58,472 nt of DNA from Microcoleus sp. FACHB-DQ6 (lineage in GTDB: Bacteria > Cyanobacteriota > Cyanobacteriia > Cyanobacteriales > Microcoleaceae). This document shows positions 1 to 58,472 of the stretch, piece after piece. Numbering within the stretch: position 1 is the first letter of the stretch; each line of letters starts with the position of its first letter. The stretch spans positions 1 to 58,472 of the forward strand of contig JACJNV010000381.1 in the NCBI GenBank assembly GCA_014695175.1. The letters are read 5' to 3'. The translations under genes and the position numbers were made by a program. The notes beneath the pieces were generated by a model, which was not told where the DNA came from, ran no database searches, and was given only the letters and a program-made list of their open reading frames with translations.

Positions 1-257
1 CGATCTTCCCCAGAAGCGCCAGTCATATTCTTCGGCGCGCCCCGCTTCCCGTCTTCGGCTTTAAAAATCCGGTTGTACTGAAAATCCAGCAGCGTTTGCA
101 GGCTTTCCACCGCTACCATAAACACAGAACCGCCCCGCCCGCCGGTGCCGCCGCTCGGCCCGCCCGCCGGTACATACTTTTCTCTGCGAAAAGCTACCAT
201 GCCGTCGCCGCCTTTGCCGGCTGCGACTTGAATATCTGCTCGATCGATAAATTGCAT
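1..257 (-). CDS. obgE: Obg family GTPase, N-terminal part (3' end outside window)
   Basis: The reverse strand from an ATG at 257 encodes about 85 residues that open with [19 protein letters not shown] and continue with a glycine-rich stretch ([12 protein letters not shown] at about residues 33-44). This is the N-terminal Obg fold of the ObgE/CgtA GTPase, which acts in ribosome assembly and stress control. The reading frame is open to the left edge, so the G domain lies outside the window. It is recognised from the near-invariant N-terminus of the family. The upstream side carries an AT-rich heptamer-like repeat (about 262-300). Confidence 0.93.
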
Positions 258-831
258 AATTTAGTCAGTAGTCAATAGTCAGTGTCAATAGTCATTAGTT
301 ATTATTATACCAGATGCAAGTACCATATTCCCCTTTTCCTTTACTCCGCGTCGGCGGACGACAGCCAAGTTTCGTCGCGATTTACAGTTGCCGGAGAAAT
401 ATAATTATACCAATTCTGAAAAGTAGTGCAGAGCGAGAGATTGTACGCCAGCATCTGTAGGGAAACGGCACTGCCGTGTCCGGCTCCAAAATCTTTTAAT
501 AATCTCTATAAGAATTTGAGGATTCTACCAAGACTTTTATTGAATTAGTATTATAAAAGCAGATTTGATATTAGCAGGAATCACGCACGAAAACAGAATA
601 AACTGGGTTTTTATCAGGGGCGAATAGCTGTCAAAGTATTTTTTAGTGCCAAAAATGGGTTTCTAAATCATCGCAAATACTCTACTGAAAATTAGCAATT
701 GCTAATTACAGGACTTCCCCAAATACTGATTTAACGTGCTAATTATAGCCGTAAGGTGCTTATGGGCGCATCCTACAGATAGAGGTTCTGCGCCCCGGAA
801 TGAATTACCAATTAGCAATTACCCATTCCTT
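258..831. other. Intergenic region with small repeats
   Basis: No convincing gene is seen here. The stretch next to obgE holds short repeats built on AGTCAATAGTCA and TAGTTATTA units. Around 461-481 is a palindromic unit (GGCACTGCCGTGTCC) that recurs near 16425 and 16520. The rest is AT-rich. The promoter of obgE must lie at the left end, but no clear -35/-10 pair could be assigned. Confidence 0.6.
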
Positions 832-1728
832 TTAACAATAGGACGATACATCTTCCTTACATTCATCTGCCAAATAGCAGAGAGCTCGAAAGCGCATCCC
901 GACTAATTGTTCGTAAAGCGGGTTAATCTGGCACATCGCCGGAATGTGGACGATTTTGTGACCAAATAACACGACATCTCGCTCAAACGGACACTGGGGC
1001 GGAATAATTTTACAGACAAAGTGTGCCAATTTTGGGTCGTGAATTTCCCAGCCGTCGAGCCAGTCTTTTACCGGTTGCAGGACATTTTTGTGGTGAGGTT
1101 TAGGTAGCCGAGATGAAAGCGGTGTTCCGGCGGCGGGGGCGACAGTCGCATCAAAGACTATTTGGCTGCTGGGCCCCTGCGGAGCATCGCACTTGCTGTC
1201 TTCGATGGTGTGTCGCAGAGCTTCGATCGCCTCTACATTGTGCCCCAAAGCTGTGCAAAACTTATAGATTACCTCGTCTTCGCTGAGCGAGTAGGTACCG
1301 TCTGCCAAAGCTACCATGACTGCTGTCCTCAAAAAATCCTCGCCTTTGGCAGTGTCTTCCCCTAACACAGCGGCTAATTCCTCTGGGGCAATAGGTTCAA
1401 AACCCGCCTCAAAACATACCGGGTGTAGTTCATCCTGAGTTAGATTTGCAATCATTTTTTGCTCGTCTTCGTCAAAGTTGCCGTCTGCCCAAGCAATTGT
1501 CAGCAATCCCCGCAGCCAAGCAGTAATCTCTTCATTGGTGCAGGAAGATTTAGCGTTACTCATTAGCATTTCCACTTGGATGTACCAGTCAATTTGTTCG
1601 TTTACAGCGGACTCAATATTCCCCTCCCAATAATTTTTACTGGTTTTGTGGTCGATGGATGGTCTATTTGTGGAAGGTTTGTGCCCGAAGATTGCTCCAA
1701 ACGCTTGTAGTGGATGTGTTAAAAGCAT
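832..1728 (-). CDS. TerB-like N-domain plus Mo-dependent nitrogenase C-terminus domain protein
   Basis: This 298-residue protein has two recognisable parts. Residues about 70-178 contain two TerB-like acidic helical segments (WADGNFDEDE and LADGTYSLSEDE) typical of tellurite-resistance-type helical domains. Residues about 213-295 match the 'Mo-dependent nitrogenase C-terminus' family (KIVHIPAMCQINPLYEQL, then RALCYLADEC), a domain common in cyanobacteria whether or not they fix nitrogen, so it is not evidence for nif genes. The exact role is unknown. An internal ATG at 1563 (MSNAKSS...), preceded by GGAAA, starts just before the conserved domains and may be the true start; the first 55 residues look unconserved. 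No neighbour suggests an operon. Confidence 0.8.
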   Translation of the reverse strand: MLLTHPLQAFGAIFGHKPSTNRPSIDHKTSKNYWEGNIESAVNEQIDWYIQVEMLMSNAKSSCTNEEITAWLRGLLTIAWADGNFDEDEQKMIANLTQDELHPVCFEAGFEPIAPEELAAVLGEDTAKGEDFLRTAVMVALADGTYSLSEDEVIYKFCTALGHNVEAIEALRHTIEDSKCDAPQGPSSQIVFDATVAPAAGTPLSSRLPKPHHKNVLQPVKDWLDGWEIHDPKLAHFVCKIIPPQCPFERDVVLFGHKIVHIPAMCQINPLYEQLVGMRFRALCYLADECKEDVSSYC

Positions 1729-2145
1729 ATTTGTTTTTCAGCAGCATCGCTGACTAGCGAGCTAATCTATTGGCTAATCCTATTCCCTAAAAAGTCATCT
1801 ATCGCGAGGAATAGGTTTGTTGCATTCATCTTAACTCTAGTTGCACCGATTGAGCGGGCGATCGACTTTTATTCAAGCCCGATTGCCATTAGCAACGCAA
1901 TTTTTCGCAAGAAATAAAAGGTTGGCAAGCGTTGGATCTAATCAGACACTGGGTTTGTCACCCAGGGGCGATCGATCTTCGCTCTGTTTACATTTTAATA
2001 TATATTTTTGTAAATTTTTCTGTGCCGGCAGCACAATATTAACAGCGAGGCGGATTTAAGCTGTTGAAAGAAAAATAGCCGAGGAAAGTTTTACCGCCGA
2101 TCAACGGTTTTGATTGCTGTGTCCGTCTAGGAATGAGAGATTTTT
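1729..2145. other. Intergenic region, no gene supported
   Basis: A stretch of about 417 bp lies between two minus-strand genes. Short open frames exist on both strands but none has a ribosome site, a family resemblance or cyanobacterial codon bias. It holds several GATCG motifs and presumably the promoter of the gene ending at 832. No strong hairpin or tandem repeat was seen. Confidence 0.5.
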
Positions 2146-3219
2146 TTAACTTCGGCGGCACAAAATCCAGCGCAATTCCATTGGCGGGCGTGCGTTTGCC
2201 ATCGGGAAGACATCTCGACCGGTGGCCCAACTGGGAAACCAGGGCGTCGGCGGCCATGCTCCTTCTGGCAGGTGGTGGCGTTCGTACTCAAACACCAATT
2301 CGTCGGAAATTTGGACTAAGGGCAACCCTTCCATTGCGGTGGCGAGTTCTTGGGGCGTAAATAAAGTAGACCAGGAGAGTTGGGCAACTTGTCGCACGAG
2401 GGCATCTGGCTGGTAGTCGCCGACGGTTAAAAACGTGCTGAACAGCAACAGGCCTCCGGGACACAGGGAATCGCACATTTTAGCCAGGAAAAGCCGTACT
2501 TGATCGCTGTCTCGAAAATGTGAAATGACTTCGGCGGCAACTGCCAACTGGTAGCGGGCCGGTTTCATCCGCATTAAGGGGTCGAGCACATCGCCTTCAG
2601 TAACTGTGACGGGAAGATTTTCGGCTGTTACGGCAGCTTTCAATTGTTCTGCAAAAGCTGGAGTTAGTTCGATCGCATCTACAGAATAGCCCAATCTCGC
2701 CAGGGGCAAGGTATTGCGGCCGGTACCAGCCCCCACGTCCAAAATCCGCACTCGATCGGGCGTGCCCAATTTAGCAGCCGTTGCCATCAATTTTGCGTCT
2801 GGATGAGAACCGAAAAGCGGAGGTTCTCTGGTGTCTACCCAGCTTTTGTACTGTTCTCCAACTGTTGAGGTAGTAACAATCACTTTGCAGGCTAAACCTG
2901 TTTGCGGCGGCTGTACTGATTCGTATTGCAGGATCAGCATCGATGCTGTGGAGGTGCGGTAGCCTTGTTCTAACTTGTTGACTAAAAGCTTGCTGAGTTC
3001 GTCTCTGCGTTCTTCTGGCAGGGGTCTGTCGAGAGTGCGAAATAGCTGTTCTATCGCCTTGAGATAGTGACTTACCATTCCCGGGACGCAGGGGAAAACT
3101 AATTCTCCGCGAGCGATTATGCGAGTATTAATTTTGTAGAGGATAGCTTGCTGGAGAATGTCGGGATTTACTACCAGCGGTAGCTGTTCGGTCTGGTCGA
3201 TCGTACTTTCGGCGCCCAT
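2146..3219 (-). CDS. Class I SAM-dependent methyltransferase
   Basis: A 357-residue soluble protein with a class I methyltransferase core in its second half. Motif I is ILDVGAGTGRNT (about residues 159-170), followed by the acidic strand end DAIELT (181-186), then GDVLDP and a CPGGLLLFST post-motif. The first about 150 residues are helical and carry no motif I recognise. The substrate cannot be deduced; the architecture fits a tellurite-resistance/TehB-like or small-molecule methyltransferase. The ATG at 3219 follows a repeat-rich stretch and is the only start upstream of the conserved region that keeps the N-terminal helices. It appears monocistronic. Confidence 0.82.
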   Translation of the reverse strand: MGAESTIDQTEQLPLVVNPDILQQAILYKINTRIIARGELVFPCVPGMVSHYLKAIEQLFRTLDRPLPEERRDELSKLLVNKLEQGYRTSTASMLILQYESVQPPQTGLACKVIVTTSTVGEQYKSWVDTREPPLFGSHPDAKLMATAAKLGTPDRVRILDVGAGTGRNTLPLARLGYSVDAIELTPAFAEQLKAAVTAENLPVTVTEGDVLDPLMRMKPARYQLAVAAEVISHFRDSDQVRLFLAKMCDSLCPGGLLLFSTFLTVGDYQPDALVRQVAQLSWSTLFTPQELATAMEGLPLVQISDELVFEYERHHLPEGAWPPTPWFPSWATGRDVFPMANARPPMELRWILCRRS

Positions 3220-3608
3220 AAATTCCGCGAAGAAGTCATTAGTTATTAGTGATTAGTCATTAGTCATAGGGAAGTCTTTTGAGAGCTAACTGTACAATTT
3301 AAGAGTATAAAAAAGCCGATTTTAGATTTATTAGGTTTGGTTGCTTCGTCTTTTTAGACTGTAGAAAATCAAATTTGAGAGCTTTATTTTGGATAAATCT
3401 CAAATCTCAAATCTCAAATCGACCAAGCCCAAAACCCGAGTAGGTTCCAAAATCGGAGTTAGTATCAATATAAGCTGTAGCGCATTTAAATTGTATGTTT
3501 CACGGCGAGGTGGAAAAAGCGTCAAATCCTCTCGCCTTCTCCCCTCTCTCTCCTTCCCCTCGTCAGCCATAACAGGCAATGTATATGGGTAGCAACTTAA
3601 AGCTGGGC
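3220..3608. other. Intergenic region with heptamer repeat
   Basis: This 389-bp stretch between a methyltransferase and the PSRP-3 gene (both minus strand) has no supported gene. It holds an AGTCATTAGT-type repeat at about 3237-3265 and four copies of the heptamer AAATCTC at about 3392-3419. At about 3537-3566 is a pyrimidine-rich run of CTCTC/CTTCC type. These are typical cyanobacterial short tandem repeats. Confidence 0.6.
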
Positions 3609-3908
3609 TTAGTTGCTGCCGGTAAAAGTCACCTCGGGGAACTTTGACTGAGCTTCAGTCATCGGGCGCCGTCTGCCTTCCTCTTGCCAGTAATTGATTA
3701 CTTCTGTAGCTTGGTTGAGGACTTCGACGCGATCGTTGTCAGCAATCCAGTGTTTGGCTTCGAGTTCGTTTTTGAGTTCTTCCCACGCATCCTTGCGGGG
3801 CCAGAAAAAGTAAGCTGTCAGCGGGCTAGTTCCTTTGCCGACAACTTGGTCAACGGCGAGGGCAACATTCTCTTCTAGCCAGAGAACTTTTAAGATGAAC
3901 TTGGACAA
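3609..3908 (-). CDS. ycf65: Ribosomal protein PSRP-3/Ycf65 (30S subunit)
   Basis: This 99-residue protein matches PSRP-3 (Ycf65), a 30S ribosomal protein found in cyanobacteria and plastids. It shows the signature segments [36 protein letters not shown] and [13 protein letters not shown], and is about the usual length. It acts in the cytoplasm as part of the small subunit. The start ATG at 3908 gives the conserved MSKF N-terminus. It is divergent from the HAD gene at 4098, with about 190 bp between them holding both promoters. Confidence 0.95.
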
Positions 3909-4097
3909 GCAAACCTCCAGGGTTCCGATCGAACTTGTTAAAAATTTCTACAATCGCTAAGCGTAGCACACTCTGTTCGATAATTGGTCATCGGCCATGA
4001 AAAGTTTTGTGGCGCGGCTGGTTTTAGCGCCACTCAGGGGCTGGGAACAGATAAAATTTGGGTTCTCACGCGCCCTAGGTACAAGGATGGTTAAGTT

Positions 4098-4886
4098 GTG
4101 AACAGAGTTATTGTAGTCTTCGACATTGACGGTGTGGTGCGGGATGTGTCGGGTTCCTACCGGCGGGCGATCGCCGATGCGGTGGAGCATTTCACGGCGG
4201 GTGCTTTTCGCCCGAATTCTCTCGATATCGACTCTCTGAAGTCTGAGGGAGTGTGGAATAATGACTGGCAAGCGTCTTTCGAGTTAGTTTGCCGTTATTT
4301 TGAGGGGATTGGGCGATCGAGAAACGAACTCGCTCTCAACTATGACGAATTAGTGGCTTTTTTCCAAAGTCGCTATCGCGGGCCTGACGAGGAAAATTGG
4401 ACTGGTTACATTTGCGACGAACCGCTGCTGTTAAGTCCGGCTTACCTGGAAAATTTAACGGTTGGGGGCATTTTTTGGGGCTTTTTTAGCGGGGCGATGC
4501 GGGATGAAGCTGCTTATGTTTTATCAGGGAAACTGAGTTTAAATTCCCCCGTGTTGGTGGCGATGGAAGATGCACCGGGAAAACCCGATCCGGCTGGACT
4601 TTTCGCGGCAATTGAACAGTTGGAAAACCTGCACGGTTTAGAAAAAAATTTGCCCGTGATTTACGCGGGAGATACTGTTGCCGATATTTACACGGTTGTG
4701 AATGCGCGGGAAGTGCAACCAAATCGGGTTTGGCTGGGGACTGGAATTTTGCCACCTCATGTTTTGGATGATTCTGTGCGCTGCGATGCTTATGCTGCAG
4801 CGCTGAAAACTGCTGGTGCAGCAGCGGTTTTCAGGAATGTCGAAGAGTTGACGGCTGCGCGGATTCGAGAATTAGTCAATTGTTAG
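4098..4886 (+). CDS. HAD superfamily hydrolase (TIGR01548-like)
   Basis: A 262-residue HAD-fold phosphatase. The nucleophile motif FDIDGVV carries Asp9 and Asp11; motif III is GKPDP (residues 161-165) and motif IV is GDTVAD (191-196). The cap inserted between motifs I and II is about 110 residues and helical. It resembles the cyanobacterial TIGR01548 group, sometimes found near histidine-biosynthesis functions, but the substrate is unknown. The start is GTG at 4098, preceded by AAGGATGG. It stands alone, followed by repeats. Confidence 0.85.
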   Translation: MNRVIVVFDIDGVVRDVSGSYRRAIADAVEHFTAGAFRPNSLDIDSLKSEGVWNNDWQASFELVCRYFEGIGRSRNELALNYDELVAFFQSRYRGPDEENWTGYICDEPLLLSPAYLENLTVGGIFWGFFSGAMRDEAAYVLSGKLSLNSPVLVAMEDAPGKPDPAGLFAAIEQLENLHGLEKNLPVIYAGDTVADIYTVVNAREVQPNRVWLGTGILPPHVLDDSVRCDAYAAALKTAGAAAVFRNVEELTAARIRELVNC

Positions 4887-4942
4887 TTGTTAGTTGTTAG
4901 TTGTCAATTGTCAGTAGTTAGTTGTCGAAATAACAAATAACC

Positions 4943-5066
4943 AATGATATCGTTTCCGATTGTATCGGAATAATAAAATCGAGTCAACAGTTAACACTCA
5001 AACATTCAGTTTTTCGACCCGCCCGTCAACAGTCAACAGTCAACAGTTAACAGTCAACAGTCAACT
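4943..5066. repeat. Composite dispersed repeat: hairpin unit plus GTCAACA heptamers
   Basis: From 4943 a small hairpin (TTCCGAT...ATCGGAA) is followed by the motif ATTCAGTTTTTCGAC and then tandem CAACAGT heptamers to about 5066. The same arrangement occurs inverted at about 8700-8815, and the hairpin plus heptamers recur near 51810-51900. A second run of GTTAGTT units precedes it at 4883-4922. This is a cyanobacterial short tandemly repeated repetitive (STRR-like) element. Confidence 0.7.
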
Positions 5067-5078
5067 TTCCCTTTGAGA

Positions 5079-5897
5079 TTATTGCAAGTGCAAGAATTTG
5101 TCTAATGCACTGACTGCAACTGGTGGCCAGCGCCGGGTATGGGCAACCCAATCGATGTCTTTGTAGCGGGAATCGAGGCCGACTGCTGCTACCCAATTGC
5201 TCTCAGCTTCGCCGCGCTTCCCGGCTTCCCAAAGACAGGCGGTGAGGGCGGCTCTCATGTCGGCAAATTGGGGGTATCTGCGGACGATGTTTTTCATGTT
5301 GCGAATTGCTTCTTTAGTTTGCCCGTTTTGATAAAGTGCGAGGGCGTGGTTGGCGCGGGCAAAGGCGTATTCGGGGGCTAATTCAAAGGCTTTGCGGTAG
5401 TCGGCAATTGCTTGTTCCCATTTTCCTAAACCTGCTTCGGCGTTGCCTCGGTTGTTGTAGGCTGCTGGATCTTTGGGGTCTAATTCTAGCACGTGATTGT
5501 AGTCGGCGATCGCTTCTTCCCAGCGTCCTAAACCTTCTAAGGCTGTGCCGCGGTTTAGGTATGGATCGGGGGCATCGGGAGCTAGTTCGATCGCTCTTTC
5601 GTAGTCGGAAATTGCTGCTTGCAGCTTGTTTTGGCTGACTCTAGAATTGCCTCGGTTGCTCCAAGCGGGGGCTTGTGAGGGAAATTTGTCAATAATTTGA
5701 GTCCAAAAAGTTTCAGCGGCGGGAAATTGGCCTTCATTTGTAGCTTCAAAAGCTTTTTGAACGAGTTCTCCCAATTCCTGTTGGGGAGCGGCGATATCTG
5801 TTGGTTGTACTTGTGCGGTAGCGGGCGCGATATTTCCCAACCAAACTAACCCGGTTACAATTAATACTGTAAAAAATGTCAAAAGTGAGCGAATCAT
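5079..5897 (-). CDS. Exported TPR-repeat protein
   Basis: From the ATG at 5897 the product is 272 residues and opens with a signal peptide (MIRSLLTFFTVLIVTGLVW, then APATAQ as cleavage region). An upstream in-frame ATG at 5975 would add 26 residues in front of the signal and is unlikely. After about 60 residues come at least three canonical TPR units with the pattern AWSNRGN/YLNRGTA/YNNRGNA followed by AIxDYxxAxELxP. The protein should act in the thylakoid lumen or periplasm as a protein-protein interaction scaffold. The partner is unknown. It is divergent from cobK at 6077 with about 180 bp between. Confidence 0.85.
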   Translation of the reverse strand: MIRSLLTFFTVLIVTGLVWLGNIAPATAQVQPTDIAAPQQELGELVQKAFEATNEGQFPAAETFWTQIIDKFPSQAPAWSNRGNSRVSQNKLQAAISDYERAIELAPDAPDPYLNRGTALEGLGRWEEAIADYNHVLELDPKDPAAYNNRGNAEAGLGKWEQAIADYRKAFELAPEYAFARANHALALYQNGQTKEAIRNMKNIVRRYPQFADMRAALTACLWEAGKRGEAESNWVAAVGLDSRYKDIDWVAHTRRWPPVAVSALDKFLHLQ

Positions 5898-6028
5898 CGT
5901 TGTTGGCAGTTTAAACTTTACTAAACATATTATTAACCGAAATTGCGGGCGTTGCTTGGATAGTACCAGTTTCAAAAAAGGATGTGACTGTAGGCAACCT
6001 CCGAACCCTTATTTCATCAGTCATTTAC

Positions 6029-6056
6029 AAATCTAAAATCTAAAATCTAAAATCTC
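6029..6056. repeat. Heptamer tandem repeat (AAATCTA)4
   Basis: Four consecutive copies of AAATCTA/AAATCTC lie just before the cobK ribosome site. The unit is nearly the same as the AAATCTC run at 3392-3419, so it belongs to the same heptamer class. Confidence 0.75.
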
Positions 6057-6076
6057 AATAAGTTAGGGAGAATTTG

Positions 6077-6823
6077 GTGAAAAAACGGTTGCTAATTTTG
6101 GGCGGGACGGGGGATGCTGCGGAACTGGCGGTAAGAGCGTCTCAAATTGCTGAAATAGAGGTGATATCTTCGCTAGCAGGACGCACTCAACAGCCTTTTA
6201 CCCCCAAAACGGGTACGGTGCGAATTGGGGGGTTTGGTGGGGCGGCTGGACTGGCAGCGTTTTTGCTCGATCGCCCGATCGACTTGTTAATTGATGCTAC
6301 TCATCCGTTTGCGGCTCAGATTTCTGCCAATGCTGCTGTTGCTGCTGCTGAATGTAATGTGCCCTATTTGATGCTGGTGCGTCCAGCTTGGGAGAGGGTG
6401 GAGGGCGATCGCTGGATTGAGGTGGCCAGCCACTCGGAGGCTGCAAAAGCTTTATTAGGGCAGTCTCAGCGGGTGTTTCTCACGATTGGTAGGCAGGAAT
6501 TGGCTGCCTTTGCGGGTTTGGATGCTATTTGGTTTTTGATGCGGGCGATCGATCCTCCTGCACTAAATACTCCTGTTCCTAACGGTAAATTGTTATTAGC
6601 AAGGGGGCCTTTTTCATTGGAAGACGAGCGGCAATTACTATTAGAATATAAAATTGATACAATTGTTAGCAAAAACAGCGGCGGCGGTGCTACTTATGCG
6701 AAAATTGTTGCGGCTAGGGAACAGGGAATTCCGGTTGTGATGGTGCAGCGCCCGCAGATTGCCGATGTTGAGCAGGTTGCTGATGTTGAAGGGGCGATCG
6801 CTTGGTTAATTAAGCAGTTATGA
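6077..6823 (+). CDS. cobK: Precorrin-6A (cobalt-precorrin-6A) reductase
   Basis: About 248 residues. CobK/CbiJ reduces the precorrin-6A macrocycle with NADPH during cobalamin synthesis. The N-terminus LLILGGTGDAAEL is the family's dinucleotide loop. IDLLIDATHPFAAQIS at about residues 71-86 and the C-terminal SKNSGGGATYAKI followed by PVVMVQRP are diagnostic. The preferred start is GTG at 6077, placed after AGGGAG with correct spacing, rather than the adjacent TTG at 6074. Other corrinoid genes in the window (cobJ fusion at 21557, chelatase at 17510) are not adjacent, so the pathway is dispersed. Confidence 0.92.
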   Translation: MKKRLLILGGTGDAAELAVRASQIAEIEVISSLAGRTQQPFTPKTGTVRIGGFGGAAGLAAFLLDRPIDLLIDATHPFAAQISANAAVAAAECNVPYLMLVRPAWERVEGDRWIEVASHSEAAKALLGQSQRVFLTIGRQELAAFAGLDAIWFLMRAIDPPALNTPVPNGKLLLARGPFSLEDERQLLLEYKIDTIVSKNSGGGATYAKIVAAREQGIPVVMVQRPQIADVEQVADVEGAIAWLIKQL

Positions 6824-6850
6824 GTTATGAGTTATTAGTTACATCCTTTT

Positions 6851-7003
6851 CGCGATCGGAAGGTGCCAGCTCGCCTCAACTGAGGTTATAGCAGCCACAC
6901 TGCAAGAATTGCTTTCCCCCAAGCGTCTATAACCACCTAGGCTACTATCAGCAGTTGGGTTAAGGTCGCGGATCTGACGGGGTGACAACGCCTCTGTCTT
7001 TTT
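6851..7003 (+). ncRNA. Possible structured RNA or leader upstream of the monooxygenase gene
   Basis: Between cobK and the next gene is a block of nested inverted repeats. GGTTATAG (6884-6891) pairs with CTATAACC (6927-6934), and CAACTG upstream pairs with CAGTTG at 6951-6956, enclosing a short GCAG...CTGC hairpin. An intrinsic terminator follows at 6976-7003. The arrangement could be a small RNA gene or a terminator-controlled leader (riboswitch-like) for the gene at 7110. It matches no RNA family I can recall; a cobalamin riboswitch is not evident. Confidence 0.35.
6976..7003 (+). terminator. Intrinsic terminator
   Basis: GACGGGGTG (6976-6984) pairs with CGCCTC-T-GTC (6989-6998) around an ACAA loop, with one bulged T and two G-T pairs, and is followed by five T (6999-7003). 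It lies 150 nt after cobK and 107 nt before the monooxygenase start. It could end cobK transcription, a small RNA, or act as an attenuator. Confidence 0.65.
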
Positions 7004-7109
7004 GAGAGCGATCAATTTAAACCCTTCTCAGTGCAAGGCTTTCCGGTTTTTTGTCACTCCGTCAGGAGAATTACTCTAATAACCCTACCCAATCAGGAGA
7101 CTCAAATAT

Positions 7110-8645
7110 ATGCACTACAAAAACGGTATGCCAATTGCCATTATTGGCGCGGGAATATCTGGCATTACGACAGCCCAAATTCTCAAGAAAAATGGCTTCC
7201 AAGCAGTTGTTTTTGAGAAAGCCGAAAAGATGGGTGGAGTATGGGCACTTGCATACCCAAACGTACACCTGCAAAATATCAGGGAACAGTATCATTTATC
7301 AGATTTTCCGTGGCCGTTCACGCCTGATTTACATCCCACGGGAGAACAAATCCTGAAGTATTTGGGGCAAGCGGTCAACCATCTCAAGCTTGATGTGCGG
7401 TTAAATCACGAAGTTATCGAACTAAAAGAAACAGAAGATGGCTGGCTATTAAGATATAAAAACCAGGAGGGTGTTCACGAAGAATTATTTGGATACGTCG
7501 TTATCTCAGTTGGGCAATATACAGAAGGAAAGTATCAACCTGCATTTCCAGGTATCGAAGATTTCGGCGGCAAAATCATCACTGAACGGGATGTCCACAC
7601 GCTTGATATATTCGACAATCAACGAGTTGTAATCGTTGGCTTCGGAAAGAGCGCCTTGGACATGGCGACTTTCGCAGCAAAACAAGGCGCGCAAGTAAAT
7701 CATGTATTTCGTACACCGCGCTGGCTTGTACCCGAATGGATTTTGGGCGTACATTTTAGCTACCCATTATTCAGCCGTTTTGGAACAGTGATGACGACAA
7801 GTTGGGCACACCCAACCGCCATTGAACGTTTCCTGCACAATCGCCTTGGCTTCATTGTTTCCGGTTTTTGGGATTTGATTGCATCCATCTTCCGCTTTCA
7901 AATTCAGCGAAATGTTTCTGGAAAAAGCCAAGCAGCCCAGGATCGCATCAAAGCTGTACAACCAGACCACAAACTATTGCCTGATTTACGTTCAGCCACA
8001 GCGGTTGCACCTGAAAATTACTATCCGTTTATTGCAGAAGGAAAAATCTCGCCCCACCGTGCAGAATTATCGGGTTTTTCCCCAGAAGCAGTAAAGTTGA
8101 AAAATGGTTGCGAGATTCCATGCGATTTAGTCGTTCTATCTTTGGGTTCGCAAACGCCGATTTTTCCATTTTTGCCTGATAAATATCGAAAAATGTTGGA
8201 AACCGAACCCGATGGCGTGCAGTTATATCGCCACTTGCTTCATCCTCGCATTCCTGGCATTGCCTTTGCCGGGTTCAATCATGGATATATGCACGTGCCA
8301 GCAGTGGAGGTCGCCGCACAATGGCTGTGTGCTTACTTGCGTGGTGAACTTGAGTTACCTTCCAGCGAAAATATGGAAAAAAGTATTGAATATATCCGCC
8401 AGTGGAAACGCGCAAATATTCAATTTGAACCTTCGCGATCCTGTGGGAGCAACGCTCGCTTCCAACAATATATTGACATCTTGCTTAAAGATATAGGTGT
8501 TTCTCCTTATCGAAAATTGCCTAACCTTTTCGCTGAGATATTCGGCAGATATCAACCATCAGATTATCTTGGGGTATCGGAAGAATATAATCATAAAAAG
8601 AAAAGTCGCTCTACTCCACTACACCCTCTTCCGTTGGATACATGA
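7110..8645 (+). CDS. Flavin-containing monooxygenase-like protein
   Basis: This 511-residue protein resembles the FMO/Baeyer-Villiger class of flavin monooxygenases. An FAD-binding GAGISG lies at residues 13-18, with the acidic end VVFEKAEKMGGVW, and a second NADPH-type Rossmann motif GFGKSALDMA at about 174-183. The linker fingerprint FxGxxxH is present only as FGGKIIT, with the usual His missing. It may oxidise a small nucleophilic or ketone substrate, which is unknown. The start ATG at 7110 follows CAGGAGACTC. It contains no GCGATCGC octamer over 1.5 kb, unlike most neighbours, which is weak evidence for later acquisition. Confidence 0.8.
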   Translation: MHYKNGMPIAIIGAGISGITTAQILKKNGFQAVVFEKAEKMGGVWALAYPNVHLQNIREQYHLSDFPWPFTPDLHPTGEQILKYLGQAVNHLKLDVRLNHEVIELKETEDGWLLRYKNQEGVHEELFGYVVISVGQYTEGKYQPAFPGIEDFGGKIITERDVHTLDIFDNQRVVIVGFGKSALDMATFAAKQGAQVNHVFRTPRWLVPEWILGVHFSYPLFSRFGTVMTTSWAHPTAIERFLHNRLGFIVSGFWDLIASIFRFQIQRNVSGKSQAAQDRIKAVQPDHKLLPDLRSATAVAPENYYPFIAEGKISPHRAELSGFSPEAVKLKNGCEIPCDLVVLSLGSQTPIFPFLPDKYRKMLETEPDGVQLYRHLLHPRIPGIAFAGFNHGYMHVPAVEVAAQWLCAYLRGELELPSSENMEKSIEYIRQWKRANIQFEPSRSCGSNARFQQYIDILLKDIGVSPYRKLPNLFAEIFGRYQPSDYLGVSEEYNHKKKSRSTPLHPLPLDT

Positions 8646-8699
8646 TTGCTTCCAAAGCTTTCCAGGGGTCAATTGATCTCAATTCCGGTAGCCCCGGAA

Positions 8700-8815
8700 T
8701 TATTGTTGACTGTTGACGGTTGACTGTTGACTGTTGACTGTTGACTGTTGACTGTCAGTCGAAAAACTGAATGATAGTTGAGTATTGACGGTTGATTCGA
8801 TTTTACAATTCGATG
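8700..8815. repeat. Inverted copy of the composite heptamer repeat
   Basis: Tandem GTTGACT heptamers (about 8705-8760) are followed by GTCGAAAAACTGAAT and a degenerate tail. Read on the reverse strand this is the same element as 4943-5066. It fills the gap between two convergent genes (monooxygenase and CapA). The remaining bases to 9109 hold no gene that I can support. Confidence 0.7.
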
Positions 8816-9109
8816 TTAGCGGAGTTGATATGACGCGCTATTCTGCTGCCCATTTCGCACTGATCGGAAAGGATATCCAAGCTTGTTGGGTAAATTTACT
8901 TGCTGAAGATTCGGCATGATTGTTCGATCGCCAAAATCTAAGTTTTCTACCAAAAACTTGAGTAGATTATGAGCATAATTGCTGATTGACAAATGCTTCC
9001 CTAGCTTAAATTGTTACCTTACCAATGGGCGCTGCCTGGGAATACAAATCGCTCGGCTAGGCCTCCAATTCCAATAACTAATGCCCAATTCCCAATTCTC
9101 ACTGCCAAA

Positions 9110-10306
9110 TTATTTGGATTTTTGCGGAGTATTCAAAGAGTTAAGATGATTGTTCATATCCTGCAAGTATTTTGATAAAACAGGATACTGTGAAGTTGCT
9201 AGAAGTGCATCTTTTTTCTGGCTGACAGTTGTTTCTAAGGGCAAAACGCGATAGTTCGTTTTATTGTTCTGAGTATAGCGGTGTACCCAAGTCGGAATGG
9301 TTTTGACGCTGGTAATTTCTGTGGTTTTTTCGGGAAATTTTTTGCGAATATTTACTTGCAAAATTACGCCTAAGTCTGTATATTTTTTATTCTGACCGGA
9401 AATGAAGTTTCCCATTGAATAAATTGCTACAGCTTTGCGGGTTTTCCCATTTTTGCCGGGGAACTTAAAAATTTTGTAAGGTTGGACGACGTGGGGGTGG
9501 CTGCCGAGAATGATGTCTGCACCGGCTTTTAATAGGTTTTCCACTAATTGTTTTTGTTGGGTGTTTGGCTGTCGCTGATATTCGTTGCCAAAATGCAGGG
9601 AAATTGCGATAACATCTGCTCCTTGTTTTCGGGCTTTGGCAATATCTTTGATTATCTTTTTTTCGTCGATTAGGGAAACTAAGTAATCTTTGCCTTTGGG
9701 TATGGGAATGCCGTTTGTGCCGTAGGTGTAGGCTAGGAGGGCTAGTGAAATGTTGTTTTTGGTGGTGATTAAAGTACGTGAAGCCTCGGTGGTAGATGTG
9801 GCTGTTCCTGTTGAGGCAATTTGCCGATCGCTCAGATTGGCGATCGTCCTAATCACCCCTTTTTCTCCACGGTCTAAAGCATGATTGTTCGCAGTTGTCA
9901 AGATATTAAATCCGGCTTTTTTAGCCGCATCCGCTAATTGAGCCGGTGCGTTAAATAGCGGATATCCCGTATATCCGCCCGCATCTTCGCCCGCTAAAGG
10001 TGTTTCGAGATTTCCGATCACCCAATCGCCTGTTGACAGGATACTTTTAACTGGTGCGAAGAAATTGTCAAAATTGTATGTTTTATTTTTTGCGTCGTAG
10101 CCCGATCGCGTTTGGGTACTGTGCATCATGATGTCGCCCACAGCAATTAGTTTTGCTTCTTCGATCTCAGACTTTGGTTTGGGGGGAACAGGGGCTGCTA
10201 TTGGCGATCGACTTTCTGTAGGCTGTGTGTTGGTTTGTGGCGTTTGGATATTGCAGCCTGCGATCGAAAGCATGGCAATTACCCCGAGCAACCGACTAAA
10301 ATTCAT
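9110..10306 (-). CDS. CapA-family metallophosphatase-like lipoprotein
   Basis: The 398-residue protein begins with a lipoprotein signal (lipobox LSIAGC, Cys18), so it should be anchored in a membrane facing the periplasm. The CapA/PgsA-type fold follows: AVGDIMMH at about 56-63, GNLETPL, TANNHALDRG, HFGNEYQ and GSHPHVVQPYK. These are the metal-binding residues of the PGA_cap branch of calcineurin-like phosphoesterases. Members occur in polyglutamate capsule loci and as stand-alone enzymes; no capsule genes are adjacent. It is divergent from another metallophosphoesterase gene at 10370, sharing a 63-bp promoter region. Confidence 0.85.
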   Translation of the reverse strand: MNFSRLLGVIAMLSIAGCNIQTPQTNTQPTESRSPIAAPVPPKPKSEIEEAKLIAVGDIMMHSTQTRSGYDAKNKTYNFDNFFAPVKSILSTGDWVIGNLETPLAGEDAGGYTGYPLFNAPAQLADAAKKAGFNILTTANNHALDRGEKGVIRTIANLSDRQIASTGTATSTTEASRTLITTKNNISLALLAYTYGTNGIPIPKGKDYLVSLIDEKKIIKDIAKARKQGADVIAISLHFGNEYQRQPNTQQKQLVENLLKAGADIILGSHPHVVQPYKIFKFPGKNGKTRKAVAIYSMGNFISGQNKKYTDLGVILQVNIRKKFPEKTTEITSVKTIPTWVHRYTQNNKTNYRVLPLETTVSQKKDALLATSQYPVLSKYLQDMNNHLNSLNTPQKSK

Positions 10307-10369
10307 GATTTTTGAGAGTAATTTGTCGGCTTATATGGTATCATAACTAATTTAGTTACGGCTAAATAG

Positions 10370-11347
10370 ATGAAAAAAAACTATCTAATTCTTGCCTTTA
10401 TTGTTTTTGTATCAATTACGGGTTTTGGCGTTTTAACTTACGCTCAAACTTCGGGCGATAGACCTTTTGAATTTGCCTTGATTGGCGATTTGCCCTACAG
10501 TGTCGAACAGGAAGCACAATTTCCGAGTTTGATTGCAGATATCAATCGATCGCCCGCAGCGTTTGTCGTCCACGACGGCGACATTAAAAACGGTTCAAGT
10601 GTCTGCGATGATGCAACTTTTCTTAGCCGCAAGCAGTTATTTGACAATTTTGAGATACCGTTTATTCTTGCCTATGGTGACAATGAATGGACGGATTGCC
10701 ACCGTTCAAATAATGGCAGTTACGATCCAGTAGAAAGACTCGCTAAACTGCGGGAAATCTTCAACCAACGTAATCAAAGTTTGGGAAAGCGCACCTTAAC
10801 TCTCACCCGTCAAAGCGAAAACCCGCAGTTTGCTAAATTCCGCGAAAATGTTCGCTGGATTTATCATGGAGTTGTGTTTTTGGCGATTAATATGCCGGGA
10901 AGCAACAACAATTTTGGTCGCACTCCCGAAGCAGATGCAGAATATGCCGATCGCAATTGGGCTAACTTAGCCTGGATCAAAGAATGTTTTGCTTTAGCCA
11001 AACGCAGCAACAGCAAAGGAATTGTGTTAGTTGCACAGGCAAATCCGGGATTTGAACTCGATCCGACGGACAAAAGAAGAAGCGGCTACAACGATTTTAT
11101 CGCAACTCTGGAAACAGAAACAGGCAATTTCCAAGGGCAGGTTGTATTCGTCCACGGCGATACTCACTATTTCCGCATCGATAAACCTTTACCCTATTTT
11201 ACCGATGAGACTCAACTACCGAGAATGAAAAATTTTACTAGAGTTGAAACTTTTGGTTCTCCCAACGTGCATTGGTTGCGGGCTTTTTATGACCCTAGGA
11301 ATCCTAATTTGTTTGAGTTTAAGCAGCAGATTGTTCCGGAAAATTAG
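10370..11347 (+). CDS. Secreted calcineurin-like metallophosphoesterase
   Basis: A 325-residue protein with an N-terminal signal peptide (hydrophobic residues 5-22, cleavage near TYAQT). The metallophosphoesterase motifs appear in order: FALIGDLPY (first Asp), VHDGDIKNG, AYGDNEW and VHGDTHYFR. The substrate is unknown; relatives act on phosphate esters outside the cytoplasm. It is divergent from the CapA-type lipoprotein, so two different metal-dependent phosphatases may be co-regulated from the same short intergenic region. The start ATG at 10370 directly precedes the MKKNY signal. Confidence 0.85.
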   Translation: MKKNYLILAFIVFVSITGFGVLTYAQTSGDRPFEFALIGDLPYSVEQEAQFPSLIADINRSPAAFVVHDGDIKNGSSVCDDATFLSRKQLFDNFEIPFILAYGDNEWTDCHRSNNGSYDPVERLAKLREIFNQRNQSLGKRTLTLTRQSENPQFAKFRENVRWIYHGVVFLAINMPGSNNNFGRTPEADAEYADRNWANLAWIKECFALAKRSNSKGIVLVAQANPGFELDPTDKRRSGYNDFIATLETETGNFQGQVVFVHGDTHYFRIDKPLPYFTDETQLPRMKNFTRVETFGSPNVHWLRAFYDPRNPNLFEFKQQIVPEN

Positions 11348-11426
11348 GCGAGGTCACACAAATTTTATGCAAGATAAATATTTTTTTTGCTTACACTGAA
11401 GATAGGTAGAATTGAGGAATTTATTT

Positions 11427-11987
11427 ATGACAATCGCAACTGGGCGCCTTACTCTTGAACAATTTCTGAAACTGCCAGAAACTAAACCGGCTAGCGAATA
11501 CATTGAGGGCGAGATTATCCAAAAACCTATGCCGAAAACAAAGCACAGCCTATTGCAATTAAGAACCTGCAACGAAATTAATCAGGTGACGCAAACTCCC
11601 AAGATAGCTTATGCTTTTCCAGAGTTGCGGTGTACCTTTGGCGGTCGATCGATTGTTCCAGATATTGCGGTACTATTGTGGGAACAAATTGAATTTGATG
11701 AGAGCGGTGAACCGTTGGATGATGTGCTAATTGCACCGTATTGGGCGATCGAAATTCTCTCGCCACAACAAAGCTCAAATCGCGTAACTAAAAAAATCAT
11801 TCACTGTCTGCAACATAATTGTCAGTTGGGGTGGCTAATCGATCCAGACGATCGATCGATTTTAGCGTTTTTGCCCAACCAACAACCGCAATTCTGCGAA
11901 GGTAGCGATGTCCTTCCTGTGCCGGAAATGATTCCCCTGAATATCACCGCTGAACAGGTGTTTAGCTGGTTGAGAATGCAACAATGA
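11427..11987 (+). CDS. Uma2-family (DUF820) restriction-endonuclease-fold protein
   Basis: From the ATG at 11427 the product is 186 residues. Uma2 proteins are abundant in cyanobacteria and have a PD-(D/E)xK nuclease-like fold; their job is unknown. The expected motifs are seen: SEYIEGEII, VPDIAVLLWE and WAIEILSPQQSS followed by KK. An upstream in-frame TTG at 11412 would add five residues and is less likely. The copy stands alone with no visible partner. Confidence 0.85.
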   Translation: MTIATGRLTLEQFLKLPETKPASEYIEGEIIQKPMPKTKHSLLQLRTCNEINQVTQTPKIAYAFPELRCTFGGRSIVPDIAVLLWEQIEFDESGEPLDDVLIAPYWAIEILSPQQSSNRVTKKIIHCLQHNCQLGWLIDPDDRSILAFLPNQQPQFCEGSDVLPVPEMIPLNITAEQVFSWLRMQQ

Positions 11988-12103
11988 ATCAGGGCGATCG
12001 TCTTTTTTGTACCAATTTTAAAAATTTCCCGGTTGGGTTTGTAGTGAGGAATTTAGTCATCATCAAAACTCAGGAAGGAAGTCCTTACTACAAACCAAAT
12101 TCC

Positions 12104-12499
12104 CTATTTCCGCCACCTGTCAAATTGGTCTTCGGAACAGCCATTAATAAATTGATTGCTTACCCAACCGTCAAGGATTGTCAAAGTTTCATTAGGAGGA
12201 TTTCCCGAAAATCTGGCCGCAATTTTCACCCAATTACCTTGTCTGCTGACAGCCCTAACTCCGTCTCCTCTTTTCAATTTAGCAACAACCGCGTACTTAT
12301 TGCCTGGGCCTTTGCGAATGTTAACAGCGCCACCTTCACCTGTAATAAACGAGCAATGAGTTTGCTTTTTTAAAGCTTCTGCTTTTGCGGGAGCAAGACT
12401 TTGCTGCTTGCCGAAAACAGGAAAGCTGTAAAGTGAGAAGCTAAAACTTGCAACGACGGCTGCAATAAAAAAGGCTTTTGATTGAGTAAAAATTAGCAT
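12104..12499 (-). CDS. Exported SH3b-domain protein
   Basis: 131 residues with a signal peptide (hydrophobic residues 9-28, ending near PVFGKQ). A bacterial SH3 domain follows, shown by VNIRKGPGNKYAVVAKLKRGD, split here as VNIRKGPGN then VVAKLKRGDGV, and NWVKIAAR...DGWVSNQF. Such domains usually bind peptidoglycan or proteins outside the cell. It lies just downstream of, and in the same direction as, the amidase gene at 12581-14419 (81 bp apart), which suits a cell-wall role. An overlapping plus-strand frame (11984-12373) is judged not real. Confidence 0.8.
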   Translation of the reverse strand: MLIFTQSKAFFIAAVVASFSFSLYSFPVFGKQQSLAPAKAEALKKQTHCSFITGEGGAVNIRKGPGNKYAVVAKLKRGDGVRAVSRQGNWVKIAARFSGNPPNETLTILDGWVSNQFINGCSEDQFDRWRK

Positions 12500-12580
12500 T
12501 ATTTCATTTCCTTGGATTGACCGAACTGAAGCCCTGACTATGAACTTTTTGAGAAGGACTTCAGTTGTTACTACTAACTG

Positions 12581-14419
12581 TTATTTGACAGAGGCAAACC
12601 ATTCGGTAACACCTTGAGCGATCGCCTCGGCTAACTTCTTCTGTTCGGTCGGATTCACAATCCATTCAAACTCTTCGGGATTGATCATAAATCCCAATTC
12701 CATTAAAACAGATGGAGCAACGGCAGGACGAGTCATTGCTAAGTTGTTCCAGAATACACCATAGCTCGGACGGTTCAACTTGGCAACTAAATAATTGTGC
12801 AAAAAGATTGCCAAACTGTGCGCTTGCGGGTGAAACCAGAAAGCACCGACGCCTTTAGTCTTAATGGCGTCGCCGTTATCTGGCAAAGCATTGTAGTGAA
12901 TTGAAATTGCGATCGCAGGTTCTTCTTTTTGAATCATTTCCACCCTTGGCGGCAAATCCAAATCGACATCTTCTACCCGCGTCATTAGCACATTCGCGCC
13001 CCGATTTACCAATTCCTGTTGCACCAATTTCGACACCGTTAAAGCTACTGTTTTTTCCCTAATTCCCACTGGACTCACAGCACCTCCATCCTCCGGCCCG
13101 CCGTGTCCCGGATCGATGAGAATCTTAATTCCCGACAGCGGTTTTGCTTGCGAATTGGGCACCGCGCTTGTATTCGCAGGCGGGTGTTTTAAAGACAACA
13201 CTAAAGTTGTGCCCTCGTATCTCAACTTGTAACCCCACTGTTGGGCGGATTTGAGATTAAAAGTGTATTGTACTTGCAGCGGCGAGATTTGTTGCCATTC
13301 CAAACGCGAAATTACGGGGTCATCCTGGATGCGAATAATGTCAGTTTGAGCGGTAGTATTGTACAGAGTTAAAGTGAAAGTGCGTTCTCCTTCTTGCACC
13401 ATGACTGGGACGGGTATTTCTAAGGGAAATAAGACCTCTGTCCAGCCGGAAACTTGACGCGAACTGGCGCTGCGAATAATCGATCGCGGAGGCACTGAAT
13501 CCTTGACAATTTGCACTTCCGATGCCTTAATCCAAGCACCGTAATCGAGTTTGAGCCATTCTCCCTCGCGCCCGATAACTGTTGCTCGCGTTCCCTTCGG
13601 CAGCGGTGTCATCCGAGAAAAATCTGTACTCGCCCCGGTTCGGGCAACACCGGGATCTGCTGTTACTTCGGCTATTTCTAAGTCAGCCGGAGAAAGAATA
13701 GAAATCTTGCCAGTACCCTCCTGGCTGATAGTTTGATTATTCATTGTTAGCTCAAATACAGGCACTCCTAAATCCACTTTTTCCGTTTTTGGTAGCGAGG
13801 AGTTAGACTCATTTTCCCCCCTTAGCAAGGGGGGGTTGGGGGGGGTTTGAGCGCAGCCTTGATACTGTTCGCTGCCGCCTTTTTTGATCGGGGAGTTTTC
13901 ACCTAACAGTACAGATTTGTTGTCGGGTAGTTCGACTTGCGATCGCGCTTTTAAAGGAATAGTAACGCCCGCCAATTTTACTGAAACTTGAGCATTCGCA
14001 GGTGCGATCGCCCCAAAGCAAATATATTCCCCCGGCAAACTCGCCACATCGACTTTCGGCGTCAGGGAATCTTTAGCAAAAGCCAATCCTACAGGGACTT
14101 CCGGCTGATTAGACTCGCGCGTCACCTTAATTTTGACTTCCTGATTTTCGTAACGCAAGGTAAAGAGATTTTCGCCGAGTTGCAGCGGAAAAGTGGGGGC
14201 GAAATGCCCGGATGCGGTGCGCGAAATTTGGTTGCCATTTACTAACACTTGTCCCGGTGCGGGCGCTGTGCCGATTAAAAAAATGCGATCGGCTGTAGTT
14301 TTGTGGTTGGCTGGAGGATAAGAGACGAACAAAGGTTGAGCCGCCACAGCTACAGAGGCGATCGCCATTATCAGCCCAAACACACATAATCCTAAAAATT
14401 TTCTCATTCTAAACTGCAA
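12581..14419 (-). CDS. N-acetylmuramoyl-L-alanine amidase (Amidase_3)
   Basis: This 612-residue exported enzyme cleaves the peptide from muramic acid in peptidoglycan. The signal peptide is within the first 28 residues; MRKFLG at residue 5 (ATG 14407) is an equally possible start. The middle has a SH3b-like segment (about 250-300) and an AMIN-like beta domain (about 310-415). The C-terminal amidase domain (about 425-608) has LIDPGHGGPEDGG, SIHYNALP and MELGFMIN, giving the zinc His, His and Glu. An in-frame dispersed repeat encodes TPPNPPLLRGEN at about residues 190-203. The SH3b gene downstream may be co-transcribed. Confidence 0.9.
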   Translation of the reverse strand: MQFRMRKFLGLCVFGLIMAIASVAVAAQPLFVSYPPANHKTTADRIFLIGTAPAPGQVLVNGNQISRTASGHFAPTFPLQLGENLFTLRYENQEVKIKVTRESNQPEVPVGLAFAKDSLTPKVDVASLPGEYICFGAIAPANAQVSVKLAGVTIPLKARSQVELPDNKSVLLGENSPIKKGGSEQYQGCAQTPPNPPLLRGENESNSSLPKTEKVDLGVPVFELTMNNQTISQEGTGKISILSPADLEIAEVTADPGVARTGASTDFSRMTPLPKGTRATVIGREGEWLKLDYGAWIKASEVQIVKDSVPPRSIIRSASSRQVSGWTEVLFPLEIPVPVMVQEGERTFTLTLYNTTAQTDIIRIQDDPVISRLEWQQISPLQVQYTFNLKSAQQWGYKLRYEGTTLVLSLKHPPANTSAVPNSQAKPLSGIKILIDPGHGGPEDGGAVSPVGIREKTVALTVSKLVQQELVNRGANVLMTRVEDVDLDLPPRVEMIQKEEPAIAISIHYNALPDNGDAIKTKGVGAFWFHPQAHSLAIFLHNYLVAKLNRPSYGVFWNNLAMTRPAVAPSVLMELGFMINPEEFEWIVNPTEQKKLAEAIAQGVTEWFASVK

Positions 14420-14448
14420 CTAATTGAGACTCTGTTGGTTATTTATAC

Positions 14449-14521
14449 TAGGACTTGCGCTAAGAAACCCGGGAGAAATCCGGGAATAAACCGGGTTTCT
14501 GAGAATTAGCCGTAAGTCCTA
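14449..14521. repeat. MITE-like palindromic element
   Basis: TAGGACTTGCG at the left end pairs with CGTAAGTCCTA at the right end (one mismatch), enclosing an AGAAACCCGG...CCGGGTTTCT inner inverted repeat. The inner palindrome recurs at 38074-38142 and 48512-48571. The element sits between the amidase start and the channel gene. Confidence 0.65.
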
Positions 14522-14599
14522 TTTACTATACAGGCCCCATTTTATCAGGTTTGTAGTTGCAATTGAGCGATCGGCAACATAAATTCCCGCGTCAAACCA

Positions 14600-16285
14600 T
14601 TAAGTTTTAATTAATTCCGATGTCGTTCTCCACAGTTGCTCCAACCGATTCGCCGGCATCGTCAAATACAAAACATCCCCCGTACTCAAACAACAATTGA
14701 GTAAATCCCAGCCGTGGAGAGTTTGACATTTAGCTTCCACATAAAGAGGCACAAAATCAGCAGACTTAGCAGCATCTTGAATACGGTGGCCGCAAAAAGG
14801 ATGTTTTGGCGTAATCAATGTGGCCAAGCAAACCCATAGACTGTCAGCAGTCATTCCGTTGCCCAAAATTCTGCCTCCAATCGCCGCCGCCGCGAAAGCA
14901 GGAGCAGCCAATTCCGTCGGGTTCAAAACTCCTTCAAACTCAAAAACTTGCTGCACCATTAAAGCAAAATGTGGGTCTTGATTGCGGACAATAACTGATA
15001 GTTTTGGTGCCAATCCTTTAGCGCTCAAGGCAATTTCTACATTAGACATATCGCTGCTAGTAACAGCCAAAAGTGCTGCCGCTTGCTTAACGTTAGCAGC
15101 TTCCAAAGTTGCGGGCAAACTGGCACTTCCCTGAATTACCGGAATTTTCATCGAGCGAGCCGTGCTCAGAAAGCGGCAGTTCGGATCTTGCTCTATCGCC
15201 ACAATATCGTAACCGTTAGTGTGCAGTTCTTTAGCAATTTGGATGCCAATTCCTCCGATCCCGCAAATAATGTAATGATTGCGCTGCGGCACTCGCGCCA
15301 CATCCCAATATTCGGTAAAGCGAGTTCCCAATACATAATCGTTGAGCAGTGCGTAGCAGATGCCGATGATTCCGGCTCCAACTAACATCATCACAACTGT
15401 AAATAGTTTAATGCTCTCGGGAGCTTGTTCGGCTACTTTTTCATGGCCTCCGGCTCCCGTAATCATCCCTACTGAAAAATAGAGAGAATCGACAAGTGAG
15501 ATATTATTGTCAACACAAATATAGGTAGCAGTAGCAACGGCAATCATTGACAGCAGCGTCAGTACAACAATTACTGCTGCTTGGCTGTGCTGCTGAAATC
15601 TGTGCAGCCTAGTTAATGTTTTGAGCAGTTTTTGAGTTAAAGTTTTTTGGGGGCTGCGGATAGTCGGCTGAGTGGCAACAATTAGCCGATCGCCCTGCTG
15701 ACACTGCCGATCGGCAAGCACGGCCGATACTAAATCAGTTTTGTTAGCAGCGGGCAGATAATAAATCAACATTCGCGATCGATCGTCCCACAAATCGCTC
15801 AGTTTGCGATTTTTCCAAGGATGTGTTTCATCGATATATTCTTCGTGAATCGGCCAAGTGCGATCGAACAAACGCAACTGTCCGATCGCCTGACTTCCGA
15901 GAGCCGCAAAGGCAAAAACCGGAGCAGCCAACGATGAAACGCTCATGGAAGTGTGATCGGGCAAAGTGTGGTCAATCCTGTCGCCCAAGCTAGTATTGAA
16001 CAATCTGTTGATGATGCGAATCTGAGGATTGAGAATCCTCGCCTGCATCAAAATTGCCAAATTCACAGCATCATCGTCTGCGGCAATTACTAAAGTGTGA
16101 GCGTTTTGAATGCCAGCCGCCAACAAGGTAGAAGCTGCTTGCAAATTACCGACAACCACATCAGAAGTTTCGCCGCGAATTGGGCGATCGCTAATACCGA
16201 TCGCGATCGCTCCTTGCTGTCTCAACAAACAAAAAATCTTGTGTCCCGTGTGGCCCAACCCGCAAACAATGATTCGAGGTTTCAT
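14600..16285 (-). CDS. RCK-TM-RCK ion channel protein with non-canonical filter
   Basis: The 561-residue protein carries an N-terminal RCK/TrkA-N domain (GLGHTG at 9-14), one transmembrane helix (about 235-257), a pore segment, a second helix (about 293-315) and a second RCK domain (CGIGGIGI from 341). This is the layout of ligand-gated cation channels. The pore lacks the K+ filter TVGYGD and instead reads MITGAGGHEK (about 274-283), which resembles the ADSGNH-type filter of CASTOR/POLLUX-like channels. It should sit in the cytoplasmic membrane and be gated by nucleotides or ions. The ATG at 16285 gives the expected MKPRIIVCG start. Confidence 0.85.
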   Translation of the reverse strand: MKPRIIVCGLGHTGHKIFCLLRQQGAIAIGISDRPIRGETSDVVVGNLQAASTLLAAGIQNAHTLVIAADDDAVNLAILMQARILNPQIRIINRLFNTSLGDRIDHTLPDHTSMSVSSLAAPVFAFAALGSQAIGQLRLFDRTWPIHEEYIDETHPWKNRKLSDLWDDRSRMLIYYLPAANKTDLVSAVLADRQCQQGDRLIVATQPTIRSPQKTLTQKLLKTLTRLHRFQQHSQAAVIVVLTLLSMIAVATATYICVDNNISLVDSLYFSVGMITGAGGHEKVAEQAPESIKLFTVVMMLVGAGIIGICYALLNDYVLGTRFTEYWDVARVPQRNHYIICGIGGIGIQIAKELHTNGYDIVAIEQDPNCRFLSTARSMKIPVIQGSASLPATLEAANVKQAAALLAVTSSDMSNVEIALSAKGLAPKLSVIVRNQDPHFALMVQQVFEFEGVLNPTELAAPAFAAAAIGGRILGNGMTADSLWVCLATLITPKHPFCGHRIQDAAKSADFVPLYVEAKCQTLHGWDLLNCCLSTGDVLYLTMPANRLEQLWRTTSELIKT

Positions 16286-16601
16286 AAAAATTTATTGCCA
16301 GCCTATTTCGGAGCTGTGCTTTGTAGTTTTACTTACCATTGTTGACTCTCCTGGCTTTGCAGAATGTAGCTAAAAAGACTATCTAGGAAACTTGTGCCGC
16401 CGTGGGCTGGAAGTTTTGAAACAAGGACACGGCAGTGCCATGTACCTACAGATATGAGGTGCAACTAACTTTAATATTTGAAAAATATCCGGGTGCGACA
16501 GCCAACCAGCAGAATGTGAATAGGCAGGGACAGGACACTGCCCTGTCCCTACAACTATGACTTCCTACATAAATTTAGCTGCCTTAGCGGCAGGAGTTAT
16601 T
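16286..16601. other. Intergenic region with GGCAGTGCC/ACTGCCC repeats
   Basis: The 316-bp gap between divergent genes holds two dispersed palindrome-like units, ACACGGCAGTGCCATG at about 16427-16442 and GACACTGCCCTGTCCCTAC at about 16525-16551. The ribosome site CAGGAG for the next gene is at 16591-16596. No other gene is supported. Confidence 0.5.
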
Positions 16602-17213
16602 ATGAAATTGAGTGCACCCTTATTAGCATCCGCTTTTGTTTTCGCCGGTACTGTCGCCTTTGCAAGCCAAGTGCAAGCAGCTCCAACGAGCAACTGGAAT
16701 AACACTAGAACAACCTTTCAGTGCGTTACTTCCGGTCGTAATTTTGTCACAATTGCGCGGCGGGGAAATGTCACGACAGATCCGATAATTCTGTGGAAAT
16801 CTACCGAGTTCGGCCGCGAATATACACCTTGGCAGCGCTGTCAAATTGTTTCCAATAGATTGACCAAAGCTGTTGCCCAGAATGGCGGAAGATTGAGCAA
16901 CTTGCAGTTAACAACAGGAATTGTTAATAACTTGCCCGTAGTTTGTTATGTGAACGGACAGGGGCGCTGCAACTCTCAAAATCTGCTGTTCACCCTAGAC
17001 AAGCGCAATGCTAAAAATCCCGGTGATGCTTTAACGAGATTGATTAATTTTGCCCAAGACGGCAGCGGGCCAGTTACAACGTTCCGAACAGGAACTCAAT
17101 CATCTGCACCGCAGTTTGTTCCCTTTGGAGATATGGTCGATCGAGCTTTTAATTCTCCAAACAATAAACCGTCAGTTCCTGTAGCAAAACCGCAGGGCGA
17201 TCGAGGTATTTAA
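16602..17213 (+). CDS. COP23-domain protein, exported
   Basis: From the ATG at 16602 (after CAGGAG) the product is 203 residues with a signal peptide (MKLSAPLLASAFVFAGTVA, then SQVQAAP). The body fits the cyanobacterial COP23 family (circadian oscillating protein) through TTFQCVTSGRNFVTIAR, YTPWQRCQIVSNRL and VVCYVNGQGRCNSQN. Its cysteines suggest disulfides outside the cytoplasm. Function is unknown. An in-frame TTG at 16557 would lengthen it by 15 residues without a ribosome site. Confidence 0.85.
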   Translation: MKLSAPLLASAFVFAGTVAFASQVQAAPTSNWNNTRTTFQCVTSGRNFVTIARRGNVTTDPIILWKSTEFGREYTPWQRCQIVSNRLTKAVAQNGGRLSNLQLTTGIVNNLPVVCYVNGQGRCNSQNLLFTLDKRNAKNPGDALTRLINFAQDGSGPVTTFRTGTQSSAPQFVPFGDMVDRAFNSPNNKPSVPVAKPQGDRGI

Positions 17214-17220
17214 TCTCCAA

Positions 17221-17500
17221 TTCTACTCGTTATCTACTCGTTATCTACTCGTTACCAGGCTGTGCCTGGTAACGCAGATCCGGAGGCTCTGCCTCGAATT
17301 TTCATGGAAGCGCGAGGCAGAGCCTCTGGATATCGGTTCCCAGGCAGAGCCTAGGAACCAGTTAAATTCTACTCGTTATCTACTCGTTACCAGGCTGTGC
17401 CTGGTAACGCAGATCCGGAGGCTCTGCCTCGAATTTTCATGGAAGCGCGAGGCAGAGCCTCTGGATATCGGTTCCCAGGCTCTGCCTGGGAACCAGTTAA
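17221..17500. repeat. Tandem duplication of a 135-bp palindromic repeat
   Basis: Two copies with a period of 135 bp (GTTACCAGGC at 17251 and at 17386) lie between the COP23 and chelatase genes. Each holds three inverted repeats: GTTACCAGGC...GCCTGGTAAC, GAGGCTCTGCCTCG...CGAGGCAGAGCCTC and GGTTCCCAGGC...GGGAACC. A preceding run of TCTACTCGTTA units (11 bp) marks the left end of each copy. Copies are nearly identical except in the last hairpin, so the duplication is recent. Confidence 0.85.
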
Positions 17501-17509
17501 CTAAAAAAA

Positions 17510-20500
17510 CTACACTGTCACCCCTTCAATTTTCTCATCAGTCAACTCGTACAACTCGCGCAACTGCTGCAACTTATCCGCATCCGGCAGCCAATAACCC
17601 CGCCCGTTAGCCTCCAACATTCTGCCGACAATATTGCGAAAAGCTTCAGGATTAGCCTCCCGCAACTTCTTCGCCATCTCTTCATCCAAAGCATAAGTAT
17701 CAGCAGCCTGATCGTACACCCAACTATCAGTAAAATCAGCCGTTCCGCCCCAACCAATTAACGCCGTCATGCGCTGCGAAATTTCATAAGCGCCGCCAGA
17801 ACCTTGATTTGCCATTGCGTTAGCCCACTTAGGATTTAGCAACTTAGTTCGATATTCCAAGCGCAGCAAATCTTCTAAATTGCGCGGGGTGGTATCCTGA
17901 GAAAAACTTTCTACAAAACTCGTGTTAACCTTTTTGCCGCGCTGCTTTTCTGCGGCTTTCTTCAAACCGCCAGTATTCGCATAATACTCTTGAATATCAG
18001 TCAAACCGTATTCAACAGAATCAATTTCTTGAATTATGCGATCGCACCCTTGCAACAACTGAGTCAAAACCTCCGGTCTCGCTTCCCCCTTATCCTTCCT
18101 CCCGTAACTAAAAACATTGCGACTTTCCCAAGTTTTCCCCAACTCATCCCCAGATTCCCAACTGCCATCAACAACCCTGTCATTAACCAAAGAACCAAAA
18201 TCGCCAGCCGGATTAGAAAACAACCTTGCCGAATAATTCTGCACGCCTTTTGCCTGCAAAATTAAAGCGTGTTTGCGAATAAAATTCTCCGATTCCGGTT
18301 CATCAGCATCCGCGGCCCGCACGAACAAATCATCCAACAATTCGATAATATTCACAAAGCTATCTCGGAAAATCCCCGAAAGATTTCCCAACACATCTAT
18401 CCGGGGATGACCGACATCAGCTAACGGTTTTAATTCATAGCGAACAATGCGGCCAGTACCTTCTTTTAGAGGTTCAGCCCCCACCAATTCTAGCAAAATT
18501 CCAATAGATTCGCCCCGCGTTTTAATCGCATCCAAACCCCACAACATCACCGCCACAGTCTCAGGATAATTCCCATGTTCCTCAAGGTGCTTCTCAATAA
18601 TTTTCCGAGCAATTTCGCGCCCCCTTTCATAAGCCGCCGGAGAAGGCATCCGATAAGGGTCTAAAGCGTGAATATTCCTACCAGTTGGCAACACCCCAGC
18701 CCCATCCCGCAACAAATCCCCACCCGGTGCCGGCAGAATATATTCCCCATTCAAACCCCGCAAAAGATTAGTTAACTCATCCGAAGTTTGCAACAACAAA
18801 TCCCGCACCAACAAACCCTCCTCAAAAACCCCATCAAACCCCTCTTTCTCTTCCTCTCTGCGCCCTCTGCGCCTCTGCGGTTCATTTTCTTCAAAAACCA
18901 GTTTTTGCACCTGTTCCTGTGATAACCTCTCCCCAAAATAAGCCTCAAGATAAGAGGTCATTTCCTCAGAATTAGGCGGTTCGCCGAGAACGTGCAAACC
19001 CGAAGAAAACAAGCGACATTCCACCACTTGCAAATACTCGTAAAGCTTCACCAAATAGCGGTTAAAAGCATCAGGACTGAACATTCCCACATTCTCAACA
19101 CTAAAAGCAATCCCTAACTTGCGAGCCTCATCAAACGGACAATCAGCCTCCAAACCGCTATCTAAAATTATCTTGCAAATAGCCTCTTTCAGCACATAAT
19201 TCTTTGCCGTATCTTCCCGATATTCCGCAATCAAATCCCGCAAAGCCATCAATTCCTTGTACAAGCCCGCGCGGCCGTAGGGCGGCACGTTGTGAGAAAT
19301 CAAAACACCGTAACCGCGCCGTTTTGCTAACATCGATTCCGAGGGATTGTTGGCGACATAGATATAAAGATTCGGCAAACTTCCCAACAAAATATCCGAC
19401 CAAGAATAGCCAGTATTTCCCAGAGGAGAACCCGGCAACCATTCAACAGTGCCGTGCATTCCGAAATGAACCACAGCATCAGCTTGCAAATCATTTTGCA
19501 GCCACTTGTAAAAAGCAGCGTATTGAGGGTGAGGCGTCAAATCGCGATCGAACATTAAGCGCATCGGATCGCCCGAAATTCCCAGCGGCGGCTGCAAACC
19601 TATCCAAACATTCCCCAGTTGAATGCCACCGATTTGGAACTCGTCGCCGTCTGTCTTAATCCCAGTACCAGTCAGAGATTTCCACTGTTTTTCAATACGA
19701 CTTGTTGACAAATACCCCAGCCACTTCTCCAGAGTTTTAACATTAACAGTATTGCCCGACCCTCCCCTCCCATCTGCGTTCATCCCCGTTAATCCGCCCC
19801 CATCTGCGGTTGCAGCATCATCCGCCTCTTTCACCCTGCGAATTAACTCCTCACCATCAGCCGGAATTTCTCCAACTGTATAACCTGCTGCTTGAAGTTT
19901 GTGCAGGAAATTTAGCAGCGATTTCGGTACATTTAATAAAGCAGCCGTACCCGCCGCGCCGTAACCGGGAGGAAACCCGTAGAGAATAATCGCAATTTTC
20001 CTTTCAGATGGCGGAGTTCGACTTAGTTTCACCCAATTGTTAATTCTACTTGTCAGGCGTTTCGCGCGATCGGGCACCAGATAAATATCCTCACCCACCA
20101 AACCGCCCAGGGGAACAGGATCGATCGCGCCATCCAACTCCGGCAAAGCATACAATACCACACTTTGCAAACCTCCAATCCCCTGACGAGTCCAAGAATG
20201 GATATCCTGAATCAGCAGAGGTGCGGACACAAAATAAGGTACATTTTTAGCAGTTAAAATCCGCTTAGCAACTTCCACCTGCCTTCCACCCTCCATCGAA
20301 CCAGCAGGCCCGCCAACCAAAGGAAAGCCAATAGTAGAAACAATCGCATCAACTTCCACAGCATCTTTAGAAAGCGAAAGAGTTTCAATATTGCCTTGTT
20401 TTCTGCGCGCAGTTTCACCAGCAGTCGTCATCCAATCCCGCACCGCCACATGGCCTTCAACGCCATTGATAAAAATCGGCAAAGGCACAATTCCCGCATC

Positions 20501-21343
20501 TTCAAAATAGCGAATTAATTGAGGAATATAAGGCTGCTTGGTGATAACGTGCTTGCGGTAAAGCAAAATTCCCACAACAGGGGATTTTACTCGATTGGAA
20601 TTAGGGAAGCCATTGGTTCTAAATTTTGTGGAACGGGCATCTTGCCCGCCCCTAGCACTTTGATGACCGAGATACCAATCCAAATATTGCCGAGGCGATT
20701 CAAAATAACCATTATAATCAGGATGCAATAAACCCATATTGGGAGTTTCCACAGGCGGCGGAATTTCTGCAACCTTCAGCCCCAAATACTTTTCGGCAAT
20801 AATCCAAAACATCGAGACAACATTATCCGCACCGCCCGCATTCCAGTAACCATAAATAATCAGCCAGTTTCGCAAATCCTGCACTTTTTGCACAGGCACA
20901 TATTTTAATAACTTCGGCCCCACCTTTAAAAAGCTGATGTAACCAGCCAGCTTATCTTCTTCTCGCCCATTGCTGAACTTATCCAGAATAAACTTAACCG
21001 GCTTTGGCATCCCCTTCGGTTTGTCGCCAATTTTAAAAGCGCCGATTTGAGTCAGACTCATCAATTCCAAAGCCGACTCAAAAACCAGGCGAATAGGGAT
21101 ATGTTGCACCCTTTCCCGCAGCCACATTACCGCATCGTAATCAAACAGCAAACTCCCGAAAAACACATCAGCATTAGAGAGGGCAGCCGCTACAGCGTCC
21201 GGTTCGTCTGCGAGGGCGCGATCGCTAAAAACGCGCACTTCCAATCCCTGACACCCAGAAACAGCCAACTCAGCCGCTTTGCGGTACAAATCAGCATTAA
21301 AAGATTCAAACCCTGCAATTAAGACAATGCGTTTCACAGCCAA
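17510..21343 (-). CDS. bchH: Magnesium-chelatase H / CobN-family chelatase large subunit
   Basis: The 1277-residue protein belongs to the BchH/ChlH-CobN family that holds the tetrapyrrole during metal insertion by an AAA+ partner. The N-terminal region (FFGSLLFDYD, VLFESALE-like RLVFESALELMSL) resembles the ChlH N-domain; conserved family blocks HFGMHGTVEWLPG, NNPSESMLAKRRGYG and EANGRGYWLPDADK (C-terminus) are seen. It may be a ChlH paralogue or a cobalt chelatase; its divergent cbiG-cobJ neighbour favours corrinoid metabolism, but this is inference. Three repeat-derived peptides interrupt the sequence, near residues 230-241 (ARGGQDARSTKF), 510-528 and 820-832 (PQRRRGRREEEK). Confidence 0.82.
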   Translation of the reverse strand: MAVKRIVLIAGFESFNADLYRKAAELAVSGCQGLEVRVFSDRALADEPDAVAAALSNADVFFGSLLFDYDAVMWLRERVQHIPIRLVFESALELMSLTQIGAFKIGDKPKGMPKPVKFILDKFSNGREEDKLAGYISFLKVGPKLLKYVPVQKVQDLRNWLIIYGYWNAGGADNVVSMFWIIAEKYLGLKVAEIPPPVETPNMGLLHPDYNGYFESPRQYLDWYLGHQSARGGQDARSTKFRTNGFPNSNRVKSPVVGILLYRKHVITKQPYIPQLIRYFEDAGIVPLPIFINGVEGHVAVRDWMTTAGETARRKQGNIETLSLSKDAVEVDAIVSTIGFPLVGGPAGSMEGGRQVEVAKRILTAKNVPYFVSAPLLIQDIHSWTRQGIGGLQSVVLYALPELDGAIDPVPLGGLVGEDIYLVPDRAKRLTSRINNWVKLSRTPPSERKIAIILYGFPPGYGAAGTAALLNVPKSLLNFLHKLQAAGYTVGEIPADGEELIRRVKEADDAATADGGGLTGMNADGRGGSGNTVNVKTLEKWLGYLSTSRIEKQWKSLTGTGIKTDGDEFQIGGIQLGNVWIGLQPPLGISGDPMRLMFDRDLTPHPQYAAFYKWLQNDLQADAVVHFGMHGTVEWLPGSPLGNTGYSWSDILLGSLPNLYIYVANNPSESMLAKRRGYGVLISHNVPPYGRAGLYKELMALRDLIAEYREDTAKNYVLKEAICKIILDSGLEADCPFDEARKLGIAFSVENVGMFSPDAFNRYLVKLYEYLQVVECRLFSSGLHVLGEPPNSEEMTSYLEAYFGERLSQEQVQKLVFEENEPQRRRGRREEEKEGFDGVFEEGLLVRDLLLQTSDELTNLLRGLNGEYILPAPGGDLLRDGAGVLPTGRNIHALDPYRMPSPAAYERGREIARKIIEKHLEEHGNYPETVAVMLWGLDAIKTRGESIGILLELVGAEPLKEGTGRIVRYELKPLADVGHPRIDVLGNLSGIFRDSFVNIIELLDDLFVRAADADEPESENFIRKHALILQAKGVQNYSARLFSNPAGDFGSLVNDRVVDGSWESGDELGKTWESRNVFSYGRKDKGEARPEVLTQLLQGCDRIIQEIDSVEYGLTDIQEYYANTGGLKKAAEKQRGKKVNTSFVESFSQDTTPRNLEDLLRLEYRTKLLNPKWANAMANQGSGGAYEISQRMTALIGWGGTADFTDSWVYDQAADTYALDEEMAKKLREANPEAFRNIVGRMLEANGRGYWLPDADKLQQLRELYELTDEKIEGVTV

Positions 21344-21384
21344 ACCTCCGAATATTTGCTTATTTTAATGATAAACTAATCGCA

Positions 21385-21485
21385 GAGATTCACAGGCAAG
21401 ATGCCTGTGCCACTAATAAAACAGAAAAAATTATTGCTTCACTTCTTTCTCTTCCTTCGCGCCCTTCGCGTCTTCGCGGTTCATC
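21385..21485. repeat. Intergenic dispersed repeats, including a CTTCGCG unit
   Basis: The gap between the divergent chelatase and cobJ genes carries GGCAAGATGCCTG near 21400 and the pyrimidine-rich CTTCCTTCGCGCCCTTCGCG unit near 21450. Both are relatives of the sequences found in frame inside the chelatase gene. They point to the same dispersed families. Confidence 0.6.
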
Positions 21486-21556
21486 AAATATTTATTTAAG
21501 AAGTAACAAAAGACTAAAATAATTAAACCAATCCAAACAAACTCAAATCTATAACC

Positions 21557-23311
21557 GTGAAGCGAATACCTCCCGCAATAATCATCTTAGGTCAAAACAG
21601 CCAGCCGATCGCCAAAAAAATCTCCGCCCATTTCCCCGGTTCCCAGATTTACGGTTTAATCGATCGCACGAACGACACAGACATCAACTTTAGCAACTTC
21701 GGCGAAACATTGCGGGAATTGTTTGCAACAGAAACCCCAATCATCGCTATCTGCGCCGCCGGAATTATCATCCGCACCCTCGCCCCGCTGCTGTCAGACA
21801 AACGCGCCGAACCGCCAGTTTTAGCCGTCGCAGAAGACGGAAGCGCCGTCGTACCGCTGCTGGGCGGTTTGCACGGCGTTAATGATTTGGCCAGAGAGAT
21901 TGCAGCAGCCCTCGGCGTACAACCTGCAATTACCACCACCGGAGATATCCGGTTTCGCACCGCGTTGCTGAGTCCTCCCCAAGGCTATTATTTAGCGAAT
22001 CCAGAGGACGCAAAGACTTTTATTTCAAATTTGCTCGCCGGGGCAAAAGTACGCCTAGAAGGGGCTGCAAGCTGGCTTTCCGAGAGCAATTTGCCGATCG
22101 CCCCCGACGCAAAATTGACTATCCGCGTCACCGAAAAAGCAATTGCGCCAACGCCCGATTGTTTAGTTTACCATCCGCAAATTGTGGCATTTGCACTCAC
22201 AAACCTATCGAATATTGAGCCGGAAATAGCGGTTTCATGGGTGCAGCAAGTCTTGGAAAATGCAGGTTTAGCAGCAGCTTCCGTTGCTGGATTTTTTGCC
22301 TTAAAAGATGAGATGGGAAATCCGGCACTTGAAGCAGTTTCACAATATTTTAAAGTCCCCGTCCGCTTTTTGAATCTCTCCGAACTTGTCGAATTAGACT
22401 CAATTGAATTCATGGAAAATAAGGCCGCACAAATTGCCCTGACAGCAGCCGGTGCAAACAGTCAGTTAATCGAGTACGATCGCACAAACGCAGCGAATTG
22501 CGCGATCGCCCTGGCCGCCCAACCCTTTGATGCTAGGGCGATCGGAATTAGCCGCGGCAAACTGGCGATCGTCGGTACGGGCCCCGGAGGCGCGCCCTGG
22601 ATGTCCCCGGAAGTTAAGGAAATTCTGCGCGAAGCCACGGATTGGGTGGGTTACAAATTTTATCTCGACTTAGCTGGAACCCTGCGGGAAGGACAAAAGC
22701 GGCACGATTCCGACAACCGCGAAGAGATCGATCGCGCGCGTTTTGCCCTAGATTTAGCAGCATCCGGCAAATCTGTAGCCGTGGTTTCGTCGGGAGATCC
22801 GGGTATTTTTGCGATGGCGGCGGCGGTGTTTGAGGCGATCGACTTTGATGCCAAACCCGAATGGCAAGGCATTGATATTCGGGTGGCACCGGGCATTTCA
22901 GCCATGCAGGCGGCCGCTGCTGCGATCGGAGCACCCCTCGGACACGATTTTTGCGTGATTTCGCTTTCGGATATTCTCAAGCCTTGGGAGGTCATTGAAC
23001 AGCGGATTGCGGCGGCTGCTGCTGCCGATTTAGTTATGGCATTTTACAATCCCATCTCGAAACAGCGGATTTGGCAACTCGGAAGGGCGATCGATATTTT
23101 GTTGCAAAGTCGCGATGCTAAAACCCCCGTTATACTAGGGCGAAACCTCGGCCGGCCCGGTCAATCTGTGCGGGTTTGCACCCTCGGCGAATTCAAGCCG
23201 CAAGACGCCGACATGAGAACTTTAGTGATAGTCGGTTCGAGTCAAACTCGGATTATTCCCCGTAAATATGGAGATGTTTGGGTTTACACGCCGCGCAGGT
23301 ACCAAAAATAA
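21557..23311 (+). CDS. cobJ: CbiG-CobJ/CbiH fusion: precorrin-3B C17-methyltransferase
   Basis: A 584-residue two-part cobalamin enzyme. Residues about 1-330 form a CbiG-like module (IIAICAAGIIIRTLAP, AVVPLLGGLHGVNDLA), which opens the delta-lactone in the cobalt-early pathway. Residues about 338-575 are a CobJ/CbiH SAM methyltransferase (LAIVGTGPGG, SGDPGIFAMAA, VAPGISAMQAAAA, MAFYNPISK), which drives C17 methylation and ring contraction. The GTG at 21557 is preferred as start. It is divergent from the BchH-like gene with about 210 bp between. Confidence 0.92.
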   Translation: MKRIPPAIIILGQNSQPIAKKISAHFPGSQIYGLIDRTNDTDINFSNFGETLRELFATETPIIAICAAGIIIRTLAPLLSDKRAEPPVLAVAEDGSAVVPLLGGLHGVNDLAREIAAALGVQPAITTTGDIRFRTALLSPPQGYYLANPEDAKTFISNLLAGAKVRLEGAASWLSESNLPIAPDAKLTIRVTEKAIAPTPDCLVYHPQIVAFALTNLSNIEPEIAVSWVQQVLENAGLAAASVAGFFALKDEMGNPALEAVSQYFKVPVRFLNLSELVELDSIEFMENKAAQIALTAAGANSQLIEYDRTNAANCAIALAAQPFDARAIGISRGKLAIVGTGPGGAPWMSPEVKEILREATDWVGYKFYLDLAGTLREGQKRHDSDNREEIDRARFALDLAASGKSVAVVSSGDPGIFAMAAAVFEAIDFDAKPEWQGIDIRVAPGISAMQAAAAAIGAPLGHDFCVISLSDILKPWEVIEQRIAAAAAADLVMAFYNPISKQRIWQLGRAIDILLQSRDAKTPVILGRNLGRPGQSVRVCTLGEFKPQDADMRTLVIVGSSQTRIIPRKYGDVWVYTPRRYQK

Positions 23312-23334
23312 GTCTAAGTGAGTTGTCAAAAGCA

Positions 23335-23395
23335 ACATTACTCTATCTTCTCTTTCTCTACGCCCTCTGCGCCCTCTGCGGTTAATAAAAAAAAT
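23335..23395. repeat. Dispersed CTCTGCG-type repeat
   Basis: The gap before msrA contains CTCTACGCCCTCTGCGCCC followed by CTGCGGTTAAT. The same unit is found near 21450 and, in the coding frame, within the chelatase gene at 18855-18885. Confidence 0.65.
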
Positions 23396-23418
23396 CTCCT
23401 TCACACAACCCGCCACCA

Positions 23419-24042
23419 ATGAACACAAAATTACCAGAAACAATAGAAACAGCTACATTTGGACTTGGTTGTTTTTGGTCTCCCGACGCGCAGTTTGGAA
23501 TTATCCAAGGAGTCGTGCGAACTCGCGTCGGTTATGCGGGCGGGACTACAGCCAACCCGACTTATCATAACATAGGGAATCATATTGAAGCGGTAGAAAT
23601 AGATTTCGATCGATCGCAAGTTTCATATCCAGAACTGCTAGAGATTTTCTGGAAAAGTCACAATCCCCGGCAATCTCCTAGTTGGTCTCGCCAGTACATG
23701 GATGCCGTTTTCTATCGCAGTGAATCACAAAAGCAATGTGTTGAACAAAAACTCGATCGCGAAAAAGCTAATGGCGGCGAAATTTATACATTAATTCAGC
23801 CTTTGACCCAGTTTTATTGGGCTGAGGATTACCATCAAAAATATTATTTGCGTCAGGAACCCGAACTGATGAAAGAATTCGATCGCACTCAGTTTGTTAA
23901 CTCCACTGTAGCAGCAAGAGTCAACGGTTACGTCGCGGGCTTCGGCAGTTTCTCCAATCTCAAAGGGGAAATTAGAGATTTTGGTTTGTCGGCAGCCGGA
24001 TGCGATAAATTAGAGAAAATAGTCTCCAGAATCCGAAATTAA
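23419..24042 (+). CDS. msrA: Peptide-methionine (S)-S-oxide reductase
   Basis: The 207-residue protein is MsrA, which reduces methionine-S-sulfoxide in oxidised proteins in the cytoplasm. The catalytic GCFW motif is at residues 17-20 (Cys18). The conserved VGYAGG (about 38-43), HNPRQ and YHQKY segments are present. The C-terminal about 45 residues extend beyond the core; no MsrB fusion is seen. The ATG at 23419 is the natural start. It stands alone. Confidence 0.93.
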   Translation: MNTKLPETIETATFGLGCFWSPDAQFGIIQGVVRTRVGYAGGTTANPTYHNIGNHIEAVEIDFDRSQVSYPELLEIFWKSHNPRQSPSWSRQYMDAVFYRSESQKQCVEQKLDREKANGGEIYTLIQPLTQFYWAEDYHQKYYLRQEPELMKEFDRTQFVNSTVAARVNGYVAGFGSFSNLKGEIRDFGLSAAGCDKLEKIVSRIRN

Positions 24043-24204
24043 ATTTTCCCTAACTCTTGTGGGCTGGGCGTCCCGCCCGTCCGCGACTAATAGGTAGCGA
24101 CTAATCTGTAGGGTGCACGGCTGCACCAGACGACTAATTTTACCCAGCTATTGTGGGATCGGCGTCCCGCCCGTCCGCAGTATGCAAATTAGACATGAAA
24201 TAGC
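24043..24204. repeat. GGGCGTCCCGCCCGTCCGC repeats
   Basis: Two copies of a GGCGTCCCGCCCGTCCGC unit (about 24067-24085 and 24161-24178) flank a TAGGGTGCACGGCTGCACC hairpin. The unit is a cyanobacterial palindromic repeat; variants (GGGCGTCTCGCCCGCCC) occur at 43215-43235. Confidence 0.6.
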
Positions 24205-24966
24205 TTACTTCACAGATGACATCCTCACCCTTACCAGAAAATCGCTAAGAGCAACCTTTGCATTAGGATTTGACGGCAAATGACTTGTAAAACTTGCATC
24301 TTCTAATATATTAATTAGCCGATCGCGCTCTTGCTGATAAAATTCTATATCTGTATCTTCCAGCACAGATTTTTCCTCTCCAGCCAGCTTGCGAGCGATC
24401 AAATCAGGAATATACGACAACTGGAACTTATCGTTAAGTTTCACCAAATTCGCCTCGACTTCCCCCGTTTGCATCAAGTGAATCCCAGCCAGCAACACCC
24501 GGTAAACGTACAGCAGCGGCTTAACCCGACGCGGGCGTTCTTTCTCAAATAATTTCCATTGAGTTTGAGCAAAACCGAGATAATGGTGGCTGTGGTGCTT
24601 GGTAATGCAGTTCGAGGCGATATCCTTTAATTCCTCGTGTTCCTTTGTACTGTAAACTATGAGCGGCGAATACAGTTGTTCTAGCACGTAGCCGTTGCGC
24701 TTCAACAGCATCTCAAAAAATTTCTTGATGTCGTGAGTTACTAAATCGAGTTGCATTCCTTCCCGAACTTCAGAAACTTCGATTGTTTCTTCTCCAGAAA
24801 TCAGTCCAATTACTTTCGGTAGCGGCAAAATGTGTACTCCCCGCAAGTCGAAGTCAGAATCTGCGGAAGGAAAGCCGTATAAGTGCGAACCGCTGACAGT
24901 CGCAAACAGCAGCGGATAAGGTTGAACGGAGATAATTGGGGCGAGATTCGAGATGTATTCTGTCAT
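24205..24966 (-). CDS. Nucleotidyltransferase superfamily protein (COG3541/RlaP-like)
   Basis: The 253-residue protein has the polymerase-beta-like nucleotidyltransferase signature GSHLYGFPSADSDFDLRG at residues 26-43, with the two catalytic acidic positions in DSDFD. Proteins of this group are close to RlaP, linked by genomic context elsewhere to RNA repair enzymes. The rest is helical with HHYLGFAQTQW and PLLYVYRVLLAG typical for the family. It is followed on the same strand by a second, larger member; the two are separated by about 120 bp. Function is otherwise unknown. Confidence 0.78.
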   Translation of the reverse strand: MTEYISNLAPIISVQPYPLLFATVSGSHLYGFPSADSDFDLRGVHILPLPKVIGLISGEETIEVSEVREGMQLDLVTHDIKKFFEMLLKRNGYVLEQLYSPLIVYSTKEHEELKDIASNCITKHHSHHYLGFAQTQWKLFEKERPRRVKPLLYVYRVLLAGIHLMQTGEVEANLVKLNDKFQLSYIPDLIARKLAGEEKSVLEDTDIEFYQQERDRLINILEDASFTSHLPSNPNAKVALSDFLVRVRMSSVK

Positions 24967-25025
24967 TTTTTCAACATTTTATCAATGCTAATTTCAATTC
25001 CGGTTAAACAATCGCAAATACCTGT

Positions 25026-25084
25026 AGGGGCGGGTTTTACCAACCATATATGTCTCAAATTAATGATCTCGTAAACCCGCCCCT
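25026..25084. repeat. Inverted repeat abutting a gene end
   Basis: AGGGGCGGGTTTTAC (25026-25040) matches GTAAACCCGCCCCT (25071-25084) as an imperfect inverted repeat with a 30-bp spacer and a T run after the right arm. It ends at the stop codon of the gene at 25086. It may act as a terminator or be a small dispersed repeat. Confidence 0.6.
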
Positions 25085-25085
25085 T

Positions 25086-26027
25086 TTAGCCGATCGCACC
25101 TCTACGAGATTTAATCAAAAATAGGTTCGCTTTCTCGTAATTAGGACGTTCTGGCAACTTAGTTGCAGCAAAAGCGCGATCGAACTCACCGTGCAAGCTC
25201 AACCGCCAGCGATTCACCTCTTCCCAGGATATTTCTTGGTTGCGGATAGATAAAAGTTGCGATCGATAATCCTGGACGCGAACAGGCACAAACCCCTCCT
25301 TGAGCACCGTAATTCCTGACAGCAACAAGCGAATTAAGTGCATCGCGTGCTTCCAACGAATTTCTCCGGTATTGCGGAGGTCTTGCTCCATTTTTTTAAA
25401 TTGAGACAAAACGTAGCTATTGTAAGTTTGATAAACCAATTGAGAAAGAAAGATTTCCCGAATTTCCAGCAATTCTTGTGCTACAGGAGAAAGTGTTTCT
25501 ACTAAAGGCGTGTACAAACATTCTAGTACATTTGGATTAGCTTTGAGTGCCAAAACTAAAAACTTTTGCAGTTCCCAATAGCATTCCTGATTTTCCTTGT
25601 TTTCCAATTGTTCTGGAATGCCGTAAAGCGACCAATGAAGTATTGCGGGCGGCAGGTAAATCCCGCGTCTGTCTGTATCAGATTGCTCGTTATCAAGACC
25701 GTAGGCTCTGGAACCAACAATACAGCGATAAATTACAGAATCATAGAGGTTGTATTCTGCGAGAAAATCTCCTCCTGACTGCAATCCTTCGCTCTGAAAC
25801 TGCTTGCGGATACTGAGTTCGTGCCGCCGCAGACTAACTTGTGTTCCGTCTGGGAGTTTGACTAAATATGCGTGGGAATTGTCCGTAGGCGATTGAACGA
25901 TGACACCTACTAATCCCGGTTTCCAAGATTGGTCGCCTGCGGGGTTTTTGACCTCTATTTTGGTGACAATTTGGGTTCCTGCGGGGATGATTAAGTTGAA
26001 ATTTTGAGGAATATTGGCATTTGCCAT
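25086..26027 (-). CDS. Nucleotidyltransferase superfamily protein with extra N-terminal domain
   Basis: From the ATG at 26027, which follows AGGAGG at correct spacing, the product is 313 residues. The nucleotidyltransferase core starts near residue 110 with IVGSRAYGLDNEQSDTDRRG (GS and the acidic D-x-D). The first about 100 residues form a separate beta-rich domain (PGLVGVIVQSP, VKLPDGTQVSLRRHEL) not present in its neighbour at 24205. The two are paralogues in tandem. An upstream ATG at 26087 would add 20 unconserved residues. Function is unknown; RNA or tRNA nucleotidyl transfer is an inference. Confidence 0.78.
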   Translation of the reverse strand: MANANIPQNFNLIIPAGTQIVTKIEVKNPAGDQSWKPGLVGVIVQSPTDNSHAYLVKLPDGTQVSLRRHELSIRKQFQSEGLQSGGDFLAEYNLYDSVIYRCIVGSRAYGLDNEQSDTDRRGIYLPPAILHWSLYGIPEQLENKENQECYWELQKFLVLALKANPNVLECLYTPLVETLSPVAQELLEIREIFLSQLVYQTYNSYVLSQFKKMEQDLRNTGEIRWKHAMHLIRLLLSGITVLKEGFVPVRVQDYRSQLLSIRNQEISWEEVNRWRLSLHGEFDRAFAATKLPERPNYEKANLFLIKSRRGAIG

Positions 26028-26137
26028 GAGGAAACCTCCTGCGGGGGCACGAGCTACAATATTAGTGTAGCGTAGGTGTAGTATCAATAAATGGGGTTGG
26101 GCGATCGGCTGTTTTAGCCTTGTTGAATATTGTCTAA

Positions 26138-26305
26138 TTCACGATTGACGAGGTATACCGCCAGCGCTTTGAGGGGAAGGTTTTGGAGATTGTGGAGACT
26201 CACCCGACGATCACAGCAATTCGCAACGGGGAAGCAAGCGGTGACGGAGTTGCAACTGGTGGCGTTATGGTGTACTCTAGTACAGTAGAACTTATCAAAA
26301 GATAA
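26138..26305 (+). other. Possible remnant open frame before the AIPR gene
   Basis: An open frame of 55 codons ends at a TAA at 26303-26305, six bases before the AIPR start. Its sequence (EIVETHPTITAIRNGEASGD and on) looks protein-like, but the frame is closed upstream by TAA at 26135 and it has no ATG near its beginning; a TTG at 26183 is a possible start. It might be a tiny gene or the tail of a broken gene. I do not recognise it. Confidence 0.25.
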
Positions 26306-26311
26306 ATATTC

Positions 26312-28092
26312 ATGTCTAACAATAATGATGTCGTAATTCTCAAAAGTATTCTAGAAAGAAAAAGACAGGAATTAGCAAGTACATTATCACAAGATGAGTA
26401 TTTTGAGAGATTTACTTTTGAAGAACTGTTAAAAGACTACGATCTTTCATATGATGAGTTATTGTCTAATCAGGTTGATGGAAAAGATGATGGAGGAATC
26501 GATGGTTTTTTCATGTTTCTTAACAATGAAATTCTTAATAAAGACTTGGATTTGGCAAGTATAAAAAAGAACCCATTAATAGAAGTATATTTAATCCAAG
26601 CAAAGAGTTCATCTTCGTTTGGAGAAAAACCCATAGAGACCCTTATGGCTACTATAGAAGATATATTTGATTTAGGTAAAAATATTGCCGATATTAAAGA
26701 TTTTTATAATGCACAGGTTATAGAAAAAGTCGAATTATTTAGAAAAACATACCTTGACTTAGCCATTAAACATATTCAAGTGAAAATTACCTACGTATAT
26801 GCTAGTCAAGGTGATACTGAAAATATTCATATTAAGGTCAAAAATAAAGCGGACAATCTTTGTTCTAAAACCGAAAAATTTTTTACAGGCTGTGAGGTAA
26901 AGTTTGAATTCACAGGAGCCAGAGAACTACTAAAGAATACAAGGCAAGAAAAAACTTACTCTTTAAAATTAAAATTTCTGGAAAATTACATTTCTACAGA
27001 TGAAGATAATTATGTTGTTTTGACAAGATTAGATGAATACTATAATTTTGTAACTGATGAGGGCTCTTTACGCAAATATTTATTTGAGTCAAACGTTAGA
27101 GATTACCAAGGGAATGTAGAAGTCAATATAGATATCAAAAATACCCTTGCTTCAAAAGATACTGATATAGATTTCTGGTGGTTAAACAATGGGATAACCA
27201 TATTAGCTTCAAAAGCAACTATCGCAGGTAAAACCATTACACTCGATGATGTACAAATTGTGAATGGGTTACAAACAACTAACTCGATATATGAGTATAT
27301 GAACACTCTTGCAAAGGTTGATGATAAGAGAGCTATTCTTGTAAAGATAATAGTGGCAAACAAATTAGAAGCGAGAGATAGAATCATTAAAGCAACTAAT
27401 TTTCAAACTCCCGTTCCTGCTGCTTCTTTAAGAGCTACTGAACCTATTCAGCGTGATATAGAAGATTACTTTTTAAATAAGGATTGGTTCTACGATCGCC
27501 GCAAAAATTATTACAAGAATATTGGAAAACTTCTGAAAGAATAATTAGTATTCCTTATTTAGCTCAAGCAGTTACTTCCATTGTTCATCGGGAGCCACAT
27601 ATAGCTAGAGCCCGACCAACATCAATTATTAAAGGTGATACAAATTACAGCAGAGTTTTTAATTCTTTAATTCCAATGGAAGTTTATCTCTTTTGTGCAA
27701 AATTAATGAAGAATATTGAATTGTATATAAGAACTACAGATTTTTCAGCATTAACACAAAATAATACCAGTAGCTTATTAAGTTCTGGAACAATTCGGAT
27801 TTTAATATTTCATGTTGCAATGCTTTTTACTATTAAACTATTTAATAAAGTTAATTATACACAAAGAGATGTACTTTCAATCCTGCCAATTGAATTTGAC
27901 GATCATCAGGATTTGCTTCGTTCTGTAATTCTAGAAATAACTGAATTAACTAATAGTTATTTACAAACACCGCCCCCTCTTTCCATTAATACAGTAGCTA
28001 AGCGCTCTGACTTTACTACGTTTATTATTGAGAACGTACTAATTAAGCTTGAAAGTGTTTTGCGGCAATCTCAACTAGACGAGGAAGATTAA
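26312..28092 (+). pseudogene. AIPR-family abortive-infection protein, frameshifted
   Basis: The frame from ATG 26312 encodes 410 residues of the AIPR family (phage resistance, abortive infection), with LIQAKSSSSFGEKPI, DFWWLNNGITILA, QIVNGLQTTNS and NFQTPVPAASLRA. It then stops at 27542 because a run of four A at 27526-27529 seems to lack one base. The second frame, from about 27524 to 28092, continues with TSERIISIPYLAQAV and the rest of the family's C-terminus. Restored, the product would be about 595 residues, a usual length. The sequence is AT-rich with no GCGATCGC octamer. It is either a real disruption or a sequencing error. The stop overlaps the next gene's ATG. Confidence 0.85.
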
Positions 28093-28298
28093 TGCGTTAT
28101 GCTGTTGTAATTGAAAAAGGTGAAACTAGCTACGGTGCGTATATTCCCGATTTACCTGGATGTGTAGCTGTGGCTGAAAGTTTAGAAGAGGTGAGGAATT
28201 TAATTAAAGAGGCGATCGCATTTCATATTGAAGGACTACAAGAGGATGCTTTTCCTATTCCCGAACCTGTCTCTATTTGCGAATATGTTGAAGCTTAA
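28092..28298 (+). CDS. hicB: HicB-family antitoxin-like protein
   Basis: The 68-residue protein has the HicB fold pattern: VVIEKGETSYGAYIPDLPGC, then ESLEEVRNLIKEAIAFHIEG and PIPEP. The start overlaps the AIPR stop as TAATG, so the two were translated as one unit. No HicA toxin gene is visible next to it, so it may be an orphan or serve another partner. It contains a GCGATCGC octamer at 28211-28218, unlike the AIPR gene. Confidence 0.85.
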   Translation: MRYAVVIEKGETSYGAYIPDLPGCVAVAESLEEVRNLIKEAIAFHIEGLQEDAFPIPEPVSICEYVEA

Positions 28299-28301
28299 GA
28301 A

Positions 28302-28363
28302 GGTGACGGCGGTGGAAACCGCAGCTACACAAAATTTCGTCCCAGCAGAGGGGGACTAAGAAA
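28302..28363. repeat. Dispersed CTACACAAA/GGGGGACTAAG repeat, copy 1
   Basis: The sequence GGTGGAAACCGCAGCTACAC, later GCAGAGGGGGACTAAGAAA, closely matches 42823-42877 and, inverted, 55627-55662. It lies between hicB and the tRNA gene. Confidence 0.75.
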
Positions 28364-28377
28364 GAAAATAAATTCGA

Positions 28378-28449
<72 letters not shown>

Positions 28450-28574
28450 GCAGATAATTAAGATACCATACTAATTCCAAATTGGCAACTAAATTTTTCC
28501 TAAAAATTCAGCCGCTTGTTTCCGAGTTAAACTCGACACAATGCCAAGAATACAGGCATTTGTCGAGTCTGGCA

Positions 28575-28787
28575 TCAGTTAACCACCCACCAACCCGCCG
28601 CGGGGCCGACAAACCGCACTACCACCCACCAAGCCGCCAAAAGGCCAATCCCGATCCAGCTTCCGCGACTTGTCCACTTGACAAAATCTTGGCTTTGGGT
28701 TTTCGTGATTGGCAGCCAGGGAACAATGCGTTCTTCTTTACCGTATTCGTCGCCGATCGCCTCTTTGCGACGCTTAGATTCACCCAT
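28575..28787 (-). CDS. DUF2839 family membrane protein
   Basis: The 70-residue protein is a cyanobacterial DUF2839 member. The N-terminus MGESKRRKE and the PWLPITKTQSQDFVKWTSRG stretch (about 24-42) match the family, and residues about 43-62 form one membrane helix (GIGLLAAWWVVVRF). The function is unknown. The plus-strand frame across it (28482-28808) is not real. The protein likely sits in the thylakoid or cytoplasmic membrane. Confidence 0.85.
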   Translation of the reverse strand: MGESKRRKEAIGDEYGKEERIVPWLPITKTQSQDFVKWTSRGSWIGIGLLAAWWVVVRFVGPAAGWWVVN

Positions 28788-28852
28788 AATCTTTGTCTAC
28801 TAAATTAGATTTCAACTGGATACCTAACCAAATTATACGCCAACAGGTCATC

Positions 28853-30361
28853 TCAAGCCTGCGTCAGCCAAGTCGTATCCAAATAATCAATCCTCGCAAA
28901 AGGACTCAAAGCCGCTAAAACCTGCTGTCCGTAACTGCGGTGAATCACCCGGCTGTCGAAAATCGCCACCACCCCTTGACGTTCTCGCACAGGCGCGATC
29001 GCCCGTTGCAATTCATTCAGCGCCGCCGGCAGCAAATACAACCGAAACCAATCCTTGCGCCGTTCCTTATAATAAGCCACACGCGCCGTCACCAAAGGAT
29101 TCTCCAAAGAAGGTAGCGGCAAAGTTGCGATCGCCAGCAAGTGAGGCGCCCTAAATTCCCCCTGATGTTCCCGCCAAAACTCCCACCCAGTCACCAAAAT
29201 CGCATTCTCGCCCACATCTGTTTTTTCTACCTGCACCCGAGAACCGAACTCAGAAGCCAAAATCGCCGCCAGCCGAGCCCTCAGCGGTACATCACCAACA
29301 ATCAGCACCGTTAAACCCGCCACCGACGCGCTCATCAACAGCAAAGTCCGAATTTCTTCTATTAAAACACCCTGAAATTCCGGCGTATTTGGCAGTGGCA
29401 GCCAGTTGGGAATGTACAGTTGAATTAATTCGCTTTGTCGATCGGGCGAAAACTTAACGCTCGTCAATTCTGGAAGCCCCAACATTTCCCGGAAAATCGG
29501 AGCCTTGGGTTCCACATCCACCGCCCCGCCAATCAACACCATCGGCTGATCGTCCCAAATTTTGCTCAAAACCTCAGCCACCTGAACCGGCGCGCAGTAC
29601 AGAGAAAATGACCCCGCCTCCCGATGAATTTCCGCCCACCGCAGTTTTCCGTTGGTTTCCCACCGCTGCCAAAAATTGCTCCAAGCAGCCGGAATTAGGG
29701 GGTTTGGCTCGATGGTTTCAAACAGCCCCTTCAAAATATTTTGCTCTGCAGTTTCCAGCAAATAGCACTCCTCTGGTTTCGCCGGATGCCGAAAGAAAGC
29801 CCGCGTTAGCAGTACCCGCCCTTGGAGGATTGCATCGGCTTCCAAAGGCAGAGATTGCATTAAATCATTCCAGTCAGCCGGTTGCAAACACGCCGTCAAT
29901 TGCTGGCGCGTCCAAACTTCCAAGTCATCCACACCGTCAATAATTGTCGGAATATTGCTGTGAAGTTGCGAATTCGCCGCCAAGCGAGCCGCCAGCCAAG
30001 ACTCGGGATCTGCTAGCATCAATCCTCGTCCAGTGGCATTATCGGAATAAGTCTCGATCGGCTTATCAGTTTGCAGCCACTCTTGCAAGCGCGGAATTTC
30101 CACCGCCTGCAAATGTTCCAGCAGCGGTATCGGCGCCACCAAAATCACAGGTTCCGGCCACATCAAAACCGGCATCAAATAGCTGACTCGATACCGCTGT
30201 CGGTAAGCTCCAGCCGGAAGCCCCGTTTGGATCAGAGCGCTGCGCCCCAAGCGCAAAGCCCGCGCCACGAGCCGCGCCATCGTTAAATGGTGCGGCCAGT
30301 GCGGCTCGGAGTTCGATCGCAGGAAGCGGAGCAATGAGTTGTGGACTTCTACCTCAATCAA
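28853..30361 (-). CDS. DinG-like helicase-fold protein with degenerate ATP site
   Basis: The 502-residue protein resembles cyanobacterial DinG-type DNA helicases. The C-terminus has the helicase C2 segment GVVAIFDSRVIHRSYGQQV (about 466-484). The P-loop position reads GLPAGAYR (about 47-54) instead of GxxxxGKT, and the DEAH position reads DGVD (142-145). Both ATPase motifs are therefore degenerate and catalysis is doubtful, although fold and length fit. It lies upstream of the pentapeptide genes but in the opposite-to-divergent arrangement only by chance, with all of these on the minus strand. A role in DNA metabolism is inferred. Confidence 0.72.
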   Translation of the reverse strand: MIEVEVHNSLLRFLRSNSEPHWPHHLTMARLVARALRLGRSALIQTGLPAGAYRQRYRVSYLMPVLMWPEPVILVAPIPLLEHLQAVEIPRLQEWLQTDKPIETYSDNATGRGLMLADPESWLAARLAANSQLHSNIPTIIDGVDDLEVWTRQQLTACLQPADWNDLMQSLPLEADAILQGRVLLTRAFFRHPAKPEECYLLETAEQNILKGLFETIEPNPLIPAAWSNFWQRWETNGKLRWAEIHREAGSFSLYCAPVQVAEVLSKIWDDQPMVLIGGAVDVEPKAPIFREMLGLPELTSVKFSPDRQSELIQLYIPNWLPLPNTPEFQGVLIEEIRTLLLMSASVAGLTVLIVGDVPLRARLAAILASEFGSRVQVEKTDVGENAILVTGWEFWREHQGEFRAPHLLAIATLPLPSLENPLVTARVAYYKERRKDWFRLYLLPAALNELQRAIAPVRERQGVVAIFDSRVIHRSYGQQVLAALSPFARIDYLDTTWLTQA

Positions 30362-30383
30362 TCGGTTTTAAAATTGACATTTC

Positions 30384-31913
30384 TCACTCAACATAATCAA
30401 AACTGGCCAGAAAATCAACTACTTTTTGACCGAGAGGCAAACTGAATTTACTCTCCTGATGAGTTGCACCTCCCTTCCCAAAATTTCCGTGAGAATTCAC
30501 CGTCAAACTCTCCTGTCCCGAACTAATTAAAATAGTTTGGGTAGGTGACTCAAAAAACTTTGTTTTCCGATCTACCATTGGCATAGTAGAAAGCAAATAT
30601 ATCAAGTTATTTAAATTATCCCTCGCTGCACTCAATGCTTTACACAACTGCACAATCCGTTTTTTATCCAAATTTTGACTGGCGATATTTTTGCTAACAG
30701 CCACAATATTTTCCTGAGTTTGTACAGCATCCTTAAAAGGAACAATCGCTAAAAAAGCTGCTGCCAATAAATGCTCGTCGCCATCAAATTTAAAAGTGAG
30801 AATTGTCCGGCGGTAGCCAACTTCAATATTGGGAGGACAGCTCATTGCATGGTAATGCTGAGCTATTTCGCTGTAAGCGGTTGCTAAAAAGATGTTTGCT
30901 GAGTGATCTAAAAGTGCATCAACCACAATTCGCACTAACCCGGGCGTGCGATTTAAAAATTTTCTCGATTCTGACGGCGAATTAAATTGTTGAATCTGAG
31001 TGAGATCGCCGGCCGAGCTGATGTCAACCCACTGGCAAGTAATATCATCTGCGATGATGCCAAATCGGGGAACCAAATACAGTTTTGCCCCAGTTAAATT
31101 GGCTCCCCTCAAATCAGCGCCCACCCAATCTGCATTAATCAAATTAGTTTCAGTCAAATCAGCGTGAACCAAACTAGCATTTGCTAAATTAGTATTTCTT
31201 AAATCTGCTCCGTTGAGGTTGGCTCCGCTGAATTTAGAATCGCTCAGATCGGCACCGTTGAGGTTAGCTCCGCTCAAATCAGCCCATTTGAGATTAGCTC
31301 CGCTCAAATCGGCACCGCTGAGATTCACCTGCTGCAAAGAAGCTTGTCTCATATCGGCATTGCTTAAATTGACGCCGCTAAGTTCTGCTTTCGCCAAATC
31401 CGCGCCGTGCAAGTTAGCTCCTTGAAAGTTAGCTGAAGAAGCCGAAGCACCTCTGAGATTAGCACCCGAAAGATTAGCACCGGAAAGATTTGCTTCCGTC
31501 AGTTTTACCTCTCTTAAATCTGCTTCAGTCAGGTTTGCGCCGGTGAAGTTAGTTTTGCTGAGTTCGCAGCGGACTAATTCGCTTCTAATCAGGGATGCTC
31601 CGATTAATTGAGCTCCACTTAAATCAGCTCTCACTAAGTTTGCTACGTTGATAGTAGCCCCGTTTAAGATTGCCCGCGAAAGATTAGTGCTACTGAGTCT
31701 CGCCACATTCAGGTTAGCTTCGCTCAAGTTAGCGTCGCTCAAGTTAGCGCCGCTGAGGTTGGTTACAAATAAGCTAGCCCGCCTTAAAATTGATTGGCTG
31801 AGGTTGATGCGGCTGAGATTAGCTTCATTCAGGTTGATTCCTGTGAAATCTCTGTCACCTTCTGTGTATCTCTTGACGAGTGCAAATCGTTTGAGCAGTT
31901 CTTCAGCTTGCAT
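30384..31913 (-). CDS. Pentapeptide-repeat protein C (third of three paralogues)
   Basis: The 509-residue protein starts with the shared motif MQAEELLKRF and EGDRDFTGINLNEANLSRI. About 50 pentapeptide repeats of the A(N/D)LSx type (about residues 20-280) form a right-handed quadrilateral beta-helix. A shared C-terminal region (about 285-509) follows, with ITCQWVDIS, IEVGYRRTILTFK and SPTQTILISS. The same C-terminal domain occurs in the two upstream paralogues. Gaps of 81 bp and 96 bp and the same strand suggest one operon. The role is unknown. Confidence 0.85.
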   Translation of the reverse strand: MQAEELLKRFALVKRYTEGDRDFTGINLNEANLSRINLSQSILRRASLFVTNLSGANLSDANLSEANLNVARLSSTNLSRAILNGATINVANLVRADLSGAQLIGASLIRSELVRCELSKTNFTGANLTEADLREVKLTEANLSGANLSGANLRGASASSANFQGANLHGADLAKAELSGVNLSNADMRQASLQQVNLSGADLSGANLKWADLSGANLNGADLSDSKFSGANLNGADLRNTNLANASLVHADLTETNLINADWVGADLRGANLTGAKLYLVPRFGIIADDITCQWVDISSAGDLTQIQQFNSPSESRKFLNRTPGLVRIVVDALLDHSANIFLATAYSEIAQHYHAMSCPPNIEVGYRRTILTFKFDGDEHLLAAAFLAIVPFKDAVQTQENIVAVSKNIASQNLDKKRIVQLCKALSAARDNLNNLIYLLSTMPMVDRKTKFFESPTQTILISSGQESLTVNSHGNFGKGGATHQESKFSLPLGQKVVDFLASFDYVE

Positions 31914-31993
31914 TTTTTTTACTTGAATGAAATGGCAATTTGCTAACTTTTATATGGCATGAATAGAAATGATATCAAATTAATTTATAGTAT

Positions 31994-33556
31994 TTACTCA
32001 CCGAGCTGATAAAAGCTTTTGACAAACTCAATGACCGTATTTAGCGGCGGCGTGGTAAATCTTTGGGCTTTAATTCCAGGACTGATAGACGTTTTGTTGA
32101 CTCCGGGCAAATTTGTCAAGTTTCTGCCAAAATCTGGGTGATAGTGAATCATCAAAGTTTCGGCGCTGGAGTTAGCCAGTACAGTTTGGGTAGGCGATTG
32201 GAAAAAACTTGACATCGGTTCGCGATCGAGGCGAATCGGCTGAATTTTCATTTCCCCTATTTTTCTCATTGCTTTGGTCAGGGCTACGTTTAATTGCACT
32301 ACCATATTTGAGACTCTGACGCCCAGATTATTACCACTTTGGGGTTGAATCATCTTGATCAGAGTAATCAAATTTTTCTGAGTAAATGCTGCATCACTAA
32401 AGGGAATAATCGCAACGAAAGCTGTGGGAAATAGTTCCTCGTCCTGCTCTATTTTAAATGATATGATTGTGCGTCTGGAATTAACTTCGATACTGGGAGG
32501 ATGGCTCAAACCAGGGTATTGACGGGCAATTTGGCGGTAGGTAGCTGCCAGGACAAAGTTAGCATCGGGGTCGAGGGGTCGATCGACAATAATTTGAACT
32601 GTCGGTGGTGTAGCATTGAAAAACCTTTGAGATTCTTCTGGGGTAAAGCGCTGAATGTGGCTGCGATCGCCGTTAGGACTGAGGTCAACCCAATCGCAGG
32701 TAATGTCATCTGCTTTGACATCAAACCTAGACACCGCGTAAATTTTTGCCCCCGTCAGGGCCGCCCCCGTCAAATCTGCGCCCACCCAATCAGCGTGAAT
32801 CAAATTCGCTTGAGTCAAATCCGCGTGTACCAGAGTAGCGTTCAACAGATTGACATTGCTCAAATTTGCCCCGTACAAGTTGGCCCCGCTCAATCTCGCT
32901 TCATCGAGGTCAGCACCGCTCAGGTTCGCTCCGCTGAGGTCAGCCCACCGGAGATTAGCGCCTCGCAAGTCAGCGCCACTGAGGTTTGCCTGAGACAGAT
33001 TAGCTTGTCTGAGTTCGGCATTGCAGAGGTTGACTCCTCGCAAGTCTGCCCTGCTGAGGTCGGCTCTGTGCAAGTTGGCCCGTTCCAAGTTGGCCGCTAT
33101 TAGGGAAGCGCCTCTCAGGTGAGCCCCGCTGAGGTCGGCTTGCTCTAGATTGGCTTCTCTGAGGGTTGCTTCTCTCAAATCTGCTTCGCTGAGATTTGCA
33201 CCGGTCAAGTTTGCACTGCTGAGGTCGGCTCTGATCAGTTCGGATCTGATCATTGTAGCTTCGACGAGTTGGGCTTCTCTGAGGTCGGCTCGAATCAAGT
33301 TTGCCACGTTGAGGATAGCGCCGCTGAGGTTGGCTTTGTAGAGATTGGCACCGCTGAGTCTGGCAACATTGAGTTTGGCTTTTCTCATGTTGGCGTTGGA
33401 CAAATTGGTGCCACTCATGTTAGTCAGGCTCAAGATTGCCTCACTGAAATTAGCCCCGCTGAGATCGATCCTGCTGAGATTTGCCTCGCAAAGCAGGATG
33501 GCAGTAAAGTCTCTTTCTCCTGCGGCATATTTGGTGATGAGTTCTTGGGCATCCAT
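31994..33556 (-). CDS. Pentapeptide-repeat protein B
   Basis: From the ATG at 33556 the 520-residue product starts MDAQELITKYAAGERDFTA, matching the N-termini of its two paralogues; the longer frame from 33607 adds 17 residues not shared by them. Pentapeptide repeats (about 20-285) and the C-terminal domain (ITCDWVDLSPNGD, IEVNSRRTIISFK, SPTQTVLAN) follow. It lies between the paralogues at 30384 and 33653. A long opposite-strand frame is a shadow of the repeat composition. Confidence 0.85.
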   Translation of the reverse strand: MDAQELITKYAAGERDFTAILLCEANLSRIDLSGANFSEAILSLTNMSGTNLSNANMRKAKLNVARLSGANLYKANLSGAILNVANLIRADLREAQLVEATMIRSELIRADLSSANLTGANLSEADLREATLREANLEQADLSGAHLRGASLIAANLERANLHRADLSRADLRGVNLCNAELRQANLSQANLSGADLRGANLRWADLSGANLSGADLDEARLSGANLYGANLSNVNLLNATLVHADLTQANLIHADWVGADLTGAALTGAKIYAVSRFDVKADDITCDWVDLSPNGDRSHIQRFTPEESQRFFNATPPTVQIIVDRPLDPDANFVLAATYRQIARQYPGLSHPPSIEVNSRRTIISFKIEQDEELFPTAFVAIIPFSDAAFTQKNLITLIKMIQPQSGNNLGVRVSNMVVQLNVALTKAMRKIGEMKIQPIRLDREPMSSFFQSPTQTVLANSSAETLMIHYHPDFGRNLTNLPGVNKTSISPGIKAQRFTTPPLNTVIEFVKSFYQLGE

Positions 33557-33652
33557 GCTTTTCAATTTCCCTGATGTGTTAGCTAGAACAAAGCTTTGTT
33601 GTGCCAACCTTTAAACTAGAATAAGCATTTTTTGTAACTTGATGCAATATGC

Positions 33653-35215
33653 CTAGACATCTATATTGTGGAAGCCTTTTATAAAATCCAAAATGCTAGT
33701 GATATTAGCTTGACCTAATTTTGTGCTTTCGGCTAACTTACCCGAGGTTGAGTTGCTCGGCTCGTATTTTTTAATCAGGCGCTTGCCGAAGCCTGGGTGG
33801 TGATATACGCTGAGTCTTTGGTCGCGCGAATTAATTAAGATCATCTGTGTAGGAATCTGAAAAAAATTGATGCTTTCGCCGATTTTTGGAAAAGAACTGG
33901 AAATTTTGATTTGGTCTACTTTGCTAATAGCTTGGTTGAGAGCTTTGCTGCATAACTGGACGTGTTTAGATTCTTTGACGTTAAGCTTGCCTGCATCGTG
34001 AGATTGAATCATTTTCATCAAAGCGATCAGGTTTTTTTGAGTGATGGCGGCGTCGTTAAAAGGAATGATGGCAACGTAAGCGGTGGCAAATAATTTATCG
34101 TCGCTGTCCATTTTAAAGGCGAGTACGGTGCGCCTGGAGCTGACTTCGATCGTGGGAGGCTGACTTAAACTCGGGTATTGTTGGGCAATTTGGTAATAAG
34201 TTGCAGCTAGGGCAAAATGAGCGCCTTGATCTAAGGGCGAGTCAATCACAATCCGAACTGTGGGCAAGGTTTCGTGAAAAAATTCGTGGGTTCCTCCGGA
34301 GTTCAACCAGTAAATTTGGCTGTGGTCGCCGTTGGGGCTCAGATCGACCCACTTGCAGGTCATGCCTTCGGTTTTGATGCCTAGCCGCGAAACTGCGTGG
34401 AGTTTGGCTCCGGTTAAGGTGGCTCCGGTTAAGTCGGCTCCAATCCAGTCGGCGCGGATCAGATAGGCATTTGTCAGGTCGGCGTGAACTAAACTGGCAT
34501 TTGACAGGTCGGCGTGACAGAGGTCGGCTCGGCTGAGGTCGGCACCGCTCAATTTGGCTTCGCTCAGGTCGGCCCAGCGGAGATTGCAGCCGCTGAGGAT
34601 TGCCCAGCGCAAATTGACGCCGCTGAGGTCGGCGCCGCTGAGTACGGCTTGAGTCAGGTTGGCTTGTCTCAGTTCTGTGCCTCGCAAGTCTGCGCCGCTG
34701 AGGTCGGCTCGGCTGAGGTCGGCGCCTTGGAGGTTGGCTTGTTCGAGGTTGGCTTCTGTCAAGCACGCGCCACTGAGATGAGCGCCTCGAAGGTTGGCTT
34801 GAGCGAGGTTGGCTCCTCGAAGGGTCGCTTCGGTGAGGGTGGCGCCGCTGAGGTTTGCGCCGCTGAGGTTTGCGCCGCTGAGTTCGGCTCGAATGAGTTC
34901 GGCTCTGATCAGTTTCGCTCCTATCAGTATGGCTTTTTTGAGGTCAACTCGCACTAGGTAAGCGACGTTGAGGTCGGCGTCGGTGAGGTCGGCGCCGCCT
35001 AGATGGGCGCCACTGAGTCTGGCAATGTTGAGTTTGGCACCGATGAGGTTGGTTTTGCTGAGGTTGGCTCCGCTCAGGTTTGCTACACTCAGATTCGCAC
35101 CCTTGAGGTTGGCTCCGCTCAAGTTGACGCCGCTGAGGTTGGCCTCAGTCAGGTTGATTCCGGCAAAGTTTCTTTCTCCGGCGGCATATTTTTTCAGGAG
35201 TTCCTCGACTGTCAT
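33653..35215 (-). CDS. Pentapeptide-repeat protein A (first of three)
   Basis: The 520-residue product opens MTVEELLKKYAAGERNFAGI. Pentapeptide repeats run from about residue 20 to 285; the C-terminal region has MTCKWVDLSPNGDHSQIY, IEVSSRRTVLAFK and FFQIPTQMILINS. It is the first gene of the cluster, and its ATG lies only 38 bp from the divergent tyrA ATG at 35254. Conserved position and order support a gene-family expansion by tandem duplication. Possible activities such as DNA mimicry or antirestriction are not supported by a specific motif. Confidence 0.85.
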   Translation of the reverse strand: MTVEELLKKYAAGERNFAGINLTEANLSGVNLSGANLKGANLSVANLSGANLSKTNLIGAKLNIARLSGAHLGGADLTDADLNVAYLVRVDLKKAILIGAKLIRAELIRAELSGANLSGANLSGATLTEATLRGANLAQANLRGAHLSGACLTEANLEQANLQGADLSRADLSGADLRGTELRQANLTQAVLSGADLSGVNLRWAILSGCNLRWADLSEAKLSGADLSRADLCHADLSNASLVHADLTNAYLIRADWIGADLTGATLTGAKLHAVSRLGIKTEGMTCKWVDLSPNGDHSQIYWLNSGGTHEFFHETLPTVRIVIDSPLDQGAHFALAATYYQIAQQYPSLSQPPTIEVSSRRTVLAFKMDSDDKLFATAYVAIIPFNDAAITQKNLIALMKMIQSHDAGKLNVKESKHVQLCSKALNQAISKVDQIKISSSFPKIGESINFFQIPTQMILINSRDQRLSVYHHPGFGKRLIKKYEPSNSTSGKLAESTKLGQANITSILDFIKGFHNIDV

Positions 35216-35253
35216 GGGGGCGGCACCGTATCAAATATCCCCATTTTATTGCT

Positions 35254-36093
35254 ATGAATATCGGTATTGTAGGACTGGGTTTAATTGGCGGCTCGATCGG
35301 GCTGGATTTGCGATCGCGCGGGTTTAATGTTTTTGGGGTTTCCAGTCGGCTGCAGACTTGCTCTCGGGCGCAAGCTCGCGGTGTTGTCAATGAAGCCAGC
35401 ATACACCTGTCTCTAATGGCAGCAGCCGATGTAGTTTTTATTTGCACGCCGATCGGCTCGATCGAGCCGATCGTCCGAGAGTTGGTGCCCTATCTTTCCC
35501 GGGATACTATTGTAACGGATGTCGGTTCCGTAAAAACACCCATAGTGCAGGCTGTGTCTTCTCTGTGGCCGAACTTTGTCGGGGGACACCCGATGGCGGG
35601 GACTGCTGAAAGCGGAATCGAGGCGGCGGTGCCGGATTTGTTTGTCGGGCGGCCTTACGTGGTGACGCCGACTCCCCAGACGCCGGCGCTTGCGGTGGAT
35701 AAGGTTGAGGAAATTGCGCGGTTGCTGGGTGCGTCGGTTTACCGATGTGAGCCGGAAGAACACGATCGAGCTGTGGCTTGGATTTCTCATTTGCCGATCG
35801 TGGCGAGCGCGACGCTGGTTGCTGCGTGCGATCGAGAGGGCGATCGGGATATTGTTACTTTAGCCCAACATTTGGCGAGTTCGGGTTTTCGGGACACGAG
35901 CCGCGTTGGCGGCGGCAATCCCGAGCTGGGAGTAATGGTGGCAAAGTACAATCGAGAGGAATTGTTGCGATCGCTCTCTATTTACCGCGACAGTCTCGAC
36001 GAGTTCATCAGCGATATTGAAGCCGAAAATTGGCAAGATCTAGAACAAAAGCTGAAACTGACTCAAAAAGCGAGAGAGAATTACAACTTATGA
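35254..36093 (+). CDS. tyrA: Prephenate/arogenate dehydrogenase
   Basis: The 279-residue protein is TyrA, acting in tyrosine synthesis. The NADP-type loop is GLGLIGGSIG at 6-15; ICTPIGSIEPIV, TDVGSVKTPI, GGHPMAGTAESG and AWISHLPI follow, the His in this last block being the catalytic-type residue. In cyanobacteria TyrA usually prefers arogenate; the sequence does not settle that. The ATG at 35254 is 38 bp from the divergent pentapeptide gene. Confidence 0.95.
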   Translation: MNIGIVGLGLIGGSIGLDLRSRGFNVFGVSSRLQTCSRAQARGVVNEASIHLSLMAAADVVFICTPIGSIEPIVRELVPYLSRDTIVTDVGSVKTPIVQAVSSLWPNFVGGHPMAGTAESGIEAAVPDLFVGRPYVVTPTPQTPALAVDKVEEIARLLGASVYRCEPEEHDRAVAWISHLPIVASATLVAACDREGDRDIVTLAQHLASSGFRDTSRVGGGNPELGVMVAKYNREELLRSLSIYRDSLDEFISDIEAENWQDLEQKLKLTQKARENYNL

Positions 36094-36160
36094 GCCAAAA
36101 ATTACTTAAAACGGTTCCCGTCTAGATTATGATTTGTGGACGCCTATATATTGAGTTTCA

Positions 36161-37996
36161 ATGTACGCTTATTCTCGACTCAAGCGATTTTTACTGGGTG
36201 AATCTCTCCCCACTAGCGCATCGGTTCACGAACGGCTAAGCAACGCTGCTGGACTAGCTGTTCTGGCTTCCGATGCACTTTCGTCTGTTGCCTACGCTAC
36301 TCAAGAAACTCTGCTCGTGCTATTACTAGCGGGGAGTAGCAGTTTGAGTTTATCGCTGCCTATTTCTGGAATTATTATTTTACTGTTGGCGATCGTGGCG
36401 CTGTCTTACCGACAGACAATTAAAGCGTACCCCAACGGCGGCGGTGCTTACATTGTAGCGCGAGAAAATTTAGGTATTTATCCCGGTTTGATCGCAGCAG
36501 CTTCGCTGATGATTGACTACATTTTAACTGTAACAGTGAGTATTTCGGCTGGCGTTGCGGCCTTGACTTCAGCATTTCCATCACTGCAACCGTATACAGT
36601 GGAACTGTGCTTATTTTTTATTGTCTTAGTCATGTTTGCCAATCTCAGGGGCGTGCGGGAATCTGGCAATATATTTATGGTTCCTACCTATGCTTTTATC
36701 GTGGTAATTTTTATTTTGATTGGCACGGGTTTATATCAACAGGCAACAGGTCACGTTTTGCCGACCTTAGAAAATATTCCGGCTAAGGAACCTTTGGGAT
36801 TATTTCTGCTGGCGCGCGCCTTTGCGGCGGGCTGTACGGCCCTGACAGGAGTTGAAGCCATATCAGACGGGGTGTTGGCTTTTAAGCCTCCTGAATGGAA
36901 AAATGCGAGCCTGACTTTGACCTATATGGGGGTAATTCTGGGAGTGATGTTTGTGGGAATTAGTTATTTGGGTAATATTTATCATGTGATTCCTAGCGAA
37001 CATGAAACGCTCCTTTCTGTGTTGGGAAAACAGATTTTTGGGGTCGGTATATTTTATTACTATTTGCAGGCAGCAACTCTGTTAATTTTGCTGTTGGCGG
37101 CAAATACGAGTTATGCGGATTTTCCCCGACTTTGTTATTTTTTGGCGCGGGACGGGTTTTTGCCCAGGCAATTGTCGCTGTTGGGCGATCGACTGGTTTA
37201 TTCTAATGGCATTAATCTGCTCAGCTTCTGCGCTGCTCTTTTAATTATCATCTTTCGAGGCAATACGAGTGCGGTGCTTCCCCTGTATGCGGTGGGAGTT
37301 TTCACTTCTTTTACTCTCTCCCAATTGGGAATGGTAATTCACTGGTTTAAGGAACGAGGTAAAGGTTGGCAAGTTAGTGCTGTGATGAACGGTATTGGTG
37401 CACTGGCAACAACGGGAGTTTTGGCTGTAATTCTAGCTACAAAATTCCTTTTGGGAGCTTGGGTTGTCGTAGTAACTATTCCGATCGTAGTCAGTCTATT
37501 TTTAGCTATTCACCGACACTATCGGTATGTCGCGGCTCGGTTGAGCATTCAGGGAATAGAACCGAGGTCTTATCTTCGCAGACCTAGAGTTAAGACGGTG
37601 ACACATCCGGCAGTGGTGTTAGTCGGGCAATTGCACCGGGGAACTTTCGAGGCCCTTGATTACGCTCGTTTAATTGCTGATGAAGTTGTGGCAGTTCACG
37701 TAGATATTGGTTTGACCGATCGAGAGAAATTACAATTAGCTTGGAAAGATTTGCAGTCAGATATTCCTTTGGAAATTCTGGAATCGCCTTACCGTTCTGT
37801 TGGTGAGGCTTTGACTCACTTTTTGACTTTGTTTGAAGAGCAGCGACCGGGAGTATATTTAACGCTGATCATTCCGGCTTTTGTGACGCGAAATTGGTGG
37901 GAGGGACTGCTGCACAATCAAACTGCTTTCTTTTTGAAAGCGGCTTTGCGGGCTAAAAAAAGTCGGGTTGTAACAACGGTTAGATATTATCTTTAA
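36161..37996 (+). CDS. kimA: KimA/YdaO-like APC-family permease (potassium importer)
   Basis: The 611-residue protein has about 12 membrane helices in the first 430 residues and a soluble C-terminal tail. It closely resembles Bacillus KimA (YdaO), a K+ importer of the APC superfamily controlled by c-di-AMP, in LSSVAYATQETLLVLLLAG, SYRQTIKAYPNGGGAYIVA, SAGCTALTGVEAIS-like AAGCTALTGVEAISDGV, and in the tail FLKAALR. The role in K+ uptake is an inference from the family. It follows tyrA by 67 bp on the same strand, so read-through is possible. Confidence 0.85.
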   Translation: MYAYSRLKRFLLGESLPTSASVHERLSNAAGLAVLASDALSSVAYATQETLLVLLLAGSSSLSLSLPISGIIILLLAIVALSYRQTIKAYPNGGGAYIVARENLGIYPGLIAAASLMIDYILTVTVSISAGVAALTSAFPSLQPYTVELCLFFIVLVMFANLRGVRESGNIFMVPTYAFIVVIFILIGTGLYQQATGHVLPTLENIPAKEPLGLFLLARAFAAGCTALTGVEAISDGVLAFKPPEWKNASLTLTYMGVILGVMFVGISYLGNIYHVIPSEHETLLSVLGKQIFGVGIFYYYLQAATLLILLLAANTSYADFPRLCYFLARDGFLPRQLSLLGDRLVYSNGINLLSFCAALLIIIFRGNTSAVLPLYAVGVFTSFTLSQLGMVIHWFKERGKGWQVSAVMNGIGALATTGVLAVILATKFLLGAWVVVVTIPIVVSLFLAIHRHYRYVAARLSIQGIEPRSYLRRPRVKTVTHPAVVLVGQLHRGTFEALDYARLIADEVVAVHVDIGLTDREKLQLAWKDLQSDIPLEILESPYRSVGEALTHFLTLFEEQRPGVYLTLIIPAFVTRNWWEGLLHNQTAFFLKAALRAKKSRVVTTVRYYL

Positions 37997-38073
37997 GTGG
38001 GGATGGGCAACCACGGGGGATTGCCCCTACTTCCTCGCAATTAAGACTGGAATGCGGTCGGACGCGCTGGCCC

Positions 38074-38142
38074 AAGAAACCCGGTTTCTTCGCAAAATCT
38101 TTGGTTGGGATGCGATTTTGCTAGGCAGAAACCGGGTTTCTG
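38074..38142. repeat. Nested palindrome with AGAAACCCGGTTTCT arms
   Basis: AAGAAACCCGGTTTCTT (38074-38090) and AGAAACCGGGTTTCT (38128-38142) enclose a second pair, GCAAAATC and GATTTTGC, giving a cruciform-like repeat. The outer arm recurs near 14463-14501 and at 48512-48571. Confidence 0.7.
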
Positions 38143-38160
38143 ACACCGCTTGGTAAATCA

Positions 38161-38267
38161 TATATAGCAATCCTTGCAGGAGTCGTAAATTTTTTACCCC
38201 ACCCCAGCCCTCCCCTTAGTAAGGGGAGGGAGTAAGAAATTCACAAATGATTTAGGATCGCTATATA
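38161..38267. mobile_element. MITE-like element with 14-bp terminal inverted repeats
   Basis: TATATAGCAATCCT at the left end is matched by AGGATCGCTATATA at the right end (one mismatch). The 107-bp interior has a CCCTCCCCTTAGTAAGGGGAGG hairpin split here as CCCTCCCCTT and AAGGGGAGGG. It carries no gene. The hairpin resembles the repeat translated in the amidase gene and that near 47400. Confidence 0.7.
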
Positions 38268-38291
38268 TTTATTAAAAATTAAAGGAAAGAG

Positions 38292-38320
38292 TTGACATAT
38301 CAAAAATGATATGTTATGAG
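38292..38320 (+). promoter_or_regulatory. Sigma-70 type promoter with palindromic operator upstream of rtcB
   Basis: TTGACA (38292-38297) and TATGAG (38315-38320) are 17 bp apart. Between them lies a perfect 8-bp inverted repeat with a 4-bp spacer, ACATATCA and TGATATGT (38295-38314), overlapping the -35 box. This is a typical operator position. The rtcB start is about 130 nt downstream. Confidence 0.5.
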
Positions 38321-38450
38321 TTGAGTAATTAGAAAAGTTGCCTTTCAACTTATCTTAAAAAAGATGGCGGCTGCTGAACCCAAGTCTTTTGTTCCCTAAA
38401 AAATCTCTTCAACTTTTGGGGGTTGCTATGCAACCCGCAACAGACTATTT

Positions 38451-39914
38451 ATGCAGCAGCCAAAAAACTTGAACAGGCTTTTGCGAGCTTTGTCTCGGCA
38501 AGGTCTTGATGTTAGTTACGACAATAAAGTCTACTCGATTTGTCTCAATAGTTCTCTGAAAGAACAGTGGCAAGATGCCGATGCTCCAACAGCAGAAGTT
38601 TTGCTCCCAGAGGATTTTCCTGTGGAAGCAAAGGCGCTCAAACAGTTAGCAAATTTGGCGAATGTTCGACACCCTCAAGGCGGCTGCGTTTGCCGCGTTT
38701 GCGCTACTCCAGACTTCCATCCGGGGGATTCGGGGGTGGCGATCGGCTCGATCGTAGAAACAGCAGGAATGGTGATTCCGGCGGCTACCGGTTCCGATAT
38801 CAACTGCGGGATGCGGTTACACGTTGCGGATTTGTCGATCGAACAATTCCTCAGTCAGCGCGATCGATTTGTAGAATTGCTCAAAGGCGATTATTTCTTC
38901 GGTACTCGCGATGTCAGCATGACTGCAAAAACTGCTCGCGCGATGTTCCAACACGGGATTCCCGGATGGCTGGATGCTATGCCAGACGAGGCAACCGGCA
39001 GCGCGGCTAATTCGGATTTCGAGCAGTTGGCCGCAGAGTGCAATCGCACTTTTCTCGGCGGTTCCATGAATGGCGATGTCAGATGGGCTCCCGAAGAATT
39101 AGTCCCAAATGAGGGCTTAGTCAGGGATGGTGGGTTAGCTACCATTGGTGGCGGCAATCACTTTGTCGAAATTCAAGTGGTTGAGGAAGTTATCGATCGA
39201 GCTACGGCTTATACTTGGGGAGTTCGATCGGGACAAATCGCTTTCATGATTCACTCGGGTTCGCGCAATGTCGGCAAATACATCGGCGGAATGTGGCGCG
39301 ATCGAGCTTGCGACGCCTGGCCGAAAACTCTGAAACATCCTGAATCCCGGCTTTTCCCGCTGTCTGTCGCAGCAAATCCCGAACTTGTGAACAGCTACCT
39401 GCAAGCGGAAGCAACCGCCGCTAACTACGGTTTTATCAACCGTTTGCTGCTAGCAGAACTTCTGCGCTGGCGTTTGCGACAAGTTTTCGGCGATGTGGAA
39501 GCTCCCTTAGTATACGATTTGCCTCACAATATCACTTTAGCTGAAGGTGCCGGCTGGGTAACGCGCAAAGGCGCTTGTCCCGCACATTCCGGTCAGCCTG
39601 TAATTGTACCGGGTTCGATGGGCGCGCCGTCTTATTTGCTGGTTGGTTCGGGGAACGATCGATTTTTGCGATCGGCCTCTCACGGTGCAGGAAGGGCGCG
39701 ATCGCGCTTCGATATGAGTCGCAAAGGTGCTGACAAAACTGACTCCGCTTTGGGATTAACGGGCGTAGATTGCATTACCTTGCGCGAAGAACGCAGAATC
39801 GAAGAAGCACCGGCAGCTTACAAGCCAATTCAACCAGTAATTGACGTTCAGGTTGAGGCGCAAATAGTTGGTGTAGTCGCTAAAATGAAGCCAGTGTTAA
39901 CGTTTAAAGCCTAG
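38451..39914 (+). CDS. rtcB: RtcB-family RNA-splicing ligase
   Basis: The 487-residue protein is RtcB, which joins 3'-phosphate or 2',3'-cyclic phosphate RNA ends to 5'-OH ends with GTP and Mn2+. Motifs include GSDINCGMR, GGGNHFVEIQ, MIHSGSRNVG, PGSMGAPSYL and RSASHGAGRARSR, the last holding the guanylylated His. The start ATG at 38451 is the only one in frame before the conserved core. It stands alone behind a regulated-looking promoter. RNA repair or tRNA splicing is the known family role. Confidence 0.93.
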   Translation: MQQPKNLNRLLRALSRQGLDVSYDNKVYSICLNSSLKEQWQDADAPTAEVLLPEDFPVEAKALKQLANLANVRHPQGGCVCRVCATPDFHPGDSGVAIGSIVETAGMVIPAATGSDINCGMRLHVADLSIEQFLSQRDRFVELLKGDYFFGTRDVSMTAKTARAMFQHGIPGWLDAMPDEATGSAANSDFEQLAAECNRTFLGGSMNGDVRWAPEELVPNEGLVRDGGLATIGGGNHFVEIQVVEEVIDRATAYTWGVRSGQIAFMIHSGSRNVGKYIGGMWRDRACDAWPKTLKHPESRLFPLSVAANPELVNSYLQAEATAANYGFINRLLLAELLRWRLRQVFGDVEAPLVYDLPHNITLAEGAGWVTRKGACPAHSGQPVIVPGSMGAPSYLLVGSGNDRFLRSASHGAGRARSRFDMSRKGADKTDSALGLTGVDCITLREERRIEEAPAAYKPIQPVIDVQVEAQIVGVVAKMKPVLTFKA

Positions 39915-40014
39915 GAACGGGGCATTTGAGAATTAAAAATTAAACAAGGGTAAGGTGCGCGCCAAGCACCCTACTAATTTTTAATTCTCGGCCCTATTTC
40001 CGATACCCCATGCC

Positions 40015-40416
40015 CTGTCAGGAACCTCAGCCTAAAGGCGTGAGGCTTGGAAGAGTAATCTGACAAGCCATTCTGACGGGCCTAAGTCTTAACTGACTAC
40101 GTTTTTTGAGTCACGACACCGGAGAATGCGAAGCCAGTTTTCCGCTCTGTCGCTGAAGGTTAAACAGCCCTAAGGTCACTGGGGCAGTGCTTTCAGCCTA
40201 ACAAGCTCACTAAACCTTGGCGAGGCTAACATCACCCCGAAAGGGAGGCTCGAAAGAGCAAAACACTATGCGTACAGGGCTGGGAAGTTTGAAGCGGTAA
40301 TTGTCCCGCTGAAAGTGCAACACAAAAGCACACCGAGCCAACCAGTCCCAAGGCGGTAGTAATCAAAAAAAGACAATATAAAGCCGTCCTAGAAGGACGG
40401 GGTTTCTACCCATTTT
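40015..40416 (+). ncRNA. Large structured RNA-like block ending in an IS200/IS605-type hairpin, no protein
   Basis: Between rtcB and the exporter, about 400 bp lacks a gene but is dense in hairpins on the plus strand: GTCAG...CTGAC enclosing CCTCAGCC...GGCGTGAGG; CACTG-GGG-CAGTG; the GNRA loops CCC-GAAA-GGG and GCTC-GAAA-GAGC; AGCGG...CCGCT; GTGC...GCAC. It ends with GCCGTCCT-AGA-AGGACGGG followed by GTTTCTACCC (40383-40410), the look of an IS200/IS605 right end. This fits a non-autonomous element with an omega-RNA/HEARO-like RNA without TnpB or IscB. Family assignment is inference; the hairpins are seen. Confidence 0.5.
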
Positions 40417-40420
40417 TTTG

Positions 40421-42217
40421 ATGAATGATTCTCAAGCATCACCAAATCCATCAAAACCTGTTCATCCCCTAAAGCGGCTGCTGAAGTACGGGCGCCGCTA
40501 CCGCCTGAAAGCTTGGCTGGCAAGTATCTGTTCGCTGCTGAATAAATTCTTTGATTTAGCGCCGCCAGCATTAATCGGTATTGCTGTTGATGTGGTGGTG
40601 AAACAGCAAGATTCTATCCTCGCTCAGTGGGGCATAAAAGATGTCTTTTGGCAACTGGCAATTATCACTATTTTGAGCGCGGTTATTTGGACTTTGGAAT
40701 CTCTTTTTGAATATGCCTATGATTATTTGTGGCGCAATTTGGCTCAAGATATTGAACACGATTTGCGTCTGGAAGCTTACAGTCATTTGCAGGAATTAGA
40801 ATTAGCTTATTTTGAAGAACGCAGCACGGGCGGTTTGATTTCTATTCTCAATGATGATATCAATCAACTCGAACGTTTTTTGGACGACGGCGCTAATGAG
40901 GTGATTCAGGTAATGACAACGGTTGTTGTGATTGGTGCGGCTTTTTTTGCTGCATCTCCTGGTGTTGCTGGGCTGTCTATGCTGCCGATACCTTTTATTA
41001 TTTGGGGTTCGATCGCCTTTCAAAATCGCCTCGCTCCTCTCTATGCTGATGTGCGGGAAAAGGTGAGTTTTCTGAACGGGCAACTGTCGAATAATTTGAT
41101 GGGAATTACTACTATTAAAAGTTTTACTTCCGAAGATTATGAAATTCAGCGCATCGAAACACAAAGCCAAGCTTACCGCCAAAGCAACCGACGGGCGATC
41201 GTACTTTCGGCAGCTTTTATTCCGCTGATTCGGGTTGTGATTTTCTTGGGGTTTATTGCAACGCTATTTCTGGGCGGTTTGGAGGTTGTGGCGGGCCGGT
41301 TGTCTGTGGGAACTTACAGCGTTTTGGTGTTTTTGACCCAGCGGTTGCTGTGGCCGCTGACTCGCCTGGGAGATACTCTGGATCAATACCAGCGCGCTAT
41401 GGCTTCTACTAATCGGGTGATGAATTTGTTGGATACTCCGATCGCAATTCGCACCGGTGATATTCGGCGGCCGGTTAGTTCGATTAAGGGTGAGTTGGAA
41501 TTTAAAAATGTTACCTTTTCTTATAATCAAAGAAAACCGATTTTGCAGTATTTTTCCCTGACTCTGCCGGCGGGAAAAACTACGGCGATTGTTGGGGCTA
41601 CTGGTTCGGGAAAAAGTACCCTGGTGAAGCTAATCTTGAGGCTGTATGAGGTACAGCATGGCAATATTTATCTCGACGGTATAGAATTAAATAACCTGAA
41701 TTTAAAAGATTTACGGAGAGCGATCGGATTGGTGAGTCAAGATGTGTTTTTGTTTCACGGTACGGTGGCAGAAAATATTGCTTACGGCAGTTTTGACGCT
41801 AGCAATCGAGAGATAGTAAATGCTGCTAAAATTGCGGAGGCTCACGAGTTTATCGCCCAATTGCCGGACGGTTACAACACTATTGTAGGGGAACGCGGTC
41901 AAAAATTGTCGGGGGGTCAGCGGCAGCGAATTGCAATTGCGAGGGCTGTTTTGAAGAATCCGCCGATTTTGATTCTTGACGAAGCTACTTCAGCGGTGGA
42001 TAACGAGACTGAGGCGGCAATTCAGCGATCACTCGAACGGATTACCAAGAATCGCACTACAATTGCGATCGCCCACCGTCTTTCTACTGTCCGCAATGCC
42101 GATTGCATTTGTGTCATGGAAGAGGGGCTGGTGGTAGAATCGGGGCAGCACGAACAACTGATCGAACAGGACGGAATTTATGCGGCGCTCTGGCGCGTGC
42201 AATCTGGTATAAGATAG
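40421..42217 (+). CDS. ABC exporter, permease-ATPase fusion
   Basis: From the ATG at 40421 the product is 598 residues. Six membrane helices occupy about residues 25-310, followed by an ATP-binding domain with GATGSGKST (Walker A), LSGGQRQRIAIARA (signature) and ILDEATSAVD (Walker B). This is a typical homodimeric or heterodimeric type IV exporter of lipids, drugs or peptides. The substrate is unknown. The start immediately follows the structured RNA block's T-rich tail (CATTTTTTTGATG). Confidence 0.92.
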   Translation: MNDSQASPNPSKPVHPLKRLLKYGRRYRLKAWLASICSLLNKFFDLAPPALIGIAVDVVVKQQDSILAQWGIKDVFWQLAIITILSAVIWTLESLFEYAYDYLWRNLAQDIEHDLRLEAYSHLQELELAYFEERSTGGLISILNDDINQLERFLDDGANEVIQVMTTVVVIGAAFFAASPGVAGLSMLPIPFIIWGSIAFQNRLAPLYADVREKVSFLNGQLSNNLMGITTIKSFTSEDYEIQRIETQSQAYRQSNRRAIVLSAAFIPLIRVVIFLGFIATLFLGGLEVVAGRLSVGTYSVLVFLTQRLLWPLTRLGDTLDQYQRAMASTNRVMNLLDTPIAIRTGDIRRPVSSIKGELEFKNVTFSYNQRKPILQYFSLTLPAGKTTAIVGATGSGKSTLVKLILRLYEVQHGNIYLDGIELNNLNLKDLRRAIGLVSQDVFLFHGTVAENIAYGSFDASNREIVNAAKIAEAHEFIAQLPDGYNTIVGERGQKLSGGQRQRIAIARAVLKNPPILILDEATSAVDNETEAAIQRSLERITKNRTTIAIAHRLSTVRNADCICVMEEGLVVESGQHEQLIEQDGIYAALWRVQSGIR

Positions 42218-42379
42218 AAACGCAGCGGTTTTGGGTAATTGGGAATTGCTAATTTGTAATTGGGGATGGGCCATTGGGCATGGGTAACTAATGACAACAG
42301 TCAACAGCCAACTGCCAACTGCCAACTGCTAACTGACAACTGACTGTAAAATATTAGTTTATACAAACAAGAAGAGAAA

Positions 42380-42814
42380 ATGTTTTTATTTGATAGCCCT
42401 GAGTCCAAACCCAACGAAAATAGCTGGAGCCGCAAATTAGATAAATTTGTGAAAGCTAATCAAAATGAATTGGCTGCTTTGGCTTGGGGACTATTTCTGG
42501 AAAGGGGAGAGGAAAGCGAGGAGATTTTGGCAATTGATATTGCAGAAACTGCGCGTTTTGTGTATTGTAAGAAAGAGGCGGTTGAAGAGTTAAACCGTCA
42601 AGTAAAAAGTCAGATTCAGGAAGTTGTAGGTGTGTTGAACGCTCACAAGCCTGAGAAGGAAGTGGCGATTTTGGCGATCGGGGAAGGTCAAATTAAGTTG
42701 ATTCTTTTTGAACCTAAGCCTGAACCTCCCGTTTGTTTTGAGGAAGCCGCAACAGATGTTGATACATTGTTGGCTAAGCTCGAACAGCAGATGGTTGAAT
42801 GTATGAAAGGATAA
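42380..42814 (+). CDS. ccmS: CcmS-like carboxysome assembly protein
   Basis: The 144-residue soluble protein resembles the beta-carboxysome assembly chaperone CcmS family in KANQNELAALAWGLFLERG, FVYCKKEAVEELN and GEGQIKLILFEPKPEPP. These segments are characteristic by my recall, so the assignment is moderate. Other carboxysome genes are not nearby. It follows a heptamer-rich gap after the exporter. A dispersed repeat begins nine bases after its stop. Confidence 0.7.
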   Translation: MFLFDSPESKPNENSWSRKLDKFVKANQNELAALAWGLFLERGEESEEILAIDIAETARFVYCKKEAVEELNRQVKSQIQEVVGVLNAHKPEKEVAILAIGEGQIKLILFEPKPEPPVCFEEAATDVDTLLAKLEQQMVECMKG

Positions 42815-42822
42815 GATTACTT

Positions 42823-42877
42823 GGCGATGGAAATCGCGTCTACACAAAGGAAGTCCGAGCAGAGGGGGACTAAGAAA
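42823..42877. repeat. Dispersed CTACACAAA/GGGGGACTAAG repeat, copy 2
   Basis: TGGAAATCGCGTCTACACAA, then GCAGAGGGGGACTAAGAAA, is a near copy of 28302-28363. Both lie directly after small genes. Confidence 0.75.
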
Positions 42878-42889
42878 TGAAAGGAGTAT

Positions 42890-43111
42890 TTAAGCCTCAT
42901 TTAGTATCAGTTGTCCGAGGGCTTGGATGACGCTGGAACGGACTTCTGGCGAGGTGTCTTTGAAGGCTTTAACTAATATGGGCGCCATCGCGACATCTCC
43001 TATTTTTCCCAGTGCTTCTGCAGCTTTCGCCCTGACAGCGGGGCGGGCATCCTCTAGGGCGGTGCACAAGGTGTCTAGCACCATCTGATAGTATGCGGGA
43101 TTTTGAATCAT
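42890..43111 (-). CDS. Small HEAT-repeat protein
   Basis: The 73-residue protein has two HEAT-like units, with ARPAVRAKAAEALGKIGD and PEVRSSVIQALGQLIL. It is only a fragment-size HEAT domain, about two repeats, but has its own start (ATG 43111) and stop. It lies downstream of the NACHT-HEAT gene on the same strand, 184 bp away, and may be a detached relic of such a protein or a small adaptor. Confidence 0.7.
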   Translation of the reverse strand: MIQNPAYYQMVLDTLCTALEDARPAVRAKAAEALGKIGDVAMAPILVKAFKDTSPEVRSSVIQALGQLILNEA

Positions 43112-43179
43112 GCTGTCAGCCTCCGGTTTGCATAGAGCTTACTGCTGTTTTATTTTACCTCTTGCATCTCTGTCAGGAA

Positions 43180-43240
43180 CAGGCAAGATGTCTGTTCCAG
43201 AAAGAGTAAATTTTCTTCTGGGGTGGGCGTCTCGCCCGCC
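43180..43240. repeat. GGCAAGATG and GGGCGTCTCGCCCGCCC repeats
   Basis: GAACAGGCAAGATGTCTGTTCC (palindrome) and GGGTGGGCGTCTCGCCCGCCC form two small dispersed units before the NACHT gene end. The first family also occurs in frame in the chelatase gene (GAACGGGCATCTTGCCCGCCC, 20630-20652). Confidence 0.6.
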
Positions 43241-43295
43241 CTGAAAGCCTTATTAAAAATGTTGCAATATTTCAGCAAGCTTTTGGGTTAGTTGG

Positions 43296-46200
43296 CTATT
43301 TCACGTCTTCGGATACGCCTTCGATGAAGGCAACAAGTCCTTTGCCCCAGGGGTTTGATTCGGCGAAGTGTTCGCCAACTTTCACCGCTGCTTTTTTGCC
43401 ACCGTTGTACAGCCGTTTGAGGCTGATTAGGTTTTGCCACTCGATGGGTTTTTGCTCTTTGATTTCCTTAAATTCTGCATCAATAATATTGAGTGCCTGT
43501 TGTTCGTCTTGCACATAGGTATACTTTTTTTCCAATGCCTGAATTATTTGCACCACTGAATTCAGTGCAGCTTCAGGGGAGGATTGCTGGGCGGCTTCGA
43601 TTTTTTGAATAACCTTGGGATTGCTGTTTTCAGCGGCATAGTTAACGCCGATGTTGGCATTTGGTTGGTTGAAGATGGGTGATTCGTTTGACATCACTTT
43701 TAATTCCTCGATAGATTGTATGTTGTATACACTAGCAGAAGCATTCGCCGACTGCTTGCCACTTTCCGGGAGTAGGGACAACTGACGTATCGGGTAGTTG
43801 TAGTATTTGCAGGCGGCTTGGATGACGAGGATGAGGCCGTGCAATTCTGCGCCGGATTCGGAGGGGATTAAGGTAAGGAGGTGGGGGAGATGGGGGGCGA
43901 CTTTCTCTGCGTGCTGCTTAGCGATATTGCCTAAGGCATCTGCCGCCCTCCAACGCACAGAATAGTCTGAATCTTCAACGAGTTTAAGTAATCCCGGCAT
44001 CGCCTTTTCGTCACCGATATTGCCTAAGGCATCTGCCGCCGTCCTACGCACATAAGAGTCTGAATCTTCAACGAGTTTAAGTAATCCCGGCATCGCCTTT
44101 TCGTCACCGATATTGCCTAAGGCATCTGCCACCATCCTACGCACATAAGAGTCTGAATGTTCGCCGAGTTTAAGTAATTCCGGAATCACCCGCTTGTCAC
44201 CGATATGGCCTAAGGCATCTGCCGCCGTCCAACGCACATAAGAGTCTGAATGTTCAACGAGTTTAAGTAATCCCGGCATCGCCTTTTCGTCACCGATTTT
44301 GCCTAAGGCATCTGCCGCCCTACTACGCACATAAGAGTCTGAATCTTCAACGAGTTTAAGTAATCCCGGCATCGCCTTTTCGTCACCGATATTGCCTAAG
44401 GCATCTGCTGCGCTCCAACGCACATGAGAGTCTGAATGTTCAAGGAGTTTAAGTAATCCCGGAATCGCCTGCTCGTCACCGATATTGCCTAAGGCATCTG
44501 CCGCCCTCCTACGCACCTCAGAGTCTGAATGTTTAAGGAGTTTAAGTAATCCCGGAATCGCCTTTTCGTCACAGATTTTGCCTAAGGCATCTGCCGCCCT
44601 ACTACGCACATCAGAGTGTGAATGTTCAACGAGTTTAAGTAATCCCGGAATCGCCTTTTCGTTACCGATTTTACCTAAGGCATCTGCCGCCTTACTACGC
44701 ACATCAGAGTGTGAATGTTCAACGAGTTTAAGTAATCCCGGAATCGCCTTTTCGTCACAGATTTTACCTAAGGCATCTGCCGCCGTCCTACGCACATAAG
44801 AGTCTGAATCTTCAACGAGTTTAAGTAATCCCGGAATCGCCTTTTCGTCACCGATTTTGCCTAAGGCATCTGCCGCCGTCCTACGCACCTCAGAGTCTGA
44901 ATCTTCAACGAGTTTAAGTAATTCCGGAATCACCCGCTTGTCACCGATTTTGCCTAAGGCACCTGCTGCCCTACTACGCACATCAGAGTCTGAATCTTCA
45001 ACGAGTTTAAGTAATTCCGGAATCACCCGCTTGTCACCGATTTTGCCTAAGGCATCTGCCGCCCTACTACGCACATAAGAGTCTGAATCTTCAACGAGTT
45101 TAAGTAATCCCGGCATCGCCTTTTCGTCACCGATATTGCCTAAGGCATCTGCTGCCCTACTACGCACATAAGAGTCTGAATCTTCAACGAGTTTAAGTAA
45201 TTCCGGAATCACCCGCTCGTCACCGATATTGCCTAAGGCATCTGCTGCGCTCCAACGCACATGAGAGTCTGAATGTTCAAGGAGTTTAAGTAATCCCGGA
45301 ATCGCCTGCTCGTCACCGATATTGCCTAAGGCATCTGCCGCCCTCCTACGCACCTCAGAGTCTGAATGTTTAAGGAGTTTAAGTAATCCCGGAATCGCCT
45401 TCTCGTCACCGATATTGCCTAAGGCATCTGCCGCCCTCCTACGCACCTCAGAGTCTGAATGTTTAAGGAGTTTAAGTAATCCCGGAATCCCCTTTTCGTC
45501 ACAGATTTTACCTAAGGCATCTGCCGCCCTACTACGCACATCAGAGTGTGAATGTTCAACGAGTTTAAGTAATCCCGGAATCGCCTTTTCGTTACCGATT
45601 TTGCCTAAGGCATCTGCCGCGCTACTACGCACCTCAGAGTCTGAATGTTCAAGGAGTTTAAGTAATCCCGGAATCGCCTTTTCGTCACCGATTTTGCCTA
45701 AGGCATCTGCCGCGCTACTACGCACATGAAAGCCTGAATATTCAAGGAGTTTAAGTAATCCCGGAATCGCCTTTTCGTCACCGATTTTGCCTAAGGCATC
45801 TGCCACCCTCCAACGCACATCAGAGTGTGAATGTTCAACGAGTTTAAGTAATCCCGGAATCGCCTCATCCGATCGCGCTTCCCCGAAAAGCTCAGCCTTC
45901 AACCACCCCGGCACATCCAACCCATCCACCAACCCAACCGTGCGCTGCTGAAACTCCCGCTGCACCTCCCCCGCCAGCCGCGCCCCCAACATCAAATCCA
46001 CCTCCAATGCCAGCCGCACCACCCGCACCGCCTGCACCTCATCCCGCAACAACGACAGCATGAACGCCAGAGGCTCCGTCCATTTAAAATAATTCAAATA
46101 GAAATGCTGCAACCGTCGATCGTCGATCGCATCAATATGCCTTTCAACCAACAGTTTCAGCAACGCCCGCCCCGCATAATACTCCTGAAATAATTGGTGA

Positions 46201-47288
46201 TGAAACTCAATTTCCTCCGGCTTTGCCGCCACCTGCAAAAGATGGTGCTCCAGCAAATCCTCTAGCCACTCCTTCGCCTTGGTTGGCGCATCCACCACCC
46301 CCCGATCGCGCAACCAGCACTCCAAAATCCCCTCAGCCCGATCGCGAGAAATCGCCACCCAACCATCCGTGAGGGGCTGCGAGTCACCCTGCAACATCAC
46401 AAAAGCCAACTGCTGCAAAACCTCCGACTTGAATAGCTGAAAACCATCCGAAAACCACGCACCGCGCTTAAACTCCTCATACTGGCGATCGAACTCCTGA
46501 AACAACTCGCCCTTACTCTGGGGAATTTTCCCGCTATTTTTAAACACCTTACACATCATTTCCAGTAGTAACGGCGTTTCGGCAATCTCTCGCAGGCGAT
46601 CGCCCAATTGTCGCAGCAGCAAATCCCCATGTTGCGGCAAATGCTTGTGCACAAACTCCCGCATCTGCGGTTGCGTCAGCGCACACATTTCCAGTTGTTG
46701 CTCAATTCCCAAAGATCCGCCCAGCGCCAAATCCCGCGTCGTGAAAATCATCGCCGTATCGGGATTGTCGTCGTGGAATACCTGCAAATCCTGCCGCCTT
46801 TGTTGCGATGGCATCTCATTCACGCCATCCAGCAACAGCAGCAACCTGCCATCCAGCAGCAAATCCTCCACCTCTTCCGGGCAAACTCTCAGCTTTGCTT
46901 GTCGAAATTCGGCACAGATTGCGTCTTTGATCGAGCGATCGCTCCTCAACTGCACCAACACCGGAATCTGCCGATCGCCCTCATTGAGCGCTTCTAGTGC
47001 CAATTCCCACCGAAAACGCTGCAAAACCGTCGATTTTCCCGAACCGGGCTTGCCCACTAGCAGCACTTTTCCCTGCTGCACGTACTTGCGGATTCCCGCC
47101 AGCACTTCCAGCCGCTCGATTTTCGTTTCTGGTTTATTTTCTGGGGATGGAGGTTGCGATCGCTCCTCCGGTGGCTTTTCCACCCGCACCTCCACCTGTA
47201 AATCCGTCAGCGTGTAGAGATGCTGTTGTTTTTTATAAGACTCAACCAGGGATTGCAGATATTTAGGAAAATCAACTGGTGTCGCCAT
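43296..47288 (-). CDS. NACHT ATPase with 21 near-identical HEAT repeats
   Basis: The 1330-residue protein starts with a NACHT domain: VGKPGSGKST (Walker A, about 78-87), LLLLLDGVNEMP (Walker B, about 147-158) and TTRDLAL. A winged-helix-like linker follows. From about residue 474 to 1125 are 21 copies of a 31-residue HEAT unit of the form AIPGLLKLVExSxSxVRxxAADALGKIGDEK. The repeats differ mainly at positions 10-18. A C-terminal region (about 1195-1330, NPKVIQKIEAAQQSSPE and GGKKAAVKVGEHFAESNP) looks like a shared cyanobacterial effector or adaptor domain. Such STAND proteins sense ligands; a defence role is plausible but inferred. Confidence 0.9.
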   Translation of the reverse strand: MATPVDFPKYLQSLVESYKKQQHLYTLTDLQVEVRVEKPPEERSQPPSPENKPETKIERLEVLAGIRKYVQQGKVLLVGKPGSGKSTVLQRFRWELALEALNEGDRQIPVLVQLRSDRSIKDAICAEFRQAKLRVCPEEVEDLLLDGRLLLLLDGVNEMPSQQRRQDLQVFHDDNPDTAMIFTTRDLALGGSLGIEQQLEMCALTQPQMREFVHKHLPQHGDLLLRQLGDRLREIAETPLLLEMMCKVFKNSGKIPQSKGELFQEFDRQYEEFKRGAWFSDGFQLFKSEVLQQLAFVMLQGDSQPLTDGWVAISRDRAEGILECWLRDRGVVDAPTKAKEWLEDLLEHHLLQVAAKPEEIEFHHQLFQEYYAGRALLKLLVERHIDAIDDRRLQHFYLNYFKWTEPLAFMLSLLRDEVQAVRVVRLALEVDLMLGARLAGEVQREFQQRTVGLVDGLDVPGWLKAELFGEARSDEAIPGLLKLVEHSHSDVRWRVADALGKIGDEKAIPGLLKLLEYSGFHVRSSAADALGKIGDEKAIPGLLKLLEHSDSEVRSSAADALGKIGNEKAIPGLLKLVEHSHSDVRSRAADALGKICDEKGIPGLLKLLKHSDSEVRRRAADALGNIGDEKAIPGLLKLLKHSDSEVRRRAADALGNIGDEQAIPGLLKLLEHSDSHVRWSAADALGNIGDERVIPELLKLVEDSDSYVRSRAADALGNIGDEKAMPGLLKLVEDSDSYVRSRAADALGKIGDKRVIPELLKLVEDSDSDVRSRAAGALGKIGDKRVIPELLKLVEDSDSEVRRTAADALGKIGDEKAIPGLLKLVEDSDSYVRRTAADALGKICDEKAIPGLLKLVEHSHSDVRSKAADALGKIGNEKAIPGLLKLVEHSHSDVRSRAADALGKICDEKAIPGLLKLLKHSDSEVRRRAADALGNIGDEQAIPGLLKLLEHSDSHVRWSAADALGNIGDEKAMPGLLKLVEDSDSYVRSRAADALGKIGDEKAMPGLLKLVEHSDSYVRWTAADALGHIGDKRVIPELLKLGEHSDSYVRRMVADALGNIGDEKAMPGLLKLVEDSDSYVRRTAADALGNIGDEKAMPGLLKLVEDSDYSVRWRAADALGNIAKQHAEKVAPHLPHLLTLIPSESGAELHGLILVIQAACKYYNYPIRQLSLLPESGKQSANASASVYNIQSIEELKVMSNESPIFNQPNANIGVNYAAENSNPKVIQKIEAAQQSSPEAALNSVVQIIQALEKKYTYVQDEQQALNIIDAEFKEIKEQKPIEWQNLISLKRLYNGGKKAAVKVGEHFAESNPWGKGLVAFIEGVSEDVK

Positions 47289-47396
47289 TTGATTATAGAT
47301 TTTAGAATATGGGTTTATTATAGATTTTTTCTCGATCGGCGATCGGCGCTGAAAATTCCGGGAAAAAGTAGCATCAATATTCTGTGTGAGTAACCA

Positions 47397-47495
47397 TCAT
47401 CTCGCTCCCCCCTAACCCCGCAAAACACAAGGGGGGGACAAGAACATTCATTCAAAGTCACCCTTATTAAGGGGGATGCGAGGGGGATCGAAACT
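47397..47495. repeat. CCCCCCTAACCCC/AAGGGGG dispersed repeat
   Basis: CTCCCCCCTAACCCCG and CCTTATTAAGGGGGATGCG flank a short spacer in the NACHT upstream region. The same family is translated in frame in the amidase gene (13815-13851) and resembles the interior of the 38161-38267 element. Confidence 0.6.
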
Positions 47496-47524
47496 TCGAT
47501 AAAACCGAAATATTATTATCAATA

Positions 47525-48460
47525 TCAGAATAACCAGCAATCAAAATAACCAGCGGGCGGCGAGTCGTCATGAAAAATTTGAGCTTTGTCTAAATTAGGT
47601 ACAGCCTCCGCCAATTCTCTACCTACTTTTACCTCAAGCGCCCTGTCTGTTAATGGAAAGGAAAATTGATGGCTATCTTGCAAATATTTTGCCTTAGCAA
47701 CAATCTCATCTTTCTCCAAAATCGGGCTGTTGCTACCAATCAAAATGCTATTACTTTCCTGGCAAACACACAGGCACACCTGAGAAAACACACTTTGAAA
47801 AGTTGTGATTTTTTCGGCATAAAACTCATCTCTGTGCAGCAGATTTGCTAGCACAACTCCCTCGCTTGACAAGTGTTTTTCGCAGATTTGATAAAATTCT
47901 TTGGTGGATAGGCGGTGCGGAAAGTAGCCGTTGCCAAAAGCTACGTCGATCATGATGATATCGTACTGAGTATCTGATTTTTGCTGCTCTAAATACTCTC
48001 GGCCGTCTTGAATTGTTACAGTTAGCCGATCGTCAAACTGCACCCCGAAACACTTTTTAGCTGCTTCGATCGCGATCGGATCGACCTCCGCACATTCTAT
48101 AACAGTGTCCGGCAAATAGTGGTGCAAAACTAAGGGAACTCTGCCGCCACCAAATCCAGCCATGTAGATTCTTTGAGGTTGGCTTTGCCACACTAAACCC
48201 AACATCATCGCCTGAGTATATTCAGACACTAAATGTAAAGGATTGTTGAAATCGAAAACAGATTGCAGTAAATCTGTGTGCTGATTTACTTTTTCTACTA
48301 AAGATAGCTTAATGTGCGATCGCTCTTTTGTGACTGCAACATAGTGAACACCAGACTCTTTGCAAAAAATAAGTTTATCTGGCTGTTGCTGTAGCCAAGC
48401 CAGCCGCTGTCCAATAGCGGATAAATTAATAGATTGCCAAGTTTTGTGTTCCTCAATCAT
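47525..48460 (-). CDS. Spermidine-synthase-like methyltransferase-fold protein
   Basis: The 311-residue protein has a spermidine/spermine synthase-like Rossmann fold: MAGFGGGRVPLVLHHYLP (about 100-117), ECAEVDPIAIEAAKK and YDIIMIDVAFGNGYFPH. The catalytic Asp is replaced or shifted in context (IDVAFG rather than DxxDP), so a polyamine product is uncertain. Cytoplasmic. It is not in an operon. Confidence 0.75.
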   Translation of the reverse strand: MIEEHKTWQSINLSAIGQRLAWLQQQPDKLIFCKESGVHYVAVTKERSHIKLSLVEKVNQHTDLLQSVFDFNNPLHLVSEYTQAMMLGLVWQSQPQRIYMAGFGGGRVPLVLHHYLPDTVIECAEVDPIAIEAAKKCFGVQFDDRLTVTIQDGREYLEQQKSDTQYDIIMIDVAFGNGYFPHRLSTKEFYQICEKHLSSEGVVLANLLHRDEFYAEKITTFQSVFSQVCLCVCQESNSILIGSNSPILEKDEIVAKAKYLQDSHQFSFPLTDRALEVKVGRELAEAVPNLDKAQIFHDDSPPAGYFDCWLF

Positions 48461-48511
48461 CTGATTTTAAATTTTATTTAAACTCGATATTCTCTAAGAA
48501 TATAGCCTCAT

Positions 48512-48571
48512 AAACCCGGTTTCTCCCCAAATCGCGGAGTCGCCGGATCTGTGCGAAGAAACCGGGTTTCT
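48512..48571. repeat. Paired AAACCCGGTTTCT palindromes
   Basis: AAACCCGGTTTCT (48512-48524) and AGAAACCGGGTTTCT (48557-48571) recur from 14463 and 38074. They are part of the family of AGAAACCCGG repeats. Confidence 0.65.
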
Positions 48572-48646
48572 AGTCGAGGCTGGGGCAAGTCATGTTCTCA
48601 TTTTCCAGCATGGCGAAGAACGAGAAGACAACAGAAATTCACCCGA

Positions 48647-49246
48647 TTACAGCCGCTTGTACGCCACCAATTCCAAACCTGAAACCGAAAGTTCCACTTT
48701 TTCCCAACCTTGCTTGTCACCTTCTAACTTTTCAAAGGCTGCTGAGGTTAGCAAAATCTCTCCCCGTTCCGCCAAATCTTCTCCCAGCTTAGATGCCAGA
48801 TTAAATTCCCCTCCGTACATATCCTCTCCTTCCAGCATCAAAACATCGCCACAGCCAATACCAATGCAGAGGTAAATATCCATCTCCGGCGGCAGTGTCG
48901 TGTTGACAGCCGCTGTTTGTTTCACAGAGTCGATCGCAGCTTCCACCGCTGATTTTACATCAGTAAAAACTGCAAAAATATTGTCGGCTTCCTCCTTAAC
49001 TAGAGTGCCGCCGTATTCTGAAATTATCGGTTTGACAATTCCGTGCATCCGGTGAATCATTGCCAAAAAATGAATAATTCCGTAGCGGACTGTCGTGCGC
49101 GAAAATCCCGACATATCCATTACTAAAATTGCGTAATTTTTGCGGAAAGTGGCATTAATTTTTTCATCAATTTCAGCCATTCTTTCGGGATGTTCGTTTC
49201 TTTCTTGCAGCAACTTTTCCAAGTTAGCACGGTTATTTGTTTTCAT
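48647..49246 (-). CDS. Class III adenylate/guanylate cyclase domain protein
   Basis: The 199-residue protein is a single cyclase-fold domain. The first metal Asp is in ILVMDMSGFSRTT (about 41-53), the second acidic site in KEEADNIFAVF, and the transition-state Asn/Lys pair in YGGEFNLASKLGED. It would make a cyclic nucleotide in the cytoplasm. It is six bases after the stop of the upstream response regulator gene (49253-49984) on the same strand, which suggests control by phosphorelay. Confidence 0.82.
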   Translation of the reverse strand: MKTNNRANLEKLLQERNEHPERMAEIDEKINATFRKNYAILVMDMSGFSRTTVRYGIIHFLAMIHRMHGIVKPIISEYGGTLVKEEADNIFAVFTDVKSAVEAAIDSVKQTAAVNTTLPPEMDIYLCIGIGCGDVLMLEGEDMYGGEFNLASKLGEDLAERGEILLTSAAFEKLEGDKQGWEKVELSVSGLELVAYKRL

Positions 49247-49252
49247 TTTAGT

Positions 49253-49984
49253 TTAATTAAGTTCCCAATCGCGACACTGTTCTTGAGGTCGGCCCGCAGG
49301 ATGCACCGCACAATTGATGCCGTCCTTGCCGTAATAATAATCGCACACTTTGCAGGGTTTAGTTTGCTCTAATTTTTTCATCAAAATTGCCCGGATTGTC
49401 TGGACTCGGTTGCGATACTTGTTTGCATTCGAGTGACTCGGTTCAATTGCCAAAGCTTGCTCGAAAGCTGCTAAGCTGGAATCGTACAATTTAATAATTT
49501 GGGAACTGTATTTTGTCCAAGCGTCGGCATGGCTTTGATACAGTTCGACTGTACTTAAGTTTAAAATTCCGTATTCTGTCCAAGCGTCCGCTGAAGCTCG
49601 ATCGAACTTAATATTGGCATTGAGCAAAACTTTTTTTATCGTTGCCAAAAGTTCCCTCGGCTGCCAAGGTTTGCTCACATAAGCCTCGGCGCGATCGCCC
49701 TGGAACCTCGCAAATAAAGCTAACTGCTGTCCCTTGCCTGTTAAAAATACCACCGGTATGTTCCGAGTTTCGGGATTAGCTTTAATTAAACGACAAACCC
49801 CGTAGCCGTCCAGGCGGGGCATGATGACATCTAATAATACTAAATCAGGGCAATTTTTCTCAATTTTATCCAGCGCTTCCACACCGTCCGATGCCTGAAT
49901 TACATTCAATCCGCTGCATCTCAACTGATGTGAAATGCACTCCCGCTGGCTGCGGGAATCTTCCACCACTAAAACTGTACTCAT
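49253..49984 (-). CDS. Response regulator with C-terminal Cys cluster
   Basis: From the ATG at 49984 the product is 243 residues. The REC domain (about 1-120) has VLVVEDSRSQREC, the phosphoacceptor Asp in LVLLDVIMPRLDGYG and the Lys in VSKPW. A helical middle segment follows. The C-terminus has CKVCDYYYGKDGINCAVHP and QEQCRDWE, a CX2CX10CX11C pattern suggesting a metal site. The cyclase gene begins six bases after this stop, so the pair is likely co-transcribed. Confidence 0.85.
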   Translation of the reverse strand: MSTVLVVEDSRSQRECISHQLRCSGLNVIQASDGVEALDKIEKNCPDLVLLDVIMPRLDGYGVCRLIKANPETRNIPVVFLTGKGQQLALFARFQGDRAEAYVSKPWQPRELLATIKKVLLNANIKFDRASADAWTEYGILNLSTVELYQSHADAWTKYSSQIIKLYDSSLAAFEQALAIEPSHSNANKYRNRVQTIRAILMKKLEQTKPCKVCDYYYGKDGINCAVHPAGRPQEQCRDWELN

Positions 49985-50309
49985 CACTCCCCACCTGGTT
50001 TCTGAGGTAAACTGGTTCGCTGCTTCGAGTTGCCATTGCTGAAATCAGTTTACCCGCCTTGGATGAATTTGTTATCACTGGCAAGCTAAACTTACTAAAA
50101 TTGCAACAAATCTTAAACTGAGAAGCAAAGGTGATACTTATCAGAAAATGCTGGTTGCCAATAGGCAGATAATTATTGAAAGTTTGGGCGGCAAATATTC
50201 GGCTTTTAAGCCTTAATAGCGGCAAATCATACTGATTTCGGACGAAAACCTTGTTGAATTGCAACAGATAATCGGCTAATGTATACGTTAAAGTTCTTAA
50301 GGACGACAA
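49985..50309. other. Divergent intergenic region
   Basis: This 325-bp gap separates the regulator (minus) from a secreted protein gene (plus). GGGGAG lies just before the regulator start and AAGGAC before the ATG at 50310. No gene, tandem repeat or strong hairpin was seen; the minus-strand frame across it has no support. Confidence 0.5.
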
Positions 50310-50672
50310 ATGAATCGATTGCTCCTCACTTTATTGGTAAGTCCGACGCTGTTTGGATCTGTGATGTCTTTGAGCGCGATCGCAAATCCCGCTCAAATTA
50401 CCGAAACACCAAGCCAATCGGCTGATTCGCCCAACTGCGTGCGATCGCCCCACGGTCAGCGTCTGACTTGCGTGCGGCTTCCTGGCAAGTCTGCTGCTGT
50501 GGCTTCTAAGCCGAGAATTAGTTGGCAGCGCCCGGGCGAAGAACGGTTGGCGATGCTGGATTTTTCGGAAGAAGAAAGTGATGCAGCCTCGGCGTTGTTT
50601 GGCTGCGACTGTCAGTTGTGTATCAACGCGCTGCGACAGTTGCGCGGTTTGCCGCCTCTGGATCTGACTTGA
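50310..50672 (+). CDS. Small secreted protein, unknown function
   Basis: The 120-residue product has a signal peptide (MNRLLLTLLVSPTLFGSVMS, cleavage near AIANP). The mature part has five cysteines in NCVRSPHGQRLTCVRLP and FGCDCQLCINALRQLRGLPP, suggesting disulfides or metal binding. AAGGAC precedes the ATG. I do not recognise the family. The opposite-strand frame (50331-50693) lacks any such features. Confidence 0.65.
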   Translation: MNRLLLTLLVSPTLFGSVMSLSAIANPAQITETPSQSADSPNCVRSPHGQRLTCVRLPGKSAAVASKPRISWQRPGEERLAMLDFSEEESDAASALFGCDCQLCINALRQLRGLPPLDLT

Positions 50673-50828
50673 GGGCGATCGATCAAACAGCATTGGGAGT
50701 CAGTCTCAAAAACCTGGTTTCCGATCGCTGCGGGCTTTGGAATGCCTTTAGCTTTCTCCCTTTTAGAGAAATTGTAGTCAATTTGTTGCAGGATTTCTAG
50801 AGATTTTTTATTTCTCAAAATCGGGTCT

Positions 50829-51734
50829 CTACTTTTTAGCTAGAACTTGTTTAAGTTGAGCAGTTGCTTGCTCAATTTTTTCGATACTGCCGGGGTTGAC
50901 CAATCCGTAGTAGTCAAAAACGTAAACTCGATTATTTTTTGTGGCTGTTAGTTTATTCCAAAATGAATCAGATTTATATTGGTCTAAAATTCCTTCTCCC
51001 CGATCGACTACAATGATTACTTCGGGATTAGCCTCTAAAATCTTTTCCGCTGAAAGCGTCACGTAGCCTCGAACGGGGCTATCTCCTTGCAATTGGGCGG
51101 CGACATTTTTCACGTTAAACTTACCCAGCAAATCTCCAGCCCAACTGCTTTGATTGGGCGACAGAATCGGTTGTCTGCTTACTAAAACTAAAGTGGCGGG
51201 GCTTTGATTCGGGATGTCTGTTAAAAATGTTTGGTAGCGTTTTAACAGAGGTTCGGGATTGGCATTGAGGGATTTAGCTAAAGTTGTTGTTAACTCTTCT
51301 AGGGCTTTCCAGCTATCAACTTGAGTGAGTAAAGTTTTAATTCCAAGCTGCTGCAATTTTTGCATTGTTTGGTCATGAAATCCCGACGCACCTACGACCA
51401 AATCGGGTTTCAATGCGATGATTTTTTCCAAATTAGGAGGGGTGCGTTCGGCCGTGACGGCGGTAATCCCTTTAAATTTGGGGTTGCTGCTGACTAATGC
51501 GCTGCCGGGAATTCCTACAAGTTTGGTTGGGTCAAGTTGATGGATAATATCGGCGGTTAAAGGTGTTAAAGCTACAACTTTTTGTACTGATTCGATCTTA
51601 GTTGTTTGTGGTTGATTGGCTGGGGAAACAGCAGGAGTTGATTGCTGAATTTGGGGTGAAGTGGCGGCGGAGCAAGCGGTAAATGCTAAACTCAGCAACA
51701 GGATAGCGGTACGATAAAACAAAGTTTTGTACAT
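50829..51734 (-). CDS. Iron/cobalamin-type ABC substrate-binding lipoprotein
   Basis: The 301-residue protein is a FecB/BtuF-type binding protein. A lipobox LAFTACSA anchors it (Cys21). VVALTPLTADIIHQLDP, KIIALKPDLVVGASGF and ILEANPEVIIVVDRG are typical. It delivers an iron complex, heme or corrinoid to the permease coded upstream. Specificity is not evident. A terminator at 51954-51989 and over 400 bp separate it from the ATPase gene, so it may have its own promoter. Confidence 0.87.
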   Translation of the reverse strand: MYKTLFYRTAILLLSLAFTACSAATSPQIQQSTPAVSPANQPQTTKIESVQKVVALTPLTADIIHQLDPTKLVGIPGSALVSSNPKFKGITAVTAERTPPNLEKIIALKPDLVVGASGFHDQTMQKLQQLGIKTLLTQVDSWKALEELTTTLAKSLNANPEPLLKRYQTFLTDIPNQSPATLVLVSRQPILSPNQSSWAGDLLGKFNVKNVAAQLQGDSPVRGYVTLSAEKILEANPEVIIVVDRGEGILDQYKSDSFWNKLTATKNNRVYVFDYYGLVNPGSIEKIEQATAQLKQVLAKK

Positions 51735-51781
51735 AGTTTAGGCGGGAGTTACAGCGAGTTTAAACCAGGTTGAGACAGAAT

Positions 51782-51905
51782 TGACGGGAAGTTCGATCGC
51801 ACTCAGAAATGATTGTTGACGGTTGACTGTTGACGGTTGACTGTTTGGATATTTGAACAATACCGATGCAACCGGAAACGATATGACGGGAAGTTCGATC
51901 GCACT
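51782..51905. repeat. Heptamer element bounded by a 22-bp direct repeat
   Basis: TGACGGGAAGTTCGATCGCA and the next bases CT occur at 51782-51803 and again at 51884-51905. Between them are tandem GTTGACG/GTTGACT heptamers and the hairpin CCGATGCAACCGG, the inverted form of the element at 4943-5066. The direct repeats resemble a target duplication. Confidence 0.6.
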
Positions 51906-51953
51906 TTAGCGCTTAATGATTTAAATATCAATAGTTTACGGTAGATTTTGTAT

Positions 51954-51989
51954 AAAAAACCGCACTTATTGCCTGAATGCGGATTTTTT
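51954..51989 (-). terminator. Bidirectional-looking intrinsic terminator
   Basis: CCGCA (51960-51964) and TGCGG (51978-51982) form a stem with A6 on the left (51954-51959) and T6 on the right (51984-51989). Read on the minus strand it can end transcription of the ATPase operon 170 nt after its stop. Confidence 0.6.
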
Positions 51990-52156
51990 AAGTATCTCTT
52001 AACTTTTATTCGACCCTTGGGAATCAATACTAGGCAATAGTTTAAAGCCTGTGGCACTCATATCGAACAGCGGATTGTGGCCCCAAGTTAATTGAAATAA
52101 TTATGAATAACTTAAGAACTTAGTGCGAGGACAAGGTTATATTTAGCAAAAAAGTA

Positions 52157-52942
52157 TTAAGTGTGAATAGTAGGAGCGATCGCACAAATCTGCAAGCCTA
52201 CAGAAGTTTCTAAAATGATAGCTTCTACGCCAAAAATTTTAGCTAAATTATCAGGAGTTAAAACTTGTGCGGGAGTTCCTACACAAAAAAGTTCCCCTTT
52301 ATTTAACATAGCAATCCGCGAACTGTACCGAGCAGCTAAATTAATTTCATGCAGCACCGTAATAATCGTCAATTTTTGTTTTACATTTAGTTGGTTAAGC
52401 AACTCTAACAATTGCAACTGATAGCAAATATCTAAATAAGTAGTAGGTTCATCTAATAGCAAAACTTGCGGATTTTGAGCCAAAGCTAAGGCGAGGAAAG
52501 CGCGCTGGCGTTCGCCTCCTGAGAGTTGTTCGACGGGGCGATCGCGAAATTCCTCAATCCCAGTTTGACTGATAGCAACCTCCACCTTTTCCGCATCTTT
52601 CTTGCTCAATTCCCACTGCCACCAACCCTGATGAGGAGAACGCCCCAAACTAACTAATTGCCTTACCGTCAAACCTTCCGGTACTGTTTGCTGCTGCGGC
52701 AAAATCGCTAATTTTTGAGCGACAACAGCAGCAGGTTGAGTATGAATTGCTTTGCCATCAAGCAACACACTTCCTTGCTGCGGAGTTAGGATGCGGCTAA
52801 CTAACTTCAAAAAAGTAGACTTACCAGAACCGTTGGCACCGATGAGACTCAACCACTCACCAGGTTGTAAAGATAAAGTGATGTTGTGGGCGATCGCAAC
52901 TTCGCCGTAACCCCCAGTTAAATTTTGAATTTCTAAAGACAT
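52157..52942 (-). CDS. ABC transporter ATPase, iron/cobalamin type
   Basis: From the ATG at 52942 (MSLEIQNLTGG) the product is 261 residues. GANGSGKST (Walker A), LSGGERQRAFLALALAQ (signature) and LLLDEPTTYLD (Walker B) define it as the FecE/BtuD-type ATPase. A longer frame from 52984 adds 14 residues made from a GGGGCAT-type repeat and is not the start. It follows the permease gene by 104 bp on the same strand and energises it. Confidence 0.9.
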   Translation of the reverse strand: MSLEIQNLTGGYGEVAIAHNITLSLQPGEWLSLIGANGSGKSTFLKLVSRILTPQQGSVLLDGKAIHTQPAAVVAQKLAILPQQQTVPEGLTVRQLVSLGRSPHQGWWQWELSKKDAEKVEVAISQTGIEEFRDRPVEQLSGGERQRAFLALALAQNPQVLLLDEPTTYLDICYQLQLLELLNQLNVKQKLTIITVLHEINLAARYSSRIAMLNKGELFCVGTPAQVLTPDNLAKIFGVEAIILETSVGLQICAIAPTIHT

Positions 52943-52964
52943 TATATTTTGGTAATGGGTAATT

Positions 52965-53045
52965 GGGCATGGGGCATGGGGCATGGGGCATGGGGCATTG
53001 GTTACTAATAACTAATGACTGATGACTAATAACTAATGACTAATG
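52965..53045. repeat. GGGGCAT and GACTAAT heptamer runs
   Basis: Four to five GGGGCAT units (about 52968-52996) are followed by ACTAATA/GACTAAT units to 53045. They lie between the permease and ATPase genes and extend the open frame of the ATPase upstream artificially. Confidence 0.7.
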
Positions 53046-53046
53046 G

Positions 53047-54060
53047 CTACTGACTAGAACGCCGATAAAGCAGCCAGACAAACAGTGGAGAACCCAACAA
53101 AGCCGTAACCGTACCCACAGGCAATTCTACCGCACCCAAACGAGCCAAAAAATCAGCAAAAGTCAACACCCAAGCACCGCCGATCGCACTCAGTGGCAAC
53201 ACAAACCGATAATCATTACCAACCAACAAACGCACCCCGTGAGGCACAACCAATCCCACAAAACCAATCAATCCGCCGATGCTGACAGCGCTCGCAGCTA
53301 GCAAAGTAGCAACACCCCCAATCAACAAGCGCGATCGTACCAGCGAAACCCCCAAACCAACAGCTAAATCGTCGCCCAAAGCCAGCAAATTTATCGATCG
53401 ACCCAAAAAACATCCTAACAGCAAAGCAGCCAAAATATAAGGTGCGGCTACCTGCAAATCCGACCAACCGCGACCGTTCAAACTGCCGATTAACCAATTC
53501 AAAGCAGCTTGCAAGCGGCTGTCTTCAGCTAACAGCAGCAGTGTAGTTTGTATTGCCCCAAAAAGAGAACTCACAGCCACACCAGCTAAAACCAAACGTT
53601 CCACAGAAATCCCGGTTTTATTTTTTCCCAAAAAGTAGACCAGCATCGAAGTTAAAATAGCACCTATCCAAGCCGCCAAAGGCACCCAAGTTTGAAATAT
53701 TCCCAAAGTCAGCATGGTAATCGCAACCAACCCTGCACCCGCCGAAATTCCTAATACAAAAGGATCGGCTAAACCGTTGCGGAGCAAACCTTGCAGCAAA
53801 GCCCCCGACATTCCTAAAGCGGCACCAACCGTCAGCGCTGCCGCCACTCTGGGCAAACGCAATTCCCAGAAAATAGTCTGATTGACAGCATCACCTCGGT
53901 GCATAAATGCTTGCCACAATTGATCCGCACTCATCGGCACCGCACCAAAAGAAAGCGAAAGGGCGATAGTTAATAGCAAACCCAATCCTAAGAAGACAAA
54001 TGTCTGAATAACTCGATATTTTAGCCAGATTTTTTTCAGAGTCACTACATTACACCACAA
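53047..54060 (-). CDS. ABC transporter permease, FecCD/BtuC family
   Basis: The 337-residue protein has about 9-10 membrane helices and the FecCD marks LRLPRVAAALTVGAALGMSG, LADPFVLGISAGA, SIGGLIGFVGLVVPHGVRLL and LPVGTVTALLGSPLFVW. It imports a metal chelate or corrinoid with the ATPase at 52157 and binding protein at 50829. The start ATG at 54060 may be early; GTG seven codons in (MWCNV then VTLKK) is possible. Nothing in the upstream region looks like a cobalamin riboswitch. Confidence 0.9.
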   Translation of the reverse strand: MWCNVVTLKKIWLKYRVIQTFVFLGLGLLLTIALSLSFGAVPMSADQLWQAFMHRGDAVNQTIFWELRLPRVAAALTVGAALGMSGALLQGLLRNGLADPFVLGISAGAGLVAITMLTLGIFQTWVPLAAWIGAILTSMLVYFLGKNKTGISVERLVLAGVAVSSLFGAIQTTLLLLAEDSRLQAALNWLIGSLNGRGWSDLQVAAPYILAALLLGCFLGRSINLLALGDDLAVGLGVSLVRSRLLIGGVATLLAASAVSIGGLIGFVGLVVPHGVRLLVGNDYRFVLPLSAIGGAWVLTFADFLARLGAVELPVGTVTALLGSPLFVWLLYRRSSQ

Positions 54061-54138
54061 TCTTCCTTAACAGCACTAAATCCCATATTTCCTGTGTTTT
54101 TAATGCTCGAACTCGTTAACTACAATAACAATAACCGA

Positions 54139-54165
54139 TTCCCCTGAAGAGGGCTTCAGTGGGAA
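54139..54165. other. Strong hairpin in the divergent promoter region
   Basis: TTCCCCTGAAG (54139-54149) and CTTCAGTGGGAA (54154-54165) pair over 11 bp with one bulge and a four-base AGGG loop. No T run follows in either direction. It lies between the permease (minus) and sufE (plus) genes and could be a regulatory site in the permease leader. Confidence 0.4.
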
Positions 54166-54241
54166 CAGACGAGCAGGCGATCGCACCCGCAGCCAAAATT
54201 AAATGTATAATATTAACGAAGTAAACCGCTACGAGTGAATC

Positions 54242-54688
54242 ATGTCCGCAAACACCGCGCTACCCGCAGCCCTAGCTAAAATCGTTCAGCGCTTTCAGCG
54301 ACATTCCGATCCGAAACAGCGCTACGAACAACTGCTGTGGTATGCCAAAAGACTCCCAGCATTTCCCGAAAGCGACAAACTGCCGGAAAACAAAGTTTCT
54401 GGCTGCGCCTCGCAAGTTTATGTTACTGCAAATTTGGCAGACGGAAAAGTTTTGTATCAAGGCGATTCAGACGCTCAGTTAGTCAAAGGATTAGTTGGCT
54501 TGCTGGTGGAAGGTTTGAGCGGATTAACGCCTGCTGAAATTGTCACCATTACCCCAGATTTTATTCAAGACACGGGATTGAATGTGAGTCTGACACCTTC
54601 CCGCGCTAACGGATTTTACAACATCTTTCAAATGATGAAAAATAAGGCAGTTGCTTGTGAATTGAGCAAGCAAGCCGAAGCAAATTAA
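54242..54688 (+). CDS. sufE: SufE cysteine desulfuration protein
   Basis: The 148-residue protein is SufE, which accepts sulfur from SufS and passes it to the Fe-S scaffold. VSGCASQVYV (about 53-62) holds the active Cys. LPAFPESDKLPENKV and ANGFYNIFQMMK are conserved. It is divergent from the iron-type permease and is followed 14 bp later by a hydrolase gene in the same direction. Confidence 0.93.
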   Translation: MSANTALPAALAKIVQRFQRHSDPKQRYEQLLWYAKRLPAFPESDKLPENKVSGCASQVYVTANLADGKVLYQGDSDAQLVKGLVGLLVEGLSGLTPAEIVTITPDFIQDTGLNVSLTPSRANGFYNIFQMMKNKAVACELSKQAEAN

Positions 54689-54702
54689 AAGCATAAACAG
54701 CC

Positions 54703-55608
54703 ATGACTCAAACTACAAATTTAACAAAATCAAATGCGGGCAACTATCCCGCCGCAGTTCAAGAATATCTCTGGAATTGGAGAGAAACGCAAATCCAAGT
54801 TATTTACGAAACCAGAGGACAGGGAAATCCTGTATTGCTGCTGCCGGCTTTCAGTACGGTTTCGACGCGAGAAGAAATGCGTCCTTTAGCAGAATTATTA
54901 GCTCCTAAATTTCAAGTTGTGAGCTTAGATTGGCCGGGTTTTGGCGAATCGGATCGCCCGCGAACCGACTATCAACCGCAATTATACCATCAATTTATCA
55001 AGGATTTTGTTGAGGCAATTTTTAATAGTCCGGTTGCTGTAGTTGCTGCTGGTCACGCTGCGGGTTATGTGATGCAATTAGCGCAATCACAGCCCAATGT
55101 TTGGTCAAAAATTGTGTTAGCTGCACCGACTTGGCGCGGGCCTTTGCCGACGATGAGCAAACAGCAAAGCGGGTGGCACGGAATCGTGAGAGAATTAGTA
55201 CGATCGCCGTTACTGGGACAATTCCTATACAAACTCAACACTACACCGTCATTCCTCAGTCTCATGTACCGCCGCCACGTCTATGTTGATGCTGCAAAAG
55301 TCACGCCCGATTTCATCCAAAATAAGTGGAAAATTACGCAAAAACCCGGTGCTCGCTACGGTCCCGCTGCCTTTGTGACGGGTGGTTTAGATACGGCCAA
55401 AGTGCGATCGGAATTTACCGAAAAATTTCAACAATTAGCAGTGCCGGTGATGGTTGTAATTGCTGAGAATGCGCCGCCCAAATCAAAGGTTGAAATGGAA
55501 GCATTAACGGAATTACCGGGTGTTGAGTCGCGAGTTGTTCCTGGTTCTTTGGGTATGCACGAAGAGAATGCAGAAGCTTTAGCAAATGCGCTTCAATCTT
55601 TTCTCTAA
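54703..55608 (+). CDS. Alpha/beta hydrolase with Ala at the nucleophile site
   Basis: The 301-residue protein has an alpha/beta-hydrolase fold: VLLLPAFSTVSTREEM, LDWPGFGESDRP, and a nucleophile-elbow segment AAGHAAGYV (about 115-123). Ser of GxSxG is replaced by Ala, so catalysis is doubtful. The His is likely in GSLGMHEENA. The fold fits lipase or haloalkane-type families; the substrate is unknown. It follows sufE by 14 bp and overlaps the next gene by 23 bp. Confidence 0.78.
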   Translation: MTQTTNLTKSNAGNYPAAVQEYLWNWRETQIQVIYETRGQGNPVLLLPAFSTVSTREEMRPLAELLAPKFQVVSLDWPGFGESDRPRTDYQPQLYHQFIKDFVEAIFNSPVAVVAAGHAAGYVMQLAQSQPNVWSKIVLAAPTWRGPLPTMSKQQSGWHGIVRELVRSPLLGQFLYKLNTTPSFLSLMYRRHVYVDAAKVTPDFIQNKWKITQKPGARYGPAAFVTGGLDTAKVRSEFTEKFQQLAVPVMVVIAENAPPKSKVEMEALTELPGVESRVVPGSLGMHEENAEALANALQSFL

Positions 55609-56650
55609 ATTATTTCAATCCAATTCTTCAGTCCGCGCAGGCGGACTTTGTTTGTGTAGCCCCGAATTATATTCGGCGGTTAACTGGGCGGTTTACATCA
55701 TAAGCATAACAGCGGTATTTTGGCTGGTTTTCTCTTCCTTTCCTTTGCCACTGTATGCTGTGGAAAATCCGCCGTTTGCTAATTCACAAGAGAGTACGAT
55801 CGAAAGTGCGATCGACTTTCACATTCATTCTTCTCCTGATGTGATTCCTCGCAGGTTGGATGATTTTGAAGTAGCGAAATTAGCTGCTAGGGCGAAGATG
55901 AAAGCTGTTGTATTGAAAAATCATTATGCCAGCACAGCAGCGCGGGCAGTTTTGGTTAATAAAATAGTACCAGAAATCGAAGTTTTCGGGGGAGTTGTTC
56001 TCAATCACTCCGTAGGTGGAATTAATCCCGACGCTGTAGATGCAATGCACCGCATCGGCGGCAAATACGGTAAAGTAGTGTGGCTGCCAACGGTTGATGC
56101 TGAGCATCACTTGCAGGTTTTTCACAAGTCGGGAATGGGGATTAAAGTTGCGGAAAATGGCAAGGTTTTACCGGAAACAGCAGCGGTGTTGAAGATTGTA
56201 GCCAAAGAGAATTTGGTATTGGAAACCGGTCATATTTCCTCAGAAGAGGTGATGGCAGTTGTCGGTGAAGCCAACCTGCTCAACATTAAAAACATCCTGA
56301 TTACCCACGCAATGGCGGATGTACCAGGCTTGTCTCTAGAAAATATGCAAGCAGCCGCCGCAGCCGGAGCTTTCTTAGAACTCGCATTTGTGAACGATTT
56401 GATGGGAGAAAATGCCGCTGATGAGGCACACAAAAACTGGCATCAAGTTTCTATTACTAAGATGGCAGCAGCGATTAAAGTAATCGGAGCCGAGCATTTT
56501 GTTATGAGTACCGATTTGGGAAGAAAACCCGATCCTTTGCCGGCGGAAGGTTACAAGTTATTTGTGGAAAAATTGATAAATGAAGGCATTTCTCCGCACG
56601 AAATTGATTTAATGACGAAACACAATCCAGCTCTATTGTTAGGCATTTAA
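55586..56650 (+). CDS. DUF6282 amidohydrolase-like exported protein
   Basis: The 354-residue protein has a metal-hydrolase barrel pattern: DFHIHSSPDVIPRR (HxH), VVLNHSVGGIN, LETGHISSEE, LITHAMADVPG and FVMSTDLGRKP. A hydrophobic helix at about 37-56 followed by LYAVENP is a signal or anchor. The first about 30 residues run through a dispersed repeat (SVRAGGLCLCSPEL), so the true start or origin of the N-terminus is uncertain. It overlaps the previous gene by 23 bp, suggesting coupling. Confidence 0.75.
   Translation: MRFNLFSKLFQSNSSVRAGGLCLCSPELYSAVNWAVYIISITAVFWLVFSSFPLPLYAVENPPFANSQESTIESAIDFHIHSSPDVIPRRLDDFEVAKLAARAKMKAVVLKNHYASTAARAVLVNKIVPEIEVFGGVVLNHSVGGINPDAVDAMHRIGGKYGKVVWLPTVDAEHHLQVFHKSGMGIKVAENGKVLPETAAVLKIVAKENLVLETGHISSEEVMAVVGEANLLNIKNILITHAMADVPGLSLENMQAAAAAGAFLELAFVNDLMGENAADEAHKNWHQVSITKMAAAIKVIGAEHFVMSTDLGRKPDPLPAEGYKLFVEKLINEGISPHEIDLMTKHNPALLLGI
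55627..55662. repeat. Dispersed repeat copy 3 inside a coding region
   Basis: CAGTCCGCGCAGGCGGACTT and TTGTTTGTGTAGCC are the inverted form of the repeat at 28302-28363 and 42823-42877. Here it is translated as the N-terminal part of the DUF6282 protein. Confidence 0.65.
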
Positions 56651-56663
56651 AATTGGTAATTGG

Positions 56664-56760
56664 GGATTGGGAATCGGGGATTGGGAATCGGGGATTGGGA
56701 ATTCTCTTCCCTCTTCCCTCTTCCCTCTTCCTTCTTCCCTCTTCCTTCTTCCTGACATCC
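56664..56760. repeat. GGGATTG and TTCCCTC heptamer runs
   Basis: GGGGATTGGGAATC is repeated about three times (56668-56705), followed by TTCCCTC/TTCCTTC heptamers (about 56706-56752). The region lies between two convergent gene ends. No gene is supported. Confidence 0.75.
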
Positions 56761-56807
56761 GTTACATCCGTTACAGAATCCGTTGCCGAACTTCCTTCTT
56801 CCTTCTT

Positions 56808-58472
56808 CTATTCTTGATTGCCTTTGCCGCGCAGGTATCCGTTATCTGCAATGCGCCAAGCACCCCCAGCATTGCCCGTTAAATCGCAATCTTCCACGGT
56901 AGCAATGCTATCTCTGTAAACGCCGATCGCCTCACCTTGATTACCATTAATCCGACACCGGCGCACGATCAATTTTCCTCCCAATCCGACACCTATTCCC
57001 AAACTGCCGTTGTCAAAAATACTGCAATCTTCCACCGTTGCTTTCCCATCATCCGATATAAAAATTCCGTTCCATACCCCATCATGAATTTGACAGCGGC
57101 GGAGGATAGAATTTGCATCAGGGCCGCAAATTCCCACCACAGAATAGTCCGCAGAAGTGATATCGCTGTCTTCTATGATTAACTCGCCTTTGCGAATATC
57201 TACAGCGTAATATTTCCCAGTCGCGTTCAGCGTTAAACCGCGCACTAAAGCACTGTCACTTACCATTTTAATGCAGTTTGAGCTGATACTTTCAACAACA
57301 ATGCGAGCGACCTCTCCGCTGCCGATAATTTCTACCGATTTGTCGAGAATTAGACTTTCACGATAAACGCCTGGATGCACGTCAATGCGCGTGCCCGGTG
57401 CTGCATTTTTCAGCGCTTCGCTAATAGTAGTATAATCGCCTTGACCCTGCTGAGAAACAACAAAGTTTTGACTCTTCAAAACTTTGGGCTCAGAAGTAGA
57501 TGCTTCAATTTGCCCTGATTCCGAGTCAAAATGCTCAGATTGTCGATCGCCCGCTTCGGAAAGTTGCGATGTTAACTGCAAGCGTTGTTGATAAACTGTC
57601 TCTAACTGGTGTTCTAACTCGGATACTTGAGATTGAAGTTGAGCTTGATTCTGGTTTGCTGTCTCGATTTGACTTTGGAACTCCGAGAGTTGAGAATAAA
57701 GGTGCGATCGTTCTCTGTTAGCAGTTTCTAGCTGAGATTCCAATTCAGAGCGAGTTTGGCGAACACTTTCTAACTGGTGTTCTAACTCGGAGATTTGAGA
57801 TTGAAGTTGAGTTTGATTTTGATTAGCTGTTTCGATTTGACTTTGGAATTCCGAGAGTTGAGAAGTGAGCTGATATTCCAATTCAGAGCGACTTTGACGC
57901 ACACTGTCTAACTGTTGTTCTAAGTCGGCTACTTGATATTGAAGTTGATTTTGATTCTGGTTGGCTGTCTCGGTTTGACTTTGCAATTCCGATATTTGAG
58001 AATAAAGGTGGGAGCGTTCTGTGTTAGCAGTTTTTAGCTGAGCTTCCAATTCAGAGCGACTTTGACGCACAGTTTCTAACTGGTGTTCTAACTCGGAGAT
58101 TTGAGATTGAAGTTGATTTTGATTCTGGTTGGCTGTCTCGGTTTGACTTTGCAATTGGGAGATTTGAGAAGTGAGTTGAGATTCCAATTCAGAGCGACTT
58201 TGACGCACACTTTCTAACTGGTGTTCTAACTCGGAGATTTGAGATTGAAGTTGATTTTGATTCTGGTGGGCTGTCTCGGCTTGATTTTGTAATTCCGATA
58301 TTTGAGAACTGAGTTGAGATTCCAATTCAGAGCGACTTTGACGCACACTTTCTAACTGTTGTTCTAACTCCGAGATTTGAGATTGAAGTTGATTTTGATT
58401 CTGGTTGGCTGTCTCGGCTTGATTTTGTAATTCCGAGATTTGAGAAGAAAGTTGCGAGCGTTCTGTGTTAGC
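56808..58472 (-). CDS. Coiled-coil protein with C-terminal beta-helix domain (5' end outside window)
   Basis: The reading frame is open to the right edge, giving 554 visible residues. The first part is a coiled coil of repeating QSQISELEHQLESVRQSRSE units, about 46 or 56 residues each in six copies. From about residue 335 a right-handed beta-helix follows, of the periplasmic copper-binding or pectate-lyase-like type (QGDYTTISEALKNAAPGTRI, VHPGVYRESLILDKS, IHDGVWNGIFISDDG). Function is unknown; a surface or scaffold role is inferred. The N-terminus is not visible. Confidence 0.82.
   Translation of the reverse strand, partial: ANTERSQLSSQISELQNQAETANQNQNQLQSQISELEQQLESVRQSRSELESQLSSQISELQNQAETAHQNQNQLQSQISELEHQLESVRQSRSELESQLTSQISQLQSQTETANQNQNQLQSQISELEHQLETVRQSRSELEAQLKTANTERSHLYSQISELQSQTETANQNQNQLQYQVADLEQQLDSVRQSRSELEYQLTSQLSEFQSQIETANQNQTQLQSQISELEHQLESVRQTRSELESQLETANRERSHLYSQLSEFQSQIETANQNQAQLQSQVSELEHQLETVYQQRLQLTSQLSEAGDRQSEHFDSESGQIEASTSEPKVLKSQNFVVSQQGQGDYTTISEALKNAAPGTRIDVHPGVYRESLILDKSVEIIGSGEVARIVVESISSNCIKMVSDSALVRGLTLNATGKYYAVDIRKGELIIEDSDITSADYSVVGICGPDANSILRRCQIHDGVWNGIFISDDGKATVEDCSIFDNGSLGIGVGLGGKLIVRRCRINGNQGEAIGVYRDSIATVEDCDLTGNAGGAWRIADNGYLRGKGNQE

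What the first reader, a model, noticed from the sequence alone, without database searches (positions are those of the whole stretch)
30384..35215. Three tandem pentapeptide-repeat paralogues with a shared C-terminal domain
All three begin with the same short motif (EELL or QELI, then GERDF/GDRDF) and end with an about 220-residue region I cannot name, with conserved CKWVDLS, RRT and SPTQTILI patterns. A beta-helix tied to a conserved unknown domain, copied three times, may be a functional unit.
Basis: partly seen in the sequence, partly recalled or inferred. Interest (0 to 1): 0.6.

Follow-up and report, generated by a model that had tools for sequence, protein, structure and literature searches.

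The report
Fixed-length pentapeptide-repeat rods, unnamed tail domain
Three neighbouring genes in a Microcoleus-like cyanobacterium make a stiff rod of almost never-varying length ending in a domain that standard family libraries do not name, a protein kept in many large-genome cyanobacteria but with no known job.

Summary
Three tandem minus-strand genes (A 33653-35215, B 31994-33556, C 30384-31913) encode a pentapeptide-repeat beta-helix plus a homologous C-terminal region of about 230-250 residues (B and C 38-44% identical to A) without a Pfam family or PDB sequence match. The region occurs in 61 of 386 genomes of the phylum, 3 of them with broken pieces only. In 62 of 62 ORFs examined it follows the beta-helix, at a distance of exactly 273 residues in 61. 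AlphaFold2 models a rod of about 13 coils, a cap, and a ferredoxin-like domain with an inserted helical hairpin. The copies are old positional paralogues; A and B are under strong purifying selection, while the end domain of C changes fast. tyrA lies divergently upstream within 6 kb in 56 of 60 loci. Two adjacent rod faces are more conserved, so I read it as a soluble fixed-length binding scaffold with unknown partners. Co-occurrence with HetR (59 of 61) is largely clade-confounded: a control gene overlaps HetR in 51 of 69 genomes, 51 of 55 within the class. HetL-like, TRADD-N and gyrase-mimic readings gained no support. New variant of a known kind; function open.

The parts
33653..35215 (-). 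paralogue A (copy 1): 520 aa; N-cap helix 3-11, pentapeptide beta-helix of about 13 coils (about residues 16-271), cap (about 272-305), alpha/beta domain with helical hairpin (about 316-480), tail
31994..33556 (-). paralogue B (copy 2): 520 aa, same architecture; ATG start chosen over the TTG at 33607
30384..31913 (-). paralogue C (copy 3): 509 aa, same architecture, extra 6 residues in the N-cap, shorter and fast-evolving C-terminal domain
33653..34399 (-). C-terminal region of A (no Pfam family)
31994..32740 (-). C-terminal region of B
30384..31079 (-). C-terminal region of C
35216..35253 (.). 38-base gap between the divergent start codons of A and tyrA
35254..36093 (+). tyrA (prephenate dehydrogenase family), divergent upstream neighbour within 6 kb in 56 of 60 loci
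28853..30361 (-). DinG/YoaA-like protein, helicase motifs I and II not recognisable by eye; 22 bases after C if the TTG at 30361 is its start; downstream on the same strand in 30 of 60 loci

Best explanation
A family of soluble two-part scaffold proteins ('PRP-C', my label) of large-genome, mostly filamentous cyanobacteria. Part one is a rigid pentapeptide beta-helix of about 13 coils whose length hardly ever changes and whose two adjacent conserved faces form the main docking surface for a partner (inferred). Part two, set at a fixed distance, is a cap plus a ferredoxin-like alpha/beta domain with a helical hairpin that binds a second partner or ligand (inferred). One ancestral gene near tyrA was inherited mainly vertically and lost in some lineages. 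Tandem duplication gave three positional paralogues in the Microcoleus lineage, of which A and B keep strong constraint while the end domain of C has diverged. Shown by computation: architecture, spread, locked length, face bias, paralogy, selection. Inferred: docking, two partners, scaffold role, cytosolic place (no signal peptide or membrane segment seen by eye).
For: Domain in 61 of 386 genomes by a 3-row profile and in the same 61, plus 2 marginal hits at E 0.006 and 0.01, by a 38-row profile. In 62 ORFs from 41 sources all carry the repeat in front; F17 to W289 is exactly 273 residues in 61 of 62. AlphaFold2 full-length model: mean pLDDT 85.8, a strand every 5 residues over the rod; residues 273-312 rise from block pLDDT 39-56 in the isolated domain to 71-89 on the rod. 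Exposed positions of two adjacent faces are more conserved than the rest (one-sided permutation p 0.0021 and 0.0048, four faces tested). Purifying selection: dN/dS 0.05-0.10 for the parts of A, 0.06-0.15 for B, 20 sequences each. Tree: copies 1 and 2 form starred positional clades, copy 3 a clade at 91/100, with Kamptonema and USR001 copy 3 apart.
Against: No partner, expression or mutant data. The permutation test treats positions as independent. pLDDT of residues 482-502 is below 50. A constant length could come from folding or capping rather than from a ruler function. The length lock has one exception (L091: 258). The 41 sources are my choice, not all positives.
Confidence: 0.5

Rival explanations
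1. HetL-like regulator: the rod binds HetR and shields it from PatS-type peptides, in non-heterocystous filaments too.
For: B aligns with HetL from residue 2. HetL binds HetR, and one more Nostoc repeat protein, All4303, does so about two-fold more weakly (passages and section 11 of PMC7476756). 59 of 61 PRP-C genomes carry HetR_C.
Against: HetL D151, whose change to Ala impaired HetR binding, aligns with S151 of B, and the family consensus there is Ser; a register slip of 5 is possible in repeats. 2 of 61 genomes (G131, G229) have PRP-C without HetR, and 21 of 80 HetR genomes lack PRP-C. Control family RlaP overlaps HetR in 51 of 69 genomes, 51 of 55 within the class, so the link is largely clade.
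Confidence: 0.12
2. Bacterial TRADD-N adaptor of a conflict/apoptosis system: the C-terminal domain is a diverged TRADD-N (RRM-like) domain beside pentapeptide repeats.
For: Kaur et al. report cyanobacterial TRADD-N linked to pentapeptide repeats (PMC7159879 section 34; PMC8195603 section 9). The modelled core is beta-alpha-beta-beta-alpha plus strands. Fast evolution of C's end domain.
Against: The tiny-Ser motif of the beta2-beta3 turn is not kept: Ser at 360 in 20 of 62, while R361 is in 62 of 62. PF13820 (NCOA6_TRADD-N): 47 of 59 genomes show a weak match at E up to 1, none over the cut-off, and the one match of the own genome is on another contig. Domain order is reversed: the paper places the repeats typically C-terminal. 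No PADLOC match for A, B, C at E up to 0.01. A and B are strongly purified.
Confidence: 0.08
3. Regulator tied to aromatic amino acid metabolism: the ferredoxin-like domain senses a ligand (ACT- or PII-like) and the gene is co-regulated with divergent tyrA.
For: tyrA divergent upstream within 6 kb in 56 of 60 loci; start codons 38 bases apart here; aroF downstream on the other strand in 14 of 60. VIA lists PII chains (Z 4.1) and an aspartate kinase chain (Z 4.0).
Against: Z under 8 may mean only a common arrangement, by the tool's own note. The gene is absent from 325 of 386 genomes. Spacing to tyrA, measured in 38 of 61 sources, ran from 31 to 894 bases and is larger in some (about 2.5 kb in L039), so no fixed shared promoter. 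25 of the 60 loci are close relatives.
Confidence: 0.12
4. Gyrase/DNA-mimic protein of the Qnr/MfpA type, or part of a nucleic-acid machine with the DinG-like neighbour.
For: Same repeat fold; DinG/YoaA-like gene downstream on the same strand in 30 of 60 loci.
Against: Rod is nearly neutral (median net charge -3 over 269 residues, range -12 to 7, 62 ORFs). NCBIfam Qnr and MfpA models far below cut-off. The neighbour lacks recognisable Walker A and DEAH motifs by eye, and was not found within 6 kb in 19 of the 22 DUF1517-type loci.
Confidence: 0.06

Closest known systems
HetL (All3740) and NCBIfam penta_HetL / penta_Alr5209
   Same: Same N-terminal cap motif and long pentapeptide beta-helix; B residues 2-231 align with HetL; bit scores above the Alr5209-family cut-off
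   Different: HetL is a single-domain repeat protein of 237 aa; PRP-C has a longer, length-locked rod and an extra 230-250 aa domain; HetR-contact Asp not kept; below the penta_HetL cut-off (173-200 of 260 bits)
Bacterial TRADD-N proteins with pentapeptide repeats (Kaur et al. 2020, 2021)
   Same: Cyanobacterial, RRM/ferredoxin-like core next to pentapeptide repeats
   Different: Order of domains reversed, key Ser motif not conserved, no effector domain found
PatL (All0521) of Nostoc PCC 7120
   Same: Repeat protein of similar size (496 aa) in a filamentous cyanobacterium
   Different: Its repeats are at the C-terminus (passages of PMC3566145); its sequence was not compared here
Qnr / MfpA
   Same: Repeat-five-residue beta-helix
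   Different: Lack this C-terminal domain (recalled); rod here nearly neutral, their strong acidity is recalled

Membership tests
[quoted passage not shown]
   PF00805 E 5e-81 to 4e-96 for A, B, C; about 51 repeats in register
Pentapeptide repeat protein superfamily (PF00805) | right-handed four-sided beta-helix | tested here: inconclusive
   predicted model only: strand every 5 residues, block pLDDT 87-98 over residues 1-270; handedness not examined
HetL (penta_HetL NF047416) | score above the curated cut-off of 260 bits | tested here: not met
   194.1 (A), 200.4 (B) and 173.3 (C) bits
HetL (penta_HetL NF047416) | Asp151 that contacts HetR | tested here: not met
   Ser in B and in the consensus at that position; register shifts by 5 are possible in repeats
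Alr5209 family (NF052603) | score above the curated cut-off of 125 bits | tested here: met
   200.5, 191.9, 173.7 bits, but summed over 4 stretches of a 113-position repeat model
Alr5209 family (NF052603) | short repeat-only protein (129 aa, passage of PMC8145042) | tested here: not met
   509-520 aa with an extra domain
Bacterial TRADD-N | tiny-Ser motif in the beta2-beta3 turn | tested here: not met
   position 360 Ser in 20 of 62; 361 Arg in 62 of 62
Bacterial TRADD-N | RRM-like four-stranded sheet with two helices | tested here: inconclusive
   model has a comparable core with an insertion; the VIA rows settle nothing
Bacterial TRADD-N | profile match | tested here: inconclusive
   no PF13820 match over cut-off in 59 genomes; a bacterial TRADD-N profile was not available
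Qnr/MfpA gyrase inhibitors | NCBIfam Qnr/MfpA cut-off | tested here: not met
   84.6 of 240 and 82 of 360 bits for A
Qnr/MfpA gyrase inhibitors | gyrase inhibition or protection | not testable with these tools
   needs an assay

The most novel reading that the evidence does not exclude
PRP-C is a dedicated molecular ruler of filamentous cyanobacteria: a rod whose length has been held across several families of the class sets a fixed distance between a partner along its conserved faces and one at its end domain, and the Microcoleus lineage runs three tandem versions side by side, one of them (C) with a rapidly changing end domain that swaps targets.
Probability: 0.12. Interest if true: 0.7.

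Novelty: new variant of a known kind. Interest (0 to 1): 0.42.

Why it matters
Nostoc PCC 7120 alone carries 31 pentapeptide genes besides hetL, and the biochemical job of such proteins is almost wholly unknown (PMC8145042). Here a widely shared family at a largely conserved locus, with a locked length, a defined conserved surface and a domain without a family model, gives a clean handle: orthologues can be named, mutants designed and partners sought. The domain deserves a family model of its own.

Tried and rejected
Pfam and PDB sequence searches of the C-terminal region gave nothing usable. Foldseek against PDB gave no match at E below 0.001; the top rows were cytochrome bc1 core subunits at E about 0.01 with TM-scores near 0.2. 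VIA-align best Z 5.4 (phage SAM lyase 6zm9), then zinc-protease-type chains, designed ferredoxin folds, PII, NIPSNAP: read only as a common ferredoxin-like arrangement; TRADD-N chains were not among the 50 rows shown. Foldseek of the full model against viral proteins: 45 matches at E up to 0.001, the named ones mostly pentapeptide-repeat, beta-helix or phage tail proteins. Viral contigs: 28 pattern matches, none a relative. PADLOC: no match for A, B, C. PF13820 in 59 genomes: none over cut-off. HetR co-occurrence looked striking until the RlaP control. Promoter and terminator scan: counts near the shuffled level. Rfam over 28000-36500: one tRNA only.

Papers: searches. No listed title, abstract start or passage that I read describes this domain; this says nothing beyond those searches. 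Seen: PMC8195603 (passages, section 9), PMC7159879 (passages, section 34), PMC7476756 (passages, section 11), PMC8145042 (passages, section 28), PMC3566145, PMC4365693, PMC5862535, PMC2821919 (passages). Liu and Wolk 2011 (PMC3194894) is not held.

Full report
What is there. The window belongs to a Microcoleus-like cyanobacterium: among the named loci found, the nearest is Microcoleus sp. FACHB-61, 99% identical over the end region of A. Three genes run on the minus strand, A 33653-35215, B 31994-33556 and C 30384-31913, with gaps of 96 and 80 bases, followed 22 bases on by a DinG/YoaA-like gene (28853-30361, if its TTG is the start). Upstream and divergent is tyrA (35254-36093); 38 bases separate its start codon from that of A. 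Each protein is about 51 pentapeptide repeats followed by a region of 248, 248 and 231 residues. The end regions of B and C are 44% and 40% identical to A's, and no further copy was found in the 98% complete own genome, although that genome has many other pentapeptide stretches (185 PF00805 matches, with 150 of 366 candidates scored).

Is the end domain known? A's region gave 0 Pfam families at E up to 10, and the 38 members together 27 scattered names (best E 0.0029). NCBIfam was run on the whole proteins only; best stretches all end by residue 291. PDB sequences: 0 at E up to 10. So I found no family model for it.

How far does it reach? A 3-row profile finds it in 61 of 386 genomes of the phylum sample (39 of 142 genera). 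A 38-row profile finds the same 61 plus two marginal hits at E 0.006 and 0.01. Three of the 61 (G153, G334, G385) hold only broken pieces. In six more (G091, G101, G157, G215, G255, G262) one match contains a stop codon; I did not look into these. The pattern scan of named genomes gave 40 loci, all cyanobacterial by title: Microcoleus, Tychonema, Kamptonema, Oscillatoria, Lyngbya, Plectonema, Calothrix, Scytonematopsis, Spirirestis, Chlorogloeopsis, a Leptolyngbyaceae MAG and others. That these are filamentous or multicellular genera is recalled. The genomes of the 386-genome sample are unnamed, so their shape is not known. Viral contigs gave none.

Architecture is locked. From 41 sources (the window, 20 of the 40 named-collection loci, and 20 stretches that I chose among the unnamed positive genomes) 62 ORFs carry the domain. 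The 20 named loci left out are mostly close Microcoleus relatives, plus L063 and L073; ORFs under 150 aa were dropped. All 62 have the repeat in front. The distance from the N-cap Phe (17) to Trp 289 is 273 residues in 61 of 62; L091 has 258. Relatives in the 38-row full-length alignment are 48-89% identical to A, so this is not trivial sameness.

Models. The isolated domain gave mean pLDDT 75, the full protein 85.8 with pTM 0.62. The rod shows a strand every five residues from 16 to about 271 behind an N-cap helix 3-11. Residues 273-312 have block pLDDT 39-56 in the isolated domain but 71-89 on the rod, so they look like its cap; they hold Cys287, Trp289, Asp291, Ser293 and Asp297, present in 62 of 62. 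The core after it (strand 319-324, helix 330-346, strands 355-358 and 363-368, helix 372-382, helical hairpin 389-433, strands 456-461 and 467-472) I read as a ferredoxin-like sandwich with an insertion. Fold comparisons support no closer kinship. Other polar residues kept in at least 57 of 62 are D325, Y340, R361, R362, T363, D372 and D388.

Surface. Sorted by face of the rod, exposed positions on two adjacent faces are more conserved than the rest (difference about 0.4 bit; one-sided permutation p 0.0021 and 0.0048; the other two faces p 0.99 and above). The permutation ignores neighbour correlation and four faces were tested. Conserved positions on these faces include N63, V64, N83, V84, R89, R104, E106, R109, R183, R203, W204 and H244. 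The rod is nearly neutral in charge.

Paralogues. The tree of the 62 end domains puts copies 1 and 2 of the window in starred clades with the same positional copies of Tychonema, Kamptonema and other Oscillatoriales relatives (100/98 and 100/99). Copy 3 forms a Microcoleus/Tychonema clade (91/100, not starred), with Kamptonema and USR001 copy 3 in a separate one. Several branches elsewhere are long and unsure. So the triplication is old, not fresh. In 20 sequences per copy (19 loci plus window), dN/dS is 0.05-0.10 over the parts of A and 0.06-0.15 over those of B. For C it is 0.17 in the rod, 0.19 in the cap, and 0.30, 0.51 and 0.61 in core, hairpin and tail. These are ratios of mean pairwise values, not a site test; relaxed constraint and diversifying selection are not separated.

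Neighbours. Of 60 loci (L034-L093), tyrA lies upstream and divergent within 6 kb in 56. The exceptions are L063, L073, L086 and L089; in L073 and L086 the gene sits at a contig end. A DinG-like gene is downstream on the same strand in 30, DUF1517 and a lipoprotein gene each in 22, aroF on the other strand in 14. 25 of the 60 (L034-L058) are close relatives, at least 81% identical to A's domain or another copy's best segment, so these counts are not independent; but tyrA also adjoins in family codes f4, f6, f10, f15, f19, f22, f26 and f29. Spacing from start codon to start codon, picked by pattern, could be measured in 38 of 61 sources and ran from 31 to 894 bases.

HetR. HetR_C is in 80 of 386 genomes; 59 of the 61 PRP-C genomes have it (Fisher p 6e-49, which ignores phylogeny). 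As a control I ran RlaP (PF10127): 69 genomes, 51 with HetR, or 51 of 55 leaving out the 14 labelled 'same phylum' only. The control takes away much of the weight of the association. HetL's HetR-contact Asp151 is not kept. I therefore do not claim a HetR link.

Mechanism. Best supported is a soluble scaffold with a long docking surface and a second binding domain at a fixed distance. Steps shown: constant architecture, one-sided conservation, selection, a cap that is confident only on the rod. Steps inferred: existence and identity of partners, cytosolic place, joint transcription of A, B and C. TRADD-N was taken seriously because Kaur and colleagues describe cyanobacterial TRADD-N linked to pentapeptide repeats, but its marker Ser is found in only 20 of 62, the domain order is reversed and no profile match over cut-off was seen.

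Verdict. Real, widely conserved, no family model found, function open: a new variant of a known kind. Interest 0.42.

Noticed in passing
28853-30361 (-): DinG/YoaA-like protein (PADLOC typeIV_DinG E 2e-41) in which Walker A and DEAH are not recognisable by eye; the relative in L090 looks the same, suggesting a conserved pseudo-helicase near PRP-C in 30 of 60 loci.
   Followed up: partly
26312-28092 (+): AbiU-like abortive infection gene (AIPR domain) split over two overlapping frames: profile positions 1-387 in the first ORF, 387-534 in the second. Looks interrupted here.
   Followed up: partly
28378-28449 (-): tRNA-Val (cac) just after the AbiU-like gene, a possible insertion spot.
   Followed up: no
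24205-26087 (-): Two adjacent RlaP-type nucleotidyltransferase genes, about 220 bases before the AbiU-like gene; two RlaP matches side by side on the PRP-C contig recur in the 6 other same-genus genomes of the sample.
   Followed up: no
G153, G334, G385 and L072: Broken copies of the gene in three genomes of family code f6 and in a Calothrix MAG (L072, could be an assembly error), consistent with repeated loss.
   Followed up: partly
22 loci between L059 and L088: A DUF1517 protein and an Arg/Ser-rich lipoprotein without a Pfam family follow PRP-C on the same strand.
   Followed up: partly
   Followed up: partly
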